From: Candidatus Zixiibacteriota bacterium
GTDB taxonomy: Bacteria > Zixibacteria > MSB-5A5 > GN15 > FEB-12
Length of the DNA: 64,000 bases
Direction: 5' to 3'
Assembly (NCBI GenBank): GCA_028289585.1
Contig: JANQPI010000010.1
Span: 186,001 to 250,000 of the forward strand
Shown here: positions 1-64,000 of the stretch, piece after piece
Numbering within the stretch: the stretch's first letter is position 1
Layout: every line of letters begins with the position of its first letter
The notes under the pieces: model-generated
Database searches by the model: none
Seen by the model: the letters and a program-made list of their open reading frames with translations, nothing else
Told to the model about the DNA's origin: nothing
Made by a program: the position numbers and the translations under genes

Positions 1-37
1 GCTTCTGGAAACAAGTTCAAAGGAGATCGTGACGAAC

Positions 38-1054
38 ATGGCCGATAGCACCACGTCCGCTCGACGAGAGACGAAGTTCTGGCTCGACGACATCACCTAT
101 GCCACTGGTAATACACCGATGGTCAAACTGCGCCGGATGACCGAGGCCAGGGGCATCACCTGCACGGTCTTGGTGAAGCCGGAGTACATGAACCCGACGG
201 GATCGGTGAAAGATCGCATGGTTGTGTATCTTCTTCAGCAGGCGGAGCGGAACGGAGAGCTCAAGCTGGGTGGCACGATCGTGGAGGCAACCTCGGGCAA
301 TACGGGGGCAGCTGTTGCCATGTTCGCAGCTGCCCACGGATACAAGGCGATCCTTTCGATTCCTGACAAAATGTCGCAAGAGAAGGTCGACGCGATGCGC
401 GCCTTTGGTGCGGAAGTGCACATCTGCCCCACTGCTGTACCGGCCGAATCACCGGAGTCATACTATGAGACGGGCAAGCGGTTGGCACGTGAGACGAAGG
501 ACAGCTACTGGGTTGGCCAGTATTTCAATCTGGATAATATCGAGGCCCATTACAGCCTGACCGGTCCGGAAATCTGGAATCAGTGTGGTGGACAAATCGA
601 CTGCTTCGTTGGTGGTATCGGTACCGGCGGCACGGTTTCGGGAACGGCTCGCTATCTGAAAGAGCAGAAACCTGGCGTTGAAGTAGTCGCCGCTGATCCG
701 ATCGGCTCGGTCTATTACCAGTATCACAAAGATCAGACGATGATCGAGCCAAACACGTACTATGTCGAGGGTATCGGCGAGGACATGCTTTGCCCCACGA
801 TCGACTTCTCGGTCATCGACAAGGTCATTCAGGTGACCGACGAAGAATGCTTTCTGTATGGCCGTGAACTGACTCGGACCGAGGGGATTTTTGGTGGCGG
901 GTCGGCCGGAGCGGCGGTGTGTGCCGCGCTCAAACATGCCAAGACGCTCGAAAGTGATAAGACGATGATTGTCATTCTTCCTGATGGTGGCGCCAAATAC
1001 ATCAGCAAGATGTTCAATGACGACTGGATGCGGGAAAAAGGTTTCCTCAAGTAA
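38..1054 (+). CDS. cystathionine beta-synthase (PLP, catalytic core only)
   Basis: Predicted to condense serine with homocysteine to cystathionine, the first step of reverse transsulfuration, in the cytoplasm. It is a fold-type II PLP enzyme of about 338 residues: PLP lysine K58 in GSVKDR, the phosphate/substrate loop TSGNTGAA, and the glycine-rich GTGGTVSGTARYL. The middle segment (KMSQEKVDAMRAFGAE) and the tail (DDWMREKGFL) resemble cystathionine beta-synthases more than CysK-type cysteine synthases. The regulatory CBS-domain pair of the mammalian enzyme is absent. A strong AAAGGAG at 19-25 lies only 3 bases before a GTG at 29 and 12 before the ATG at 38, so the start is uncertain. The following gamma-lyase gene starts 10 bases downstream, supporting the assignment. 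A cysteine synthase role cannot be excluded. Confidence 0.88.
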   Translation: MADSTTSARRETKFWLDDITYATGNTPMVKLRRMTEARGITCTVLVKPEYMNPTGSVKDRMVVYLLQQAERNGELKLGGTIVEATSGNTGAAVAMFAAAHGYKAILSIPDKMSQEKVDAMRAFGAEVHICPTAVPAESPESYYETGKRLARETKDSYWVGQYFNLDNIEAHYSLTGPEIWNQCGGQIDCFVGGIGTGGTVSGTARYLKEQKPGVEVVAADPIGSVYYQYHKDQTMIEPNTYYVEGIGEDMLCPTIDFSVIDKVIQVTDEECFLYGRELTRTEGIFGGGSAGAAVCAALKHAKTLESDKTMIVILPDGGAKYISKMFNDDWMREKGFLK

Positions 1055-1064
1055 GGGAGCAGCG

Positions 1065-2240
1065 ATGTCGGACCATCTTAAAGACAAACAGTTCGCGACC
1101 CGTGCAGTTCAGGCGGGACAGGTGCCCGAAGACGGCACACGATCGGTAACGACGGCAATCTACCCGTCGTCGACATATCGAGTCGCGTATCCGGGCGATG
1201 AATCGGGGTATGTCTATTCCCGGTGGTCCAACCCGACCCGCAAGGCGCTTGAGCGAGGCATTGCGCTTCTTGAGGGGGGGAGCCACGGCTTCGCCTTCTC
1301 ATCGGGTCTGGCAGCGCTCTCGGCGGTTCTACATCTCCTGAAGCCGGGAGACCATGTAGTGGCCGTGAATGACCTGTATGGTGGCACGCATCGTCAGTTC
1401 GAGCAGCAGATGACGACCTGGGGGCTTTCGTTTAGCTATGTTGATGGCTCCGCGTCATCGTTCGAAGACGCGATTACACCGGCCACGCGTCTCTTCTGGA
1501 TCGAAACGCCGACCAATCCGTTGCTGAAGCTTGTGGATATACCGGCCGCCGTGTCGATTGCCAAGGGACGTGACATTCTGGTTGCGGTTGACAACACGTT
1601 TGCTACTCCGTTTGTGCAGCAGCCGTTGACACTAGGCGCCGATATTTGTCATCACTCTGTCTCTAAATATCTGGCTGGTCACGCCGACGTCATCGCCGGC
1701 GCACTGGTGGTCAACGATGAGGCTCTGGCTGAGAAGCTGTACTTTCAACAGTATGCGATCGGTGCTCAATTAGGACCGTTCGAAAGCTGGCTGGTGTTGC
1801 GGGGAATGAAGACACTGCATGTACGCATGGAACGCCATGCCGAAAACGCGCGCGCCGTTGCCGACTGGTTGGCTGATCAGTCGATGGTGCGCCGTGTCTT
1901 TTATCCGGGTCTGACCGGAGAAACTCTGCCGAATGACATGCACTCTGGGGGCGGGATGGTCTCATTCGAGCTCGATGCCGATTTCGAGCGGGTTTCAGCA
2001 TTCTGCACGGCGACAGAAGTCTTCATGCTTGCCGAGTCACTCGGTGGCGTCGAGTCCCTGATCAATCATCCGGCTGCGATGACCCATGCATCGATCCCGA
2101 AAGCGGTTCGCGAAGCGAATGGTATCTCTGACCAGTTGATTCGTTTGTCCGTGGGGATCGAGTCGGTTGATGATCAACTGTCCGACTTGAAGGCTGCGCT
2201 CGCGGCGGTTGCCGGCAGCGTTCGAACGACCGATCAGTAA
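1065..2240 (+). CDS. cystathionine gamma-lyase / gamma-synthase family PLP enzyme
   Basis: Cys/Met metabolism PLP-dependent enzyme of 391 residues, the normal length. The tetramer/PLP motif YSRWSNPT, the loop LYGGT and the Schiff-base lysine K201 in HSVSKYLAGH are all present. Because it directly follows a cystathionine beta-synthase, the likely reaction is cleavage of cystathionine to cysteine, 2-oxobutyrate and ammonia. Gamma-synthase (MetB) and methionine gamma-lyase belong to the same family and cannot be separated by eye. I chose the ATG at 1065, preceded by GGGAGCAGCG, rather than an in-frame upstream start inside the previous gene. It converges on bshB1, with only 6 bases between the stop codons. 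Confidence 0.88.
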   Translation: MSDHLKDKQFATRAVQAGQVPEDGTRSVTTAIYPSSTYRVAYPGDESGYVYSRWSNPTRKALERGIALLEGGSHGFAFSSGLAALSAVLHLLKPGDHVVAVNDLYGGTHRQFEQQMTTWGLSFSYVDGSASSFEDAITPATRLFWIETPTNPLLKLVDIPAAVSIAKGRDILVAVDNTFATPFVQQPLTLGADICHHSVSKYLAGHADVIAGALVVNDEALAEKLYFQQYAIGAQLGPFESWLVLRGMKTLHVRMERHAENARAVADWLADQSMVRRVFYPGLTGETLPNDMHSGGGMVSFELDADFERVSAFCTATEVFMLAESLGGVESLINHPAAMTHASIPKAVREANGISDQLIRLSVGIESVDDQLSDLKAALAAVAGSVRTTDQ

Positions 2241-2246
2241 GTTCCG

Positions 2247-2990
2247 CTAGCTAATCAGCGGCGTATTCGGGTACTCGGGGTTCTCTGAGAGCGCGGTGAT
2301 ATCCGGTACTAAAAGCGGTTCAGGGGCTGCGAATCCCTGACCGTACATGCATCCTGCCGCCAGCCCAAACATGCGTGCCATCGCCGTCAACTGCTCGATG
2401 TAGTTTTTGCTTTTCTGTGGATTCCGAAACTGTGACTCATGCGCTGAGAGGGCGGCAATCCATCGATCAAACTGTGCGGTGATGTCGACGACGAAATCGG
2501 GCTTCACTTTGGGCGGGAGGAAGTAGAAGAAATAGCGACCGACACGATGGAGTTCCCCCGGAACGTCGGCTTTTTTTAGCCCCGCGAGCATCCCCCCGTT
2601 AATGGCGAGCAGTCCGGCGGCGACATGGTCGGGATGTGACTGCCGACGGCCCATCGCCACATGAGGATAGGGGCAAAGAACGATGCGGGGTCTTGTCTGG
2701 CGAATCAGAGCAGCGATCTCCTGGCGACGTTCAGCGGTATCGGCGAGTCGGGTATCGCCCCAATCGAGGTGAGCAATCAGGTCGGCACCCAGCAAATCTG
2801 TGGCGCGTCGGACTTCAGCCTCGCGGATCTCTGCGGTTCCGCCGGTCCCCATTTCCCCGCGGGTGAGAATGGCAAGGGCGACCCGATGACCGGCGTCGGT
2901 CAGCTTGATGATGACACCGCCCGCACCAACCTCGACATCGTCAGGGTGTGCGCCGATTGCCAGTACGTCATACGGTCGGGGTGAGTCCAT
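2247..2990 (-). CDS. bshB1: bacillithiol biosynthesis deacetylase BshB1 (GlcNAc-malate deacetylase)
   Basis: PIG-L/LmbE-type zinc deacetylase of 247 residues. It should remove the acetyl group from N-acetyl-glucosaminyl-L-malate so that BshC can add cysteine and finish bacillithiol, the low-molecular-weight thiol. The N-terminal metal motif AHPDDVE and the second metal motif HPDH are intact, and the TRGEMGTGG region is typical of BshB1. bshA and bshC are not in this window. The gene lies tail to tail with the two cysteine-producing genes, which fits thiol supply. It follows a strong terminator at 3015-3049, so it probably has its own promoter, although I see no convincing -35/-10 pair. Confidence 0.9.
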   Translation of the reverse strand: MDSPRPYDVLAIGAHPDDVEVGAGGVIIKLTDAGHRVALAILTRGEMGTGGTAEIREAEVRRATDLLGADLIAHLDWGDTRLADTAERRQEIAALIRQTRPRIVLCPYPHVAMGRRQSHPDHVAAGLLAINGGMLAGLKKADVPGELHRVGRYFFYFLPPKVKPDFVVDITAQFDRWIAALSAHESQFRNPQKSKNYIEQLTAMARMFGLAAGCMYGQGFAAPEPLLVPDITALSENPEYPNTPLIS

Positions 2991-3014
2991 TGGTTATCCG
3001 TCTACTTGCGCCTG

Positions 3015-3049
3015 TTAAAAATCCGGAGGTGAGATATCCACCTCCGGAT
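3015..3049 (-). terminator. Rho-independent terminator of the lipoprotein/FadL operon
   Basis: A perfect 11-bp inverted repeat (arms 3021-3031 and 3039-3049, 7-base loop) is followed on the minus strand by five T residues (3017-3021, including the last paired base). It lies 33 bases past the stop of the esterase-like lipoprotein gene and before the bshB1 start. Confidence 0.85.
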
Positions 3050-3081
3050 CGTTGGAGTCAATCGTCGTTGCTGTCAGCCAA

Positions 3082-4398
3082 TCAGTTGGCGGCTGCGAAG
3101 CGATCTGAATGGAACTTCAGCATCCGTCGCAGAATGTCGTACGTGTACTGCTGGTTGTCCGCCGGATTACCTTCGTAGCCGGTGTACCGGAAGACTTGCG
3201 GCTGGACGCTGTACGGAGCGCCCTGCAGCGTGGCGAGCCACGACTGCGTCATCTGGTGGTACTCGAGCGGTGCCTCAATCGTCGTCGCAAAGTACATTCC
3301 CACGCCGTCAAAGACGCCGGGACCGGCAGCTGTTGCCAGCGTATCGAGGTTGTTCTGCATCCACAGCGACCAAATCGGTCCGTATGCTGTGCCGTTAACA
3401 TCGAACGGGAGATGGACGTCAGCGGTAAACGACGCCTCACTCGGAGCGTCTACCACGATCCGCTCGTACACGCGCGGCACAAGCGTTGTGGAATCCGTGA
3501 TCGATTGGACATTACGAAGGAGCGAGAATCGGTTACCGGTCGGAATACCACTGCCGACCGTCTCGATCGAGTCAACAAGGGTCGCGGCTGTGTCGCTCGG
3601 CGAGAACGTCAGGGCTCCACCAAAGATCAGGCTCGTAATCGCCTGGGTCGAGTTGGTATCGAACTGGCGGATTTGGGTGCGGCCAGCAGCTGCCTGAAGA
3701 TCGACAAACGGTTGGAACAGATCGATCAGACCTCGACCACCCGGAGCGGTCGGATTGGCACCGTCAAAATCGAGCGGACCGTCGGTAACCGAGATCGCAC
3801 TGTAGCGACCCGGATTCTGAATAATCGCTCGGAAAGCACCGTAGGCACCCATGCCGAATCCGGCGATGCCAGTATTTTCGGGGCCGGACTTGATTGACGG
3901 AAACTTGTTACGCAGGTAGGCGAGCAACTCGTCGCCCAGCGCTTGGTCGTAAAAACCTCCGTAAATCGAGTTGCCGTAGAAGAATCCGCCGAAGAGCTCA
4001 TCGTTGCCGATGCAGACAATTGCCATCGGTTCGATTTCGCCCTTCTCGATCATATCCTCGGCCATTTCAAAGAGGCCGTTCTCGAAGAAGAAATCGGCTC
4101 CTCCAAACGACGGAGCTACGAGGACGAGAAGCGGTACGGGTTCAGAACTTCCGATCGGCGGTGGCGTCGACGGCTTTGGCAGATAAGCCGTCATCAAGAG
4201 CAAACCGTTCGGATTCAGTGGCTGATAGTAGAATCCGGGAAAATCGAAAACGTGTCGGGTCGCAGCCGTGGGGAAATACCCGTGGTTCTGATCAAACGTC
4301 GAGAGCGGCCGATTGGTCCCGCGGTCACTACACCCGGCGACAATTGCAATCAGGGCAACGACGAAGCCGACACTCAAGACGGGGATAAGCTTGCGCAT
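3082..4398 (-). CDS. esterase-fold lipoprotein lacking the serine nucleophile
   Basis: Exported lipoprotein of 438 residues. A hydrophobic signal ends in a lipobox (VAGC at about residue 23), so it should be membrane anchored. The body looks like an alpha/beta-hydrolase of the esterase D type: LLVLVAPSFGG, then GIAGFGMGAYGAF, where the family has its GxSxG nucleophile elbow. Here the serine position is glycine (G182, codon GGC), so classical ester hydrolysis is unlikely. It starts 22 bases after the stop of the FadL-family gene and shares its terminator. A role in handling or sensing hydrophobic molecules with that porin is inference. An AAGGAG lies 13 bases before the ATG. Confidence 0.72.
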   Translation of the reverse strand: MRKLIPVLSVGFVVALIAIVAGCSDRGTNRPLSTFDQNHGYFPTAATRHVFDFPGFYYQPLNPNGLLLMTAYLPKPSTPPPIGSSEPVPLLVLVAPSFGGADFFFENGLFEMAEDMIEKGEIEPMAIVCIGNDELFGGFFYGNSIYGGFYDQALGDELLAYLRNKFPSIKSGPENTGIAGFGMGAYGAFRAIIQNPGRYSAISVTDGPLDFDGANPTAPGGRGLIDLFQPFVDLQAAAGRTQIRQFDTNSTQAITSLIFGGALTFSPSDTAATLVDSIETVGSGIPTGNRFSLLRNVQSITDSTTLVPRVYERIVVDAPSEASFTADVHLPFDVNGTAYGPIWSLWMQNNLDTLATAAGPGVFDGVGMYFATTIEAPLEYHQMTQSWLATLQGAPYSVQPQVFRYTGYEGNPADNQQYTYDILRRMLKFHSDRFAAAN

Positions 4399-4419
4399 AA
4401 TGAAACGTCGTCTCCTTAC

Positions 4420-5937
4420 CTAGAAGCGATAGACAACCGACAGCGTCGTTTCGTACTGCTGCGGCTGATAACGGCCCGGGAAGCTATCTATGATGCCGTC
4501 GTTGTTCACGTCCTGAAGTTCGGTCACAGTAATCTCGTCGTAATCGATGTATTGAAACGCGGCACCGATTTCCCAATTGTCGCGTAGCGTCAGAAGAACG
4601 CCACCGTGGAGACCGAGCTCGTCTCCCGAGTACGAGAACTGTGGTGAAAAACCGATATTCTCGCGAGCCGGGCTTTGTGCGTACGAAACGCCACCCAGGA
4701 GCGCAAGATCACTGCTCCAGGTGTAGCGGGCGCCGAACGCAACCTCACCAGCATTCTCCCATTCTGTCGCATTGGCCAGATCGGAGAGGAAAAACGTGTT
4801 AACTGTCGGGTCATCGTTTCGCCGATTCAGATCGTCGATCGCATCCGGATCAAAGTCGGAATAGGTGAATGCGAGTCCCTCGAACGATGACCAGAGTGTG
4901 TATCGGGCATCGGCGGATATCAGGAGTTTGTCTTCGATCAGTTCATAGGCCACGCCAATTCCGAATGATGCCGGAAGGTCCAGCTCGGTTTCGAATGACG
5001 CCGGTAACGTAACCGGTGTCCCGGCTGTGAAGAGGAATTCCGGGGTGCCGGGCTGGAAGTCTCGATTAAGCTCCTCATTTTGTGGCATGACAAAGCGGAG
5101 TTCGGCATCACCGTCGATAGTGATTGATGACGGCAGACTAAACGTTACGCCGATCGAGGCACGTTCATTCGGCTTGAACATGAGTCCACCGGTGATCCCG
5201 AAACCCCAGCCGTACCCCTCATGATAGGAGAACTGCGGAATCAGATCGCGCGGTCGATCGCCAACCGGAGAGCTAACCGGTGTTGGACGGAGATCCAAAT
5301 CACCAAAGTGGAGATCACCACGCAGCAACTGGAGACCAACGCCAATCGAGAGTCGATCCGGCTCCAGTTCCTTGGCGACCGTTAGCTGAAAGGCGACAAC
5401 ATCCAGGTTGTTGAAGAACTGGTTGTTCGGAATCTGAGACAGGGAGTCAGGCGTGTCCTCAAGTCGGAACCGCGTGTACTCCTCAAGCGGTGAGAACAAA
5501 CGCCACGAATCGTTGTGGTCAAAGGTCTGATAGACGGAGAGTCCCCAAACTGATTCACCGAGAATGGGGAGGAGGACCGCAAATCCGGCCGATGGATTCC
5601 AGCGTATCGCATGCTGATTATAGATTGTTTGGTCATTAAAGACTCCGGTTTCACGGAACGGAGTACCAAACGCATCTCGATAATAGTAGCGCGGCTCGAC
5701 CTCGTGGCGATTATGGAAAAGACCGTGGGTCCCTCCCAGTTGATCGGACCGGAAAAAGCCGTAACCAGCCGGGTTGTAATATGCGGCTGACCAATCATTG
5801 GCGATCGCCCGAAAAGCGCCCCCCATTCCCTGAGCGGCCGTCCCAATCCCGGAAATCTCAAAGCCGGTCGACCAAGCCGACGCAGCCAGAAGAACGGGCA
5901 GAGCGACTCCGATCAGAGCCCGTTGCACAATTCTCAT
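4420..5937 (-). CDS. FadL/TodX-family outer-membrane transport protein
   Basis: Outer-membrane beta-barrel of 505 residues that should admit hydrophobic compounds such as fatty acids or aromatics. After a signal peptide (MRIVQRALIGVALPVLLAAS, cleavage near AWS/TGF) the mature protein opens with the family hallmark AAQGMGGAF...AAYYNPAGYG. The rest is alternating beta-strand sequence ending in VVYRF, with the terminal aromatic typical of outer-membrane barrels. The ATG at 5937 has a GGAG about 8 bases upstream; longer in-frame extensions lack a signal peptide and were rejected. It is first gene of a two-gene operon with the esterase-like lipoprotein and divergent from the export island. Confidence 0.85.
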   Translation of the reverse strand: MRIVQRALIGVALPVLLAASAWSTGFEISGIGTAAQGMGGAFRAIANDWSAAYYNPAGYGFFRSDQLGGTHGLFHNRHEVEPRYYYRDAFGTPFRETGVFNDQTIYNQHAIRWNPSAGFAVLLPILGESVWGLSVYQTFDHNDSWRLFSPLEEYTRFRLEDTPDSLSQIPNNQFFNNLDVVAFQLTVAKELEPDRLSIGVGLQLLRGDLHFGDLDLRPTPVSSPVGDRPRDLIPQFSYHEGYGWGFGITGGLMFKPNERASIGVTFSLPSSITIDGDAELRFVMPQNEELNRDFQPGTPEFLFTAGTPVTLPASFETELDLPASFGIGVAYELIEDKLLISADARYTLWSSFEGLAFTYSDFDPDAIDDLNRRNDDPTVNTFFLSDLANATEWENAGEVAFGARYTWSSDLALLGGVSYAQSPARENIGFSPQFSYSGDELGLHGGVLLTLRDNWEIGAAFQYIDYDEITVTELQDVNNDGIIDSFPGRYQPQQYETTLSVVYRF

Positions 5938-6404
5938 TGACTTACTCCATTGACACTGGATGTCATTCGCGAATAGACCCAACTTCCTCAACCAACGTGC
6001 TTTGGAACGGCCACAGCCGGTGGAGGCCGCCCTCCGGCAACAACTTACCCGGAGAAAGGACGTCACACCTCCCGATTCCGTCCAAAACAGAGACCGAACG
6101 TACACCCCCCCCGGACCAAAGTCAAGTCTCGCCCCGACCGCTTTTGTCGGCGTAACCTCCCACACAACAACCACCTGCGTGCCAGCTCCGAACGTTCGGG
6201 GAGAGGGAAGTTCCTTCCGCCTTGATCGGTGCAACAATTCCGCCGGGATGCTGCCGCCATCCCCGTTCGGGCTCGGCTGAATGCTGTCAAACGCCCCTCC
6301 GACAATCGGTTAGCCCACCAAGCGCGAGCCTGGCATCCGGCTTGTAATGATTCTGCCCCGGGTAACAGCATGTTGACACGTGACACTCCAGGGAAGGTGT
6401 GATC
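5938..6404. other. divergent intergenic region between fadL-like gene and export island
   Basis: 467 bases with no credible gene. It holds a run of eight C residues (6115-6122), a perfect 12-bp palindrome CCGAACGTTCGG at 6188-6199, an imperfect GGAAG/CTTCC repeat at 6206-6218, and the sigma-54-type promoter at 6331-6347. The palindromes lie 115-145 bases upstream of that promoter, a usual distance for enhancer-binding-protein sites. I see no clear sigma-70 promoter for the minus-strand gene. Confidence 0.6.
6331..6347 (+). promoter_or_regulatory. sigma-54-type promoter of the polysaccharide export gene
   Basis: TGGCATCCGGCTTGTAA has GG at 6332-6333 and the -12 G at 6344, ten bases apart as sigma-54 requires. 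The consensus is TGGCAC-N5-TTGC; here the -12 element reads TTGT. A near-identical copy lies at 8992-9008, which strengthens the call. The predicted start of transcription near 6356 gives a leader of about 48 bases before the ATG at 6405. Confidence 0.65.
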
Positions 6405-8744
6405 ATGAAGAAGCTAGGATGGCTTCTCCTCTTATTTGTCATCGTCCTCGTCTCTCTCAATTGGTTCCGTAATGCCTATGCGCAGGACCTGGGGAGTTTG
6501 ACCGAGGAACAGAAACGTGAACTTTTTGAGCGCTATCGCGATCGACTGACGTTGCCGGAGACGGCACCGACCCCGGGCTCACCGACCGGTGCTGTTATCG
6601 ATTCGGCTCCCTCACCGCGGAGACCGGTCCCGGTTTTAGATTCGCAGCCTGCCTATGCGGCGAAACGGGCTGTCGACAGTGGTGCGGTGCTTCCGGATTT
6701 CTCGGAGTTACGGCCATTCGGACTCGACCTCTTTGTTGGGTCCGACGAGATCGTGCCGCCGGATGATCTGGCCGCTACGCCGGATTACCAGCTTGGTCCT
6801 GGTGACCGGGTCCTTATCCATGTCTGGGGACGCGTCGAAACCGATTACAACCTGACCGTCGATCGATCGGGCGTGGTGGTTTTGCCGCGGGTGGGAGAAA
6901 TCGCTGCCGCCGGACTGACCCTCGATGAGTTCAAGGCGATCGTGACCCGCCGTTTGGCATCGCACAATTCAGACTTCCAGATTAGCGTGTCGCTCGCGGG
7001 AATCCGTACCCTCCGGGTCTTTGTGACCGGTGAGGTCATGCGGCCCGGCGCCTACACGGTGAGTTCGCTGACGTCGTGTTTCAATCTGCTCTATCTGGCC
7101 GGTGGTCCGAATGAGCGGGGTTCGCTGCGGCGCGTGCAGCTCGTTCGTCGAGGCACGACGATCGCCGAAATCGATCTCTACGCCTTTCTTCTGTCGGGAC
7201 AGAACGATGGCGATATTCGTCTCCAGCCGGGGGATGTGTTGCTGGTCCCAGTCACTGGTCCCCGCGTTGCCATTCGCGGCCAAATCCGCCGACCGGCCAT
7301 CTATGAACTCAAAGCCGGCGAAACGGCTGGCCAATTCATTCGTCTGGCGGGGGGGACCCCGGCCGACGCTCATCTCAGTCGTGTAACCGTCGAACGCATC
7401 GCCGAGCGAGGCGCATGGGAGATTGTCGACCTTGATCTCACGCCAGGGGTCGGACGCGATAAAGATCATGCGCTGCTCGACGGTGACCGGTTGACGATTC
7501 GTTCGGTTTTTCGTGCCCGCAACAATCAGGTCACGATTGCCGGTCAGGTCAAACATCCGGGCGCGTATCAGCGAAGCGATTCGACTCGTCTCCTCGATCT
7601 CATCGCCGCTGCCGAACTTCAGCCGTATGATGTTCACTTCGACCGCGCTAACCTTTTCCGTCGTCACACCGACTGGCGGACCGAGGTCATACCGATCGAC
7701 CTGACTCGATTACTATTGGGGGATTCGTCCGCAAACATTCACCTGGTGGAGCGGGATTCGCTTCATATCTACTCGGTCTCCGATGTCACTCGCGAGCGAT
7801 TTGTAACCGTGGGTGGTGAGGTAAAACGTCCCGGTATCTACCCTCTCTACGACAGCATGTCGGTGGCCGACCTGATTTTCCTGGCCGGCTCCTACACGCG
7901 GGCGGCATCGCGTCTCCGGGCGGAATTGGCGCGCACGGATGCATCTGGCGAGGTGACACTCCGCTATGTGTCGCTTATTGACAGTGCAGCGGAACGCCTC
8001 ATTCTCCGCGAAGATGATCGTGTCTACATTCGCCAAATCCCGCAATGGCGGCTCCATCGAACCGTGAGCGTTGAAGGAGAGGTGAATTTCCCCGGTGAGT
8101 ATGTCCTCGCCGGCGACCGTGAAACGTTTCTCGACCTTATTGCCCGGGCCGGTGGCTTTGCTCCCCAGGCGTTTCCGGCCGGAACGGTCTTCGAGCGAGT
8201 TTCGGTGGAGGATAATCTCCGGCGGATGGGGGTTTCGTCACTGCTAACCAAATCAACCCCCGTGCAAATTGACACAACCGGACAGCTTGTCTCACAACGA
8301 TATTTCGATTTTGAAACCGCGTCGGTGAACCGAATCGTCATTGATGTCGAGCAGATCCTGGCGACGAATGGCGAGCGGGGGAATATCGTGCTTGAACCAG
8401 GCGATCGCATCTTTGTCCCCTCGGTGCCCTCGGGCATCTCGGTTCTCGGAGCGGTGGCTTCAAATGGTACGATCCAGTATCGGGAGTCCCGCTCGGTAAA
8501 AGACTACATTGAGCAAGCGGGTAACTTCGCGCCATCGGCGGACAAGAAGGGAACCAACCTGATTAAGGCGAACGGTACCGTCTTCTCTGGTAGGGGTACG
8601 CTCGGGCGTACCGTCAATGTTGGAGATGTGATTGTGGTCCCCACCAAAATCAAGTCACCTTCGAACTGGCTGAAGACGGTCGGAGCGATCACGGGAGTGA
8701 CCGCCTCGATCCTGACGTCGATCATCCTTATCGATCGCCTGTAA
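6405..8744 (+). CDS. polysaccharide export protein with six SLBB repeats (Wza-like)
   Basis: Periplasm-to-surface polysaccharide secretin of 779 residues. The signal peptide is cleaved after AYA (residue 26); there is no lipobox cysteine, unlike E. coli Wza. A Poly_export domain begins at DYQLGPGDRVLIHVWG (about residue 124). Six SLBB-type repeats follow, each starting like VxxxGxVxxPGxY and ending in an LAGG-like turn; the family often has one to three. A hydrophobic C-terminal helix (AITGVTASILTSIILI) may cross the outer membrane as in Wza. The ATG at 6405 is chosen because GGGAAGG ends 7 bases upstream; the in-frame GTG at 6399 is worse placed. It is followed by a strong terminator and preceded by a sigma-54-type promoter. 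Confidence 0.88.
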   Translation: MKKLGWLLLLFVIVLVSLNWFRNAYAQDLGSLTEEQKRELFERYRDRLTLPETAPTPGSPTGAVIDSAPSPRRPVPVLDSQPAYAAKRAVDSGAVLPDFSELRPFGLDLFVGSDEIVPPDDLAATPDYQLGPGDRVLIHVWGRVETDYNLTVDRSGVVVLPRVGEIAAAGLTLDEFKAIVTRRLASHNSDFQISVSLAGIRTLRVFVTGEVMRPGAYTVSSLTSCFNLLYLAGGPNERGSLRRVQLVRRGTTIAEIDLYAFLLSGQNDGDIRLQPGDVLLVPVTGPRVAIRGQIRRPAIYELKAGETAGQFIRLAGGTPADAHLSRVTVERIAERGAWEIVDLDLTPGVGRDKDHALLDGDRLTIRSVFRARNNQVTIAGQVKHPGAYQRSDSTRLLDLIAAAELQPYDVHFDRANLFRRHTDWRTEVIPIDLTRLLLGDSSANIHLVERDSLHIYSVSDVTRERFVTVGGEVKRPGIYPLYDSMSVADLIFLAGSYTRAASRLRAELARTDASGEVTLRYVSLIDSAAERLILREDDRVYIRQIPQWRLHRTVSVEGEVNFPGEYVLAGDRETFLDLIARAGGFAPQAFPAGTVFERVSVEDNLRRMGVSSLLTKSTPVQIDTTGQLVSQRYFDFETASVNRIVIDVEQILATNGERGNIVLEPGDRIFVPSVPSGISVLGAVASNGTIQYRESRSVKDYIEQAGNFAPSADKKGTNLIKANGTVFSGRGTLGRTVNVGDVIVVPTKIKSPSNWLKTVGAITGVTASILTSIILIDRL

Positions 8745-8813
8745 CTACCGTGGTCTGATTTCGATCGGACCGTGCCGCCAACAAATTCCCAACTCTCACC
8801 TTCCTTACCCGGC

Positions 8814-8850
8814 CCGGCCGTCTCCTCGCGAGGCGGCCGGAGCTTTTTTT
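8814..8850 (+). terminator. Rho-independent terminator after the SLBB export gene
   Basis: An 11-bp GC-rich stem (from 8814 to 8840, loop CTCGC, one T-G pair) is followed by a run of seven T at 8844-8850. It separates the SLBB gene from the next transcription unit, which has its own sigma-54-type promoter. Confidence 0.9.
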
Positions 8851-8991
8851 ACGAACCGGAAATTGCTTCCCCTCGGTGTGGAGCAATTGGGATGTGCGGT
8901 GCCTCTGGGCGCACGTGACGACGTGTGATTGTTTCCTGTAACTACCTTTCGCAGAGTGCTTTAGGGATTGGTGTCGGGTCCTGTGCGGGAT

Positions 8992-9008
8992 TGGCATACG
9001 GCTTGTAA
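8992..9008 (+). promoter_or_regulatory. second sigma-54-type promoter of the export island
   Basis: TGGCATACGGCTTGTAA has GG at 8993-8994 and the -12 G at 9005, ten bases apart. It matches the site at 6331-6347 in 16 of 17 positions. The predicted transcription start near 9017 excludes the longer open frame beginning at 8968 and supports the ATG at 9058. Confidence 0.65.
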
Positions 9009-9057
9009 AGACCTCGGCCAGGGAACTTATGACGAACAGTCAAGGGGGTTTCGGCTC

Positions 9058-10119
9058 ATGGACGAGCCTGCCAACGACATTCGCGCCCGGTACGAGCGCT
9101 GCACACTTGGACTCGCCGCAACGCTGACAACCACAGCCGACTCGCTGCTCATTGCCTCTGACTGGCGAGACCTCGTGGAGACACTCTTCCACCAGGCGAC
9201 GGGTCATCACGGTTCAATCATCGCTGCGGGTCCGTTATCGGCCGACGTGGCTTTAGCCGCTGACCGGGCTGAAGTTCCGGTCATCGCAGTTATTGGGCCA
9301 TCACCGTTTACAATCGACACCGACTCTCTTCTCGCCGCTATCGAGTCGCCGCGTGACATGCTGTATGTGGAGCAGCCCCACACGATTACCGGTGCCGCTC
9401 TCTCGACGCGCGAACTCCGACAGCTTCTGCTGGCCGTGCCGGAAGGGCTGGTGATTGTCGATGAGCAGTTCGGAGAGTACTGCCCGATATCGGCACTCCC
9501 GTTGCTTGAAGAGTTCGACAACCTGGTTGTTCTTCGCTCGATTGCCAGCCCGCTCGGCGTTTCGACCGGCGGTGCCGGCTACCTGGTTACGGATCGCGAT
9601 CGCATTGCGGCACTATCCCGCAATCTGTCGCTCCCGGCGCGCACAACACTTCGATTCGTTGAGTCGGCCACCGGGGAACAAGACATGACGGCCGCACATG
9701 CTCGATTTGTCCACGACGAAATGCATCGGCTGGCAGCAGCGCTTCTTTCGCTGGGTGTACCCTGCCGACTCAGCCCCACCGACTTTCTGTTGATTCAGGT
9801 CAACGATGCCGACCAGTGTCTGGCGCGTTTGTCGCCCTCCCGCAACCGCACTACACGCGCTTCCGATCACGAGAGTCTCACCGGGTATCTCCGGTACCCA
9901 ATCCAGAATCAGGCGGTGAACAATCGCTTCGTTTGCGCCGTCGAACGGCTGCCCGAGGCGATACGAATTCCGCATGTGCCGGACATGCGATCGGCGTCGC
10001 TGGTCCGCGCGAATGAGACCTGCGATTCCTTCATTCCGATAGTGACCCCCGAATCGGTCCTGGAAGCCCCCGTAACGGCGAGTCGTGTGCCGGCGGCGTT
10101 TGCGGATAGTGACCGATAG
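9058..10119 (+). CDS. HisC-like aminotransferase-fold protein without the PLP lysine
   Basis: 353-residue protein resembling class I/II aminotransferases of the HisC type. The PLP-ring aspartate region is recognisable (LVIVDEQFGEY, D135), and 29 residues later VLRSIASPLG aligns with the HisC stretch VLRTLSKAFG. The Schiff-base lysine is replaced by serine (S164, codon AGC at 9547-9549), so normal transamination should not be possible. The ATG at 9058 has AAGGGGG 9 bases upstream and lies about 40 bases after the predicted sigma-54 start. It is first in an apparent operon with the sugar-phosphate transferase and Wzi-like genes. Its job, perhaps binding a ligand or partner in polysaccharide assembly, is unknown. 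Confidence 0.7.
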   Translation: MDEPANDIRARYERCTLGLAATLTTTADSLLIASDWRDLVETLFHQATGHHGSIIAAGPLSADVALAADRAEVPVIAVIGPSPFTIDTDSLLAAIESPRDMLYVEQPHTITGAALSTRELRQLLLAVPEGLVIVDEQFGEYCPISALPLLEEFDNLVVLRSIASPLGVSTGGAGYLVTDRDRIAALSRNLSLPARTTLRFVESATGEQDMTAAHARFVHDEMHRLAAALLSLGVPCRLSPTDFLLIQVNDADQCLARLSPSRNRTTRASDHESLTGYLRYPIQNQAVNNRFVCAVERLPEAIRIPHVPDMRSASLVRANETCDSFIPIVTPESVLEAPVTASRVPAAFADSDR

Positions 10120-10148
10120 CGGATGGCCGGGCGGAGGAACCTGATTAA

Positions 10149-11648
10149 ATGAATCCACTGACGACTGCGCCGCCGCAACGACCGGCCTCATCTGGGTCGG
10201 AGACGCGCGACTCCTGGCGGGCCTTCACCGGACCCCGCCGACCGGAGTTCACGGCACCCGATCTTCACGAGACGACCACCAGCCGTGCGGTCCATGTCGA
10301 GCTCATCAATTTTCTCACCTCCCGTACGGTCCGGACGATGACTGCCTGGGGGTTAGCTGTTTTGCTGACGCCGGTCGCACTGACGCCCGCGTTAGTGGTT
10401 ACGGCGATGATCCTGACTGGCCGCTGGCTGATCGATCTTGTTGAGCCAACTGGTATACATGGAGCCGCGGTGCGGCCCCATTGGCGACGGGAACTGGACT
10501 TCACTGTCGCTCTCCTCGCCCTGTTCTATGTTGTCCCCATACCGGTGGCAACCCCGAGTGTTCTTCTCTTCCTGGCAACCAACCTTATCCTGCAGGAAAC
10601 GTGGCACCGCATTCCGGCACGAACACATCAGCAGAGCCGGCGAATGATCGATGCCGTTCCGGTTCATACGACACATGTTGTCATTGTTGGGACCGGTGAC
10701 AATGCTCGAGCGATTGCGGACTCGATCCTCGATGAACCGACGACTGCCACCAGCGTTATTGGCTTTCTTGATTTTCAGGATCGCGGTCTCTGGCGCTATC
10801 GTGACATCCCCTTAATCGGTCAGCCGACCGACCTGGAGGAGATCGTTCGTCTGGGGCAGGTCGACGCTGTCTTTTTTGCGATGGATGCGGCTGATTTTGG
10901 CCGAGCACGCCCTGTTCTTGCCCAGGCCGAGGCGATGGGTGTACCCGTGATTGCGTTGCCGGAACTCTACCAACCGCAGGTGGCTCGAACCCTTCCTGCC
11001 TTCATGTCCGGTCTGGCTGGTTTCCAGTACCACACGGCATCGGTCAATCGCATCGCTCTGTTCCTGAAGCTCGCACTCGACAAGCTTGGTGCGGCCTTCG
11101 GACTCATTCTGCTCGCTCCGGTATTCGCTGCCGTGGCAGCCGCCATCAAACTCGACTCGCGGGGACCGGTGTTCTTTCGCCAGGTTCGGGTTGGTTTAAA
11201 TGGGCGGCCGTTTCGGATGCTGAAATTTCGTTCGATGTATACCGATGCCGAAGAGCGCCGCAAACAGCTCCTTGACCAAAACGAACATTCCGGTCCGGTG
11301 TTTAAGATGGCCAACGATCCGCGAATTACACCTATCGGACGAATCATTCGCAAATTTTCACTCGATGAATTGCCACAACTTGTCAATATCTTAAGTGGTC
11401 AAATGTCGTTGGTTGGTCCACGGCCACCCCTGCCGCGCGAAGTTATCGAATACGAGCCGTGGCAGCGCCGGAAGTTATCCGTCAAGCCCGGCTTAACGTG
11501 TCTCTGGCAGGTCAATGGTCGCAATACGATCGATTTTGAAGACTGGATGCGGCTCGATCTGGAATACATCGACAACTGGTCCTTACTGCTCGATGTGAAG
11601 CTGATCGTGCGAACGATCCCCGCCGTCATCAAAGGAACGGGAGTGTAG
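10149..11648 (+). CDS. polyprenyl-phosphate sugar-1-phosphate transferase (WcaJ/WbaP-like)
   Basis: Initiating enzyme of exopolysaccharide assembly: moves a sugar-1-phosphate from a nucleotide sugar to undecaprenyl phosphate at the inner membrane. Hydrophobic segments lie near residues 55-95 and 115-145, then a Rossmann-like domain (VVIVGTGDNARAI). The C-terminal bacterial sugar transferase domain (about 295-499) shows KFRSM, the DPRITPIGRIIRKFSLDELPQ core, LVGPRPP and KPGLTCLWQVNGR. The 499-residue length is usual for the two-domain type. The ATG at 10149 follows the pseudo-aminotransferase by 29 bases; the Wzi-like gene starts 4 bases after its stop. The sugar transferred cannot be read from the sequence. 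Confidence 0.9.
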   Translation: MNPLTTAPPQRPASSGSETRDSWRAFTGPRRPEFTAPDLHETTTSRAVHVELINFLTSRTVRTMTAWGLAVLLTPVALTPALVVTAMILTGRWLIDLVEPTGIHGAAVRPHWRRELDFTVALLALFYVVPIPVATPSVLLFLATNLILQETWHRIPARTHQQSRRMIDAVPVHTTHVVIVGTGDNARAIADSILDEPTTATSVIGFLDFQDRGLWRYRDIPLIGQPTDLEEIVRLGQVDAVFFAMDAADFGRARPVLAQAEAMGVPVIALPELYQPQVARTLPAFMSGLAGFQYHTASVNRIALFLKLALDKLGAAFGLILLAPVFAAVAAAIKLDSRGPVFFRQVRVGLNGRPFRMLKFRSMYTDAEERRKQLLDQNEHSGPVFKMANDPRITPIGRIIRKFSLDELPQLVNILSGQMSLVGPRPPLPREVIEYEPWQRRKLSVKPGLTCLWQVNGRNTIDFEDWMRLDLEYIDNWSLLLDVKLIVRTIPAVIKGTGV

Positions 11649-11652
11649 TCGG

Positions 11653-13113
11653 ATGCTGAGACCGTTCGCTATTCTTGCTATCGTCGCCGGCAGCCTGACC
11701 TCAGTCGCTGCTGAAACGTCGCGCTCCGCTCCCCTAGGTACGGAACTTTCCACATGGCTGTATCGCCAGGCGAACCGTGATCTCGCACGCGACACGATGC
11801 TGTCGCTTCGGGACTGGTCACTAGGCCCTATCGGTATCGCTAAGCTGTCGTCGACAGCTGGTTATGATCGTTGGTCGACGCTCAATCGTTCGCGGTTGTG
11901 GGTAGCCGGAGGAGTGGCTGCGTTTACCGAGGCTCGCGATGATCGCCGTGTGATCTCTCGTGAACTCCTCGGTGGCGAAGTCGGTGGCGAACCGTTCCGC
12001 GGAGTCTCGTTCTATGTGCGCGCGGCGCTCGACGAACGGCGCGCCGCGGATCCGCTCTACGACGGTAAGAAATGGCGCGGACTTGCCGGTGATGTTGATG
12101 CCGCGGTTGTCCGCTATCGGGCAACGGGTCTCCATGCTGCTGTGGGGCGCTTCGCCGAGTACTGGGGTGACCCACAATCGATGATTTTCGCCGGATCGCA
12201 ACCGCTTGACGGTATCGCCTATCGACTGACGTGGGGCCGTTTTACTCTGAGCTACCGCTTGGCACGGTTGGATGGTGACGAGTCAGCGGACTCGACCGGA
12301 ATGACGATTAACCGGTATGTGGCGGCGCATCGTCTCGACTGGTCTCTGTCTCCCGATGTAACGATCGGATTCACGGAAGCGGTCGTTTTTGGCGGTGCTG
12401 GCCGTCAGATTGAGCTCTACTACCTTAATCCAATTCTGCCGTATCATGCGGCCCAGTTGAATGAGGACGTTAACGACAACACGCTCCTGGCGATCGACGT
12501 TAGTGCACGACCGTTTAGCGGCATCCATCTCTTCACGCAACTGTTGATCGATGATTTCCAAATCGATTCCGAAAGCGCGGGTGATCGGGAGCCGGCTCAG
12601 TATGGTTTTGTGGGTCGAGTTCTTTGGGCCGAGGTACTGCCGCGTATTGATATTGAAGCGCGGTACACCCGGGTCACTAATTGGACGTTCAATCAGATCG
12701 AAGCTCGCAACCGTTACGTCTCCGACGGCAATCCATTGGGGAGTGCCCTCGGCAATGACTACGATGAGGTTAGGGGACGCATCGGGCGATGGCTTTCGTC
12801 GGATCTCGTCCTGGATGCCGCGGTCAGCTACCGACGGCAAGGAGCGGGGCGCGTTGACGCTCCGTGGACGGCCCCCTGGCTCGACCCGGATCTGACTGAC
12901 TACTCCGAACCGTTCCCGACGGGGGTGGTTGAAACAACGTTACGCTCTACAATCGGTATAACCGGTTGGCCCACACCGTGGCTCTTCATTGCTGCCGAGG
13001 GAGGTATCGAACGGGTTCGAAATCGAAACAACGAGCCCGTATCGTCGATCTCCGACCTGGTGGCCAATCTGTCAGTTCAACTTCGCTTAGAGCGGCTTAT
13101 CGACATCGACTGA
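11653..13113 (+). CDS. Wzi-like outer-membrane capsule assembly protein
   Basis: Predicted outer-membrane beta-barrel of 486 residues, close to the size of E. coli Wzi (479). A signal peptide (MLRPFAILAIVAGSLTSVAA) is followed by amphipathic beta-strands. Segments such as GRFAEYWGDPQSM and ELYYLNPILPY match the capsule assembly Wzi family pattern. Wzi is a lectin-like barrel that helps anchor capsule at the surface. The gene begins 4 bases after the sugar-phosphate transferase gene and is surely cotranscribed. No polymerase, flippase, chain-length regulator or other glycosyltransferase lies beside it, so those are presumably elsewhere in the genome. Confidence 0.75.
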   Translation: MLRPFAILAIVAGSLTSVAAETSRSAPLGTELSTWLYRQANRDLARDTMLSLRDWSLGPIGIAKLSSTAGYDRWSTLNRSRLWVAGGVAAFTEARDDRRVISRELLGGEVGGEPFRGVSFYVRAALDERRAADPLYDGKKWRGLAGDVDAAVVRYRATGLHAAVGRFAEYWGDPQSMIFAGSQPLDGIAYRLTWGRFTLSYRLARLDGDESADSTGMTINRYVAAHRLDWSLSPDVTIGFTEAVVFGGAGRQIELYYLNPILPYHAAQLNEDVNDNTLLAIDVSARPFSGIHLFTQLLIDDFQIDSESAGDREPAQYGFVGRVLWAEVLPRIDIEARYTRVTNWTFNQIEARNRYVSDGNPLGSALGNDYDEVRGRIGRWLSSDLVLDAAVSYRRQGAGRVDAPWTAPWLDPDLTDYSEPFPTGVVETTLRSTIGITGWPTPWLFIAAEGGIERVRNRNNEPVSSISDLVANLSVQLRLERLIDID

Positions 13114-13126
13114 GCAGCGCAAACCA

Positions 13127-13711
13127 TCAGAAGTAGCGGAAGCGGATCAGAATAGTATCGATCGCTTGATCCTTCAAAAGATCCTGCTGACAGTCGAGGA
13201 AGTAGTCGTACAGATTGTTGTTGAGCGGATAATTCCCCGTCGCCTCAGACATTCCTCCGGTTCGCAAGTGTCCACCGTACACTATCCGACCCCGAATGTA
13301 AGTTGTCGCAAGCTCATTGTAGAGTGATTCGGTCTGTTGAATAGGGCCCGTGGTTGTCTTTCGATTCGTTTCGATTCGGCGATAATCAATGAGCGTGTCA
13401 CCATCTTCCGCCTTGAATTTCTTCTCCCATACTCGAATGCCGGTTTTTGTCTTTTCGCTGTCAAGATTGTCCGGATCCTGAGTGCTATAGATCTCATAGG
13501 TGAAGATCAACAACCCGCGTCCGTTACCCTCGTTGAGTCGGGTAAGGTCGTAGGAACTGATGCACTCCGACGTGTAATCGGGATACTTGAGGAAGTGCTT
13601 CGTGGCACCTTTCGGTGGCGTCAGTGTTACTCGATACACACAACCCGTTACCATCGCCACAACCACACTCAGCATTACGAGTGTGAACCACTTCCCGGCA
13701 TGACCACGCAT
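13127..13711 (-). CDS. hypothetical lipoprotein
   Basis: 194-residue protein I do not recognise. The N-terminus is a lipoprotein signal with lipobox VTGC at residue 24, so it should be acylated and anchored in the envelope. The remainder is mixed charged sequence with no motif I know. The start has a good AGGGG 7 bases upstream. It converges on the Wzi-like gene with 13 bases between stops, and its start is about 130 bases from that of the YyaL-type gene on the other strand. Confidence 0.7.
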   Translation of the reverse strand: MRGHAGKWFTLVMLSVVVAMVTGCVYRVTLTPPKGATKHFLKYPDYTSECISSYDLTRLNEGNGRGLLIFTYEIYSTQDPDNLDSEKTKTGIRVWEKKFKAEDGDTLIDYRRIETNRKTTTGPIQQTESLYNELATTYIRGRIVYGGHLRTGGMSEATGNYPLNNNLYDYFLDCQQDLLKDQAIDTILIRFRYF

Positions 13712-13785
13712 TTAACAACCCCTTTCCCGTCTGAATCAACCCGTCATATGACGCTATTCGTAAAATACTCGATCTGGTCTTCGCG

Positions 13786-13833
13786 GCGCAAGTTGCTCCG
13801 CCGACTTGCGCGGTCTTTACCGATCGCTATACT
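13786..13833 (+). promoter_or_regulatory. sigma-70-type promoter with overlapping inverted repeat (YyaL-type gene)
   Basis: TTGCGC (13806-13811), 16 bases, TATACT (13828-13833), ending 8 bases before the ATG at 13842. The perfect 8-bp inverted repeat GCGCAAGT/ACTTGCGC (13786-13793, 13804-13811) covers the -35 box and could be an operator. There is no Shine-Dalgarno between -10 and ATG. Confidence 0.55.
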
Positions 13834-13841
13834 CTCGAGTA

Positions 13842-15968
13842 ATGTATGTAAGCCTCAGGCGAATCGGTCGTACGGCCGCCATCGCCGCCGGAACCCTGCT
13901 CGTTACGTTCCTCATCACCACGGATGGGATTATGGCCGATACGCTGAAGACCAATCGCCTCATCGATGAAAACTCGCCCTACCTACTTTCGCACGCGCAC
14001 AACCCGGTCGATTGGTATCCGTGGGGAGAGGAAGCCCTGACTCGAGCCCGCCTGGAGGACAAGCCAATCTTTCTTTCGATTGGCTATGCGGCCTGCCATT
14101 GGTGTCACGTTATGGAGCGGGAATCGTTCGAAGATGATTCGATCGCCGAGTTGATGAATCGGCATTTTATTAATATCAAAGTCGACCGCGAGCAGCGCCC
14201 CGATCTTGATCATATCTATATGAGTTTTACGACAGCGATGACGGGGCAGGGAGGGTGGCCGATGTCGGTTTTCCTGACTCCCGAATTGAAGCCGTTTTTT
14301 GCCGGGACGTACTTCCCACCGACCGATCGCTACGGCCGGCCCGGGTTCACGAAGATCCTCACGACGCTCGGTGAAGCGTATCGGGATCAAAAAGATCAGC
14401 TGCTTTCGTCCTCGCGCGAGATCTTCGACAAAGTGACCGAGGCGTTTGAAGCTTCGGCAGCACCTTCACTGCTCACTGGTCAACTCATCACCACGGCCGC
14501 CGATCAGCTGTTGCGATCGACGGATCCGGTCCACGGTGGCATTGGGACCGCACCGAAGTTTCCGCATCCGATTGAACTACAGTTTTTCTTTCGCCAGTAT
14601 CGTGCGACAGGTGACCTGCGCTTCAAGGAAGCCGCCGAAAAGGCGCTGCTGGGCATGGCGCGGGGTGGCATATACGACCATCTCGGTGGCGGTTTTGCGC
14701 GTTATTCAGTCGATGCTCAGTGGCTTGTTCCCCACTTCGAGAAGATGCTCTACGATAACGCCCTCCTTGCCGAAAGCTACGCCGCAGCTTGGCAGGTAAC
14801 CGGCGATGAGCGGTATCGCACGGTTGTATGCGAAACTCTCGACTGGTTGCTTCGGGAAATGCGCGACTCAACCGGCGGCTTCTATTCAGCGATCGATGCC
14901 GATTCCGAAGGGGAAGAGGGTAAGTTCTACGTCTGGTCACTGGAGGAAGTTGAGACGGTGTTGGGCGATGACGCCGAGGCCTTCGTCCGCTACTACAACG
15001 TTTCGGCTTCCGGTAACTGGGAAGGGCATAACATCCTCCATCTGACCGATGGATCGGACCGCTTCCTCGCCGACCACTCCGACATCTCAGGTCGCCTCCC
15101 CGAACTTCGCGAACGGCTGCGACTGCACCGCGAGTCACGGGTGCGTCCCCTCACAGATGACAAGATCCTTACCTCGTGGAACGGCCTGGCCATTTCAGGG
15201 CTGTGTGCGGGGTATCAGGTGACGGGCGAACGCCGGTATCTTGACGCCGCGGTCGATGCTGCGACATTTATCGAGACAACGCTGATCCGCAATGGCAGCC
15301 TGACGCATTCGTTTCGATTGGGACGACACTCCGAAGGTGAGTTCCTTGAGGACTATGCCTATCTATTGCGCGGACTTCTGGCGCTCTACCAGGCCGATAT
15401 TGACGCCGACAACCATCGGTGGTTACGCCTGGCCCAGCGATTGGCGTCCAGGGGGGTCGAACTGTTTATGGGAGAAAATGGAGATCTTTTTCTGCGCGAA
15501 GACTCCCTACCCGACCTGATCGTCCGTCCCCGCGATGAAACTGACTCCGCAGTACCGGCACCGGGATCGCTGTTCCTCGATGCACTCATGCGTCTTGGCC
15601 GACTGACCGGAGAGGATTCGTTCGCGGCTGCTGCCGAACGTGGTCTCCGTGCGATCTCCGGGAAGTTATCGCGTTATCCGGCCTCGATGACATCAGCGCT
15701 TCTCGCTCTCGACTACTGGCTCAACGACAAGATCGAGATTGTAGTCGTCGGCCGTGGCGACGACCGCGACCAGATGTTGACCGAAATTCGATCGCGCTAT
15801 CTGCCGACAGCCATTCTTGCTGTGCATCCGACCGGAGCAACCCCGTTGCCGATCTTCACTGGCCGGGAGCAGACCAATGGTGTTCGCGTGTATGTCTGCC
15901 GTAACTCAACCTGCCGTCTACCCGCATCAACGGTCGAAGAGTTGGTCGAGCAGCTCCAGAGCCTGTGA
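13842..15968 (+). CDS. YyaL/SSP411-family thioredoxin-domain protein (DUF255)
   Basis: 708-residue member of the YyaL/SPATA20 family. A thioredoxin-like domain comes first ([17 protein letters not shown], then ACHWCHVME with a CHWC redox motif), followed by an alpha/alpha barrel resembling N-acylglucosamine epimerases and glycosidases. Molecular function in the family is unsettled. From the ATG at 13842 the protein gains a basic and hydrophobic N-terminus ([21 protein letters not shown]) like a signal peptide, suggesting periplasmic location; many relatives are cytoplasmic and begin near the second candidate ATG at 13932. The promoter layout predicts a nearly leaderless mRNA starting at 13842. 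Confidence 0.85.
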
Positions 15969-16038
15969 CGCGTCGAATCTGCTTGGCGCGTCCCTTGGCG
16001 GTGTATTACTTCACTATGTTGGAACGGGAGTGAGCCAG

Positions 16039-16461
16039 ATGTTAACCGTGACCATGCAATGGGATGGCGGAATTCGATTTACCGGTCAATCCGCCTTTGG
16101 GCACACGATCGTTACCGATACGTCGTCAGCGGCCGGAGGCACTGAGGCCGGATTCAAACCGACAGAATTACTGCTGTACGGTATCGCCGCATGTACCGGT
16201 GTGGATGTCGTACGTATCCTCGAAAAGCAACGGCAGGAGCTAACGGCACTTGAGATTTCAGTCGTCGGTCAGCAGGGGGATGATTACCCGAGGCCATTTC
16301 ACACGATTGAAGTGACCTATACTGCCCGGGGACGTAATCTTAATCCAGACAAAGTCGCTCGCGCGATTGCTCTCTCTGAGGAGAAGTACTGTTCGGTTTC
16401 GCTGACCGTTAAACATGAAACGGAGTTGAAAACTTCGTTTCGCGTAATTGAAGAAACATAG
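16039..16461 (+). CDS. OsmC-family peroxiredoxin-like protein
   Basis: 140-residue OsmC/Ohr-fold protein, expected to reduce organic hydroperoxides with a cysteine pair. Both family cysteines are present: the peroxidatic one in IAACTGVDVV and the second in EKYCSV. The ATG at 16039 has GGGAG 8 bases upstream; an in-frame extension overlapping the previous gene was rejected. It heads a three-gene run with the DUF302 and CPHC-lipoprotein genes. Confidence 0.87.
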   Translation: MLTVTMQWDGGIRFTGQSAFGHTIVTDTSSAAGGTEAGFKPTELLLYGIAACTGVDVVRILEKQRQELTALEISVVGQQGDDYPRPFHTIEVTYTARGRNLNPDKVARAIALSEEKYCSVSLTVKHETELKTSFRVIEET

Positions 16462-16488
16462 GTACAAAGGGTGTCGAGGAGAACTGAC

Positions 16489-16890
16489 ATGAGTACAAAA
16501 GCAACGACAGATCTGGCGATCCATAGTGAATCGACAAAGTCGGTTGCCGATGTCTGTACCGCCATTGAGGCGAAAGCCGGGGATCATGGATTCCGCGTTC
16601 TTCATACGCACGACGTCCAGGCGACTCTGGCGGAAAAAGGGTTTAAGCGATCGGAGTTGCGCATCGTTGAAATCTGCAGTGCCCCCTTCGCTCATCAAGC
16701 ATTGTCGATGGACGTGTCTGTCTCACTGTTCATGCCGTGTCGCTACACGGTCTATGCGGAAGGTGGCCGTACGCATGTAATGCTGGCCCGGCCGTCGGTA
16801 ATGGGACAGATGATCCCCCATCCGGAGCTGGAACAAATGGTCTCAGGTGTGGAGAAGACGTTAACGACGATCATGGAGCAGGCTGTTTAA
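16489..16890 (+). CDS. DUF302 domain protein
   Basis: 133-residue protein of the DUF302 family, a small alpha/beta fold of unknown biochemical function often found near redox and metal genes. The pattern ...VLHTHDVQATLAEKGF... and the C-terminal GVEKTL helix fit the family. GAGGAG lies 7 bases before the ATG at 16489. It ends directly against the GTG of the next gene, so the two are probably translationally coupled. Confidence 0.75.
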   Translation: MSTKATTDLAIHSESTKSVADVCTAIEAKAGDHGFRVLHTHDVQATLAEKGFKRSELRIVEICSAPFAHQALSMDVSVSLFMPCRYTVYAEGGRTHVMLARPSVMGQMIPHPELEQMVSGVEKTLTTIMEQAV

Positions 16891-17427
16891 GTGACTCGCC
16901 GGTTTCTCCTTGCTGCAGTCCTGATAACCCTAGCCGGATTGACGGGTTGGGGCGGCTGCAGTAAGCAGCCACTTGAGGGTCACACGGTCAATTGGCTGCC
17001 GTGGGATTCAATCCAGCCATTCTTTCCGACGTATGAGCGCCCAATCTTTCTCTATATTTCGCAGGCGCGGTGTCCCCATTGCGATTCGATGGAGATTATC
17101 TTCAATCGGCCGGAGATCGCTTGGTATCTGAACGAGCACTTTGCGTCCACCGAGATTAATGTCGATGCTGATATGCCCGTCCAGATCATGGATACCACAC
17201 TCCCTTATCGGGCGTTCTGGCAGTACTTTGGTTTGAAGGGGGTCCCGGCGTATTACTTCTTCGATACGACGGGTAATCCGATCGGCATTTTGCAGGGCCA
17301 GACGCAGGTACGGGAGTTTAAACAGCTGTTGACCTATGTCTCGGCTCGTCACTTTGGACGAATTCCCTGGACCGAGTGGGCGAAGACCGAAGAGGCACAG
17401 GTCGATACGCTTATCGGTTTCTGGTAG
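16891..17427 (+). CDS. thioredoxin-like lipoprotein with CPHC motif
   Basis: 178-residue envelope protein. A lipoprotein signal ends in WGGC (cysteine near residue 23). The rest is a thioredoxin fold: IFLYISQARCPHCDSME carries a CPHC active site, the dipeptide seen in DsbA, and GVPAYYFFD supplies the cis-proline loop. It should act as a membrane-tethered thiol oxidoreductase on the periplasmic side. The GTG start directly abuts the DUF302 stop codon. Its 3' end overlaps the convergent methyltransferase by 17 bases. Confidence 0.82.
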   Translation: MTRRFLLAAVLITLAGLTGWGGCSKQPLEGHTVNWLPWDSIQPFFPTYERPIFLYISQARCPHCDSMEIIFNRPEIAWYLNEHFASTEINVDADMPVQIMDTTLPYRAFWQYFGLKGVPAYYFFDTTGNPIGILQGQTQVREFKQLLTYVSARHFGRIPWTEWAKTEEAQVDTLIGFW

Positions 17428-18187
17428 GATTCTGACAGAAGAATACGCCTCGTTCCGAGCGAGGGGAGAGCGCGGATGTCGTGAAGCATTCCCACGCGTG
17501 GCGGACACGCCAGCCGGCGGCCGTCACCGCAGATCGTATCTCCCCAACGCGATAGGCGTATTGAACATGGCGTTCGTCACGTCGCCGCCAGGATCGTCCC
17601 CGACGCTCAAACAGAGCCATATCAATCGTCCCGCGTCGCTGTCGTGGTTCGTAGTGACCGCGCCAGACAGTCATAATGTTGTCGACTTCGCGCGACCAGT
17701 GCAGACCGTCCCAGTAGTCGCGATAGACCGGCAGCAGATTCATGTCAAAAACGAGCCAGCTGCCGGGTGCCACCCGTTTCCTTGCTTCGGACAATGTCCG
17801 GCCAATGCTGCCGAGGTTCGGCAGATAGTTGAGCGAATCAAACATTGCCGTCACCAAGTCAAACGGTTTTAGCAGTTCTCGCTTGGGGAGTGTTATGAGC
17901 GGTAGCGTCGATCGATAGACTGGCATCCCGACCGCCGACAGTTTCGCACGTGCCAGTTTGAGCATCGTCGGTGAGCGATCGACTCCGCAGCCAGTCAGTC
18001 CGTGTTCGGCAAACGCGGTTAGTGCGGTCCCCGATCCGCAGCAGAGATCGAGAACGCGACGAGGTGTGACTCCACGCCGACGGAGTTGGCGCATGAGGTA
18101 CGGTACCATGCGAGCCGCGAAGCGGTCGCCACCCAGCGTATCGTAGTGTTGCGCAAAGGCGGTGTATTCTCGTCGAGGGTTAGTCAT
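17411..18187 (-). CDS. class I SAM-dependent methyltransferase
   Basis: 258-residue cytoplasmic methyltransferase. Motif I is VLDLCCGSGTALTAF, followed by the acidic loop CGVDRSP and a motif IV-like FDLVTAMFDSLNYL. The substrate is unknown; the family includes ubiquinone, glycine and small-molecule methylases. I chose the ATG at 18187 (MTNPRREY); a GTG at 18214 is possible, and neither has a strong Shine-Dalgarno. It overlaps the convergent CPHC lipoprotein gene at the 3' end. Confidence 0.8.
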   Translation of the reverse strand: MTNPRREYTAFAQHYDTLGGDRFAARMVPYLMRQLRRRGVTPRRVLDLCCGSGTALTAFAEHGLTGCGVDRSPTMLKLARAKLSAVGMPVYRSTLPLITLPKRELLKPFDLVTAMFDSLNYLPNLGSIGRTLSEARKRVAPGSWLVFDMNLLPVYRDYWDGLHWSREVDNIMTVWRGHYEPRQRRGTIDMALFERRGRSWRRRDERHVQYAYRVGEIRSAVTAAGWRVRHAWECFTTSALSPRSERGVFFCQNPTRNR

Positions 18188-18315
18188 ATGGCTTTTAAGT
18201 TGCCACTGCCGCACCTGGTAACAAGATTTTTCTCACGATCATGAATAGGGGATCGGCTTGTGGCGTATCTCTTACGGAACCCAGGTGTGCAACCCCCAAA
18301 GGATGCTGTGCAACA

Positions 18316-18771
18316 ATGCCGTTGATGTTCTGGATATGGCTGGCTGCGATGGTGATCTTTTTGATCTTCGAGATCATTTCACCGTCGTTTTTCTTCGCCC
18401 TCTTTGCCGTCGGTGGACTGGTGAGTGGGATCTTCGCCATCTTTTATCCCGATGAACATCTCTGGCAGGTCGCAATCTTTATTGGTGTCGCTCTGGCCCT
18501 GTCACCGTTTTCACGGATGTTGGCCAAGCGAATAACCCGCGAGGAACCGGTCAAGGCAAACGTGGATCGTCTTGTCGGTCTTACTGGTCGTGTCGTTCGG
18601 ACGATCGATCCCGATACCGGAGGCCGCGTTGCTATCGAGGGTGAAGAGTGGGCTGCGATTGCCGACACCCCGCTTGCGGTCGATGCCCGAATCCAGGTTG
18701 TTTCGGTCCTCGGGACAAGACTGAGAGTCGAGGCTGCTGTGTCCGATGATGAGTTGCCGCCACAGCGTTAA
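18316..18771 (+). CDS. NfeD-family membrane protein (short form)
   Basis: 151-residue inner-membrane protein: hydrophobic helices in the first 70 residues, then an OB-fold tail (LVGLTGRVVRTIDPDTGGRVAIEGEEWAA) typical of NfeD. The short form lacks the ClpP-like protease domain of NfeDb. The stomatin-like gene starts 11 bases downstream, the classic NfeD-slipin pair thought to act in membrane quality control or microdomains. ATG at 18316; the frame continues upstream but gives no sensible N-terminus. Confidence 0.85.
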   Translation: MPLMFWIWLAAMVIFLIFEIISPSFFFALFAVGGLVSGIFAIFYPDEHLWQVAIFIGVALALSPFSRMLAKRITREEPVKANVDRLVGLTGRVVRTIDPDTGGRVAIEGEEWAAIADTPLAVDARIQVVSVLGTRLRVEAAVSDDELPPQR

Positions 18772-18782
18772 GGAGTCGTATC

Positions 18783-19730
18783 ATGATAGATTTTAACCCC
18801 GCCATCATCTTCCTTGTCGTCGCGGTTGTCCTCTCGTTCATCTTCCTGTTCTCTTCGATTCGAATCATCCGACCTTTCGAACGAGGACTCGTGGAGCGAT
18901 TGGGGAAGTATCAACGGACGATCGACCCCGGTCTCAATCTGATCATCCCGTTCTTCGATACCGTGCTCAAAGTCGATATGCGGGAGGTTGTCATCGATGT
19001 CCCGGCTCAGTTGGTAATCACTCGTGACAACGTCAATGTTGAAGTCGATGGTATCATCTATGCACAGGTAACGGATCCCTTCCGGTCTCGCTACGAGATC
19101 AACAACTACATCCTGGCTGCCACTAAGCTGGCGCAGACCAATCTGCGTAACGTGATCGGTGAAATGGACCTTGATCAGTGCCTGTCATCGCGTGACGACA
19201 TCAATCTGCAGCTTCGTGATGTGATGGATCGAGCCACCGACAAGTGGGGGGTGAAAGTCAATCGCATTGAGCTACAGCGTATTGACCCGCCGATGGACAT
19301 CACGGAGGCAATGTCGCGGCAGATGAAAGCCGAACGTGATAAGCGGGCGACGATCCTCGATGCCGAGGCGATTCGTCAGGCGCAGATCACGAAGGCCGAG
19401 GGATCGCGCCAGGCTCAGATTCTTGAGGCCGAGGGGACGGCCGAAGCAGTCCGCCTGCAGGCCGACGCCGAGAAGTATCGTCAGATCGCCGTCGCTGCCG
19501 GTGAAGCCCAGGCGGTGACCGAAGTCTTCAACGCCATTCACGAAGCGAAGCCCGATGAGAAGGTCATTACACTGAAGTATCTGGAGATGCTGCCAGCACT
19601 GGCCGACAATCCGGCCAACAAGCTGTTCGTGCCGTACGAAGCATCGGGCGTTATCAGCTCGCTTGCCACCCTCGTGGAAGGGATCAAGTCGACCGAATCG
19701 AAGGCGGCGACCGCACCCACGGGGAACTAA
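18783..19730 (+). CDS. SPFH/band 7 paraslipin (stomatin-like, QmcA type)
   Basis: 315-residue membrane scaffold protein. One N-terminal transmembrane helix (IIFLVVAVVLSFIFLF), then the SPFH domain (RPFERGLVERLGKYQ, DPGLNLIIPFFD) and a coiled coil rich in AEA/QAQ repeats (about residues 190-250). Slipins form large oligomers at the inner membrane and often work with NfeD, encoded just upstream. AAGGAG lies about 7 bases before the ATG. Length and domain order are normal. Confidence 0.92.
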   Translation: MIDFNPAIIFLVVAVVLSFIFLFSSIRIIRPFERGLVERLGKYQRTIDPGLNLIIPFFDTVLKVDMREVVIDVPAQLVITRDNVNVEVDGIIYAQVTDPFRSRYEINNYILAATKLAQTNLRNVIGEMDLDQCLSSRDDINLQLRDVMDRATDKWGVKVNRIELQRIDPPMDITEAMSRQMKAERDKRATILDAEAIRQAQITKAEGSRQAQILEAEGTAEAVRLQADAEKYRQIAVAAGEAQAVTEVFNAIHEAKPDEKVITLKYLEMLPALADNPANKLFVPYEASGVISSLATLVEGIKSTESKAATAPTGN

Positions 19731-19754
19731 GTTGTCGTCGCTCAGCGCGGTGGA

Positions 19755-19783
19755 TTGACACCACCGCTTGCGGCGGCTACTCT
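19755..19783 (+). promoter_or_regulatory. sigma-70-type promoter of the Memo-AMMECR1 gene
   Basis: Consensus TTGACA (19755-19760), 17 bases, TACTCT (19778-19783). The -10 ends 5 bases before the ATG at 19789, so the transcript should begin at or next to the start codon, with no leader. Confidence 0.7.
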
Positions 19784-19788
19784 CCGAT

Positions 19789-21228
19789 ATGTCGCAATCA
19801 TCGAAAATCATTCGACGCCCGGCTGCGGCCGGGCGTTTTTATCCGGCTAATCCCGTCGAGTTGGCCCGCACGATCGCGGGACTGTTCGCCGACGCACCGA
19901 AACCCTCGCTGAGTGACCGTCCCCTCGGGCTCATTATACCCCATGCTGGGGTCGCCTATGCCGGTCCACTCTATGCGGGAGCGTTCAAAACGATCGAGGG
20001 TGAAGCGTATGACACGGTTGTCATTCTCGCGCCGGCTCAAACAGCCTTCTTCTCAGGGGCGTCGGTGTTCGATGGGGATGCCTACGAAACCCCCCTGGGC
20101 ACTATTGACCTTGATACCGAGACGATCGATGCAATCGTCGGACTTTCGCCATCGCTGTACCGGTCAGCCAACGGGCACGCTACGGGATCGACGCGTGGTG
20201 AACATTCCATCGAACTCGTGCTCCCTTGGTTGCAGATCGCCCTTGGCTCGTTCACGCTCGTACCGATTGTCTTTGGCGATACGGAGGCGGAGATAGGGTT
20301 GGCCGTGGGCGAAGCGTTGGCCGCTCAACTGTCACGTCGTAATGCGCTGGTCGTTTGTGCGACACACCTGACACAATTCAAAGCGGAGCGGGAGGTCCGC
20401 CAGGCCGATTCGGAGCTGCGGACAGTTCTTGACGGCATGGATCAGAACCGGCTCGTGGAGTTTTTCGAGAAAGGTGGCGAGGCGACCTGTCCGGGGGGGC
20501 TCGTCGCGCTGACACTTCTCGCGCGCCGTTTAAGCGGCGACCAGCTAACGGTTATTGACTACACCACGTCGGCGGCGATGACCGGTGAATTCGACGAGGC
20601 GGTCGGTTATCTCACCGCAGCGGTACCGGCAGGACACCGGGCGCGCATTACTCCGTCGGCATCCCATCTGGCCGAACAGCGAGTTAAATCGATCGCCGAA
20701 CTCACCGCCGACGACCGGAGCTCCCTGGCTCACATCGCCCACGAGGCAATCGAGGCTCGGCTGAATGGCTCCAACTACGCAGCTCCGACGTCGACCCGTC
20801 TTGACACCGAGTTTGGGGTTTTCGTCCGACTCAGTGTCAACGGTGCCACCCGCGAACCGTATGGACTTCTGCGCCCTCATCAGCCATTGCCGCAGGCGGT
20901 TGCGGAAATCGCTCAACACGCCGCCTTCGAGCATCCGTCGGCGGATCCGATTACGCGCTCGGCGTGGCCTCGAACCGAGATCGAAGTCTCGGTGGTCTCC
21001 CGGTTAACTCATTTCGATTGGCGTAAGCAGGCCCTTCGCATCGGCCAAGACGGTATCATGATACGCCATGATGTCCATCAGGCCTTGCTGTTGCCCCAGG
21101 AAATCGTGGCCGCCGGTTGGAATCCGCAGGAAACGCTGGAAAAGCTTTCGCTCCGGGCGGGACTACCTAAGCTGGGTTATCAAAGTCGGTATGCTGATCT
21201 CTTTACCTTGTCGACGGTCGTCTGCTAG
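19789..21228 (+). CDS. Memo-AMMECR1 fusion protein with degenerate motifs
   Basis: 479-residue fusion of the AmmeMemoRadiSam B (Memo, about 1-265) and A (AMMECR1, about 300-479) components. The Memo half keeps the first histidine (IPHAGVAYAG) and the cysteine (ATCPGG), but the GPSHH histidine pair is replaced by APAQT and the DxxH motif reads THLTQ. In the AMMECR1 half the hallmark LRGCIG aligns with TREPYG, losing the cysteine. So both halves look divergent or non-catalytic. No radical SAM partner lies nearby. The ATG at 19789 lies 5 bases after a strong -10 box. It converges on the next gene with 6 bases between stops. Confidence 0.8.
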   Translation: MSQSSKIIRRPAAAGRFYPANPVELARTIAGLFADAPKPSLSDRPLGLIIPHAGVAYAGPLYAGAFKTIEGEAYDTVVILAPAQTAFFSGASVFDGDAYETPLGTIDLDTETIDAIVGLSPSLYRSANGHATGSTRGEHSIELVLPWLQIALGSFTLVPIVFGDTEAEIGLAVGEALAAQLSRRNALVVCATHLTQFKAEREVRQADSELRTVLDGMDQNRLVEFFEKGGEATCPGGLVALTLLARRLSGDQLTVIDYTTSAAMTGEFDEAVGYLTAAVPAGHRARITPSASHLAEQRVKSIAELTADDRSSLAHIAHEAIEARLNGSNYAAPTSTRLDTEFGVFVRLSVNGATREPYGLLRPHQPLPQAVAEIAQHAAFEHPSADPITRSAWPRTEIEVSVVSRLTHFDWRKQALRIGQDGIMIRHDVHQALLLPQEIVAAGWNPQETLEKLSLRAGLPKLGYQSRYADLFTLSTVVC

Positions 21229-21234
21229 GCAAAG

Positions 21235-23400
21235 CTACTTGATGAGCATCATTTTGCGTGTGGCCCGTTCCCCATTAACCGTGAGCCGATAGAAGTAGAC
21301 CCCACTCGCAACAGCATTGCCTTCACCGTTCCGACCATCCCATTCGACCGCGTGCGTTCCCGCCGGGAATCGACCGGTCACCAGGGTTCGTACTTGTCGC
21401 CCGAGAATATCGAAGATCTCCACTGTTGCGAGTCCACGCTCGCTCAGTACGAAGCTGATCGTCGTCGACGGATTGAACGGGTTGGGGAAATTCTGGTCGA
21501 GTCGGAATGTTTCGGGTAGAGCTGTGTTTGGTGGCTCCGGCTCGTTGGCATTAGTCGGAACGTCCGTCAGCTCGAACACCCACAATCCGGACTGACGATC
21601 CGAGGCGATTATCTTACCTGATGCGAAAAACGGGTAGACCGTCCACACGCCGTTGAAACCGAAGTCATTGGGCAGGTAGGTATCGAAGGCGGTCAGTTCG
21701 TACGGCTGCTCCGGATTCGTCATGTCCCAGACACGGACGCCTTCGGTGTAGTGCGCAAGATAGAGGAAATTGTCTTTCAGGTAACAGTTATGAGCGACCG
21801 CATTGGAGTCGACAATGATCTCGCTGACGAGCTCGGCGTTGTTGATGTCGCTGACATCGAAGACACGGGTCCACGTGCCGCTACCGATCTCATCGCCAAC
21901 AATCAGGTACTGCATGTCGGTCGTGAACTGACCGTTGTGAGCTCCCGACCCCGGATAGTTAAAGCCTCCGAGAATGACTGGATTGGCAATGTCGGAGATG
22001 TCAACGAATTCAATCCCGTTACCAAAGATCCCAAAGCCAACCAGCGTGTCGTTCTTGATCTCGGTATCGTGGTAGTACCACGATCCAACCGAGCTGATCA
22101 ATACCGGATTCGACGGAATGGAAATGTCGTAGATGTCGACGCCCGATCGACCGGTCCCGTTGAGAAAGAGATAGTTCTCGTAAATGTTATGTGTGTGGGC
22201 GCCAACCGGTATTGTCGTCGCAAGCGACGGGTTTGCCGGATCAGCAAGATCGTAGACGTGAATGGGACCGCCGTTTTCGTTGCAGAGAAAAGCGAACGTC
22301 TGATAGATTTTGACCTCTTGCAGGTTGGTTGCCGGAAGTGTTGAAACGAACTCGGCTGAATCGGTGATATCAATAACCTTGGCGCCGTCGAAGGGGACAC
22401 AGATTATTGCGTATTCTCGACCGGTCGACGAGTCTGTGTAGCCCCAGATCCCGTTGTATAGTCCGGCGCCGTCCCAGCGATCCAGCAGGCGAAGTGTGAG
22501 CCCAAATTCGTTGGGTGTCAGGCTGAGGGGGAGTGTGCGGTTAATGATCACCCCCGTCTGCCAGGCAACGACCCGAAAGACCACCGGCTCGCGATTAGTC
22601 AGACCATCGATGAACGACGATCGTGTGGTCGCTCCGGTGGAATCGACCCGCTCCCACGTGCCCGGTGCGGTTTCACGTTCGACTTCATACCAGTCGACGT
22701 CGTCGAGGGCCGAGGTGGTGGACCACTCAATAACGGCTCCGCCATCGGTACCGTATCCTGTCAAACGCATTTCGATCGGCAGGATATTGATTGTCACCGG
22801 ATCGCTTGCGAACGGCAGTTGACCACCGACCCGGCGAGGCCAGTAGACGTACATGACATCAAGACTCGAGGCGTCAGCCCGGAATCGTTGACCCAGGTAC
22901 GACGTCCCCAACGAATCGTAACTGGAGCGCATGATCAAAATGATCTCACGGTTGCCGATTCCGGCGTCACTTGGATCCCACAACCGGTTGGGCGTGGCGA
23001 TCCGGTCATCCTCCATGAAGCAGATATTGAGGCGACGTGGATTGTCCGGATCGGAGTAATCCCACGCGGAACCAGGAAAGACCCCGACCGAGTCGGCAGT
23101 TCGGAACGTGCGATAGTCGATGCGACCCGCGAGAGTGGTATCCGATGCAGAAATCCGCAGGATGACGGGTACATGCTGCTCATCGGTCACTGAAGAACCG
23201 TAGAAGTTCCGTCCGATACCGATCGATTGGTCGTCGAACGCATCTCCTCCGGCAATCGGGTTTTCCAGTCCCCAGTCTACGCCCGTGAGCCATCGGATGT
23301 CACCGTTCCAGACAGCGTCGACCTGAACAGTCGAGGGTTGCGCCTGCACGGCAACTGCGATAGCGATCAGGCCGGTCAGCCAGAAAAGAGCGCGTTTCAT
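21235..23400 (-). CDS. secreted choice-of-anchor B protein with FlgD/Por-type sorting tail
   Basis: 721-residue exported protein. Signal peptide MKRALFWLTGLIAIAVAVQA; a fibronectin III-like segment (about 205-295); then a beta-propeller of LVIVD-type repeats (GAKVIDITD, GVDIYDISIP, GIEFVDISD, TRVFDVSD, GVRVWDMTNP) matching choice-of-anchor B proteins. The C-terminus (LDQNFPNPFNPSTTISFVL ... GVYFYRLTVNGE) is the FlgD-Ig or type A sorting domain used with type IX-like secretion in FCB bacteria. It is therefore likely surface exposed or released. AAGGAA lies 8 bases before the ATG at 23400. No type IX secretion genes are in this window. Confidence 0.85.
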   Translation of the reverse strand: MKRALFWLTGLIAIAVAVQAQPSTVQVDAVWNGDIRWLTGVDWGLENPIAGGDAFDDQSIGIGRNFYGSSVTDEQHVPVILRISASDTTLAGRIDYRTFRTADSVGVFPGSAWDYSDPDNPRRLNICFMEDDRIATPNRLWDPSDAGIGNREIILIMRSSYDSLGTSYLGQRFRADASSLDVMYVYWPRRVGGQLPFASDPVTINILPIEMRLTGYGTDGGAVIEWSTTSALDDVDWYEVERETAPGTWERVDSTGATTRSSFIDGLTNREPVVFRVVAWQTGVIINRTLPLSLTPNEFGLTLRLLDRWDGAGLYNGIWGYTDSSTGREYAIICVPFDGAKVIDITDSAEFVSTLPATNLQEVKIYQTFAFLCNENGGPIHVYDLADPANPSLATTIPVGAHTHNIYENYLFLNGTGRSGVDIYDISIPSNPVLISSVGSWYYHDTEIKNDTLVGFGIFGNGIEFVDISDIANPVILGGFNYPGSGAHNGQFTTDMQYLIVGDEIGSGTWTRVFDVSDINNAELVSEIIVDSNAVAHNCYLKDNFLYLAHYTEGVRVWDMTNPEQPYELTAFDTYLPNDFGFNGVWTVYPFFASGKIIASDRQSGLWVFELTDVPTNANEPEPPNTALPETFRLDQNFPNPFNPSTTISFVLSERGLATVEIFDILGRQVRTLVTGRFPAGTHAVEWDGRNGEGNAVASGVYFYRLTVNGERATRKMMLIK

Positions 23401-23424
23401 CGTTCGGTTCCTTCCACTCCTCAC

Positions 23425-23452
23425 AGTATACCGACTGATTACTCAGTCACAA
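23425..23452 (-). promoter_or_regulatory. sigma-70-type promoter with palindromic spacer
   Basis: On the minus strand TTGTGA (23447-23452), 16 bases, TATACT (23425-23430). The inverted repeat GACTGA-N4-TCAGTC (23433-23448) fills the spacer between the boxes, a position where a bound repressor or MerR-like activator would act directly. It serves the choice-of-anchor B gene. Confidence 0.6.
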
Positions 23453-23502
23453 CCATCGTCCCTAAGGTGACGCGTGGTAGGTCCTGACTGCTTAGTCCGC
23501 CA

Positions 23503-23530
23503 TTGACTTGGCCGAGACGATCGGTACTCT
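23503..23530 (+). promoter_or_regulatory. sigma-70-type promoter of pth
   Basis: TTGACT (23503-23508), 16 bases, TACTCT (23525-23530), ending 6 bases before the pth ATG with no Shine-Dalgarno between; a leaderless mRNA is predicted. Confidence 0.6.
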
Positions 23531-23536
23531 CTCGCT

Positions 23537-24139
23537 ATGGTCTCCGTCATCATTGGATTGGGCAATGTTGGCCCCGAGTATGTTGGCACCCGGCACAATG
23601 TCGGTTTCGACGTGATCAAGTTGGCCGCCAAGCGCCGTCAGCTCAGCGGATCAGCATCCGGGAACAGTTTCGTGTCTGTACTCGATCATGCCTATGACGA
23701 CCCAACGGTCTATGCCCTGCCCACGACCCTAATGAACCGTTCGGGACAGGCCGTGGTCGAAGTCTTGGAGCGATATGGTCGGTCGCTCGACGATGTTCTG
23801 GTCGTGACGGATGATTTCAATCTCCCGCTGGGACGTCTCCGCTTGCGTCAGCGGGGGTCCGACGGAGGTCACAATGGCTTGGCTGATATCATTGAGACGC
23901 TCGGTACCGACGAATTCGCCCGCCTACGGGTCGGCATTGGTGAGCCACCGAATCGGGACGCAATCGTTCCGTATGTCCTCGGGCGATTCACACCGGCCGA
24001 AACGGGAATCGTGAGCCGGGCGATTGACACCGCCGCCGATGCATGTATATTGGCGCCCCAACAAGAGATAGCTGTGCTCATGGCACACACCAACCGTCCC
24101 CCTGCTTCCGCTGCCGACGCCGAGCCGGAAGCCGATTGA
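23537..24139 (+). CDS. pth: peptidyl-tRNA hydrolase
   Basis: 200-residue Pth, which frees tRNA from drop-off peptidyl-tRNA. The opening VSVIIGLGNVGPEYVGTRHNVGF carries the catalytic histidine; the substrate-binding asparagine (TLMNRSGQAV), the catalytic aspartate (VTDDFNLPLG) and GGHNGL are intact. Length is normal. It leads a translation cluster with rpsF and rplI. No rpsU-like or L25 (ctc) gene precedes it. Confidence 0.95.
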   Translation: MVSVIIGLGNVGPEYVGTRHNVGFDVIKLAAKRRQLSGSASGNSFVSVLDHAYDDPTVYALPTTLMNRSGQAVVEVLERYGRSLDDVLVVTDDFNLPLGRLRLRQRGSDGGHNGLADIIETLGTDEFARLRVGIGEPPNRDAIVPYVLGRFTPAETGIVSRAIDTAADACILAPQQEIAVLMAHTNRPPASAADAEPEAD

Positions 24140-24164
24140 TTGAAAGGCCGAAGGGAGACTCTTC

Positions 24165-24722
24165 ATGCGTCAGTACGAGACGTGCTTTGCGCTCAACGCG
24201 CAAGCTGATGACGCCGCCATTGACCGTCAGGTCAACGCGGTCACCGATATCATCAAGAAACATGGTGGCCAGATCGTGGTCGAAGACCGCATCGGGACCA
24301 AACGCTTTGCCTATCCGGTTCGCGGTCAGGCGCAGGGGTATTATGCCTCGGTGATCTTTTCTGCGGAGACTCCGGTCCTGAAAGATCTTGATCGCCATTA
24401 CCGGCTCGAGGACTCGGTGCTTCGTCACCTCACGATTAGTTACGAAGGTGACCCGGAGAAGGTGAAAGAGCAGCAGAAGTCGTACCACTCGGCTCTGGAT
24501 GATCGTGAGCGTCGCCGCAAAGAACGGGAGCGTCGCCAGCGCGATGAGCGGCACGGTCGGGGCGGTTATGATCGCGATCGTCGTTCGCATGATCGGGACC
24601 GGGGCGATGAGCGCCCGCCTCGAACGGAGTCGACTCCCGCGCCGGCAGCCGATGAGAATCCGGCGCCGGCAGCCGACGTTGCGGAGAAGCCTGCGGAAAC
24701 GACGGAGACATCCCAGGAGTAG
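24165..24722 (+). CDS. rpsF: 30S ribosomal protein bS6 with long charged tail
   Basis: Small-subunit protein S6, which pairs with S18 on the platform. Residues 1-100 form the S6 fold (MRQYETCFAL, GTKRFAYPV, EDSVLRHLTI). The protein then runs on for about 85 residues: an arginine/aspartate/glutamate-rich stretch (DRERRRKERERRQRDERHGR and more) and an Ala/Pro/Glu tail, making 185 residues against about 95-135 usual. AAGGGAG lies 8 bases before the ATG. rpsR and ssb, the usual next genes, are not between rpsF and rplI here. Confidence 0.93.
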   Translation: MRQYETCFALNAQADDAAIDRQVNAVTDIIKKHGGQIVVEDRIGTKRFAYPVRGQAQGYYASVIFSAETPVLKDLDRHYRLEDSVLRHLTISYEGDPEKVKEQQKSYHSALDDRERRRKERERRQRDERHGRGGYDRDRRSHDRDRGDERPPRTESTPAPAADENPAPAADVAEKPAETTETSQE

Positions 24723-24759
24723 GTTCCCGGACAGCCCCGTGATGAAATCAGATGTCAGG

Positions 24760-24789
24760 AACGGCCGAGGGCACAGTCTCTCGGCCGTT
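24760..24789 (+). terminator. stem-loop between rpsF and the DUF2232 gene
   Basis: Perfect 10-bp inverted repeat AACGGCCGAG/CTCGGCCGTT (24760-24769, 24780-24789, 10-base loop) followed by the weak T-rich TGTTATGAT. It could terminate or attenuate transcription before the next gene, which starts 5-14 bases downstream. Confidence 0.6.
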
Positions 24790-24794
24790 GTGTT

Positions 24795-25811
24795 ATGATA
24801 AGCATGTCATCCGCTACAATGCAGCAGGCCATTGGTGGTTTGCGTCCCAAGCCAGGCGTTCATCTCTGGCTGCTACCGGTGGCCGCTGTCGGTGTCGCCC
24901 TGGCTCGATTCTGGCCGCACACTGATCTTGGGAATCTTGCGTTCCTCGCCCAGGGCTTCGGGTTCTTCGCAACCTCGTATCTCTTCTTCGCGGTGCTTCA
25001 TCTGACGTTCGTACGTCGCTCGATCTGGGTCGTAGGCTGGCTGGCCATCGGTCTCCTGATCTCACTGGCGCTGTCGGCCGGAGGTGGCGATCTCGTTGGC
25101 GCGATTATGTCATGGCTAATGGTTACTGCGATTGGCTTGGGCATCCCGCGTTTGCACGCGCAAGGATGGTCACGCGATCGAAGCTACATCGTCGGAATGG
25201 GAATCGTCGCAGTCGCTACCCTTGCCTGGTTGGCACCGCACCTTTCGGGGGTCACGGTAGCCATGACGGCGGGGCTCCGCGAGGTATTGAGTAATGCCGA
25301 ACCGACATTCCGGGGATTGGGCTACGAGGCAGAGCGGGCCGAGCAAATGGCCCACCAAATTGCCAAGGCCGGAGAAATGGCGATTAGATTAGTCCCTATT
25401 TCTATGATCCTGTTTCTCGGAACGCTCTACAGTCTGGGGGTGTGGTGGTTCTTTGATCGCCACCGTCGGAGTGATGCGGAACCGCCGATGTTCGTGGCGT
25501 TCCTCTTCTGGCAGATGCCGTTCGCTGCCCTCTACGCTGTGATTCCACTTATTTTGGTGCGGTTCTTCCTGCCCGATCCGGCTGCGCTGGTCGCTGACAA
25601 TGTTCTTGCGGGGCTCGCGTTTTATTACATTCTGACCGGCCTCTCGCTGCTGGAATTCTTGTTTCGCCACTTCAAGATCCCATGGTATGTCCGGTTGTCG
25701 GCGTTCGTGCTGCTGTTGATCTCAGGCCTGGTCGGTCTGCTCGTCGCGCTGCTTCTGGGCCTCGTCGACTCGTTTGCTGGCTGGCGTGGGCGGCTCCTGG
25801 CCCGTTCTTGA
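24795..25811 (+). CDS. DUF2232 (YybS-like) multi-pass membrane protein
   Basis: 338-residue integral inner-membrane protein with about eight hydrophobic segments. Position between rpsF and rplI and the pattern of helices match DUF2232/YybS, which in many bacteria lies next to rplI. Function is unknown; a transport or signalling role is speculation. Alternative ATG at 24804 (MSSATMQQ) is equally possible; neither has a clear Shine-Dalgarno. Confidence 0.75.
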   Translation: MISMSSATMQQAIGGLRPKPGVHLWLLPVAAVGVALARFWPHTDLGNLAFLAQGFGFFATSYLFFAVLHLTFVRRSIWVVGWLAIGLLISLALSAGGGDLVGAIMSWLMVTAIGLGIPRLHAQGWSRDRSYIVGMGIVAVATLAWLAPHLSGVTVAMTAGLREVLSNAEPTFRGLGYEAERAEQMAHQIAKAGEMAIRLVPISMILFLGTLYSLGVWWFFDRHRRSDAEPPMFVAFLFWQMPFAALYAVIPLILVRFFLPDPAALVADNVLAGLAFYYILTGLSLLEFLFRHFKIPWYVRLSAFVLLLISGLVGLLVALLLGLVDSFAGWRGRLLARS

Positions 25812-25870
25812 CAACGACCCCGAAAACCGGTACCCATGCCAGGTTGAACATCACTAGCAGAGAGAGTTGA

Positions 25871-26317
25871 ATGAAAGTCATTCTGAAAGAGGATGTGGCC
25901 GATCTGGGTGTTGCCGGCGAAACCGTGGAGGTTCGCGACGGCTACGGCCGGAATTTCCTCATTCCGCGTCGTCTCGCGGTTCCAGCCACGAAGTCTAATC
26001 TGAAATCGGTCGCTTCAATCCGCAAAGAGCAGGAAGTTCGGTCCCGCAAGCGTCTTCGCGCGGCGGAAACAGTTAAAGCACGTTTGGAAGAGTTGTCGCT
26101 CAACATCGAAGTCAACGTCGGTGAGGAAGAGCGACTGTTTGGATCGGTAACCAACGGCGACATCGCTGAGAAGCTCGCGGCCGAGGGGATTGAGATCGAT
26201 CGTCGCTCGGTTATCCTGGACGAGCCGATCAAGCAGCTTGGCGTCTACACCGTTCCCGTGAAGATCGAAAAAGAGGTTACCGCTGATCTGAAAGTCTGGG
26301 TGATCAAGAAGGCCTGA
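25871..26317 (+). CDS. rplI: 50S ribosomal protein bL9
   Basis: 148-residue L9, full length. The N-terminal domain shows MKVILKEDVADLG and the signature GYGRNFLIPRRLAV; a long connecting helix (about 45-75) and the C-terminal domain (LFGSVTNGDIAEKLAAEG) follow. It stabilises the L1 stalk base. AGAGAG precedes the ATG. The BFN gene starts 11 bases downstream. Confidence 0.97.
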   Translation: MKVILKEDVADLGVAGETVEVRDGYGRNFLIPRRLAVPATKSNLKSVASIRKEQEVRSRKRLRAAETVKARLEELSLNIEVNVGEEERLFGSVTNGDIAEKLAAEGIEIDRRSVILDEPIKQLGVYTVPVKIEKEVTADLKVWVIKKA

Positions 26318-26328
26318 GTCTTCGCTCT

Positions 26329-26853
26329 ATGCGTCTTTTGGAAGTTACGCTCGATCGCTTGGCGATCGATATCGAGGCACGGACGCCGGTCGTTATTCTC
26401 GCTCCCGCCGGACTGGATAAGGTGCTGCCGATCTGGATCGGCCACGCTGAGGCAATGGCGATCGCGATGGAACTCCAGGGAATCAAACACTCCCGACCTC
26501 TTACCCACGACCTGCTGCAACGTATCATCGCCCTTCTCGATGCCGAGGTGGAACGAGTCGAAATCACTGAGCTCAAAGAGGCCACATTCTTCGCGGTGAT
26601 CCACCTGGTCGTCAATGGCCAAGTTCGCACGATCGATGCCCGTCCCTCCGACTCGATAGCCCTGGCGCTCAAGACCGGCGCCCAAATCTTTGTGAACGAA
26701 GAACTCTTTGATCAGGCTCAGTTGAGCCCTGAGTCAGGCGAAACGCCTGACGAATCCGATGCCGGCCCGCCACCTCTGCCGACGGATCGAGAAGAATTGC
26801 GCAAGCGACTCTCCGACATGGGCCCCGAAGACTTCGGCAAGTTTTCACTGTAG
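26329..26853 (+). CDS. bifunctional nuclease family protein (BFN/DUF151)
   Basis: 174-residue protein with the BFN domain in residues 1-130 (VVILAPAGLDKVLPIWIGHAEA, RPSDSIALALK). The family was named for RNase/DNase activity reported for plant relatives; bacterial roles are less clear. An acidic tail with a UVR-like end (REELRKRLSDMGPEDF) follows. It lies 11 bases after rplI and 9 bases before the LpoA-like gene, so it is probably part of the same transcript. Confidence 0.85.
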   Translation: MRLLEVTLDRLAIDIEARTPVVILAPAGLDKVLPIWIGHAEAMAIAMELQGIKHSRPLTHDLLQRIIALLDAEVERVEITELKEATFFAVIHLVVNGQVRTIDARPSDSIALALKTGAQIFVNEELFDQAQLSPESGETPDESDAGPPPLPTDREELRKRLSDMGPEDFGKFSL

Positions 26854-26862
26854 CCTGAACAC

Positions 26863-28656
26863 ATGACGTTACGATCTATCCTTCTGCTGGTCGCTGTCGC
26901 CAGCGCGCTTCCCGTTGGGGCGGTTGACCTCGTCGGCGAACCAGCCAACGTGCGAGCCCTGTTTGCCCGCGGCGAGCGGTTGTTGGAAACGAATCAGGTT
27001 GACGAAGCGCGTCTCGTTTTCGACTCCCTTGTTACTTTCCATGCTGACTCTCCCAATCGCGACCTCTGGCTAACCAATCGAGGACGAGCCGAACTACGAG
27101 CGACCCGGTTTTCCGAGGCGATTGCCAGCTTTTCGTTGGCGTTGTCAACCACCAGTTCGTCTCGTTTACGGTCGGAACTTCACTTTCATCGTGGCAACGC
27201 GCGCTACGCGATGGGGTATGCACGAGCGGCAATGTCTGATTTTGTCGTTTCCTGGCGTGACAGCCGTCGTCGCGAACTCACCGAACTTGCGCTCGACGCA
27301 GTAGTCGCCGTTCTTGATTCCCTTCCCAGGGTAGCTCTGCCGATCGGACCACTTCTTGGCTTGAGCCAACAGCAGCGTTGTACTCTCGTTGAGGTTGTTG
27401 GTGATCGTTTGGTCCAACGGGGACAGGGCGATATCGCTATGGGCCTCGCGGTTGGGTGCTCGAAACCGCTCTCGTTGCCGCTCTCTCGTTTTCCGGATTC
27501 GGTGCGTTTGGCGGTCTTCCTGCCGTTTTCAGGCCCACTAGCCGATTTCGGTGACCAGCTGTGGCGCGGAGTGTTACTCGCCGTTGAACTGTATGAGGCG
27601 GAGACCGGGCGCTCTTTAGATGTTGCACTCTTTGATACGCAGGCCGACCCGGTGACCGCCGCCCGGATCGCTAAAGAGATTAGTGATCGGGATTTCGATG
27701 CCGCGATTGGTCCGTTGACCTCGGATGCCGCCATTGCGGTGGCTGGCGTCCTCACCGATCGCCCCGAGACACCGTTCTTGTTGCCGGCGGCATCGGAAGG
27801 TGGGCTTACTGCTCTCGGTCCTTCGGTCTTCCAGCTTGTTCCCAATCTCGAGTTGCAGGCTGCCGCGATGGCCACGCACGCTGTATCGGTATTGGGTTGC
27901 GACTCTGCGGTTGTCCTGACCGCTACCGAGCCGCTGCTCATCCGCCAGGCCGAGGCGTTTGCTGCGCGGTTTCGGTCCCTTGGTGGGACAGTGGTCATGC
28001 AACGCTACTATCGCTCCCGAGATCGCGACTTTGGCCCTTATCTTCAGGATATCAAGGCGACACTCAACGGTTGGGTGAGCGTCGATGACGGCGTCTATTT
28101 GAATGCCGTCGGTGATACATTGGATGCCCAGACCATTCCGGCCACCGTCGACTGCTTGTATCTTCCCGGTGCGGGTGCCCAGCTGCGATTGCTGTTGCCG
28201 CAGATCGAGTTCTACAACATTTCTGGTTGGCGTCTGGGCAATGATGCCTTTGGCGACGATGCTATTCTGAACCTGGCTGATAACGTGACCTCCCGCGTTA
28301 TCTTTCCGTCGGCGCTCTCCGCCAATGAGGTCGGCGGTGCGTACGGTCGGTTGGCGACAATGTACGGAATTCGCTACGATGGACCGGTTTCCCGATTAAC
28401 AGGACTCGGCTATGATGCGGTCTCACTACTCGCGGCAGTCCTGAACGAGGGTGTCGATAACTCAGCCGAACTCGTTATTCGTCTGAATTCCGTGGCGGGT
28501 TTCGAAGGCACGCACGGCACGATTTCATTCAATGCCATGCGCGAGAATCGGGAGATTCCTTTGTATAAGATCGCGAACAAACAACAAGAGCGGATTGGGC
28601 TGAGCGGATTGACTCCGAGTCGAGAGACGCCACCGTCCGTCTCCGAGGAGAATTGA
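26863..28656 (+). CDS. LpoA-like periplasmic protein: TPR region plus type 1 binding-protein domain
   Basis: 597-residue exported protein. Signal peptide MTLRSILLLVAVASALPVGA, no lipobox; TPR-like helices (about 27-130: ERLLETNQVDEARLVFDSL, ARYAMGYARAAMSDF); then a periplasmic binding-protein type 1 domain (about 205-580: LAVFLPFSGPLADFGDQLWRG, AAIGPLTSDAAIAVAGVL). This order resembles LpoA, the outer-membrane activator of penicillin-binding protein 1A, and amino-acid ABC binding proteins such as LivJ. No ABC transporter genes adjoin it, favouring the LpoA-like reading. Whether it binds a ligand is unknown. Confidence 0.75.
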   Translation: MTLRSILLLVAVASALPVGAVDLVGEPANVRALFARGERLLETNQVDEARLVFDSLVTFHADSPNRDLWLTNRGRAELRATRFSEAIASFSLALSTTSSSRLRSELHFHRGNARYAMGYARAAMSDFVVSWRDSRRRELTELALDAVVAVLDSLPRVALPIGPLLGLSQQQRCTLVEVVGDRLVQRGQGDIAMGLAVGCSKPLSLPLSRFPDSVRLAVFLPFSGPLADFGDQLWRGVLLAVELYEAETGRSLDVALFDTQADPVTAARIAKEISDRDFDAAIGPLTSDAAIAVAGVLTDRPETPFLLPAASEGGLTALGPSVFQLVPNLELQAAAMATHAVSVLGCDSAVVLTATEPLLIRQAEAFAARFRSLGGTVVMQRYYRSRDRDFGPYLQDIKATLNGWVSVDDGVYLNAVGDTLDAQTIPATVDCLYLPGAGAQLRLLLPQIEFYNISGWRLGNDAFGDDAILNLADNVTSRVIFPSALSANEVGGAYGRLATMYGIRYDGPVSRLTGLGYDAVSLLAAVLNEGVDNSAELVIRLNSVAGFEGTHGTISFNAMRENREIPLYKIANKQQERIGLSGLTPSRETPPSVSEEN

Positions 28657-28658
28657 GT

Positions 28659-28880
28659 ATGTCCGATGCTGCCGATCGTCCGGCAATTAAAATGGTAGTC
28701 GACGGAGAGGTGCGCGACGTATCGTTTGAAGAATTGGCCCTCTCCAATAACCTTGCTCAGGAAGCCCTGGTTCGGCTCCTCATCAGCAAGGGCGTCTTCG
28801 AACCGAAGGAGCTGATGGAGATGATGGAGACCGTTCGCTCGGAACGCTATCGTACCGGAGATCCACCCGACACCGCCTGA
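28659..28880 (+). CDS. small hypothetical protein (73 aa)
   Basis: Soluble 73-residue acidic protein I do not recognise: IKMVVDGEVRDVSFEELALSN and a helical C-terminus (LVRLLISKGVFEPKELMEMM). The end resembles helices in small regulatory or assembly factors but no family can be named. GAGGAG lies 8 bases before the ATG, and the gene starts 2 bases after the LpoA-like stop, so it is a real coupled gene. Confidence 0.7.
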   Translation: MSDAADRPAIKMVVDGEVRDVSFEELALSNNLAQEALVRLLISKGVFEPKELMEMMETVRSERYRTGDPPDTA

Positions 28881-28887
28881 ATGCGTC

Positions 28888-29373
28888 ATGAGTGACGAGC
28901 GCTCCCAAACTCTTTCCGAAGTGTCGCCAACCCTTCTTCGTTGGCGAGTCCATCCGCTCGCTCGCAAGCCGATCGTCTCGGCTGCGGTCATCCTCCTGTT
29001 GATCGCCACGGCCGTGTTGATCGTCGTCGCTACCGGTTCTCCCGCCTTCGCTACTCTCGGAACGGTCTTGTTCTTCGTGTCACTCGGTCGCTTCTGGTTT
29101 CCTACGACCTACACGCTGACCGAGGCAGGTCTTGAGATCAGAACCCTTGCGCAAACAGTATCTAAGCCGTGGTCCGGTTACCGGTCGTATTGGCCTGACA
29201 AGAATGGTGTGTTACTCTCTCCGTTTGCGCGGCAATCGCGATTGGAGAACTTCCGTGGTCAGTATGTTATGTTCGAACAGAATCGTGATGCGGTAATGAC
29301 GATTATTCAGAATCGTATCGATGCTGTTGTTGCTGCCGAACTCGCCGACGCCCAGACGCCGCCGGAGTCCTGA
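28888..29373 (+). CDS. hypothetical membrane protein with PH-like domain
   Basis: 161 residues. Two adjoining transmembrane helices (IVSAAVILLLIATAVLIVVAT and FATLGTVLFFVSLGRFW), then a cytoplasmic strand-rich domain beginning YTLTEAGLEIRTLAQTVSKPWSGYRSYWPDKNG, like the bacterial PH domains found in small membrane proteins. It starts 7 bases after the preceding small gene and its stop overlaps the next ATG (ATGA). Confidence 0.7.
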   Translation: MSDERSQTLSEVSPTLLRWRVHPLARKPIVSAAVILLLIATAVLIVVATGSPAFATLGTVLFFVSLGRFWFPTTYTLTEAGLEIRTLAQTVSKPWSGYRSYWPDKNGVLLSPFARQSRLENFRGQYVMFEQNRDAVMTIIQNRIDAVVAAELADAQTPPES

Positions 29374-29894
29374 TGTCGTTCTGGAAAACAGGTGAGGCCC
29401 CGCCTCCGCCCGGTGACCCGACTCCGGAGGACGAAGAACGCGTTCTGGAAAAGCTGGCGACGAAGACAGTTGAGCGGGGAATGACTGTCCCGGCGATTCT
29501 GTTTCTGGAGTCAATCAAACCGCTGAACTTCATCGGTTCCCAGGCGATGGTCTTCTTCGAGCCAGTTATTCAGACGGTCTTCAATTTCCGCGATTACGAA
29601 ACGCTCCGCGTCGCGTTGGAAAAGCGGGATACCGTCGAGAAGCTCATCACGAAGATTGAGGCCCAGGATGCGGTTGCCTATCGCCGTGAGAAGGCGATCC
29701 GTAAGTACCGCAATGAGCAGAAGAAGACTTGGAAGTGGTATCAGCGCTATCTTGGACTATTCACGCCACGGGTAGAATACCCCGACTGGGTCGTGAATCC
29801 CCCGCATCTGCACCCCGACGAACAGTTGAAGATGAAAACGGAATCGGTTGAGGAGACGATGAAGCGCCTCAACCGTGATGACCCGAAGCCCTAG
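29373..29894 (+). CDS. hypothetical protein of a three-gene cluster
   Basis: 173-residue protein without a family I recognise. A Pro-rich N-terminus (APPPPGDPTPEDEE) precedes an amphipathic stretch (GMTVPAILFLESIKPLNFIGSQAMVFFEP) that could associate with a membrane, then charged helices. The segment is similar in tone to small proteins that sit on the inner membrane. Its ATG overlaps the stop of the PH-like membrane protein, implying translational coupling and a joint role. Confidence 0.65.
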   Translation: MSFWKTGEAPPPPGDPTPEDEERVLEKLATKTVERGMTVPAILFLESIKPLNFIGSQAMVFFEPVIQTVFNFRDYETLRVALEKRDTVEKLITKIEAQDAVAYRREKAIRKYRNEQKKTWKWYQRYLGLFTPRVEYPDWVVNPPHLHPDEQLKMKTESVEETMKRLNRDDPKP

Positions 29895-29903
29895 TCGCGC
29901 CTG

Positions 29904-30494
29904 TTATTCCGACGACTTCTCAGGCATCATGGCGTCGATCTCCTGCAAACGAAAGAGGTCGATCGCCAGCTTCAGCGAGTCTGCGTACGGTGACTCAAGC
30001 GACTGCAACAACTCATACGTGGCGAAGGCATCGGCATACCGGTCGGTTGCGAGAAACAGTTCCCCCCGATATTCGAGAGCGGGTTCGTAGAGTGAGTCAA
30101 TCGCCAACGCAGCATTATAGGCAGCTAATGCTGACTCAAAGTCACCAAGTTTGCGATAGCTGAAACCGAGATAGTTGTGTGCTTCGATCAGGCTCGGATC
30201 GTGCTTGATCGCCTTCTTGAAATCCTTAACCGCGTCTTCAAACTGATCCCGTGCCTTGGCATCAGACGTTGCCCGATAGTTGTAGGCGAAGAGGGAATCG
30301 GACGCTGCTGCGTAGCTATTCGCTTTCTCAACATGAGCCAATCCTTTGTCGTACGCCTCGATCGCCTGGGCTCGTTTGTCGTCCTCTTTCGATTCCGCTT
30401 TCGGCTCGCTGCTACCGCCGGCTGCCAGAGCAACGGTCGGAGACAGAAGAAGCACTATCGCACATAGGGTATAAGCTACTTTGCGCATGGTCAT
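29904..30494 (-). CDS. exported TPR protein
   Basis: 196-residue periplasmic protein. A signal peptide (MRKVAYTLCAIVLLLSPTVALA) is followed by a charged linker and at least two TPR repeats (FKKAIKHDPSLIEAHNYLGFSYRKL, ALAAYNAALAIDSLYEPALEYRG). TPRs mediate protein-protein contacts; the partner is unknown. It starts 4 bases after the gyrB stop and is probably cotranscribed with gyrB. Either ATG at 30494 or 30488 may be used. Confidence 0.75.
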   Translation of the reverse strand: MTMRKVAYTLCAIVLLLSPTVALAAGGSSEPKAESKEDDKRAQAIEAYDKGLAHVEKANSYAAASDSLFAYNYRATSDAKARDQFEDAVKDFKKAIKHDPSLIEAHNYLGFSYRKLGDFESALAAYNAALAIDSLYEPALEYRGELFLATDRYADAFATYELLQSLESPYADSLKLAIDLFRLQEIDAMMPEKSSE

Positions 30495-30498
30495 GACT

Positions 30499-32812
<2,314 letters not shown>

Positions 32813-32847
32813 GTACCCCTCAGAAACGGTGATTTATTCAACCCTCA

Positions 32848-32876
32848 AGAATACCAAATGCGGGTCGTTGGGGCAA
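32848..32876 (-). promoter_or_regulatory. sigma-70-type promoter of the DciA-like gene and gyrB
   Basis: On the minus strand TTGCCC (32871-32876), 17 bases, TATTCT (32848-32853); transcription should start near 32841, giving a leader of about 28 bases with the ribosome-binding site AGGGG. Confidence 0.65.
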
Positions 32877-32937
32877 GTAAAATTATCCGCGTAAATCGTT
32901 GTGTGATAAGAGATTGCACCGCCTTGTTGAGGCGTTG

Positions 32938-33615
32938 TCAGCGACGCGCAATATCCCCTGAACCGTTGATCGAATGGCGATGTTGATCGGGGCGGCCGCG
33001 GTAGACAATATCGCCGGAACCGTTGACCGTTCCTTCAAATCGCTCGGTCGCGAAGCAGATGATATCACCCGAACCGTTGAGCGTTGCGATGACGGTGGCT
33101 GCGCGAAAATCGCTGGCATCGACATCACCCGAGCCGTCGAGGGCGATCTCCAGAAACGCTGCGTTGCCTTCCACCGTGACGTCTCCCGACCCCTGCAGAT
33201 CGATCAGAAACTCGTCATCGGCGACATCGATCAGATACGCATCCCCCGCACCTTCCAGCGCGAGGCCCTCGAGCATGGGAACGGTGATATCGATACGAAT
33301 CGGACCACGAGTCCGGAAGGAGCCTTCGGTCTCGATGAAAAGATCACCTCGGCGTACCTCGGTCACAATGTGATCGTGGAGGTTATCGTCAACTGTTACG
33401 GAAAGTGACCACCCCTCAGCGCGGGTCACATACAGTTCCACCGGGGCATCCGTGGTGATCCAGACGAATGAATCGATCTCGCGGACCTCGGTCGTCATCG
33501 TTCCGGAGCCGCGCTCGGGTCGTCCACCCTTGCTGGTATTGACGCGAATGTCGGCGTGAGCCACCGCGACGATCGTTAGTAGCAGCAGGCCAGCCGCGAT
33601 TCTCGTTCCTGTCAT
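32938..33615 (-). CDS. exported DUF2807 head-GIN protein
   Basis: 225-residue envelope protein. Signal peptide MTGTRIAAGLLLLTIVAVAHA, then a right-handed beta-helix-like domain of the DUF2807 family with five GSGD turns at about 18-25 residue intervals (LQGSGDVTVEG, LDGSGDVDAS, LNGSGDIICF, VNGSGDIVYR, INGSGDIARR). The family is common in Bacteroidota and relatives; function unknown. The ATG at 33615 has GGAGGAG upstream. Confidence 0.8.
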   Translation of the reverse strand: MTGTRIAAGLLLLTIVAVAHADIRVNTSKGGRPERGSGTMTTEVREIDSFVWITTDAPVELYVTRAEGWSLSVTVDDNLHDHIVTEVRRGDLFIETEGSFRTRGPIRIDITVPMLEGLALEGAGDAYLIDVADDEFLIDLQGSGDVTVEGNAAFLEIALDGSGDVDASDFRAATVIATLNGSGDIICFATERFEGTVNGSGDIVYRGRPDQHRHSINGSGDIARR

Positions 33616-33689
33616 GTCACTCCTCCACGGGATGTGGTGCGCTCTCGTCGTAGTCGTGTGTACGAACACGCTCGCCGAGAGTTGCGGCG

Positions 33690-34667
33690 CTATTTGACCG
33701 TGATGTTGTCGAGGTAGAAGGTGAGTTCGGGGGTGTCAGGAAGCTTGAACCACTGAATTGACCGCATACGGTGAGGTTGCATACGGCGAGTCGTCGGCGC
33801 ATCGAAAATCGGTTCGATCGGGAGAGCGAAATGTTGGACGCCCGGGTAGATCGTGAACTCGGTGTTGTATCGATCCGGATACGAATAGTCATGCATGCGG
33901 TCGTGGGCCCGAAAGTGGAGCTGGAACGGTTCCACCGCATCGGAATAGATAGTGAACAGCAGGGAGTCGTAGTCCCGCCAGTCGGGATAGACCTCGCGGA
34001 TGTAGATACTCGGATCGTCATCGAACATGTAGTCAAGATCGACTCGGAGTACACGGCGACCGGTTGCGCTGTCAAAGCCATTTGGGGGCGGGACCTGCGA
34101 AATAGTCGCCTGCGAGGGGAAGAAGAAGGGACGATCCCAGGGATCCTCAAAATCGGCCACGAGAGGCCACTGATCGTTTCGATGGTATTCAGCAATCGCC
34201 CAGTAAACCGCCGGTAACAGCGGTACCACGGCGAGGATCAACGCAACTGCGGCCAGTCCGGTGCGGTGGCGCCGGAGTCGTTCTCGAACTGGTGGCGACC
34301 AGCGGGAATCGAACAGCGCTGCGGCTGTCAGGAAGGCGATAACCCCCATCAGATCACGGAGGACATCGATCGGATCAGCATCGCGACCACTGCCGATTTG
34401 AGACACCTCGATGCCGATCCCCAACAGTGTTGTGACCAGCAGAGCAATGCCGTATTGCATGTTGATGCTGAGCCGATTGCCGGCGAGGCGCAGAGCTCCC
34501 AGGACGACGAGCGCCATAACACCAAAGAGGGGGGTGTGCCCACCGTCGTAGAGCGCCCGCCAGAAGAAGGTGTTGTCCGGTTTCGGGAGCGACGTTTGAA
34601 CCCACAGGAGCAGGGGGACGCCCACGAGCAGGAGGATCAGACCGATGATGAAGGATAGTCGTTTCAT
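33690..34667 (-). CDS. VanZ-like membrane domain fused to a jelly-roll domain
   Basis: 325 residues. The N-terminal 145 residues form about five transmembrane helices with VanZ-like features (LPKPDNTFFWRALYDGGHTPLFGV, GIGIEVSQ, DPIDVLRDLMG), a family tied to teicoplanin resistance and envelope work. The C-terminal half (about 160-325) is a strand-rich domain (VADFEDPWDRPFF, RVLRVDLDYMF, FYLDNITVK) resembling carbohydrate-binding or CIA30-like jelly rolls, presumably periplasmic. The fusion suggests a membrane sensor or binder of a surface glycan; this is inference. Confidence 0.7.
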   Translation of the reverse strand: MKRLSFIIGLILLLVGVPLLLWVQTSLPKPDNTFFWRALYDGGHTPLFGVMALVVLGALRLAGNRLSINMQYGIALLVTTLLGIGIEVSQIGSGRDADPIDVLRDLMGVIAFLTAAALFDSRWSPPVRERLRRHRTGLAAVALILAVVPLLPAVYWAIAEYHRNDQWPLVADFEDPWDRPFFFPSQATISQVPPPNGFDSATGRRVLRVDLDYMFDDDPSIYIREVYPDWRDYDSLLFTIYSDAVEPFQLHFRAHDRMHDYSYPDRYNTEFTIYPGVQHFALPIEPIFDAPTTRRMQPHRMRSIQWFKLPDTPELTFYLDNITVK

Positions 34668-34728
34668 AGGTGCCGGAACCGTGGCAAAGTCAGCACGGTC
34701 CGGCGTGGCGGCAACAACAAGCTCAGGA

Positions 34729-35064
34729 TCAGCCTTTGATGACGAGGAAAAGTGAACAGGCCGCGACCGTCACGGGTAGCGCCGCGGCAAAGGCGATGTC
34801 GGTAAGGATCGTGACGAGGAAGGCAAGGATCAACGCCGGAGCGACCAGAAACTTGATCATCGCGAAGCTGAGCTTAAACAGTCGGGCGGCTACGAAGATG
34901 ACCACTGCAGCGAGGGCCGCATAGGTAGCGACCAACCCACCCCAACCGAATTGATCACGAATAGCGTCCTCGCCGCCCGCGATCAGATCGAGAACTGAGG
35001 CCACTGCCACCTTGACCGTTTCCCAATACGGGGCAAGCGCCTCCCAAAGACTTATCTCAAGCAC
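34729..35064 (-). CDS. hypothetical small membrane protein
   Basis: 111 residues with three hydrophobic segments (LVATYAALAAVVIFVAARLF, FLVAPALILAFLVTILTDIAF, ALPVTVAACSLFLVI). Not recognised. The GTG start overlaps the stop of the preceding 75-residue gene by 8 bases, showing translational coupling. Confidence 0.65.
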   Translation of the reverse strand: MLEISLWEALAPYWETVKVAVASVLDLIAGGEDAIRDQFGWGGLVATYAALAAVVIFVAARLFKLSFAMIKFLVAPALILAFLVTILTDIAFAAALPVTVAACSLFLVIKG

Positions 35065-35284
35065 CCTGGGCTTCCTCCAGCGGCTCGATTGTCAGCGAGG
35101 ATTCGCCGACCCGGCACAAGCCGATCATCCGTTGCGTCAGGAAATTCTGGGTTGTAATCCAGCGGTGGGAGACCTCCATGATCTCCTGCTGATCGATCTC
35201 CGAAATCCAGTCGAGCACTACCTGATCGTACTCGCGGTCATCGAGCACCACATCATCCATCGTCAGCACAAACTTAACACGCAT
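35057..35284 (-). CDS. hypothetical small protein (75 aa)
   Basis: Soluble 75-residue protein, not recognised: MRVKFVLTMDDVVLDDREYDQ and a basic/hydrophobic middle (VSHRWITTQNFLTQRMIGL). The ATG at 35284 has GAGGTGG 6 bases upstream and is preferred to a longer frame from 35329. Coupled to the following membrane protein gene. Confidence 0.65.
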   Translation of the reverse strand: MRVKFVLTMDDVVLDDREYDQVVLDWISEIDQQEIMEVSHRWITTQNFLTQRMIGLCRVGESSLTIEPLEEAQGA

Positions 35285-35363
35285 ACCGTCCACCTCATGA
35301 AACACGTCTCCTGAGGGGACAGAGGGCAACCCTGATGCCGCTTGCCGAAGTTGTTTTAATTTA

Positions 35364-35392
35364 TTGTCTAACAGCGAGTTACGATCTATTTG
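35364..35392 (+). promoter_or_regulatory. candidate promoter of a small RNA
   Basis: TTGTCT (35364-35369), 17 bases, TATTTG (35387-35392), with no open frame downstream on the plus strand. Confidence 0.35.
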
Positions 35393-35398
35393 TGCGTG

Positions 35399-35520
35399 GG
35401 TTCATCGACGACGGTGGCGGTTCGGAATAGGCTTGTTAGGGGCACCTATGGGCGACTTCCCATAGGCTGGATACGCCAGAAGAAGAGGAGCCGTGGTCGC
35501 TACCACGACTCCTTCTGTTT
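35399..35520 (+). ncRNA. candidate small RNA of about 120 nt
   Basis: Predicted from signals only. The transcript would start near 35399, form a perfect 8-bp hairpin CCTATGGG/CCCATAGG (35445-35452, 35459-35466, six-base loop) and end at a long terminator-like stem (35480-35516: GGAG-C-CGTGGT pairing with ACCACG-A-CTCC, outer AGAAG/TTCT) followed by GTTTCG. The T run is weak. It matches no RNA family I can recall. Confidence 0.35.
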
Positions 35521-35873
35521 CGATGTATTGATTTGCCGGTAGCAACGATTTGGCGGCATTTGCGCCGTCGCTCGCCGCGATTCATCCGCGGTACCCGACA
35601 ACGTACCGCCGTTCAGCTTGGCCAATTCGTCACTGATTCGTCCTTACCGTGACGAGCAGCCTAGGTTCCATAACCCTCTTCCTCCCTGGTTTGGTGTTAT
35701 GCAGTCGGCGCTGAGTGTACGGCGGCGGTTGAGTAGAGTGGTGATCCGGCATCGGTGAGATGATGCCCGGTGGTGTGTTGGGCCGGGAAACGGACCACCA
35801 CCTTGCTATTCGTAAGCTAATCCGTCGTGTTCAGGTGTCAATGACTATTTCTAAGACGTTGTCAGACAGTCCG

Positions 35874-38456
35874 TTAGAACTGATATCCGACTTCGATATA
35901 CCACCGTTTGCTACCGTCTCGGGCCCGGCCCCAACCGCCAATCGCGGGTCCCAATGGGGAATCGAGCCCAAGGAACGCTCCCCAACCGGTGCGGAAGTTG
36001 TCGGGCTTGATTTCCTCTGACTGCGAGTACACATCCCCCCAGTCGAAGCGACCGATCAGGCGAAGTCCGAACGGACCGTCGAGACGCAGACGCTGACTAA
36101 GAACCAGAAGTTTGTCTCCGGCCAATTGATGTGTTCGGTAGCCGGCGAAAGAGTGCAGGCCACCCAGATAGAATTGCTCGGTTGGCGGCAGTCCCGAACG
36201 GGAGAGTCCAATCGCGGTTGACGGTAGCCAGTAGACGGATGGGGCGATCCGGAGCGCTGCCTCTGCGGTTGCCTGCCAGCGTGTGAATTCGACGTCACCG
36301 CCGACTACTCGGCCGGTCAAATCGACAACGGAATTGATGCGAACACCCGACCGCGGAAAGGGAATGCGATCAAAGTTGTCGAGCGAAAGGCGAAAATAGA
36401 GCGTCGAAAGGTTGAAGATTCCGGTTCCGTTGGGCGGTTCCGTGTCAAACTCGACCCGTTCAAAGCGCAATCCGCCCCCCAATGTGCCTAGTCGTGACAG
36501 TTGCTGTCCAAGATAGAATTCGGCCCCCCACCGGGATTCGTTTCGTTCCGCGGTTTCAGCATTATCGGCTGCGAAGACTCGTCGTTCGAGTCGATCGTAA
36601 TAGCCGCGCAGGCGGGCGGTGAAATACGTGAAGAAGATGCGATCAAGATTGAGGCTGCCTCCGAAGTACAATCGGTCCGGTCCAACTCGAGCCGTCCCTC
36701 CACCCTGCAGACCGATGCCGAAGAGATTGTCGTCGAGGAGTTCCAGAAACTCTTCCGAAGCGAACTCATCATGCCAGTGCCAACCCAGGCGAACTTGCGT
36801 GGCAGGTTTTTCGTCGACGCCAATGGTTAGGACCGCACCTGAGTCCGCGGGTGCTAGTTCGGCCGTCACCCGTGTGAAGAGCCCGGTCGCAAAGAGATTG
36901 GTGATCCCATCGCGAATAGAGGAGGAGCGGTAGACTTCACCGACGGTAATCGGGAGATACGACCGAATCAACCAGTCGCGTGCGCGCTGATTACCGGTGA
37001 CATCAATACGGGCAATTCTCCCCTCATCGACGGTCGCTTGAACAGTTCCAGTTGTTGAGTCGTACCGAACACGTTTTATGACGGCGAGATCGTAGCCGGC
37101 TCGACGGTAGCCGGCAGAGATTTCGTCAAGACACGCTCGCACGCTACTCGCTGACGGGAAGTGGCGGTCGATATCACAGGCTAGTTGCGGTTGCACCTCA
37201 GCGAGAACGCCGTTCGCCGAGAGGGACAGGCGATAGCCGTCAGCAGGAGCGGCGGTACTATCGATCGATACCTGTATCTGACAGGCATCTGTCGTTGCCC
37301 CGGTGACACGAGCGCTGGCCTGTCGCCAGTTGGCGTCCTCGGCGCGTTCAGTGAGGTAGCGATGCAGGGTGCCTGACGGTAACGCTACTGTCGATGGCCC
37401 CACCTCGCTCTCAACACAGACGTGACCACTGTCAGCTGCTTGTCGCTGACGGAGGGCTTCGCGAATTCGCGGCACGGCCGCTTGGCCGGCCGCATAACCG
37501 ATGGCAATGAGTTCCTTCCGCTCCGTAAACGATGATGCCGTGTACGCTCCCAGGTCCGGTGCAATGACTACGTCGGCCTGCGCCAGTTGCTCGGCGAGCC
37601 GATCGGCGGACATGATCGTCGTAACCTGGCCGGCAACGTCAACGGGAGTCACGATCTCCGCTTTACTTGAAAGGGGTGAAGTGACATCAACAGCGACGAC
37701 AGCAGCTTGTGGTGTGGCGAGCGTACGCGCAAGTGTGACGGGAATCGGCATCACTATTCCACCGTCCATCAGTACCTGGCCGTCCCGCTCTACGCCGGTG
37801 AACGCCAGGGGGAAGGCCATTGTCGCACGCATGGCGTCGACCAGTGAACCGCTGTCGAAGACGATGGCCTGACCTGAAACGATATCAGTGGCGACCGTAC
37901 GAAACGGGATCGTGAGTCGATCAAAATCACCCTGAGCACGATAGACGGCCTCATTGGTGAGTGCGGTGAAGAGTGTGGTGATTTCCTGCGCATCGGAAAG
38001 CGCGGTCGGGATGACCGGTCGCCAGTTGTCGAAGCGTAGTGCGATTAAGTGTCGTTCAGCGTCACTCCGTCGTGTCGCCAGCATACTGCGGCGCTCCGGC
38101 GCGTTGGCGAAAAGTCGGGAGAGATCGAGACTTGTGATCAGTGAGTCGATCTCATCGACGGTATAGCCGCACGCGTATAGCCCGCCAATAATCCCGCCGA
38201 TCGATGTCCCCGCGATACCGGTCACGGTGATCTGCGCCTCTTCGAGGGCTCGAAGCAAGCCGACGATCGCGATACCGCGCGCCCCGCCACCGGACAGAGC
38301 TAGCGTAATCGGGTAGTCTGCGGTATCGGCTTGAGATGGTCCCGCGAGCGCATCGTAGGATGCTACGACCTCCTCCGCCACGACGGTCGGTACGTGCAGC
38401 GTGCCGAGGACGAGCATGAGGACGATGAGCAATCGGGTTTTCGCTTGCCTGCTCAC
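35874..38456 (-). CDS. patatin-like phospholipase with POTRA and Omp85 barrel (type Vd autotransporter-like)
   Basis: 860-residue outer-membrane protein. Signal peptide from the GTG at 38456 (ending VPTVVA); patatin domain about 45-330 with intact oxyanion loop GGGARG, nucleophile motif GTSIGG and catalytic aspartate MDGG. A linker with two POTRA-like segments (AGYRRAGYDLAVIKRV, EGRIARIDVTGN) and a BamA/FhaC-type barrel (LGGLHSFAGYR ... YIEVGYQF) follow. PlpD of Pseudomonas has this layout and secretes its lipase domain. An upstream TTG frame to 38501 is possible but adds residues before the signal peptide. Only 27 bases separate it from the divergent methyltransferase gene. Confidence 0.88.
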   Translation of the reverse strand: MSRQAKTRLLIVLMLVLGTLHVPTVVAEEVVASYDALAGPSQADTADYPITLALSGGGARGIAIVGLLRALEEAQITVTGIAGTSIGGIIGGLYACGYTVDEIDSLITSLDLSRLFANAPERRSMLATRRSDAERHLIALRFDNWRPVIPTALSDAQEITTLFTALTNEAVYRAQGDFDRLTIPFRTVATDIVSGQAIVFDSGSLVDAMRATMAFPLAFTGVERDGQVLMDGGIVMPIPVTLARTLATPQAAVVAVDVTSPLSSKAEIVTPVDVAGQVTTIMSADRLAEQLAQADVVIAPDLGAYTASSFTERKELIAIGYAAGQAAVPRIREALRQRQAADSGHVCVESEVGPSTVALPSGTLHRYLTERAEDANWRQASARVTGATTDACQIQVSIDSTAAPADGYRLSLSANGVLAEVQPQLACDIDRHFPSASSVRACLDEISAGYRRAGYDLAVIKRVRYDSTTGTVQATVDEGRIARIDVTGNQRARDWLIRSYLPITVGEVYRSSSIRDGITNLFATGLFTRVTAELAPADSGAVLTIGVDEKPATQVRLGWHWHDEFASEEFLELLDDNLFGIGLQGGGTARVGPDRLYFGGSLNLDRIFFTYFTARLRGYYDRLERRVFAADNAETAERNESRWGAEFYLGQQLSRLGTLGGGLRFERVEFDTEPPNGTGIFNLSTLYFRLSLDNFDRIPFPRSGVRINSVVDLTGRVVGGDVEFTRWQATAEAALRIAPSVYWLPSTAIGLSRSGLPPTEQFYLGGLHSFAGYRTHQLAGDKLLVLSQRLRLDGPFGLRLIGRFDWGDVYSQSEEIKPDNFRTGWGAFLGLDSPLGPAIGGWGRARDGSKRWYIEVGYQF

Positions 38457-38483
38457 CTGCCGATCCGGTTCCTTTTCGAAGTC

Positions 38484-39281
38484 ATGATCTTCCGAGCTCA
38501 AGAAACCCGGCCGCTAACGCAGAACGAGTTAAAAACGTGGCGGGAGCTTGGCCGTCGCCGGGTGCGTCGTTCGGAACAGGCGTTTCTGGCCGAGGGGGTC
38601 CGCCTGATCGATGAGTCGTTGCGGGCGGACGTCCAGCCCGAGATCGTCCTGTATCAGAATGAGCTTGCCGCAGCGGCCCAGGATCTAGTTGCTCAGTTAA
38701 TGTCGCAGGGGGTGCCGACCCGCTGTATTCCTCAGCGACAATTGGAGCGCATTGCAGATACCGAAACAAGTCAAGGGCTCCTGGCACGCTACCGAATGCA
38801 TACCGTTTCGCCGGCCGAACTTTTTACCCCCCGTGCTCGTACGGTCGTACTGATAGACAGTGTGATCGATCCCGGCAATCTTGGCACGCTGATCCGCTCA
38901 GCTATCGCCTTCGGTGTTTCCGACATTGCTATTGCCGGCGATGGTGCCGCCGATCCGTTTGGTCCCAAAGTCGTCCGAGCAACGTCGGGGGCGCTGTTTC
39001 GGAGCCGCATCGCCATCGACGAACGGGAGGAGATCCGCAACGCGGCTCGCACGGCCGGTTACATCGTTGTTGTGGCTGATCTCGACGGTTTCGAAACGTG
39101 GCCGGAACCCGATCCGGAGCATATGCTGCTGATCATTGGGGGGGAGACGGCCGGAGTGAATCGGTACTGGCGACAGAGTGCCGATCACATCATCGCGGTT
39201 CGACAAACCGATCGGATCGATTCGCTGAACGCCGCGATTGCGGGGTCCATTCTGATGCATGGAAGGTTCGTTCGTGGATAA
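38484..39281 (+). CDS. TrmH/SpoU-family RNA 2'-O-methyltransferase
   Basis: 265-residue SPOUT methyltransferase for rRNA or tRNA ribose methylation. An N-terminal substrate-binding domain (RRSEQAFLAEGVRLIDESL) precedes the SPOUT domain with motif 1 DPGNLGTLIRSA, motif 2 IIGGETAGV and motif 3 DSLNAAIAGSIL, all intact. The target nucleotide cannot be told. The start at 38484 is the first sensible ATG after the divergent patatin gene. The next gene starts inside its 3' end. Confidence 0.88.
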   Translation: MIFRAQETRPLTQNELKTWRELGRRRVRRSEQAFLAEGVRLIDESLRADVQPEIVLYQNELAAAAQDLVAQLMSQGVPTRCIPQRQLERIADTETSQGLLARYRMHTVSPAELFTPRARTVVLIDSVIDPGNLGTLIRSAIAFGVSDIAIAGDGAADPFGPKVVRATSGALFRSRIAIDEREEIRNAARTAGYIVVVADLDGFETWPEPDPEHMLLIIGGETAGVNRYWRQSADHIIAVRQTDRIDSLNAAIAGSILMHGRFVRG

Positions 39282-40332
39282 ACGCTCGTTATGTTTTCTT
39301 CTCACATTCTGCGTTGCCGTTAGCACGGCTCACACGCAGGATTTGGTGGAGCGAGAATCTGGTGTCTGGGTCAGTGATTCACTCGGTATAGAACTGAATC
39401 GGCTCAGCAAGAATCGAATGATCATTCGTGCGGCAGAAAGCTTGGGCGGCAAGCTTGAGATCATTACCGGCGATCAGGAGAATGTGCAGCTGGCATATCG
39501 CAAGGTCGCCCGCACAGCATCACGCCGTACGGCATTCGACTATATTGATCTTATCACCGTCAATCTGACAACAACCGGAGCGGGGAGCAGGCTGGAACTG
39601 CGAGCGCCCAATCCTCCTCCCTGGGATCGAGAAACGGAATCCGGTCAGATTGAGGCGATTCTGCGTGTCCCTGTTGACATCGAGGTCGAAGTCCAGGCGA
39701 CCTATTTCGACATCGAGGCACGTGGACCGTTCCGATCGGTCAGTGTACCGGCATCGCTCGGACGACTGAGCGTCTCGCGCGTCAGTCAGAAACTGGAGTT
39801 ATCGACCGCCAACCGGAGAGTCGAAATCCGTGATATCATTGGTGAAATCCGCGTGTCGACATCGAACGCTTCGCTGATTGCCGAAACCGTTCGCGCTGTC
39901 GGGGCGCAGGCAAGTTTTCGCAATGAAGCGGGTGAGATTCGGCTCGAGGATGTCGAAGGTTCCCTGAACGTTCGCAATGCGTTTGCGCGGACGGCCATCT
40001 ATGACTACCGGGCGACCGATGTGACAACGCTGATTCGCAATTCATCGGGACCTATAGAGTTAAACGTCCTCGAATTCTCGGGGGGACAACTCGTTCTGTC
40101 GAATCGTCACGAGGACATTGATATTCTGCTACCTGATAATGTTTCTGCCTATCTCTCCCTGGCCGTAGATACCGACGGTCGTATTGAAACGAGCGGATTG
40201 CGACTCCAGCCTGACCTTATTCAGCGAGACCGTCTATCGGCGATTGCCGGTGAAGGAACCGCGGACGTCGATGCGTCGATTCGCGGTACCGGCAACATAT
40301 TTGTCCGGGGAACTCGAAAGGATCTCGATTAA
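39274..40332 (+). CDS. exported DUF4097-like adhesin-fold protein
   Basis: 352-residue exported protein. A signal peptide (KRSLCFLLTFCVAVSTAHT) precedes a repetitive beta-strand body (LSVSRVSQKLELSTANRRVEIRD, GEIRVSTSNASLIAETVRA, GEIRLEDVEGSLNVRNA) like DUF4097/DUF4098 beta-helices. Function of this family is unknown. I chose the GTG at 39274 with GGAAGG 7 bases upstream; an ATG at 39259 lies in the methyltransferase gene. Its TAA overlaps the ATG of the barrel-SppA fusion (TAATG), so the two are coupled. Confidence 0.7.
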   Translation: MDKRSLCFLLTFCVAVSTAHTQDLVERESGVWVSDSLGIELNRLSKNRMIIRAAESLGGKLEIITGDQENVQLAYRKVARTASRRTAFDYIDLITVNLTTTGAGSRLELRAPNPPPWDRETESGQIEAILRVPVDIEVEVQATYFDIEARGPFRSVSVPASLGRLSVSRVSQKLELSTANRRVEIRDIIGEIRVSTSNASLIAETVRAVGAQASFRNEAGEIRLEDVEGSLNVRNAFARTAIYDYRATDVTTLIRNSSGPIELNVLEFSGGQLVLSNRHEDIDILLPDNVSAYLSLAVDTDGRIETSGLRLQPDLIQRDRLSAIAGEGTADVDASIRGTGNIFVRGTRKDLD

Positions 40333-42749
40333 TGCGAATTCGCTACTTGATCGCACTGGTGCTGATCGTGCCCGGCTGCCTGGCTCAGGAGATAGCTGAT
40401 CGGCTACTTATCCCCGATGGTATCTTCTACTACCGGCCGGCGGCGACGGTATCCGGAGCCGAGGCTACCTGGGTCAATCCGGCCGCTCTGCATCGCTATC
40501 CGAATGGCATCGTCCAGGTGATGGGTGATTTTGCCGACGGTTCAACACTGGAGAGCTACGGTGTGGCGATTACCGGCGATCGTGTTGGTCTAGCCTATCG
40601 CTATGTTGATCTGCCGGCGACGGAATCGATTCGGGAGTTCGTGTTTGCCGGTGGCTCAGGCTTTGGTCCGCAGATCGCGGTGGGTGGGTCCTATCGATGG
40701 TTTCGGAATGGTCCACCTGAACTGCGTCGTCAGCACCTCTGGAATGCCGCTCTCCTCGCTCCCATTGGTCAGACGTTTCAGTTCGCATCGGTCTTCTCCA
40801 ATCTGAATCGGGCCGACCGGGCTGGTGATGAGACCGAAGTTGAAATGCGCTATTCGCTCGGGTACCGTCCTCTCCGTGGACAGCAATTGACACTCGCGGC
40901 GGATATGTTCCTGTCGACGGGGAACAAGCTCTCCGAGGCGGATTTCGTCTATTATGCGGAAGCGAATCCGTCGCGGGGCATCTACCTCAATGGAACGGTC
41001 GACAACGATGGTAACTGGCAGGCGGGTGTTCGCGTTAATCTGTTACGTTACTTCGTTGGTGGTCAGAGCCAGTTTGCTGATGGCGATCATCGTCGGACGA
41101 CGGCATATGTCGGGTTCTCGGCGCTTCGGCAGCCGTCGGTTATTCCCGAGTCACCGCAGCGAATCCTGGCGCGCTTTGGAGGCTTTGGCGAAAACCCAAC
41201 CCGTTATCTCTTCGGCCCTCGTCCGGTCGGCTATCTGCGCAATCTTATCACGCTCGATCGGGCGGTGCATGACCCCGGTGTATCCGAAGTCCTGCTTGTC
41301 ATAAGTTCGACTCCAGGCGTGGCGCAAGCCCAGGAGCTGCGACGGGCAATCAGCGATGCCCGGTCTCATGGCAAGCACGTGACGGTCTATCTCAAGCGGG
41401 CGAACGATCTGACATACTACGTAGCCGCCGCGGCCAACCGCATCATCATGCCGCCGGTCTCACGACTCGACCTCAACGGATTGGCTGTCGATCTGACCTA
41501 CTACGCCGGGGTGTTGGCGAAGGTCGGTGTTTCCCTTGATTTGGTTCGGATTGCCGAATACAAGACGGCTCCGGAACGGTACACGCGCACCGGCCCGACC
41601 CCGGAAGCCTCGGCACAGATGAACCGGCTGCTCGATAACTGGTTTGACATGTTGACCGACGGTATCGCGTCGGGTCGTTCTCTGTCACCGGACTCGGTGC
41701 GGGCGCTTATCGACATCGGACCCTTCACTTCGATTGACGCGGTGTCAGTGGGATTAATCGATACGTTGATGTATGCCGACGTGCTGACTCGGGGTGGCTA
41801 TCATTCCGGTGGCGGCTTTGTTTCTCTGTCGCGCTATCGAGCGGACACCCTAGTGAATACCAGTTGGCGTTTCCGACCACGCCTCGCGGTCGTCGTTGCC
41901 GAAGGGGAGATTGCCCAGGGAGCCAGTCAACCACTGTTCGGACCGCGGGGTCAGGTCAGCCCTGGATTGATGGCTCGCGGCTTCGGCCAGGCGGAGGGTG
42001 ATCCATATGCGCGTGGGATTATCTTTAGAATCAACTCACCAGGCGGGGGAGCGTTTGCCGGCGAAGGAATTCATCGGACCGTTGATCGTTCCGGGAGTCG
42101 CCGACCGCTCACCGTATCGATTGGCAATACCGCCGCATCGGGAGGGATGTACATCGCAACCCCTGCTGCCACCTGGATCTCGTCGTCCGGCTCGTCGACG
42201 GGATCGATTGGCATTTACGGCGGGAAAGCAGACTTCTCGGGTCTGTACGAAAAACTCGATGTCGGCACGGCGCTTTACACGCGAGGCCGTCTCTCGGCGA
42301 TGATGTCGACAGCCCGTCCGTTTACTGATGAGGAACGCGAGAAGTATCGAGACCAACTACGCGCGTTTTACGATCACTTTGTCGACCTCGTCGCCACGAG
42401 TCGTGACCTGTCCGTCGACTCTATTGACGCTATCGGTCGAGGGCAGGTCTGGACTGGCCGGGAAGCTCTGGCAATTGGTCTGGTAGATGACACTACCGGT
42501 TGGCAGGGGGCGGTCGCGGCGGCGGCCGAATCGGCAGGACTAACGGGGCGCGACTTCGACATTGCTGTGTATCCGACAAAACGGTCGCTTCTGCCTTTAC
42601 CAGCGTTTTCCATCCTCGACGTTGCTACCGGTTGGTTGCGCGGCAGCTCACAGGAAGCACCCGTGCCCGCAGATCCTCTGACCCGCTTTCTGGATTCAGA
42701 CGGGGAGCTGATGCTGATGCGCATGCCGTTTGATATCCACCTTCACTGA
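40332..42749 (+). CDS. outer-membrane-barrel/SppA fusion (S49 peptidase)
   Basis: 805 residues. Signal peptide MRIRYLIALVLIVPGCLA; residues about 20-275 look like an outer-membrane barrel (GAEATWVNPAALHRYP as in PorV/FadL starts, then alternating strands YGVAITGDRVGLAYRYV, WQAGVRVNLLRYFVGG). Residues about 285-750 are the two tandem S49 domains of 67-kDa SppA. The lysine of the first half (EYKTAPERY, K411) and serine of the second (TAASGGMYIA, S603) are 192 apart, against 200 (K209, S409) in E. coli SppA, so the dyad is intact. SppA normally sits on the inner membrane; this copy would be displayed at the outer membrane. Followed by a terminator. Confidence 0.82.
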   Translation: MRIRYLIALVLIVPGCLAQEIADRLLIPDGIFYYRPAATVSGAEATWVNPAALHRYPNGIVQVMGDFADGSTLESYGVAITGDRVGLAYRYVDLPATESIREFVFAGGSGFGPQIAVGGSYRWFRNGPPELRRQHLWNAALLAPIGQTFQFASVFSNLNRADRAGDETEVEMRYSLGYRPLRGQQLTLAADMFLSTGNKLSEADFVYYAEANPSRGIYLNGTVDNDGNWQAGVRVNLLRYFVGGQSQFADGDHRRTTAYVGFSALRQPSVIPESPQRILARFGGFGENPTRYLFGPRPVGYLRNLITLDRAVHDPGVSEVLLVISSTPGVAQAQELRRAISDARSHGKHVTVYLKRANDLTYYVAAAANRIIMPPVSRLDLNGLAVDLTYYAGVLAKVGVSLDLVRIAEYKTAPERYTRTGPTPEASAQMNRLLDNWFDMLTDGIASGRSLSPDSVRALIDIGPFTSIDAVSVGLIDTLMYADVLTRGGYHSGGGFVSLSRYRADTLVNTSWRFRPRLAVVVAEGEIAQGASQPLFGPRGQVSPGLMARGFGQAEGDPYARGIIFRINSPGGGAFAGEGIHRTVDRSGSRRPLTVSIGNTAASGGMYIATPAATWISSSGSSTGSIGIYGGKADFSGLYEKLDVGTALYTRGRLSAMMSTARPFTDEEREKYRDQLRAFYDHFVDLVATSRDLSVDSIDAIGRGQVWTGREALAIGLVDDTTGWQGAVAAAAESAGLTGRDFDIAVYPTKRSLLPLPAFSILDVATGWLRGSSQEAPVPADPLTRFLDSDGELMLMRMPFDIHLH

Positions 42750-42758
42750 CACTTACAG

Positions 42759-42794
42759 AAACGCCCCCTCACCAGTCATGGCGAGAGGGCGTTT
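42759..42794. terminator. bidirectional Rho-independent terminator
   Basis: AAACGCCC-C-CTC pairs with GAG-A-GGGCGTTT (42759-42770 and 42783-42794) around a 12-base loop. It has T residues on one side and A residues on the other, suiting the convergent SppA-fusion and pilX genes. Confidence 0.8.
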
Positions 42795-42817
42795 GCGTCA
42801 TCCTATGTGATCAGCAC

Positions 42818-44500
42818 TTAGAACGTTACACTGATGTCGTCCTCGACGTAGCCGGTGGCCGCTTCGTCGGCATACCCGACGTAGTCCTGCTGCCAGCCGA
42901 CGCGCTGGAACACGCGCACCAGCGGCGTGGCCGGAGGATGGTTGGCCGGATCGTCGAGATCGGTGTCGTACGACCAGTTTCGGTTCGGCGGGCTGTAGTA
43001 ACTGCCGCTCCAGTTGCCGGTCGCCTGTTCGGCATTCCACAGATTGACCGCAGAGCCACTCCAGTTGAAGTTAACACCACTCCAGACCTCGAGGAACCGT
43101 GGCAGGTTCTCGAAGCCGCCGTTGTAGTTGGAGTGCGTCGTTTCGACATTGCCGGTAAGGTACGACGCGTTAACGGTCGTTTCATCGGCCGGGCGATTCG
43201 ACTTGTTCTGGTTCGACTGGGTGTCATCCCACGCCGACGACAGGAACGTTACCGCATCGGCCATCAGCGCTGCCGCTTTCTTATCGACCGAATTGTAGTC
43301 ACCTACCGTGTACAGTGGATTCTGCGAGACGACCGTCAGGTCACCGCCGAGTTCTTCGCCGTTGGTCAGCCGCAGGGCGGGGAATTCGCCGGCTGAGGCA
43401 TCGTCGGCGAAGTAGAGAACGCCGTTATCGGGGGCAAGACCGAGGTCATACATCTGTCGAACGTTCAGATTGGTCGTTTCGACGTCTGTTCCCTCACGCT
43501 GGTCGGTGAATTGGTTCGGAACGTAGTCGATAACACCGTTGGCAACCCAGGTCGCGGTGACATCGATCCAGACCGACCCGACCTGCTGTTCAACCGTACC
43601 GTTAATGATTCTGACCGACGCTTTGCGTTCGTACGATTCGGGATTGGCACCGCCGTTGTAACGTTCGATGATGTCATGCGGATCACCGGAGGCAGCGAGC
43701 GGAAGGTTCAGCTCGCTCTGTCCGTGAGCGCCATCCTGGACGCGGCCATCCCAGCGATTGATCGACTCTTCGTACCAATTAGAATCGTTGTGATCGAGCC
43801 AGTTACCACCCGAATTCATGTTCACGTAGTTGCCCGAGCCGTCCTTGATAAGAACGTCACCGCTAGCGACCGATCCCGGACCTTTTCGTCCGTGGAGAAT
43901 CTCGCCCGAGGCGGTGACAAACGACTCCATCCGCAGCGAGTTGCCGGCCTGCAGCCAGAGGTTACCATTGGAATGGACCCGTCCCACCAGGTTCATGTCC
44001 GGTCCCGGGGCAATTTCAAGATCGTTGCCGTAGAAGACTGCAAACTGGAAGATCGGAATGGTTGCGACCTCAAAGTTCTGCGAGACCTTCACCGTGGCAT
44101 GATCAAGGGTGTTGATCGATGCTGCCGTAACCGTATACGATTTCACCTGAGCGTTGAGTCCCGCTAGCGTACCCTGGCTGAGCGCCCGCTGCTGCGGAGC
44201 GCCATCATCCGTCACACGCCACGCTACGATCGATCCGTTGAGCGAATCAATTCCCGATGGCATGACCGACGGCGGCGCGTTGGTCGAGTCCCAGTGGTTC
44301 TGGAGATTTGCCGTGGCAGCCTCGAGGCCGGCCTCGGCGGCGTAGAACGACCGCATCTCCTGGAGTTGGTTGCCCGCAATGGTCATTTCGTCATCCGATG
44401 TCGACAGTGCCGCGATCCCGAGGAGCGTCAGCATGCCGACCATGATGAGCGCAATGATGGCGGCCACACCGCGTTCGTTGTTGAGTGTTGCTCGTGTCAT
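42818..44500 (-). CDS. PilX-type minor pilin / pilus assembly protein
   Basis: 560 residues. A PilX N-terminal segment, GVAAIIALIMVGMLTLLGIAALSTSDDEMTIAGNQLQEMRSFYAAEAGLEAA, has the hydrophobic pilin helix and the YAAEAG hallmark. The body is a large, glycine- and asparagine-rich extracellular domain, much longer than the roughly 200 residues of typical PilX. It would join the tip of a type IV pilus or pseudopilus. ATG at 44500 with AGGCAGG upstream; 37 bases after pilW. Ends at the shared terminator. Confidence 0.8.
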   Translation of the reverse strand: MTRATLNNERGVAAIIALIMVGMLTLLGIAALSTSDDEMTIAGNQLQEMRSFYAAEAGLEAATANLQNHWDSTNAPPSVMPSGIDSLNGSIVAWRVTDDGAPQQRALSQGTLAGLNAQVKSYTVTAASINTLDHATVKVSQNFEVATIPIFQFAVFYGNDLEIAPGPDMNLVGRVHSNGNLWLQAGNSLRMESFVTASGEILHGRKGPGSVASGDVLIKDGSGNYVNMNSGGNWLDHNDSNWYEESINRWDGRVQDGAHGQSELNLPLAASGDPHDIIERYNGGANPESYERKASVRIINGTVEQQVGSVWIDVTATWVANGVIDYVPNQFTDQREGTDVETTNLNVRQMYDLGLAPDNGVLYFADDASAGEFPALRLTNGEELGGDLTVVSQNPLYTVGDYNSVDKKAAALMADAVTFLSSAWDDTQSNQNKSNRPADETTVNASYLTGNVETTHSNYNGGFENLPRFLEVWSGVNFNWSGSAVNLWNAEQATGNWSGSYYSPPNRNWSYDTDLDDPANHPPATPLVRVFQRVGWQQDYVGYADEAATGYVEDDISVTF

Positions 44501-44537
44501 AGTCTGCCTGCCTTTGCCAACAGCCGTGAGCTCCGCT

Positions 44538-45365
44538 CTACGACTGAATGATATTCCTGACATTCACCGACGATTCGTATGTCCGCAGCCGGTAGAACGC
44601 GCTGTCGGTGGTATAATCCGGATTGGCCGATCGAGCGGTCACGGTAATTAGAACCTCGACGACGTCCTCGACCAGCGGCGGAACGTCAACGATCAGGCCA
44701 TTGGAGAGGCGATACTGGAACTGCAAATCCGAAATGTTCTCGGCGTATTTCACCGGTGCCTGACCGGGCATCTCGACCATCAAGGCCGGTGATGCGGTAT
44801 CGGTCACGTTGTCGATATAGAACTTCACCTGGTACATCTTGAGGACGATGGCATCGGCGCCATAGGGCCGCGACAGCGGATGCGCGCCGTGCTGCAGCAA
44901 CTGGGCTCCGGTTTGGACGTTGGAGAGCTCAAACCACTCGCCACCACCCGAATCGGGTTCGAAGATGTAAATCCAGTCGCCGGCGTCGAAACAATCAACC
45001 GCCGTTGCGCACTGGATGTCCGACACCACCGAAGCCATATCGACCGAGAGGTATGAGTCGCAATCCTCAGTCTGATACATGATGGTGATCGTGTCCGGAT
45101 TAGTGTTGGCGGCGATGATCGGATCCATCTGCACCGCGACACCGTAGCCGGCCATCCGAATCTGTTTGGTGAGTTCGTCGATCGCCGCGCGCGCCGATTG
45201 TTGCACGGTGCGTACATCGTCCTGCACCATGTAGTTTTGATGCTGGGTGATGTAGGCGCGCAGAATCGCCGTCGTTACAACGCCCATGATGGCGAGGGCA
45301 ATCAACACCTCCAGGAGGGAGAAGCCTGCGTTGCCGCGTCGGTGGTGGGTCTGTTTCGCTTTCAT
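44538..45365 (-). CDS. PilW-family minor pilin (prepilin)
   Basis: 275 residues with a class III prepilin signal: short basic leader, then GFSLLEVLIALAIMGVVTTAILRAY, with cleavage after the glycine before FSLLE and glutamate at mature position 5. The rest (SARAAIDELTKQIRMAGYG) is characteristic of PilW. Processed by prepilin peptidase and built into a type IV pilus. GAGGA lies 9 bases before the ATG. Middle gene of pilV-pilW-pilX. Confidence 0.87.
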   Translation of the reverse strand: MKAKQTHHRRGNAGFSLLEVLIALAIMGVVTTAILRAYITQHQNYMVQDDVRTVQQSARAAIDELTKQIRMAGYGVAVQMDPIIAANTNPDTITIMYQTEDCDSYLSVDMASVVSDIQCATAVDCFDAGDWIYIFEPDSGGGEWFELSNVQTGAQLLQHGAHPLSRPYGADAIVLKMYQVKFYIDNVTDTASPALMVEMPGQAPVKYAENISDLQFQYRLSNGLIVDVPPLVEDVVEVLITVTARSANPDYTTDSAFYRLRTYESSVNVRNIIQS

Positions 45366-45419
45366 ATCGTTACATCCTCAGATGACTGATTATCCGTTGA
45401 ACGCTTCCGTTGTGATACG

Positions 45420-45785
45420 TTAGGTGGTATCAACACGGACATATGTTGTCATGATGTCGGAGATCGTATCTCCGTTGATGTCGGTGTACACGGCTTGGAC
45501 GTCGATCCGCCGCAGGAACGAACCCTGCGAGGCAACACGCCAGTTGCGTACAACCTCGCCGACCGTGTCGGTACCGCCGGTCAGGGCCATGGTGCCGCGC
45601 AGTTCCTCGATCTTGTCCTGCATCAACTGAACTGACCGCGTCGTCTTGTTCGACCAGTCGTTTGCGTCCAGGGCGATCATCGCCATGTTCATGAGGAGCA
45701 GCAGTGAGATCGTGAGGATCAGCATTGAGACAAGTACTTCCAGCAGCGTGACGCCGCGTTCTGTAGCGATTTTACTCAGTCGCAT
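45420..45785 (-). CDS. PilV-family minor pilin (prepilin)
   Basis: 121-residue prepilin: RGVTLLEVLVSMLILTISLLLLMNMAM with the cleavage glycine and mature Glu5, then a short globular domain. First gene of the minor pilin operon. The ATG at 45785 follows AAAGG and lies about 21 bases after the start expected from the sigma-54-type promoter; upstream ATGs at 45803 and 45818 fall at or within the promoter and are rejected. Confidence 0.85.
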   Translation of the reverse strand: MRLSKIATERGVTLLEVLVSMLILTISLLLLMNMAMIALDANDWSNKTTRSVQLMQDKIEELRGTMALTGGTDTVGEVVRNWRVASQGSFLRRIDVQAVYTDINGDTISDIMTTYVRVDTT

Positions 45786-45813
45786 GGGTCGGACCTTTCT
45801 CATTTGACCGGGT

Positions 45814-45833
45814 CTCATGCAGCCGCCATGCCA
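45814..45833 (-). promoter_or_regulatory. sigma-54-type promoter of the minor pilin operon
   Basis: On the minus strand TGGCATGGCGGCTGCATGA has GG-N10-GC exactly (GG at 45831-45832, GC at 45819-45820). It is the best of the three sites in the window. Pilin genes in several bacteria are driven by sigma-54 with the PilR activator. A 10-bp palindrome CGACGCGTCG (45911-45920) lies about 80 bases upstream. Confidence 0.72.
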
Positions 45834-46004
45834 GTCGCTACCCAGATTCGTTTGTGTCCGATAAGTTGTTGTTGGATAGTGAGTTGAGCTGGCGACGGCG
45901 ATGCGGGTGGCGACGCGTCGTCAGGCTCTGAGAGAACGTTCGACCCACAGCGTATTGGGGTGTGCCCATACTCGTTCGTGACCAGATCGACCGCCGAAAC
46001 CGGC

Positions 46005-46033
46005 TTTACCCTCACCCGACGACGCGGTAGTAT
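46005..46033 (+). promoter_or_regulatory. sigma-70-type promoter of the acetolactate synthase gene
   Basis: TTTACC (46005-46010), 17 bases, TAGTAT (46028-46033); leader of about 27 bases with AAAGGAG before the GTG at 46067. Confidence 0.6.
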
Positions 46034-46066
46034 GGCTGCCTCGAAGCGAATAAAGGAGCCCGAGGC

Positions 46067-47716
46067 GTGAACGCATCAGAACTGTTTGTCAAAGCTCTCG
46101 AGAACGAGGGCGTGAGGTATATCTTCGGTGTCCCCGGCGAGGAAAACATCGACTTCCTTGAGGCGGTACGTAAGTCCGACCAGTTGGAATTCGTGCTAAC
46201 CCGACATGAACAGGGAGCGGGGTTCATGGCCGATGTGCACGGTCGGTTAACTGGAAAGGCGGCTGTGTGTCTCGCCACGATCGGTCCTGGTGCTACCAAC
46301 CTCATGACACCAGTTGCCGATGCGTATCTTGATCGCGCTCCGCTGGTAGCCCTGACCGGTCAGGCTGAACTCTCCCGGATGCACAAAGAATCGCATCAGT
46401 ACATCGATGTCGTAAAGATGTTCGAGCCGGTCACGAAGTGGAATACGCAGATAACAAGTCCGGAGATGCTCGCCGAGGCGGTGCGCAAGGCATTCAAAGT
46501 TGCCGAGGCTGAGAAGCCGGGTTCGACTCACTTGGAGTTACCGGAGGATGTTGCGCAGTCCCCGGCGACGTCTGAGCGATTGTTCGAGGTCAACCGCGTG
46601 CGCCGTCCTACCGGTGACCACAAAGCGGTCACGATGGCAATAGATCTCCTGGCCAAAGCAAAGCGCCCGCTGGTCATTGCCGGCAACGGGGCAATTCGCA
46701 AACGAGCGACCGCTCAGCTCCGTCGTTTTCTCGATCTGACCGGAATCCCGTGTTGCAATACGTTTATGGGTAAAGGGGCAGCGGGGATTCGCTATGCCCA
46801 CAATCTTTACACGATTGGTCTGCAGTCCCGGGATCACGTGACGTGTGCGATTGAAGAAGCGGACCTCATCGTCACCGTCGGCTATGACATCGTGGAGTAC
46901 GCGCCGAAGTTCTGGAATCCGGACGGGAGCAAGACAGTCGTACATCTCGATTTTCTCGAAGCCGAGGTCGACCAGTACTACAACCCGGCCGTCGAGGTCG
47001 TCGGTGATCTTGCGGGTACCCTTTGGGAGATCAACGAACGGATCGGGGATCTGCCTGAGACTGACCGCGGATCGTGGGCGTTGAAACACCGCGAACGGAT
47101 TCTCGCGGATATTCACGAGCATGATGACTCTACGGCCTACCCGTTCAAACCGCAGAAGATACTCCACGAAATCCGGTCAGTGCTCGACGCCGAGGATATC
47201 CTCATCTCCGACGTCGGGGCGCACAAGATGTGGATAGCTCGGATGTATCTGGTCTATCACCCGAACACCTGCCTTATCTCGAATGGCTTTGCCACGATGG
47301 GCATCGCCGTTCCGGGGGGTATCGCCGCGAAACTGATCTATCCGGAGCGTAAGGTCATGACGATCTCCGGGGACGGTGGCTTTATGATGAACGCCCAGGA
47401 ACTGGAAACAGCCGTTCGCCTTGGGACCAACACGGTCAATCTGATCTGGACGGATGGAACGTTTGGCCTGATTGAGTGGCACCAACAGAAGAAGTTCGGT
47501 CAGGCGTTTGGAACGCGTTTCAGCAACCCGGACTGGATCGAGTTTGCTCGGTCCCACGGCGCGGTTGGACTCAAGGTTGAGCCCGGGCAATCGCTGCGCG
47601 AGACACTCCGCGAAGCGTTTACCTATGACAAACCGGTTGTCATCGATTGTCCGGTTGACTACTCAGAGAATATCAAACTGACCGAACGTCTCGGACAGCT
47701 CGTCTGTCCCATCTAA
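46067..47716 (+). CDS. acetolactate synthase, catabolic AlsS-like (TPP enzyme)
   Basis: 549-residue thiamine-diphosphate enzyme that should join two pyruvates to 2-acetolactate. TPP glutamate in LTRHEQGAGFMA; GPGATNL; TPP/Mg motif SGDGGFMMNAQELETAVRLGTN. The stretches TVGYDIVEYAPKFWN and VDYSENIKL match the AlsS type (usually FAD-independent) better than anabolic IlvB, and no small subunit gene (ilvN) follows. Acetolactate decarboxylase is not present in the window either. An aldehyde dehydrogenase gene follows at 27 bases, so another TPP-dependent reaction on an aldehyde or keto acid is possible. Confidence 0.82.
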   Translation: MNASELFVKALENEGVRYIFGVPGEENIDFLEAVRKSDQLEFVLTRHEQGAGFMADVHGRLTGKAAVCLATIGPGATNLMTPVADAYLDRAPLVALTGQAELSRMHKESHQYIDVVKMFEPVTKWNTQITSPEMLAEAVRKAFKVAEAEKPGSTHLELPEDVAQSPATSERLFEVNRVRRPTGDHKAVTMAIDLLAKAKRPLVIAGNGAIRKRATAQLRRFLDLTGIPCCNTFMGKGAAGIRYAHNLYTIGLQSRDHVTCAIEEADLIVTVGYDIVEYAPKFWNPDGSKTVVHLDFLEAEVDQYYNPAVEVVGDLAGTLWEINERIGDLPETDRGSWALKHRERILADIHEHDDSTAYPFKPQKILHEIRSVLDAEDILISDVGAHKMWIARMYLVYHPNTCLISNGFATMGIAVPGGIAAKLIYPERKVMTISGDGGFMMNAQELETAVRLGTNTVNLIWTDGTFGLIEWHQQKKFGQAFGTRFSNPDWIEFARSHGAVGLKVEPGQSLRETLREAFTYDKPVVIDCPVDYSENIKLTERLGQLVCPI

Positions 47717-47743
47717 GCGGCGTTACGAGAACGGGAGTGCCAG

Positions 47744-49177
47744 ATGGCGAAATCATATAAGATGTATCTCGGGGGGGAGTGGCTGAACTCCTCGCATAAG
47801 CTGAAGGTCTTCAACCCGTACGACAATAAACAGATCGGCACGGTAGCAGCGGCGACGGCCGATGACTACACGAACGCGATTGCCGCTGCCGAGCGAGCGT
47901 TCACCGAGACTAAACGTCTACCGTCGCATGTCCGGTCAGCAGTCTGTCAGCAGATTTCCGACGGATTGCGCGCCAAGCATAAACAGTTCACCACGATGAT
48001 GGCGATGGAACTCGGCAAGGCCTGGAACGACTGTGCGGTCGAAGTCGACCGCGGGATTGAGACGTTCCAGGTAGCGGCCGAAGAGGCAAAACGTATCGGC
48101 GGCGAGATGCTCGATCTCGATTGGACGCCACGCGGCGACGACCGAATCGGCCTGATTCGTCGTGTGCCGGTTGGTGTCATATCTGGTATAACCCCGTATA
48201 ACTTTCCGCTCAATCTCGTGGCGCACAAAATTGCTCCCGCTATTGCCTCCGGGAACACAATCGTCATTAAGCCGGCATCAAAGACACCGCTTATCGCGTT
48301 GATGCTCGCCGAACTCATCGACAAGACCGATCTCCCCAAAGGCGCGGTTTCGGTTCTCCCCGGTTCGTCGAAGGAAGCGTATCCACTGATGGAGGACCCG
48401 CGCGTCAAAGTCGTCTCGTTCACCGGCTCCGACGTCGTTGGCTTCAAGATTCAGGAGATGGCACCCCGCAAGAAAGTCGTCCTGGAACTCGGCGGCAACG
48501 CATCGGTCATCGTTGCTGACGACGCCGATCTTGACTATGCGTCGACACAGGTCGTACGCGGTGCCTACGGTTCGGCCGGACAATCATGTATCTCGGTGCA
48601 GCGTATCTTTGTTCACACCAAGGTACTGAACAAGTTCGTTCCGATGCTCAAGAAGAAGACCGAGGCGCTTAAGGTCGGTGATCCGATGGATGAAAAGACC
48701 GATGTCGGCACGTTGGTCGACGAAGAGTCGCTCGCCAAAGCATGTGCGATTGTTGATGAAGCGGTCGACGGTGGTGGGAAGATTCTGACCGGATACAAAA
48801 AGAAGGGTCTGCAACTTTCTCCAACGCTGGTCAGCGGAGCAAAGCCGAAGATGGATATCCATCAAGTCGAAGCGTTCGCACCAATTGCCGTTGTCGAGAA
48901 GTACACAAGCTTCACGCAGGTCGTCAAACAGATCAACAACTCGCGGTTTGGATTGCAAGCGGGTCTGTTTACGAATCGCATGGATGACATCATGCATGCG
49001 TTTCGCGAGCTGGAGCAGGGCGGTATCATCGTCAACGATGTCCCCACGTTCCGGGCCGACCATATGCCGTATGGAGGCGTCAAGGACTCTGGTGTTGGCC
49101 GCGAGGGTATCCGCTGGGCGATTGAGGATATGACCGAGGTCAAACTGCTCGCGCTTCGGACGAGAACGGGGGCTTAG
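47744..49177 (+). CDS. NAD(P)-dependent aldehyde dehydrogenase
   Basis: 477-residue ALDH superfamily enzyme oxidising an aldehyde to the acid. Catalytic glutamate in VVLELGGNAS, nucleophile cysteine in SAGQSCISVQRIFV, and cofactor motifs TPYNFPLN and FTGSDVVGF are intact. The cysteine context resembles lactaldehyde, glyceraldehyde or phosphonoacetaldehyde-type members; substrate is undetermined. Start GGGAG then ATG at 47744. Lies between the acetolactate synthase and a GNAT gene that starts 3 bases after its stop. Confidence 0.85.
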   Translation: MAKSYKMYLGGEWLNSSHKLKVFNPYDNKQIGTVAAATADDYTNAIAAAERAFTETKRLPSHVRSAVCQQISDGLRAKHKQFTTMMAMELGKAWNDCAVEVDRGIETFQVAAEEAKRIGGEMLDLDWTPRGDDRIGLIRRVPVGVISGITPYNFPLNLVAHKIAPAIASGNTIVIKPASKTPLIALMLAELIDKTDLPKGAVSVLPGSSKEAYPLMEDPRVKVVSFTGSDVVGFKIQEMAPRKKVVLELGGNASVIVADDADLDYASTQVVRGAYGSAGQSCISVQRIFVHTKVLNKFVPMLKKKTEALKVGDPMDEKTDVGTLVDEESLAKACAIVDEAVDGGGKILTGYKKKGLQLSPTLVSGAKPKMDIHQVEAFAPIAVVEKYTSFTQVVKQINNSRFGLQAGLFTNRMDDIMHAFRELEQGGIIVNDVPTFRADHMPYGGVKDSGVGREGIRWAIEDMTEVKLLALRTRTGA

Positions 49178-49180
49178 CCA

Positions 49181-49591
49181 ATGGCGGCACTTCTGTATGG
49201 CATCGAAGCCGATCTCGATTCGGCGGAGTTTGTCGACGTCCTCAATCGGTCCGGACTGGGGGTGCGTCGTCCCGTCGACGATCTCCCGCGGGTTGCCAAG
49301 ATGATCCAGAATGCCAACCTTATTGTCACCGCTCGGGATCACGGGAAACTGATTGGTGTGGCGCGATCGGTAACCGATTTTGCCTATTGCTGCTACCTGT
49401 CGGATCTGGCGGTTGCCGAATCACACCAAGGGCTGGGCGTGGGTAAAGAGTTGATCAACCGGACGCACGATGTGGCGGGTCGGGATGCGACACTCATTCT
49501 GCTCGAAGCACCAATCGCCAAGGGGTACTACGAGCATATCGGGTTCACGCATGCGGATAACTGCTTCATCATTCCCGGAACGCTGCGGTAA
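49181..49591 (+). CDS. GNAT-family N-acetyltransferase
   Basis: 136-residue acetyl-CoA-dependent acetyltransferase. The acetyl-CoA pyrophosphate loop appears as SHQGLGVGKELI after strand LSDLAVAE; the C-terminus GYYEHIGF is typical. Substrate unknown. It begins 3 bases after the aldehyde dehydrogenase stop and ends 9 bases before the endonuclease IV gene. Confidence 0.82.
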   Translation: MAALLYGIEADLDSAEFVDVLNRSGLGVRRPVDDLPRVAKMIQNANLIVTARDHGKLIGVARSVTDFAYCCYLSDLAVAESHQGLGVGKELINRTHDVAGRDATLILLEAPIAKGYYEHIGFTHADNCFIIPGTLR

Positions 49592-49600
49592 GGAGAGACT

Positions 49601-50467
49601 ATGGCGAAGCGAAACGGGCCGCTCTTTGGCGCCCACGAATCGATAGCCGGGGGGGTATTTAACGCCATCGAGCGGGGCCAACGGGCAACCTGTGACACGA
49701 TCCAGATGTTCAACAAGTCGAACTCACAGTGGCGGGCCAAGAAGCTTGAGACGAAGGAGCTCGACAAGTTCTTTGCGGCAATTGAGGCGACCGGTGTCAC
49801 CGTCAGCACGTCACACACGAGCTACCTGATTAACATCGCCTCGCCCAAGCCGGATCTGGAGGAGAAGTCATGGGAGGCGCTCAAACTCGAAATGGAGCGC
49901 TGCAACCTGCTCAAGATTCCGAATCTGGTCATGCACCCGGGATCGCATACGGGTGACGGTGAGGAAAAGGGACTCACCCGTATCGCTGAAAATCTCAACC
50001 GCCTGTTCGATGCGCTCACCGACAACAGATGCTGTCTCCTGCTTGAATGCACCGCCGGTCAGGGTTCCAATCTCGGCTATACGTTCGAGCAGATCGGCTG
50101 GCTCATCGATCGAGTCGAGGCGAAAGAGCAGATTGGCTGCTGTCTCGATACCTGCCACGTTTTCGCGGCCGGGTACCCGTTATCTGACCCGAAAGAGTAC
50201 AAGGCAACGATGAAGCAGTTCGACGACTCGATTGGCATCGACTACCTGAAGATCATTCACATGAATGACAGCAAGAAGGAGTTTGGCAGTCGTCGTGACC
50301 GTCACGAACACATCGGTGAGGGATTCATTGGCATCGAGGCGTTTCGAAATATCGTTAACGATAAGCGACTTCAGGAGATTCCGATGATCCTCGAGACGCC
50401 CAAAGATGAGGATACTCTGGCCGAGGATGTCGAAAACCTGAAGCGACTTCGATCTTTGGTCGCCTGA
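49601..50467 (+). CDS. nfo: endonuclease IV (AP endonuclease)
   Basis: 288-residue zinc-dependent AP endonuclease for base-excision repair. TIM-barrel signatures: FGAHESIAGGV, LVMHPGSHTG, LLLECTAGQG, CLDTCHVFAAGY, and NDSKKEFGSRRDRHEHIGEG, with all zinc ligands recognisable. Length is normal (E. coli 285). AAGGAGAG precedes the ATG. Last gene of the run beginning with the acetolactate synthase. Confidence 0.95.
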   Translation: MAKRNGPLFGAHESIAGGVFNAIERGQRATCDTIQMFNKSNSQWRAKKLETKELDKFFAAIEATGVTVSTSHTSYLINIASPKPDLEEKSWEALKLEMERCNLLKIPNLVMHPGSHTGDGEEKGLTRIAENLNRLFDALTDNRCCLLLECTAGQGSNLGYTFEQIGWLIDRVEAKEQIGCCLDTCHVFAAGYPLSDPKEYKATMKQFDDSIGIDYLKIIHMNDSKKEFGSRRDRHEHIGEGFIGIEAFRNIVNDKRLQEIPMILETPKDEDTLAEDVENLKRLRSLVA

Positions 50468-50481
50468 ACCCGCGACAACTC

Positions 50482-50510
50482 TTGCCTCGGTTTGTCCGGG
50501 CGCCTAGTAT
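50482..50510 (+). promoter_or_regulatory. sigma-70-type promoter of the carbonic anhydrase-like gene
   Basis: TTGCCT (50482-50487), 17 bases, TAGTAT (50505-50510), then a leader with GGAGG before the GTG at 50540. Confidence 0.65.
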
Positions 50511-50539
50511 GGCGGCACAATGCCCCTACGGAGGTCACC

Positions 50540-50947
50540 GTGTCGGACTGTCGTTATCTGCTGTTACATTGCGTCGATCATCGGATCCAGGAACCGATCC
50601 ACGACTGGTTGGTCGCTGAGCACCACACCGGCGACACCGATATCATCTCAATCGTCGGATCCTGTCTCCATCGTGAAGAGGCGCTGGAGAACATTCGCTT
50701 CGCAGTCAAAGCCCACCATATCAGTCATGTTGTCCTGACTCAGCATCTCGACTGCGGTGCTTATGGCGGACATACCGCCTTTGACTCACCGGCCGAAGAA
50801 CGAGAGACGTTGATCTGTGATATGGCGGAATTGAAGGAGGAGCTGCTGGCGTCGGTCTCCGGTATCGAGGTCCTGACTCTGCTGCTCAAGGACTCCGCCG
50901 ATGGCTGGCAGATTGAGCCGATCGCCAGCCCCACGGTTGAACCGTAA
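50540..50947 (+). CDS. minimal beta-carbonic anhydrase-like protein
   Basis: 135-residue protein with the beta-carbonic anhydrase zinc site: C11 and the D13/R15 dyad in HCVDHRI, then H69 and C72 in QHLDCGAYGG. The C-to-H spacing of 58 is near the 56 of E. coli Can (C42, H98). The usual RNAGN substrate loop reads SIVGSC and the fold is about 80 residues shorter than normal, so hydration of CO2 is not assured. The GTG at 50540 has GGAGG 5 bases upstream. Confidence 0.7.
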   Translation: MSDCRYLLLHCVDHRIQEPIHDWLVAEHHTGDTDIISIVGSCLHREEALENIRFAVKAHHISHVVLTQHLDCGAYGGHTAFDSPAEERETLICDMAELKEELLASVSGIEVLTLLLKDSADGWQIEPIASPTVEP

Positions 50948-50975
50948 GCAATTCGCATCGCCTCCCATTCCTCCC

Positions 50976-51004
50976 TTGATTCGGTCCCATCAGAGACCTA
51001 AGCT
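50976..51004 (+). promoter_or_regulatory. sigma-70-type promoter of ychF
   Basis: TTGATT (50976-50981), 17 bases, TAAGCT (50999-51004), ending 9 bases before the ATG, with no Shine-Dalgarno in between; near-leaderless start predicted. Confidence 0.45.
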
Positions 51005-51013
51005 GCACCCCCT

Positions 51014-52063
51014 ATGCGACTCGGAATCATTGGAGCGCCGCAGAGCGGCAAGACGACCATTTTCAACGCCGCTGCCGGACAGCAGGAAGCAGTGGGCGAT
51101 TTTTCTCAGGCTGTCCGTCGGGCGGTGATCAAGGTCCCGGATGATCGTCTGGGAGCCTTGGCCGAAATCTTTCAACCGAAAAAGATCACGCCTGCGGAGA
51201 TCGAATTTGTCGATGCCCCCGGTCTGTCCGGTTCGTCGTCGGGCGGGGCTCAGGAGTTCTCGCCAGAGTTGCGGCAGATGGATGCGTTTATTGCCGTGAT
51301 CAACGCCTTTACCGAGGATGCGTCGCCGCGAACGGCCATTGATAATCTCGTTGCAGAGATGATCATCCTCGATCAAGCGCTGTTGGAATCGAACATCGAT
51401 AAGCGGGAGCGCAAAGCGAACCTAACCGGCGACAAGTCCGAACAGCAGGAACTCGATTTGTTGCGGCGCTGTTTGCAGCATCTTGAAGCAGAACGGCCGG
51501 TTATTGAGTTGGAGCTTGCTCCCAACGAAGAAAAAGCACTCCGGGGCTACCAGCTTCTGTCTCAAAAGCCACTCCTGTTTGTCCTCAACATCGGTGAAAA
51601 CGATCTCGGTCGAGTGGCCGCACTCTCCGACGAGTTCGGTGATGTCGTGGTGCCGGGCCAACGTGACCTTGTTGCGGTCTGCGGCAAGATCGAGATGGAA
51701 CTGATGGCTCTCGAGGATGAGGAGCGAACAGCGTTCATGACGGATCTGGGGATTACCGCCCCGGCTACGGAGTTGGTGATTCAGAAGTCCTACGCGCTTT
51801 TGGGATTCATCTCGTTTCTTACTGCCGGTGATCCCGAGGTCCGGGCCTGGACCATTCGTGAAGGAACACGAGCACAGGATGCCGCGGCCACGATTCACTC
51901 GGACATTGCGCGCGGGTTCATTCGGGCCGAGGTTGTCTCGTTTGCCGATCAGATCGAACATCGCACGTCGGCAAACCTCAAGGCAGCCGGCAAAATGCGA
52001 CTGGAAGGAAAAGAGTACATTGTTGCCGATGGTGACGTTATCCTGTTTCGATTCAATGTCTGA
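51014..52063 (+). CDS. ychF: ribosome-binding ATPase YchF/Obg-like
   Basis: 349-residue OBG-family P-loop protein that binds ATP rather than GTP and associates with ribosomes. G1 GAPQSGKTT, G3 DAPG, and a C-terminal TGS domain (YALLGFISFLTAGDPEVRAWTI ... GDVILFRFNV). The usual helical insert is present (about 120-200). The Walker A deviates slightly from the common YchF form GxPNVGKS, having GAPQSGKTT. Slightly shorter than E. coli (363). Confidence 0.88.
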   Translation: MRLGIIGAPQSGKTTIFNAAAGQQEAVGDFSQAVRRAVIKVPDDRLGALAEIFQPKKITPAEIEFVDAPGLSGSSSGGAQEFSPELRQMDAFIAVINAFTEDASPRTAIDNLVAEMIILDQALLESNIDKRERKANLTGDKSEQQELDLLRRCLQHLEAERPVIELELAPNEEKALRGYQLLSQKPLLFVLNIGENDLGRVAALSDEFGDVVVPGQRDLVAVCGKIEMELMALEDEERTAFMTDLGITAPATELVIQKSYALLGFISFLTAGDPEVRAWTIREGTRAQDAAATIHSDIARGFIRAEVVSFADQIEHRTSANLKAAGKMRLEGKEYIVADGDVILFRFNV

Positions 52064-52122
52064 AAATCAACGCTGTCGCCTGTTGTCGGCGATGACGCGA
52101 TACGAGAGGCAGTCGTAGCACT

Positions 52123-54507
52123 ATGGCGAAGACGAAGAAGGCCTCAGCCTCCACCGAATCCGTACCAGTTCTGCCCCTCAAAGGCACCCTGGTGTTTCCA
52201 TCTCTCGTGGTGCCGCTCATGGTTCAGCAGCCGGAGCAGGCACGCATGGTCGATTCTGTTCTGACCGCCGGCGGACGCCTCGGTCTGTTTCTGCAGCGTG
52301 ATCCCGAGGAAGATGACCCTGGACCGGATGACCTGCACACCATTGGCACCGCCGGGTCGATTCTGAAGATGCTCCGGTTCCCCGACGGTACCGTTCGCTT
52401 TCTCATTCAAGGTTTGACGCGGATTCACGCCCGGCAGTTTGCTCGCGACGGTGATCACATTGTCGCCGAGATCGTGGAACTCGAGGAGAAGTCCGGTACT
52501 TCCCTGAAACTACAGGCGCTCCAACGAAATCTCCTTGAGCAAATCAAGCAGCTCGTCGAGCTGGCTCCGTATCTCAACGAGGAATTCCATGTTTCCGCGA
52601 TTAATCAAGAGACACCGTCCAAACTGACTGACTTCGTGGCGTCGCATCTCAACGTGCCCAATTCGTTCAAGCAGGAGCTGATCGAAGAGCCGAATGTCCT
52701 CAAGCGGATTGAGCGTCTGTTCCAGGTGGTCAATCGCGAAATCGAGGTCCTTGAGCTCTCCCAGAAGATTCAATCGCAGGCCGCCAACGAACTCGGTAAG
52801 TCGCAACGTGACTATATCCTTCGCGAGCAGTTGAAGGCGATCAAGCGAGAGCTTGGCGAGGCTGATGATCAGCGGGAAATTGACGAGTTTCGGGAGAAGA
52901 TTGAAAGCGCCGGGATGCCCGAGACGGCCGCGACTGCCGCTCGTAAGGAGCTGGAACGCTTCGCGTTCATGAATCCGTCGTCAGCCGAGTACACGGTCTC
53001 CCGTACCTATCTCGACTGGCTTGTCTCACTGCCGTGGACCTCCGGTACCACCGACCGGCTTGATCTTCGCAAAGCGAAGTCGGTACTCGATGATGATCAC
53101 TATGATCTGGACAAAGTGAAAGAACGCATCCTCGAGTATCTGGCCGTTCGTAAACTGAAAAAAGATGTCAAAGGACCGATCCTTTGTTTCCTTGGCCCTC
53201 CCGGCGTTGGGAAGACGTCTCTCGGCAAGTCAATCGCCCGGGCAATGGGACGAGAATTCGCCCGCATCTCACTCGGTGGGATGCGTGACGAAGCGGAGAT
53301 CCGTGGACACCGCCGGACCTACATCGGCGCGCTGCCCGGTCGCATTATTCAAGCGGTAAAACGCTGCGGATCGAACAACCCGATTATCGTTCTCGACGAA
53401 ATCGATAAGCTCGGCACAGATTTCCGCGGTGATCCGGCATCGGCTCTCCTGGAAGTGCTCGATCCGGAGCAGAATGACTCCTTTTCGGACCACTATCTCG
53501 ACGTACCGTTTGATCTGTCCCGTGTGATGTTTATCACCACGGCCAACTGGGCCGAACCGATACCACCGGTTCTCCGTGATCGGATGGAGCTGATTCGCAT
53601 CCCGGGATACACCGATGTCGACAAGCTGGCCATTGCGCGGAAACATCTGATTCCCAAGCAGCTGGACAATCACGGTATCGCGGATGAGCAATTGACGATA
53701 ACCGACAGTGCCGTTAAAGTGCTCATCGAGGGGTACACCCGAGAGGCCGGATTGCGCAATCTGGAGCGGGAAATCGCCTCGGTCACTCGCAAGATTGCCC
53801 GCCGTATCGCAACCGGACGCAAGAATCAGCACGTTACGGTTTCAGATAAGGATATCGCCAAGCTGCTGGGACCGGCACGCTTTACTCGAGAGGTATTGAC
53901 CCGCGAGGGGCGTCTCGGTGTCGTTCCCGGCCTCGCTTACACGCAGGTCGGCGGGGAACTGTTGTTTGTCGAGGCGACAGCGGTGCCAGGCAAACCGAAT
54001 TTGATCCTGACCGGGCAGCTTGGCGATGTGATGAAAGAATCGGCCCAGGCCGCGTTGTCGTTTGTGCGATCCCACACCGCTGAATTTGGTCTGTCTCCCG
54101 AAGTCTTCGATCGATCCGAAGTGCATATCCACGTTCCCTCAGGGGCTGTTCCAAAGGACGGACCATCCGCCGGTATCACGATGGCGGTCGCGTTAGCGTC
54201 ACTCTTCACCGAACGCCCGGTTCAGTCCTGTCTTGCAATGACCGGTGAAATCACTCTCCGGGGTGAGCTTCTGCCGATTGGCGGATTGAAAGAGAAACTC
54301 CTCGCCGCTGCTCGGGCGGGGGTGACGCGGGTCATCCTGCCTCAGGAAAATAAGAAGGACACGGTGGATGTCCCGAAAGAGATCAAGAGCCAGCTCAGTT
54401 TGAAGTTCTTTGGAGAGGTGTTGCCCGCGGTCAAATACGCGCTCGCCGAAACGCGATCAGGCCGCGCGAATAACCGCCGACCGGCGGCCAAACGACGCCG
54501 TAGCTGA
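52123..54507 (+). CDS. lon: ATP-dependent protease Lon
   Basis: 794-residue cytoplasmic protease. Residues about 15-205 form the LON substrate-binding domain; a coiled coil follows (SQRDYILREQLKAIKRELGE); the AAA domain has Walker A GPPGVGKTS near residue 358; the protease domain carries the catalytic serine S682 in PKDGPSAGI and the lysine of GGLKEKL (K723/K725). All parts are intact. The ATG at 52123 lacks a clear Shine-Dalgarno. Its stop is 4 bases before the nnr gene. Confidence 0.96.
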   Translation: MAKTKKASASTESVPVLPLKGTLVFPSLVVPLMVQQPEQARMVDSVLTAGGRLGLFLQRDPEEDDPGPDDLHTIGTAGSILKMLRFPDGTVRFLIQGLTRIHARQFARDGDHIVAEIVELEEKSGTSLKLQALQRNLLEQIKQLVELAPYLNEEFHVSAINQETPSKLTDFVASHLNVPNSFKQELIEEPNVLKRIERLFQVVNREIEVLELSQKIQSQAANELGKSQRDYILREQLKAIKRELGEADDQREIDEFREKIESAGMPETAATAARKELERFAFMNPSSAEYTVSRTYLDWLVSLPWTSGTTDRLDLRKAKSVLDDDHYDLDKVKERILEYLAVRKLKKDVKGPILCFLGPPGVGKTSLGKSIARAMGREFARISLGGMRDEAEIRGHRRTYIGALPGRIIQAVKRCGSNNPIIVLDEIDKLGTDFRGDPASALLEVLDPEQNDSFSDHYLDVPFDLSRVMFITTANWAEPIPPVLRDRMELIRIPGYTDVDKLAIARKHLIPKQLDNHGIADEQLTITDSAVKVLIEGYTREAGLRNLEREIASVTRKIARRIATGRKNQHVTVSDKDIAKLLGPARFTREVLTREGRLGVVPGLAYTQVGGELLFVEATAVPGKPNLILTGQLGDVMKESAQAALSFVRSHTAEFGLSPEVFDRSEVHIHVPSGAVPKDGPSAGITMAVALASLFTERPVQSCLAMTGEITLRGELLPIGGLKEKLLAAARAGVTRVILPQENKKDTVDVPKEIKSQLSLKFFGEVLPAVKYALAETRSGRANNRRPAAKRRRS

Positions 54508-54511
54508 TCAT

Positions 54512-56077
54512 ATGTTGGTGGTAACGTCCGAGGAGATGCGGGCGCTCGACCGCTATGCGATCGACATCGCGCGAATTCCTTCTCTTGATCTCATGGAGAA
54601 CGCCGGCCGGGGGGTGGCCGAGCGCATCATTGCCGACTACGGACCGATCGCAGGAAAGCGGGTCGCCTGTTTCGCCGGATCTGGAAACAATGGCGGCGAC
54701 GGATTCGTCATTTCCCGACATTTGCAACACGCCGGTGCAACCGTCGTTTGCTGGTATCTCGCTCCTCGGGCCAATCTCTCGCCTGATGCCGCAACTAACT
54801 ACGATCTGCTACAGCGGACCCATGTTACCGTTCGACCAGTTATCAGTGATGCTGACATCTTGCGGATCGAAGGTGAGTTCGATATCGCTATCGACGCCAT
54901 CCTCGGGACCGGTTCGCAGGGCCCGCCTCGGGGGCTGGCTGCGGAGATGGTTACCGCAATCAACAGGCTTTCGGTACCTGTCGTTGCATGTGATGCACCG
55001 ACAGGCATCGACGTTGACAATGGCATTGCCTATGACCCTCATGTCCGGGCAGACAAGACGTATGCGCTGGCTTTGCCGAAACCCGGTCTGTTTGCTGGTA
55101 GCGTCCGCGATGCGATTGGACCGATCGAGATCGTCCCAATCGGTCTGACGAGTGAAGTTCTTGGACAGAATCAGGCGCGTCGGTTTGTGACAACGGCGAC
55201 CGAAGCTACCACTCTTCTGCCCCAACGATCGGCCGCAGGACACAAAGGTACATTCGGAAAACTGCTCATTCTCGCCGGATCGACCGGATTGACCGGGGCA
55301 TCGGTTCTGGCGGCCGGCGGTGCCCTTCGCTCGGGAGCTGGATTGGTGACGGTCGCAACGGCTGAATCGGTTCAACCCGTGATTGCGACCAAGCTACTCG
55401 AGGGGATGCCGTACGCACTGCCAGAGGTTCGCAAGCGGGGAGTCATCGCGCTGCGGGCGCTCGGAGAGGTCCGACAGTTACTGCACGACCGGGATGGTCT
55501 GGTGGTTGGTCCGGGGCTGGGCCGACACTACGAAACCCAGGAACTGATTCGGCGGACAGTGAGCGCACTCGACAAACCGGCGGTTATCGACGCCGATGGT
55601 CTCTACCCGTTTCGAGACAACCTTGACTACCTGACCGACTGTCTGGCGCCCTTAGTGCTCACACCTCACGATGGCGAGTTGGAGCGTCTCTATGACCGTC
55701 CCGTTCCGACCGAGATGCTCTCCCGATTGGAACTCGTCCGGGAGGCCGCTACGCATCTCGGTGTGACTCTCGTTCTTAAGGGGGCGCCGACAATCGTTGG
55801 TGCGTCAGATGGAAGTCTCTGGATCAATCCAACCGGAAACGATGGCCTTGCGACTGGCGGTACCGGCGATGTGCTCGCGGGAATGATCGGTACGTTTCTT
55901 GTTCAGGGGCTCGCACCGGCCGACGCCGCCCGTCTCGGTGTATATGCGCATGGTCTGGCCGGAGATTTTGCGGCGGAAGACTTCACGCGAAGGGGGATGG
56001 TTGCATCGGATGTGGTTGCGGCACTGCCCGATGTCTGGCGTTCACTCGAAACCGCCGCGGTGGCTCGAAACAGATAA
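54512..56077 (+). CDS. nnr: bifunctional NAD(P)H-hydrate repair enzyme (epimerase + ADP-dependent dehydratase)
   Basis: 521 residues. The N-terminal YjeF_N epimerase domain (about 1-215: LMENAGRGVAERI, CFAGSGNNGGDGFVISRHL) and the C-terminal ribokinase-like dehydratase (about 235-515: GHKGTFGKLLILAGSTGLTGA, NPTGNDGLATGGTGDVLAGMIG) repair damaged NAD(P)H hydrates. Domain order matches E. coli Nnr. ATG at 54512 chosen because it follows lon by 4 bases and begins the epimerase fold. Confidence 0.93.
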   Translation: MLVVTSEEMRALDRYAIDIARIPSLDLMENAGRGVAERIIADYGPIAGKRVACFAGSGNNGGDGFVISRHLQHAGATVVCWYLAPRANLSPDAATNYDLLQRTHVTVRPVISDADILRIEGEFDIAIDAILGTGSQGPPRGLAAEMVTAINRLSVPVVACDAPTGIDVDNGIAYDPHVRADKTYALALPKPGLFAGSVRDAIGPIEIVPIGLTSEVLGQNQARRFVTTATEATTLLPQRSAAGHKGTFGKLLILAGSTGLTGASVLAAGGALRSGAGLVTVATAESVQPVIATKLLEGMPYALPEVRKRGVIALRALGEVRQLLHDRDGLVVGPGLGRHYETQELIRRTVSALDKPAVIDADGLYPFRDNLDYLTDCLAPLVLTPHDGELERLYDRPVPTEMLSRLELVREAATHLGVTLVLKGAPTIVGASDGSLWINPTGNDGLATGGTGDVLAGMIGTFLVQGLAPADAARLGVYAHGLAGDFAAEDFTRRGMVASDVVAALPDVWRSLETAAVARNR

Positions 56078-56087
56078 GGAGGCAACG

Positions 56088-56720
56088 ATGACGATTGCGG
56101 TGATCGGAACGGGTATGGTCGGGGGGACACTGGGAACACGCTGGGCACAGGCAGGGCACACGGTTCTCTTTGGTGTTCGCAATCCGGAATCCGATAAGGT
56201 CAGAGAAGTCGTCGCGGGGGCCGGGAGTAATGCCCGTGCAGTAACAGTGGCCGATGCCGCCCGCCTGGCCGAAACAGTTGTCCTCGCGACACCGTGGTCG
56301 GCGACCCGCGATGCCGTTACCACCTGCGGTGATCTGGACGGCAAGATTCTGGTCGATTGCACGAATCCGTTGAAGCCTAAACTCGAAGGGCTTGAACTCG
56401 GAACCACAACGTCGGGGGCTGAGGTGGTGGCTGATTGGGCATCCGGAGCGCGAGTTGTTAAGGCGTTTAACACGACTGGGTTCGGCAATATGGCGAATCC
56501 CATCTACGACGGTCGGGCGACGATGATGCCGATCTGCGGTGATGATACCGATGCTAAGGGTAAGGTGCTTGAGCTGGCCCGCGATCTTGGTTTCGATGTG
56601 ATTGATGCGGGACCGCTAACCGCTGCCCGGTATCTGGAGCCGGTGGCGATGTTCTGGATTCACCTGGCTTATGCGGCTGGGATGGGGCGCGACTTCGCTT
56701 TGCGCATCGAACGGCGATAG
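56088..56720 (+). CDS. F420/NADPH-oxidoreductase family protein
   Basis: 210-residue Rossmann protein of the NADP oxidoreductase, coenzyme F420-dependent family (IAVIGTGMVGGTLGTRWAQAGH, VLATPWSATRDAV, VVKAFNTTGFGNM). Archaeal and actinobacterial members reduce F420 with NADPH, but many bacterial relatives have unknown acceptors, and no F420 genes are seen here. AAGGAGG lies 5 bases before the ATG. Its TAG lies inside a stem-loop that probably ends transcription. Confidence 0.8.
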   Translation: MTIAVIGTGMVGGTLGTRWAQAGHTVLFGVRNPESDKVREVVAGAGSNARAVTVADAARLAETVVLATPWSATRDAVTTCGDLDGKILVDCTNPLKPKLEGLELGTTTSGAEVVADWASGARVVKAFNTTGFGNMANPIYDGRATMMPICGDDTDAKGKVLELARDLGFDVIDAGPLTAARYLEPVAMFWIHLAYAAGMGRDFALRIERR

Positions 56721-56737
56721 CGTCTATCGCCCGTTCG
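56708..56737 (+). terminator. stem-loop spanning the stop codon
   Basis: CGAACGGCGATAG (56708-56720) pairs with CTATCGCCCGTTCG (56724-56737) with one bulged C and a 3-base loop. The TAG of the F420-oxidoreductase gene is the last base-paired triplet of the 5' arm. No strong T run; it also lies between convergent genes and may serve secA as well. Confidence 0.6.
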
Positions 56738-56752
56738 TCTGAATGGCCTGAC

Positions 56753-59725
56753 CTAGTTCCGGCCGTGACATTTTTTGTATTTCTTACCCGATCCACAGGG
56801 ACAAGGGTCGTTCGCACCGATCTTCGGTTGTTGACGACGAACCGTCTGTGCCTGTGTTCCCGCTTGCGAGGCCTGGGCCATTGGACTTGCCCCCCCACCG
56901 GCACTCGCAACCGCCGTCGCGGCTGCGGCCTGTTCTCCCGACGCAATTCCCATGTTGGTGGCGTCGTCGTGCCGTGTGACCATTGCGCCCCGTCCCGATA
57001 GCTGTTCTCGCTCCGGTACGTTGACCTGGAGCTTGTATACCAGCGAGACGATTTCGCGATCGATGTCGGCCATCAGTTTCTGGAAGAGACCGAACGCTTC
57101 TTTCTTGTAGATATCGATCGGTTTTCCGAGCTGCTGGTGATAAGCGCGGAGGTTGATACCGGTCCGCAATTCGTCCATATCGGCGAGATGATCTCGCCAT
57201 CTCCGGTCAATTGTCGAAAGGACTGCGTACTTCTCCAGCTGACGCATGATTTCGTCGCCATACGCTGATTCTTTCTGACCGTAGAACGTCATGATCGCCT
57301 TGGTGATGCGCTCTTTCATGGCCTCCCGGGTCAGGGAGGTGAGTTCGATGCCAGCCATGTCCATGTTGTACAGGAAGACATTACGCAGATCGTTCTGCAG
57401 GGCATCGATCGGCCAATTCTCGGGGTATTCCTCGCCGCAGTGCTCGTCGAGCATCTGCTCGACCTGCTCGTCGATTAGTTCGACGATTTCGTCACGGAGC
57501 GATTCCTTGTCGAGGGCGTCACCGCGACGCTCGTAGATCCACTTCCGCTGCACGTTCATGACGTCATCGTACTCAAGCGTTCGCTTGCGGATCGAGAAGT
57601 TCTGAATCTCGACCTTCTCCTGTGCCCGCTCAATCGACTTGGTCACCATCTTATGCGTAATCACTTCACCGTCTTCGAGGCCCAGCTTGTCGAGCAATCC
57701 GCCCATTCGGTCGGAGATGAACAGGCGCATCAGGTCGTCTTCGAGTGACACAAAGAAAATCGACGAACCAGGATCACCCTGGCGGCCGGCGCGACCTCGT
57801 AGCTGACGGTCAATGCGGCGGGATTCGTGTCGTTCCGTTCCGATGATGTGCAATCCGCCGGCGTCGATGACACCCGGACCGAGTTTAATATCGGTGCCAC
57901 GACCGGCCATGTTAGTGGCGATCGTCACGGCTCCAGGAAGTCCGGCGTTGGCGACGATTTCAGCTTCCCGTTGGTGCTGCTTGGCATTGAGAACGTTGTG
58001 ATTGAGTTTCACACGCTTGAGCATTCGGGAAATCGTCTCGGACGTCTCCACCGAGGTTGTGCCGACAAGGACCGGACGACCGGCATTATGCTGCTCGACA
58101 ATTTCCTCGATAATCGCGTTGTACTTCTCGCGGCGGGTCCGGTAAACCTGGTCCTCGAAATCATCGCGGACGCACGGCTTGTTGGTCGGGATGACCATGA
58201 CGTCGAGTTTGTAGATTTCAAACAGCTCTTCCGATTCCGTCTCGGCGGTACCGGTCATGCCGGCCAGCTTGTCGTACATGCGGAAGTAGTTCTGGAGCGT
58301 GATTGTGGCGAGCGTTTGCGATTCGGCTTCGATCTTGACGCCTTCCTTTGCCTCAATCGCTTGATGCAGACCGTCGGAGTACCGTCGGCCAGAGAGTATA
58401 CGACCGGTAAACTCGTCAACGATCTGAACTTTCCCCTCCTGCACGACATACTCGACGTCTTTTTCATAGAGCGAGTAGGCGCGCAGCAGCTGGTTCATGG
58501 CGTGGACCTTCTCCGACCGCTCCGCGTGCATTTTATAGGCTTCGTCGGTGCGCTGGCGACGGTCATCCTCGGAGAGAGTCGTATCCCCTTCGATCTCGGA
58601 TAGCATTGTCGAGAGATCGGGAATCTCGAACATCTTCTGGTCGCCCGGGTTGAGCTGCTCGGTGCCGAGATCGGTCAAGGCGATCGTGTGTTCGCGTTCG
58701 TCGATATAGAAGTACAGTCGTTCGTCGACCTCATGCAGCTTCTTGTCTCGCATGTACGCTGATTCGACGCTGCTGACGATCTTCTGGACACCCGGTTCCT
58801 TGAGAAACTTGAGGAGCCGTTTATTCTTTGGCCCGCCGCGATTGGCAGAGAGGAGGACCGTGCCGAGTTCGAAGGTGTCGGGCTTCTCTTCCTTGAAGAT
58901 CTTCTCTGCTTGAGCGACCATGTCGTTGACAAGAAGCGTCTGTTTCCGAACGAGCGCCTCAATCGTCGACTTCATCTCGCGGTAGCGATCGTTCGTACTG
59001 GCCTCGACCTGTCCCGATATAATCAGCGGGGTACGGGCTTCATCGATCAGAATGGAGTCGACTTCATCGATGATCGCATAGTGATGCTTCCGTTGGACAC
59101 GATCGTCGGCGCGCTGCGCCATGTTGTCACGCAGATAGTCGAAACCGAACTCGTTGGCGGTACCAAAGGTGATGTCCTGAGCGTACTGTTCCCGACGTTC
59201 GGTGTTGCCCATTTGGTTTTGGAGGACGCCAACGGTCAGTCCCAGCCATTCGTACAGAGCGCCCATCCACTGGCTGTCGCGCATGGCGAGGTAGTCGTTG
59301 ACGGTAACGACATGGACACCTTTGCCCTCAAGCGCGTTGAGATAGGTGGGGAGAGTGGCCACGAGCGTTTTACCCTCGCCCGTGGCCATTTCCGAGATCT
59401 TGCCTTCATGAAGTGACATCCCGCCGATCAGCTGGACGTCGAAGTGGACCATTTGCCATTCAATCGCCTGATTGACGACCGACCAGGTCTGGCCAACATG
59501 GCGGCGGGCTGCCTCTTTGACGACGGCAAACGCCTCCGGAAGAATATCATCGAGCGTCTCACCGTTGGCGAGGCGCTCGCGAAACTCGGGCGTTTTCGCC
59601 TTCAGCTGCTCGTCGGTCAGCCCTTCGAGGGTCGTGAAATGCGCATTGATTTCGTCAACAATCGGCTGCATGCGCTTGACTTCGCGATCATGCTTGGTGC
59701 CAAAAAGCTTCGTGATAAAATTCAT
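56753..59725 (-). CDS. secA: preprotein translocase ATPase SecA
   Basis: 990-residue motor of the Sec translocon. Walker A in [17 protein letters not shown] region, [19 protein letters not shown], and motif VI region [12 protein letters not shown] are intact. A Gly/Ala-rich linker ([20 protein letters not shown]) leads to the zinc-binding SEC-C tail [14 protein letters not shown], which binds SecB and phospholipid in other bacteria. The start at 59725 has a weak AGGA; a sigma-70-type promoter lies upstream. Confidence 0.97.
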
Positions 59726-59765
59726 CGAAACGGTATTCCTGGGTTAACCGGCTGCGGTGTAAGCA

Positions 59766-59794
59766 AAAGTAGGGAATTCAACGACCCCCGGCAA
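59766..59794 (-). promoter_or_regulatory. sigma-70-type promoter of secA
   Basis: On the minus strand TTGCCG (59789-59794), 17 bases, TACTTT (59766-59771); predicted leader about 35 bases. A perfect 14-bp palindrome AGTTGCCGGCAACT lies 30 bases further upstream at 59824-59837. Confidence 0.55.
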
Positions 59795-59927
59795 CGTTCC
59801 TTATACCGGGCACGGTGGGCAGGAGTTGCCGGCAACTGACCCAGGCACGGGGAAACAGATTGTCGCTCAACGCATTAAGCAAGCGCTGAACTCTCCCCGC
59901 TACTGATCGGAATTCCCAGTGGCGGGC

Positions 59928-60641
59928 TCAGGGTGTCGACGGAGCGTAGGGGAGGCGGATCCCCCGTGACTCTCCGGCGGCCGGTATTGTTTCAATCCAC
60001 GTTAGCTTGGTGCCGTCAAATGTATGAATCAGGAAAGAGCGGGCGCCGGCACGCGTGTTTCGTGGCGCCAGGCCATCTAGGATGACCAGCTCGGGGACAC
60101 CGTCGGCCGTGCGATCCTCAGTGAAAAACGTATGGCTCCCGATCCAGCTGCGGGCCCCCCATTGCCACCGGAAGTAGTCGAACTGTCCCTGTTGACAGGT
60201 GAGCACGTTGTACGTCACCGCCTCGGTGGTTGCAAACGTCGGATGGATGCGCGCAATGACAACCTCCGGGGAGCCGTCGCCGTCAAGATCTGTGACGTCG
60301 GCAATCTGGCTGGAGAACCCATCGCCTCTCAGCCCTTGCAGAAATCGGGGGACTTCCGGATTCACGGAATCGAGCACAATCAGTTGCTCCAGATTGTCAC
60401 AGGACATGATAGCCAGGAGGCGCGTCGTACCGCCCATGGTTACGAAACGATAGTCGGTCAGCGTCGGCGTTAGGTTATAGCGGTCTTTGCAGAGCTGCAA
60501 ATTGATCTCTGGAACCTTGGTGATAAGATAGGCTTCGAGTCGCTCGGGGTCCTCATAGAGAGGACCGCCTCGCATGATAAACCAGACCAGGAGGCCGGCC
60601 ACAGCGACCATTCCGACGATTAGTGCCAACAGACGGCCCAT
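59928..60641 (-). CDS. membrane-anchored hypothetical protein with FG-GAP-like calcium loop
   Basis: 237 residues. One N-terminal transmembrane helix (LLALIVGMVAVAGLLVWFIM) anchors a domain outside the membrane. The motif VTDLDGDGSPEVVIA is a DxDxDG calcium-binding loop typical of FG-GAP/VCBS beta-propellers, and the weaker TEDRTADGVPELVILD may be a second blade. No closer family is evident. GGAG lies 10 bases before the ATG. It is divergent from rsgA and ends 202 bases upstream of secA. Confidence 0.7.
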   Translation of the reverse strand: MGRLLALIVGMVAVAGLLVWFIMRGGPLYEDPERLEAYLITKVPEINLQLCKDRYNLTPTLTDYRFVTMGGTTRLLAIMSCDNLEQLIVLDSVNPEVPRFLQGLRGDGFSSQIADVTDLDGDGSPEVVIARIHPTFATTEAVTYNVLTCQQGQFDYFRWQWGARSWIGSHTFFTEDRTADGVPELVILDGLAPRNTRAGARSFLIHTFDGTKLTWIETIPAAGESRGIRLPYAPSTP

Positions 60642-60730
60642 ATACCATCATCTCCACATGCTACGGGAATCTGCTTCGATCGATGGACTCCCGTTTGTTA
60701 CCGGGCGGGAATATATGTACGTTCTCGCCC

Positions 60731-61684
60731 GTGAGCGAGTCTCTTAACGGTATTGTCGTCGCCTCAAGCGGCCGTCTGTTCCGCGTCCAATCTGACGACG
60801 GTCGGGTGTGGCGTTGTGAAATGCGGAAGCGAATCAAGGACGAAGCCGAGAGTGAAACCCCGGTGGCGGTCGGTGACGATGTCGCTCTCACCGTGACTCA
60901 TGACGATTTCGCCGTGATCGAGTCAGTAGCTCCGCGTCGAAGCGCCTTTTTCAGACCAACCGTCGGTCGCGAGGATATTAAGCAGGTGATCGCCGCCAAC
61001 CTCGATCGTCTGGCGATCGTCGCGTCCGTCGTCTCACCACCGCTGAAGACCGGGCTGATCGATCGTTTTCTGGTTGCGGCTGATCTGGGAGCACTCGACC
61101 CGGTTATCATCATCAATAAGGTCGATTTAGCGACCACGGAGCCGCTCCATTCGATTCTGGATACGTACGAGTCACTCGGTTTCTCGACGGTGGCAACATC
61201 GATCATCTCCGGAAGTGGGCTCGATGAGTTGCGACAGGAGCTGGCCGGACATCGAACGCTGTTTGTCGGACATTCCGGCGTCGGCAAGTCGAGTCTTCTC
61301 AACCGTCTGCTCGGTCTGACGATCAAGACGCGAGAGGTTTCGGACTGGTCGAATCGAGGTAAGCACACGACAACAACGATTGAGATGTATGCGATTCCCT
61401 CGGGCGGCCATCTTGTGGACTCGCCCGGGCTCAAGGTTTTGGGGCTATGGGACCTTGAGGCTGCCGATCTAGAGTTTCACTATCCGGAATTTACTGATCC
61501 CCGTTCCCAGTGTCGATTTCAGCCCTGCAGCCACATTCATGAGCCAAAGTGTGGCGTCAAGGCTGCGGTTGCCGACGGAAAGATCGCCGATTGGCGATAC
61601 GACGGCTACGTTCAGATTTACCGTAGCCTAAGTGATTCGGACGTCGGTGCCGATCCTCCGAACAGGTCTCACCGTGGCCGCTAA
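60731..61684 (+). CDS. rsgA: ribosome small-subunit GTPase RsgA
   Basis: 317-residue circularly permuted GTPase for 30S maturation. OB-fold N-terminus (LNGIVVASSGRLFRVQ), then G4 IIINKVDL before G1 GHSGVGKSSLLNRL and G3 DSPGL, and a zinc finger CRFQPCSHIHEPKC. I chose the GTG at 60731, where the OB fold begins; it directly abuts a 10-bp stem-loop (60702-60731). An ATG at 60683 would add 16 residues. Confidence 0.92.
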   Translation: MSESLNGIVVASSGRLFRVQSDDGRVWRCEMRKRIKDEAESETPVAVGDDVALTVTHDDFAVIESVAPRRSAFFRPTVGREDIKQVIAANLDRLAIVASVVSPPLKTGLIDRFLVAADLGALDPVIIINKVDLATTEPLHSILDTYESLGFSTVATSIISGSGLDELRQELAGHRTLFVGHSGVGKSSLLNRLLGLTIKTREVSDWSNRGKHTTTTIEMYAIPSGGHLVDSPGLKVLGLWDLEAADLEFHYPEFTDPRSQCRFQPCSHIHEPKCGVKAAVADGKIADWRYDGYVQIYRSLSDSDVGADPPNRSHRGR

Positions 61685-61709
61685 CCCCAGTTTGAAAGCC
61701 AGACGATCA

Positions 61710-63860
61710 ATGAGCCGTTTTTACCTCGCCTTAGGTTTGCACAATCACCAGCCGGTGGGAAACTTCGATCACGTTTTCGCAGCTGCCCATCACGATGCCT
61801 ATCGACCCTTCATCGAACTGGTTACCGAATACCCCAAGATTCGCTTCTCCCTCCATCAATCAGGGATTCTCTGGGAATGGCAGCGACGACACGATGAAAG
61901 CTACCTTGCCGCTGTCAAACGGCTGGTCGATCGTGGACAAGTTGAACTCCTAACGGGGGGGTTCTACGAACCAATCCTGACCGCGGTGCCGGAACGGGAT
62001 GCCTGCACGCAGATCCGGAAGTTAACTGACTATTTACGACATCATTTTGAAGCTTCGCCCCGTGGTCTGTGGTTAACCGAACGAATCTGGGAGCCGCATC
62101 TGCCGCGTCTGCTCGCGGATTCGGGAGTCGGCTTCTTGCCCATTGACGACACCCACTTCCTCTACGCCGGCATGGAACCGAGAGAGTTGTTTGGACCGTT
62201 CGTCACCGAGGACGCGGGGTCAGCCGTCCGTCTGCTACCGATCCAGAAGCGGCTGCGGTACCTGATTCCGTTTGGTGATGTTCACGAGGTTATCGATCAG
62301 TTGCGACGCTGGGCTGAGGAACATCCTGGCGGCGTTGCCGTCTACGCCGATGATGGTGAGAAGTTTGGGGTGTGGCCAAACACGAATCAGCATGTCTATG
62401 GGGACCGTTGGCTGCGGCGCTTTTTCGAAGCCCTGGTGGCGAATGAGGATTGGCTGAGTGTCATCCCGCTGGGTGAGGCTGCGGCCCGTCCGGCCGCTGG
62501 ACGAGCGTATCTCCCCACCGCTTCGTATGCCGAAATGCTGCATTGGGCCCTGCCGACCACCGCCGGCGAACAGTATGAGGCGTTTGAACACTGGTTGCAG
62601 GCAAATGATCACTGGGACGACTATGGGCGTTTCGTCCGGGGCGGTCACTGGCGCGGATTCCTGGCTAAGTATCCCGAATCGAACTGGATGCATAAGCGCA
62701 TGCTCGCGTTGTCCCAACGACTCGATCGTTTGTCGACCTCCAAGGTCACCCATCCGGACCTCTCCGCTGCGTACGAAGCACTCTTCGCCGCCCAGTGTAA
62801 TTGTCCATACTGGCACGGTGTGTTTGGTGGACTTTATCTGCCGCACATCCGCGAAGCGATCATGTCGTCGCTGGTTACCGGCGAGAAGCTTGCTCGCTCG
62901 CTTGAGCAGGCATCAGGAACAACGACAATTGTGACTGACCTTGACTGTGATGGGACCGACGAGATTCGCATCGAGAGTAATGAGCTCTCTGCTGTCGTTG
63001 CCCCCAGCACTGGTGGAAGTCTCGTCTTTCTCTCCCACAGCGATCCACCGTTTGAGTTCGCCGACACGCTGTCGCGACGCCGGGAAGGGTATCACGCCAA
63101 GCTGCGTAATGCCTCGGATACGGATACTGGTACCGCGTCTATCCATGATCGTGTGGTAACCAAGGAATCGGGACTCGATGCCTACCTGGTGGATGATACG
63201 TATCTTCGCCGATCCGCACTCGACCATCTGCTTGCAGCGGAAGCAACTCCTGATTCGTTCCTGCGTGGAACACTTGACGGAGTGCGCACGCTTGCCCACC
63301 AACGCTTCGAGCTTTTCGAGTCGGGAGACGGCGGAGCCGTTGTGCGAGGTCGCTGCAGTGACCCCGGCCTTTCGGACGCAACCCTCACCAAGCGATATCG
63401 GGTCGTGAATTCCGAACCATCTCTGACCATCGATTTTGAACTGGTAACCGCAGCACCGTTTGAAAATGAGCATCGCATCGCCACCGAGTTCAATTTTTCG
63501 CTGCAGGCGGGTCATGCCGACGACCGGTATGTCGAGGTCAACGGCGACCGCCCGGATCACTCCTGGCTCGATGGAGAGGCCGTGCATGCTGATGTGGACT
63601 CAGTAGCATTGATCGATGATTGGCGCAAACTGGCGCTCGGGATGGTTTTCGATGGTCCGGTCGAACTGTGGCGCCAGCCGCTGTTCACCGTCTCAAGCTC
63701 AGAGGCCGGGTTTGAGCGGGTCTATCAGGGTACCACGTTACTGTTAGTCCGAGCGATTCCGGCAGGCACTACCCGGATTGCCTGGAGAGTTGAGCTTACG
63801 ACCGGTCGACCCGATGCAGTGCGCACGCGACTTGTGGTTCCAGCAGCCGCTCGCCGGTAG
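61710..63860 (+). CDS. GH57 4-alpha-glucanotransferase / alpha-amylase
   Basis: 716-residue glycoside hydrolase family 57 enzyme acting on alpha-glucans such as glycogen. The nucleophile glutamate is E124 in WLTERIWEP and the acid/base aspartate D214 (or D215) in YADDGEKFG, matching E123/D214 of the Thermococcus litoralis glucanotransferase almost position for position. HNHQPVGNFD opens the barrel; DUF1925/1926-like beta domains follow (about 300-716). The start ATG at 61710 lacks a good Shine-Dalgarno and follows rsgA by 25 bases, so translational coupling is possible. Confidence 0.92.
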   Translation: MSRFYLALGLHNHQPVGNFDHVFAAAHHDAYRPFIELVTEYPKIRFSLHQSGILWEWQRRHDESYLAAVKRLVDRGQVELLTGGFYEPILTAVPERDACTQIRKLTDYLRHHFEASPRGLWLTERIWEPHLPRLLADSGVGFLPIDDTHFLYAGMEPRELFGPFVTEDAGSAVRLLPIQKRLRYLIPFGDVHEVIDQLRRWAEEHPGGVAVYADDGEKFGVWPNTNQHVYGDRWLRRFFEALVANEDWLSVIPLGEAAARPAAGRAYLPTASYAEMLHWALPTTAGEQYEAFEHWLQANDHWDDYGRFVRGGHWRGFLAKYPESNWMHKRMLALSQRLDRLSTSKVTHPDLSAAYEALFAAQCNCPYWHGVFGGLYLPHIREAIMSSLVTGEKLARSLEQASGTTTIVTDLDCDGTDEIRIESNELSAVVAPSTGGSLVFLSHSDPPFEFADTLSRRREGYHAKLRNASDTDTGTASIHDRVVTKESGLDAYLVDDTYLRRSALDHLLAAEATPDSFLRGTLDGVRTLAHQRFELFESGDGGAVVRGRCSDPGLSDATLTKRYRVVNSEPSLTIDFELVTAAPFENEHRIATEFNFSLQAGHADDRYVEVNGDRPDHSWLDGEAVHADVDSVALIDDWRKLALGMVFDGPVELWRQPLFTVSSSEAGFERVYQGTTLLLVRAIPAGTTRIAWRVELTTGRPDAVRTRLVVPAAARR

Positions 63861-63861
63861 T

Positions 63862-63890
63862 TTGTGCCGGGGATTGAACCTCATTATCAT
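63862..63890 (+). promoter_or_regulatory. sigma-70-type promoter of the sirtuin gene
   Basis: TTGTGC (63862-63867), 17 bases, TATCAT (63885-63890), ending 6 bases before the ATG at 63897; leaderless mRNA predicted. Confidence 0.6.
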
Positions 63891-63896
63891 CGAACT

Positions 63897-64000
63897 ATGA
63901 TCGACGAGGTCGCGCGTATCATAACCGAGGCACGTCTGGGCATGGCGCTTACCGGGGCCGGTATCTCTGCCGAGTCAGGGGTTCCGACCTTTCGCGGCAA
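63897..64000 (+). CDS. Sir2-family NAD-dependent protein deacylase, 5' fragment
   Basis: Partial gene cut by the window edge: 34 codons. The segment [17 protein letters not shown] is the sirtuin NAD-binding signature (GAGxSxxSGIPxFRG), so the product is a CobB-like deacetylase or deacylase that removes acyl groups from lysines using NAD. No Shine-Dalgarno; the -10 box of its promoter ends 6 bases upstream. Confidence 0.85.

Follow-up and report, generated by a model that had tools for sequence, protein, structure and literature searches.

An SppA peptidase fused to a PorV/FadL-type barrel as a candidate outer-membrane class of SppA

A single gene in the window (the whole stretch of DNA that was analysed, 64,000 nucleotides) encodes a complete tandem-domain SppA peptidase behind an N-terminal domain of the PorV/FadL barrel superfamily. 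We consider it probable that the product is an outer-membrane-tethered SppA, in which the PorV/FadL barrel stands in for the inner-membrane helix and the protease, held on the periplasmic side of the outer membrane, digests peptides there. A search of the open-access literature found no published description of an SppA–barrel fusion.

A complete SppA in one frame with a barrel-type domain

The earlier note had described this gene as a barrel fused to a tandem-domain SppA with an intact lysine/serine dyad, and both the fusion and the dyad are borne out. The 805-residue frame is open from ATG to stop (Table 1) and is matched in two stretches by Peptidase_S49 (PF01343; E = 1.9e-61). Residues 307–737 align with E. 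coli protease IV (PDB 3bez; E = 1e-39), such that K411 and S603, spaced by 192, correspond to residues 184 and 384 of the chain, the E. coli dyad; with a construct offset that we take to be 25, these are presumably K209 and S409 of E. coli. Both dyad residues are invariant in 30 of 30 close homologues and in all 77 SppA-bearing sequences across phyla, and the oxyanion-region TGSIG is kept in the cross-phylum alignment. Judged by domain and dyad, this is an S49 enzyme that would work like SppA.

By sequence, the fusion lacks two defining features of the 67K type. One is the curated score, as SppA_67K (TIGR00705) matches at E = 7e-72 with 242.6 bits, below its curated cut-off of 311.45; the other is the inner-membrane helix anchor, which is absent, the sequence and alignments giving a signal peptide and then the barrel domain. 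The domain score of TIGR00706 is above its cut-off. A cysteine within the predicted signal peptide is unconserved in the alignment, and a lipoprotein was ruled out for that reason. Beyond the S49 domains sits a tail of the RMPFDIxIE type, which may serve as a terminal strand or, as in Bacillus SppA, as a tail at the active site.

Table 1 Features of the barrel–SppA locus (window positions)
Feature	Position	Strand	Remarks
Patatin–POTRA–Omp85 fusion	35874..38501	-	Divergent; conserved neighbour
SpoU-family RNA methyltransferase	38331..39281	+	Opens the conserved block; 38331 probably lies upstream of the true start
Exported DUF4097-like protein	39259..40332	+	Stop overlaps fusion start codon (TAATG)
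Barrel–SppA fusion gene	40332..42749	+	805 aa
Signal peptide, about residues 1–18	40332..40385	+	Sequence and alignment; predicted cleavable
N-terminal hatch-like segment with WVNPAAL motif, residues 28–53	40413..40490	+	N49-P50 in 74/74; two short helices in model
PorV/FadL-type beta-barrel, residues 60–266	40509..41129	+	13 strands in model; a 14th is probable (241–249)
Linker of about 10 residues, last barrel strand to first SppA strand	41130..41159	+	Alignment
SppA N-terminal S49 domain	41160..41831	+	General base K411 (41562–41564)
SppA C-terminal S49 domain	41880..42542	+	Nucleophile S603 (42138–42140) and TGSIG
Conserved C-terminal tail, RMPFDIxIE type	42699..42746	+	R797, P799 and D801 kept in close relatives; P799 in 65/77

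The N-terminal domain belongs with PorV/FadL-type barrels

The N-terminal domain (about 240 residues) is beta-rich and carries a PorV/FadL-type WVNPA motif, the NP pair of which is present in all 74 sequences that reach that site. Direct searches were uninformative as to family: residues 20–270 alone matched nothing in Pfam or NCBIfam, no Pfam barrel model passed for the domain of the source protein, and PorV (PF19572) matched none of 23 barrel domains at E values up to 10, while single family members touched Porin_4, TraF_2, PorP_SprF and Toluene_X weakly. In profile–profile comparison, the cross-phylum barrel family (A7) matched PorV-like barrels with an hhalign probability of 98% (E = 1.7e-13), the whole domain being aligned, including the NPA motif; the phylum-only barrel profile gave a weaker and partial match (86%). 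Several of the PorV-like proteins used in this comparison come from the source genome itself and pass Pfam's PorV cut-off.

Structure prediction with AlphaFold from five sequences was uninformative for the full-length fusion; the N-terminal domain modelled separately, also from five sequences, gave a beta-meander of moderate confidence (pLDDT 57, pTM 0.64), with two short helices, 13 strands and a probable 14th. The domain was not predicted as a soluble fold: the leading Foldseek matches of this model were membrane barrels (VDAC, KdgM, OmpG, porins and a FadL homologue), though weak, none passing E = 0.001, and a PDB sequence search with the barrel profile gave no match. Alternation statistics of the domain are in line with known barrels but are also positive for the DUF4097-like protein, and so are unspecific. 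In our assessment, profile homology is stronger evidence for barrel identity than the Foldseek matches, and it is the whole-length profile match, together with the conserved NP pair, that supports the earlier reading of about 255 residues after the signal peptide as a PorV/FadL-like barrel.

The fusion is widespread and its halves have travelled together

We searched 60 relatives for counterparts of the fusion. Most genomes of the same family encode a full-length counterpart of about 800 residues (38–49% identity), and counterparts at 34–39% identity were found in two further families. With a barrel profile (A3), the domain was detected in 72 of the 78 good genomes from the phylum, which appears to be Zixibacteria, mostly in frames of 800–950 residues, and also in other phyla, where all 29 fetched loci, from 28 genomes of 20 families, have barrel and SppA in one frame. 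The barrel–SppA fusion is a broad class, not a single odd gene. Its recurrence in dozens of independent genomes means that it is due neither to chance nor to an assembly join, and the latter origin, which the earlier note had raised, was ruled out.

Pairwise distances of the barrel correlate with those of SppA (r = 0.88 for 78 sequences, with a permutation maximum of 0.19; r = 0.87 for the 27 sequences of other phyla, with a permutation maximum of 0.28), indicating that the two halves have travelled together, unshuffled. Even in the distant fusions of family f4, the barrels are homologous (hhalign E = 7.6e-18). No plasmid record covered 80% of the fusion query and, among the matches listed, coverage was of the SppA part only. 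The fusion gene is broken in two draft genomes, by a stop in one (G031:C35:17103-19498) and into two distant halves in the other (G027:C1), which may reflect decay or assembly error.

Gene neighbourhood

The last A of the upstream frame is shared with the ATG of the fusion, confirming the overlap that had been noted as translational coupling to an exported DUF4097-like gene. The DUF4097-like protein of the window has no match of its own to Pfam DUF4097 (PF13349), which matches 6 of the 21 members of its family (best E = 6.1e-10). The order of a divergent patatin–POTRA–Omp85 gene, a SpoU methyltransferase, the DUF4097-like gene and barrel–SppA is kept across the order and partly in other families of the class; the patatin–POTRA–Omp85 fusion stands beside the block in nearly all syntenic relatives. 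The DUF4097-like neighbour is thus conserved within the phylum, but the pairing is seen only there: fusions of other phyla have different neighbours, and the DUF4097 gene is therefore not required for the fusion.

Two M16 peptidase genes lie downstream of the barrel or barrel–SppA gene in families f2, f3 and f4 and in several others (for example, L070:4860-7596; also L124, L127, L131 and L133); they are absent beside the fusion gene in the window. There, PilX-like and prepilin-type (N_methyl) genes (42818–45818, reverse strand) converge on the SppA gene, and they are kept downstream in many relatives. PorV-like genes occur near the barrel–SppA gene in several genomes (L050–L052 and L097–L099), both of the phylum and of family f48 in another phylum.

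Barrel-only genes and a split gene

In family f4 and in genome G006, the syntenic position is occupied by a barrel alone (274–312 residues; L069–L075 and L078), and a second, diverged barrel–SppA gene lies elsewhere in these genomes (L060–L068). The DUF4097 gene in f4 adjoins the barrel that has no SppA.

A different arrangement was seen in family f17, sampled as two genomes of two genera (G096 and G097). In both, a frame change of -1 interrupts the gene and coincides with a run of nine T at the barrel–SppA junction (CGT TTT TTT TTG and GCT TTT TTT TTC; L128:3906-4870 and L129:3895-4890, minus strand). A frame shift at this run yields continuous proteins of 815 and 822 residues that match the whole family profile. 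The two genes share 63% DNA identity, yet both keep the run, which is the only run of at least seven T in either 9-kb locus; runs of at least nine T or A occur in other loci about once per 100 kb. Runs of nine T cause efficient slippage of bacterial RNA polymerase, which is used in Thermus dnaX (PMC5009743). On its sequence, the f17 run is a possible transcriptional slippage or programmed frameshift site, and one gene may give both barrel-only and barrel–SppA products; the alternative is a homopolymer error in both assemblies.

A model for a tethered SppA and its alternatives

In the established topology of FadL-type barrels, which have an even number of strands, a domain attached C-terminally should end up on the periplasmic side. 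Of the earlier suggestion of a surface or periplasmic-face processing device, a surface location therefore appears unsupported, and the periplasmic face stands as the best reading. We infer the location, oligomer and substrates of the protein as follows. After cleavage of the signal peptide, the compact barrel would insert into the outer membrane, substituting for the helix of classical SppA. Suspended from the barrel by the ten-residue linker, the tandem S49 domains would then lie on the periplasmic side, close against that membrane, where they probably assemble into an SppA tetramer that relies on the K411/S603 dyad. The enzyme would most likely act on peptides, either hydrophobic or unfolded, that accumulate at the outer membrane, for example signal peptides after their release and fragments of outer-membrane proteins, and the M16 peptidases encoded adjacently in several families may complete their digestion.

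The barrel could instead be a working channel that lets peptides or other hydrophobic compounds through the outer membrane, with SppA at its periplasmic opening processing incoming or outgoing material. In f4 and G006 a lone barrel occupies the syntenic locus, which implies that it has a use without the protease and agrees with this reading, as do the downstream M16 peptidases; FadL-family barrels are commonly transporters, but they can also be pure scaffolds (PMC12611786). As the barrel is short and its hatch-like start is conserved, and as neither a pore nor a substrate site can be recognised in it, we regard a channel as unlikely. Less likely still is an enzyme dedicated to maturing the DUF4097-like protein, as the earlier note had implied, or other products of the operon, such as the patatin–Omp85 protein. 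The tight translational coupling and the gene order kept in the phylum would be expected of such an enzyme; however, fusions occur in other phyla without these neighbours, and in f4 the DUF4097 gene adjoins a barrel that lacks SppA, leaving a dedicated role unsupported.

Least probable, in our estimation, is a soluble N-terminal domain of beta structure in the periplasm, which would make the fusion simply a larger secreted SppA. The moderate confidence of the model, the weak Foldseek matches and the alternation signal shared with the DUF4097-like beta protein would allow this; against it stand the homology to PorV-like barrels that the profiles show over the full domain, NPA motif included, the membrane barrels as leading fold matches, and the start of the barrel directly after the signal peptide.

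Beyond the tethered SppA, it is conceivable, though we would not expect it, that the barrel does more than anchor: a second, widespread outer-membrane SppA class would then be a cell-envelope machine of its own, with the ratio of free barrel to barrel–protease set in each lineage, by separate genes or by slippage at the run of nine T within one gene.

Comparison with known SppA and barrel proteins

E. coli SppA (protease IV; 67K, S49; PDB 3bez and 3bf0) shares with the fusion its tandem S49 domains, with the lysine in the first and the serine in the second, but is an inner-membrane protein with an N-terminal helix anchor (PMC9360617), whereas in the fusion the enzyme follows a predicted cleavable signal peptide and a barrel of outer-membrane type. 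The 36K SppA of the source genome and Bacillus-type SppA (PDB 3rst and 4kwb) have the S49 catalytic domain in common with it and differ in having a single domain, a transmembrane anchor and no barrel. PorV, FadL and TodX barrels share the NPA motif, the whole-length profile match and, as modelled, the up-and-down beta-barrel with the N-terminal domain of the fusion, which differs in its length (about 240 residues compared with 330 or more), minimal loops and C-terminal protease and has no Pfam match of its own. A precedent for a FadL barrel as scaffold in a larger machine, and not as a transporter, is BamG of the Bacteroidota BAM complex; unlike the fusion, it has no protease domain, and its partner in that complex, BamH, is a separate protein (PMC12611786).

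The fusion is best filed as a putative outer-membrane SppA class. The class is easily missed, since curated libraries recognise the SppA part alone and give the first third no label. Descriptions of SppA place the enzyme in the inner membrane; if the assignment is true, peptide clearance is organised at the outer membrane too, throughout the phylum and, outside it, in 20 families or more.

In most genomes of the phylum S49 matches three times, twice in the tandem fusion and once in a protein of about 305 residues. In the source genome, this 36K SppA (309 residues; G000:C16) begins with a transmembrane segment, so that the genome encodes an SppA of the inner membrane in addition to the fusion. 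In the periplasm, signal peptides that have been released are broken down by classical SppA, a tetramer of the inner membrane (PMC9360617). As the helix-anchored 36K SppA has been kept, the outer-membrane form probably clears peptides other than those of the 36K enzyme.
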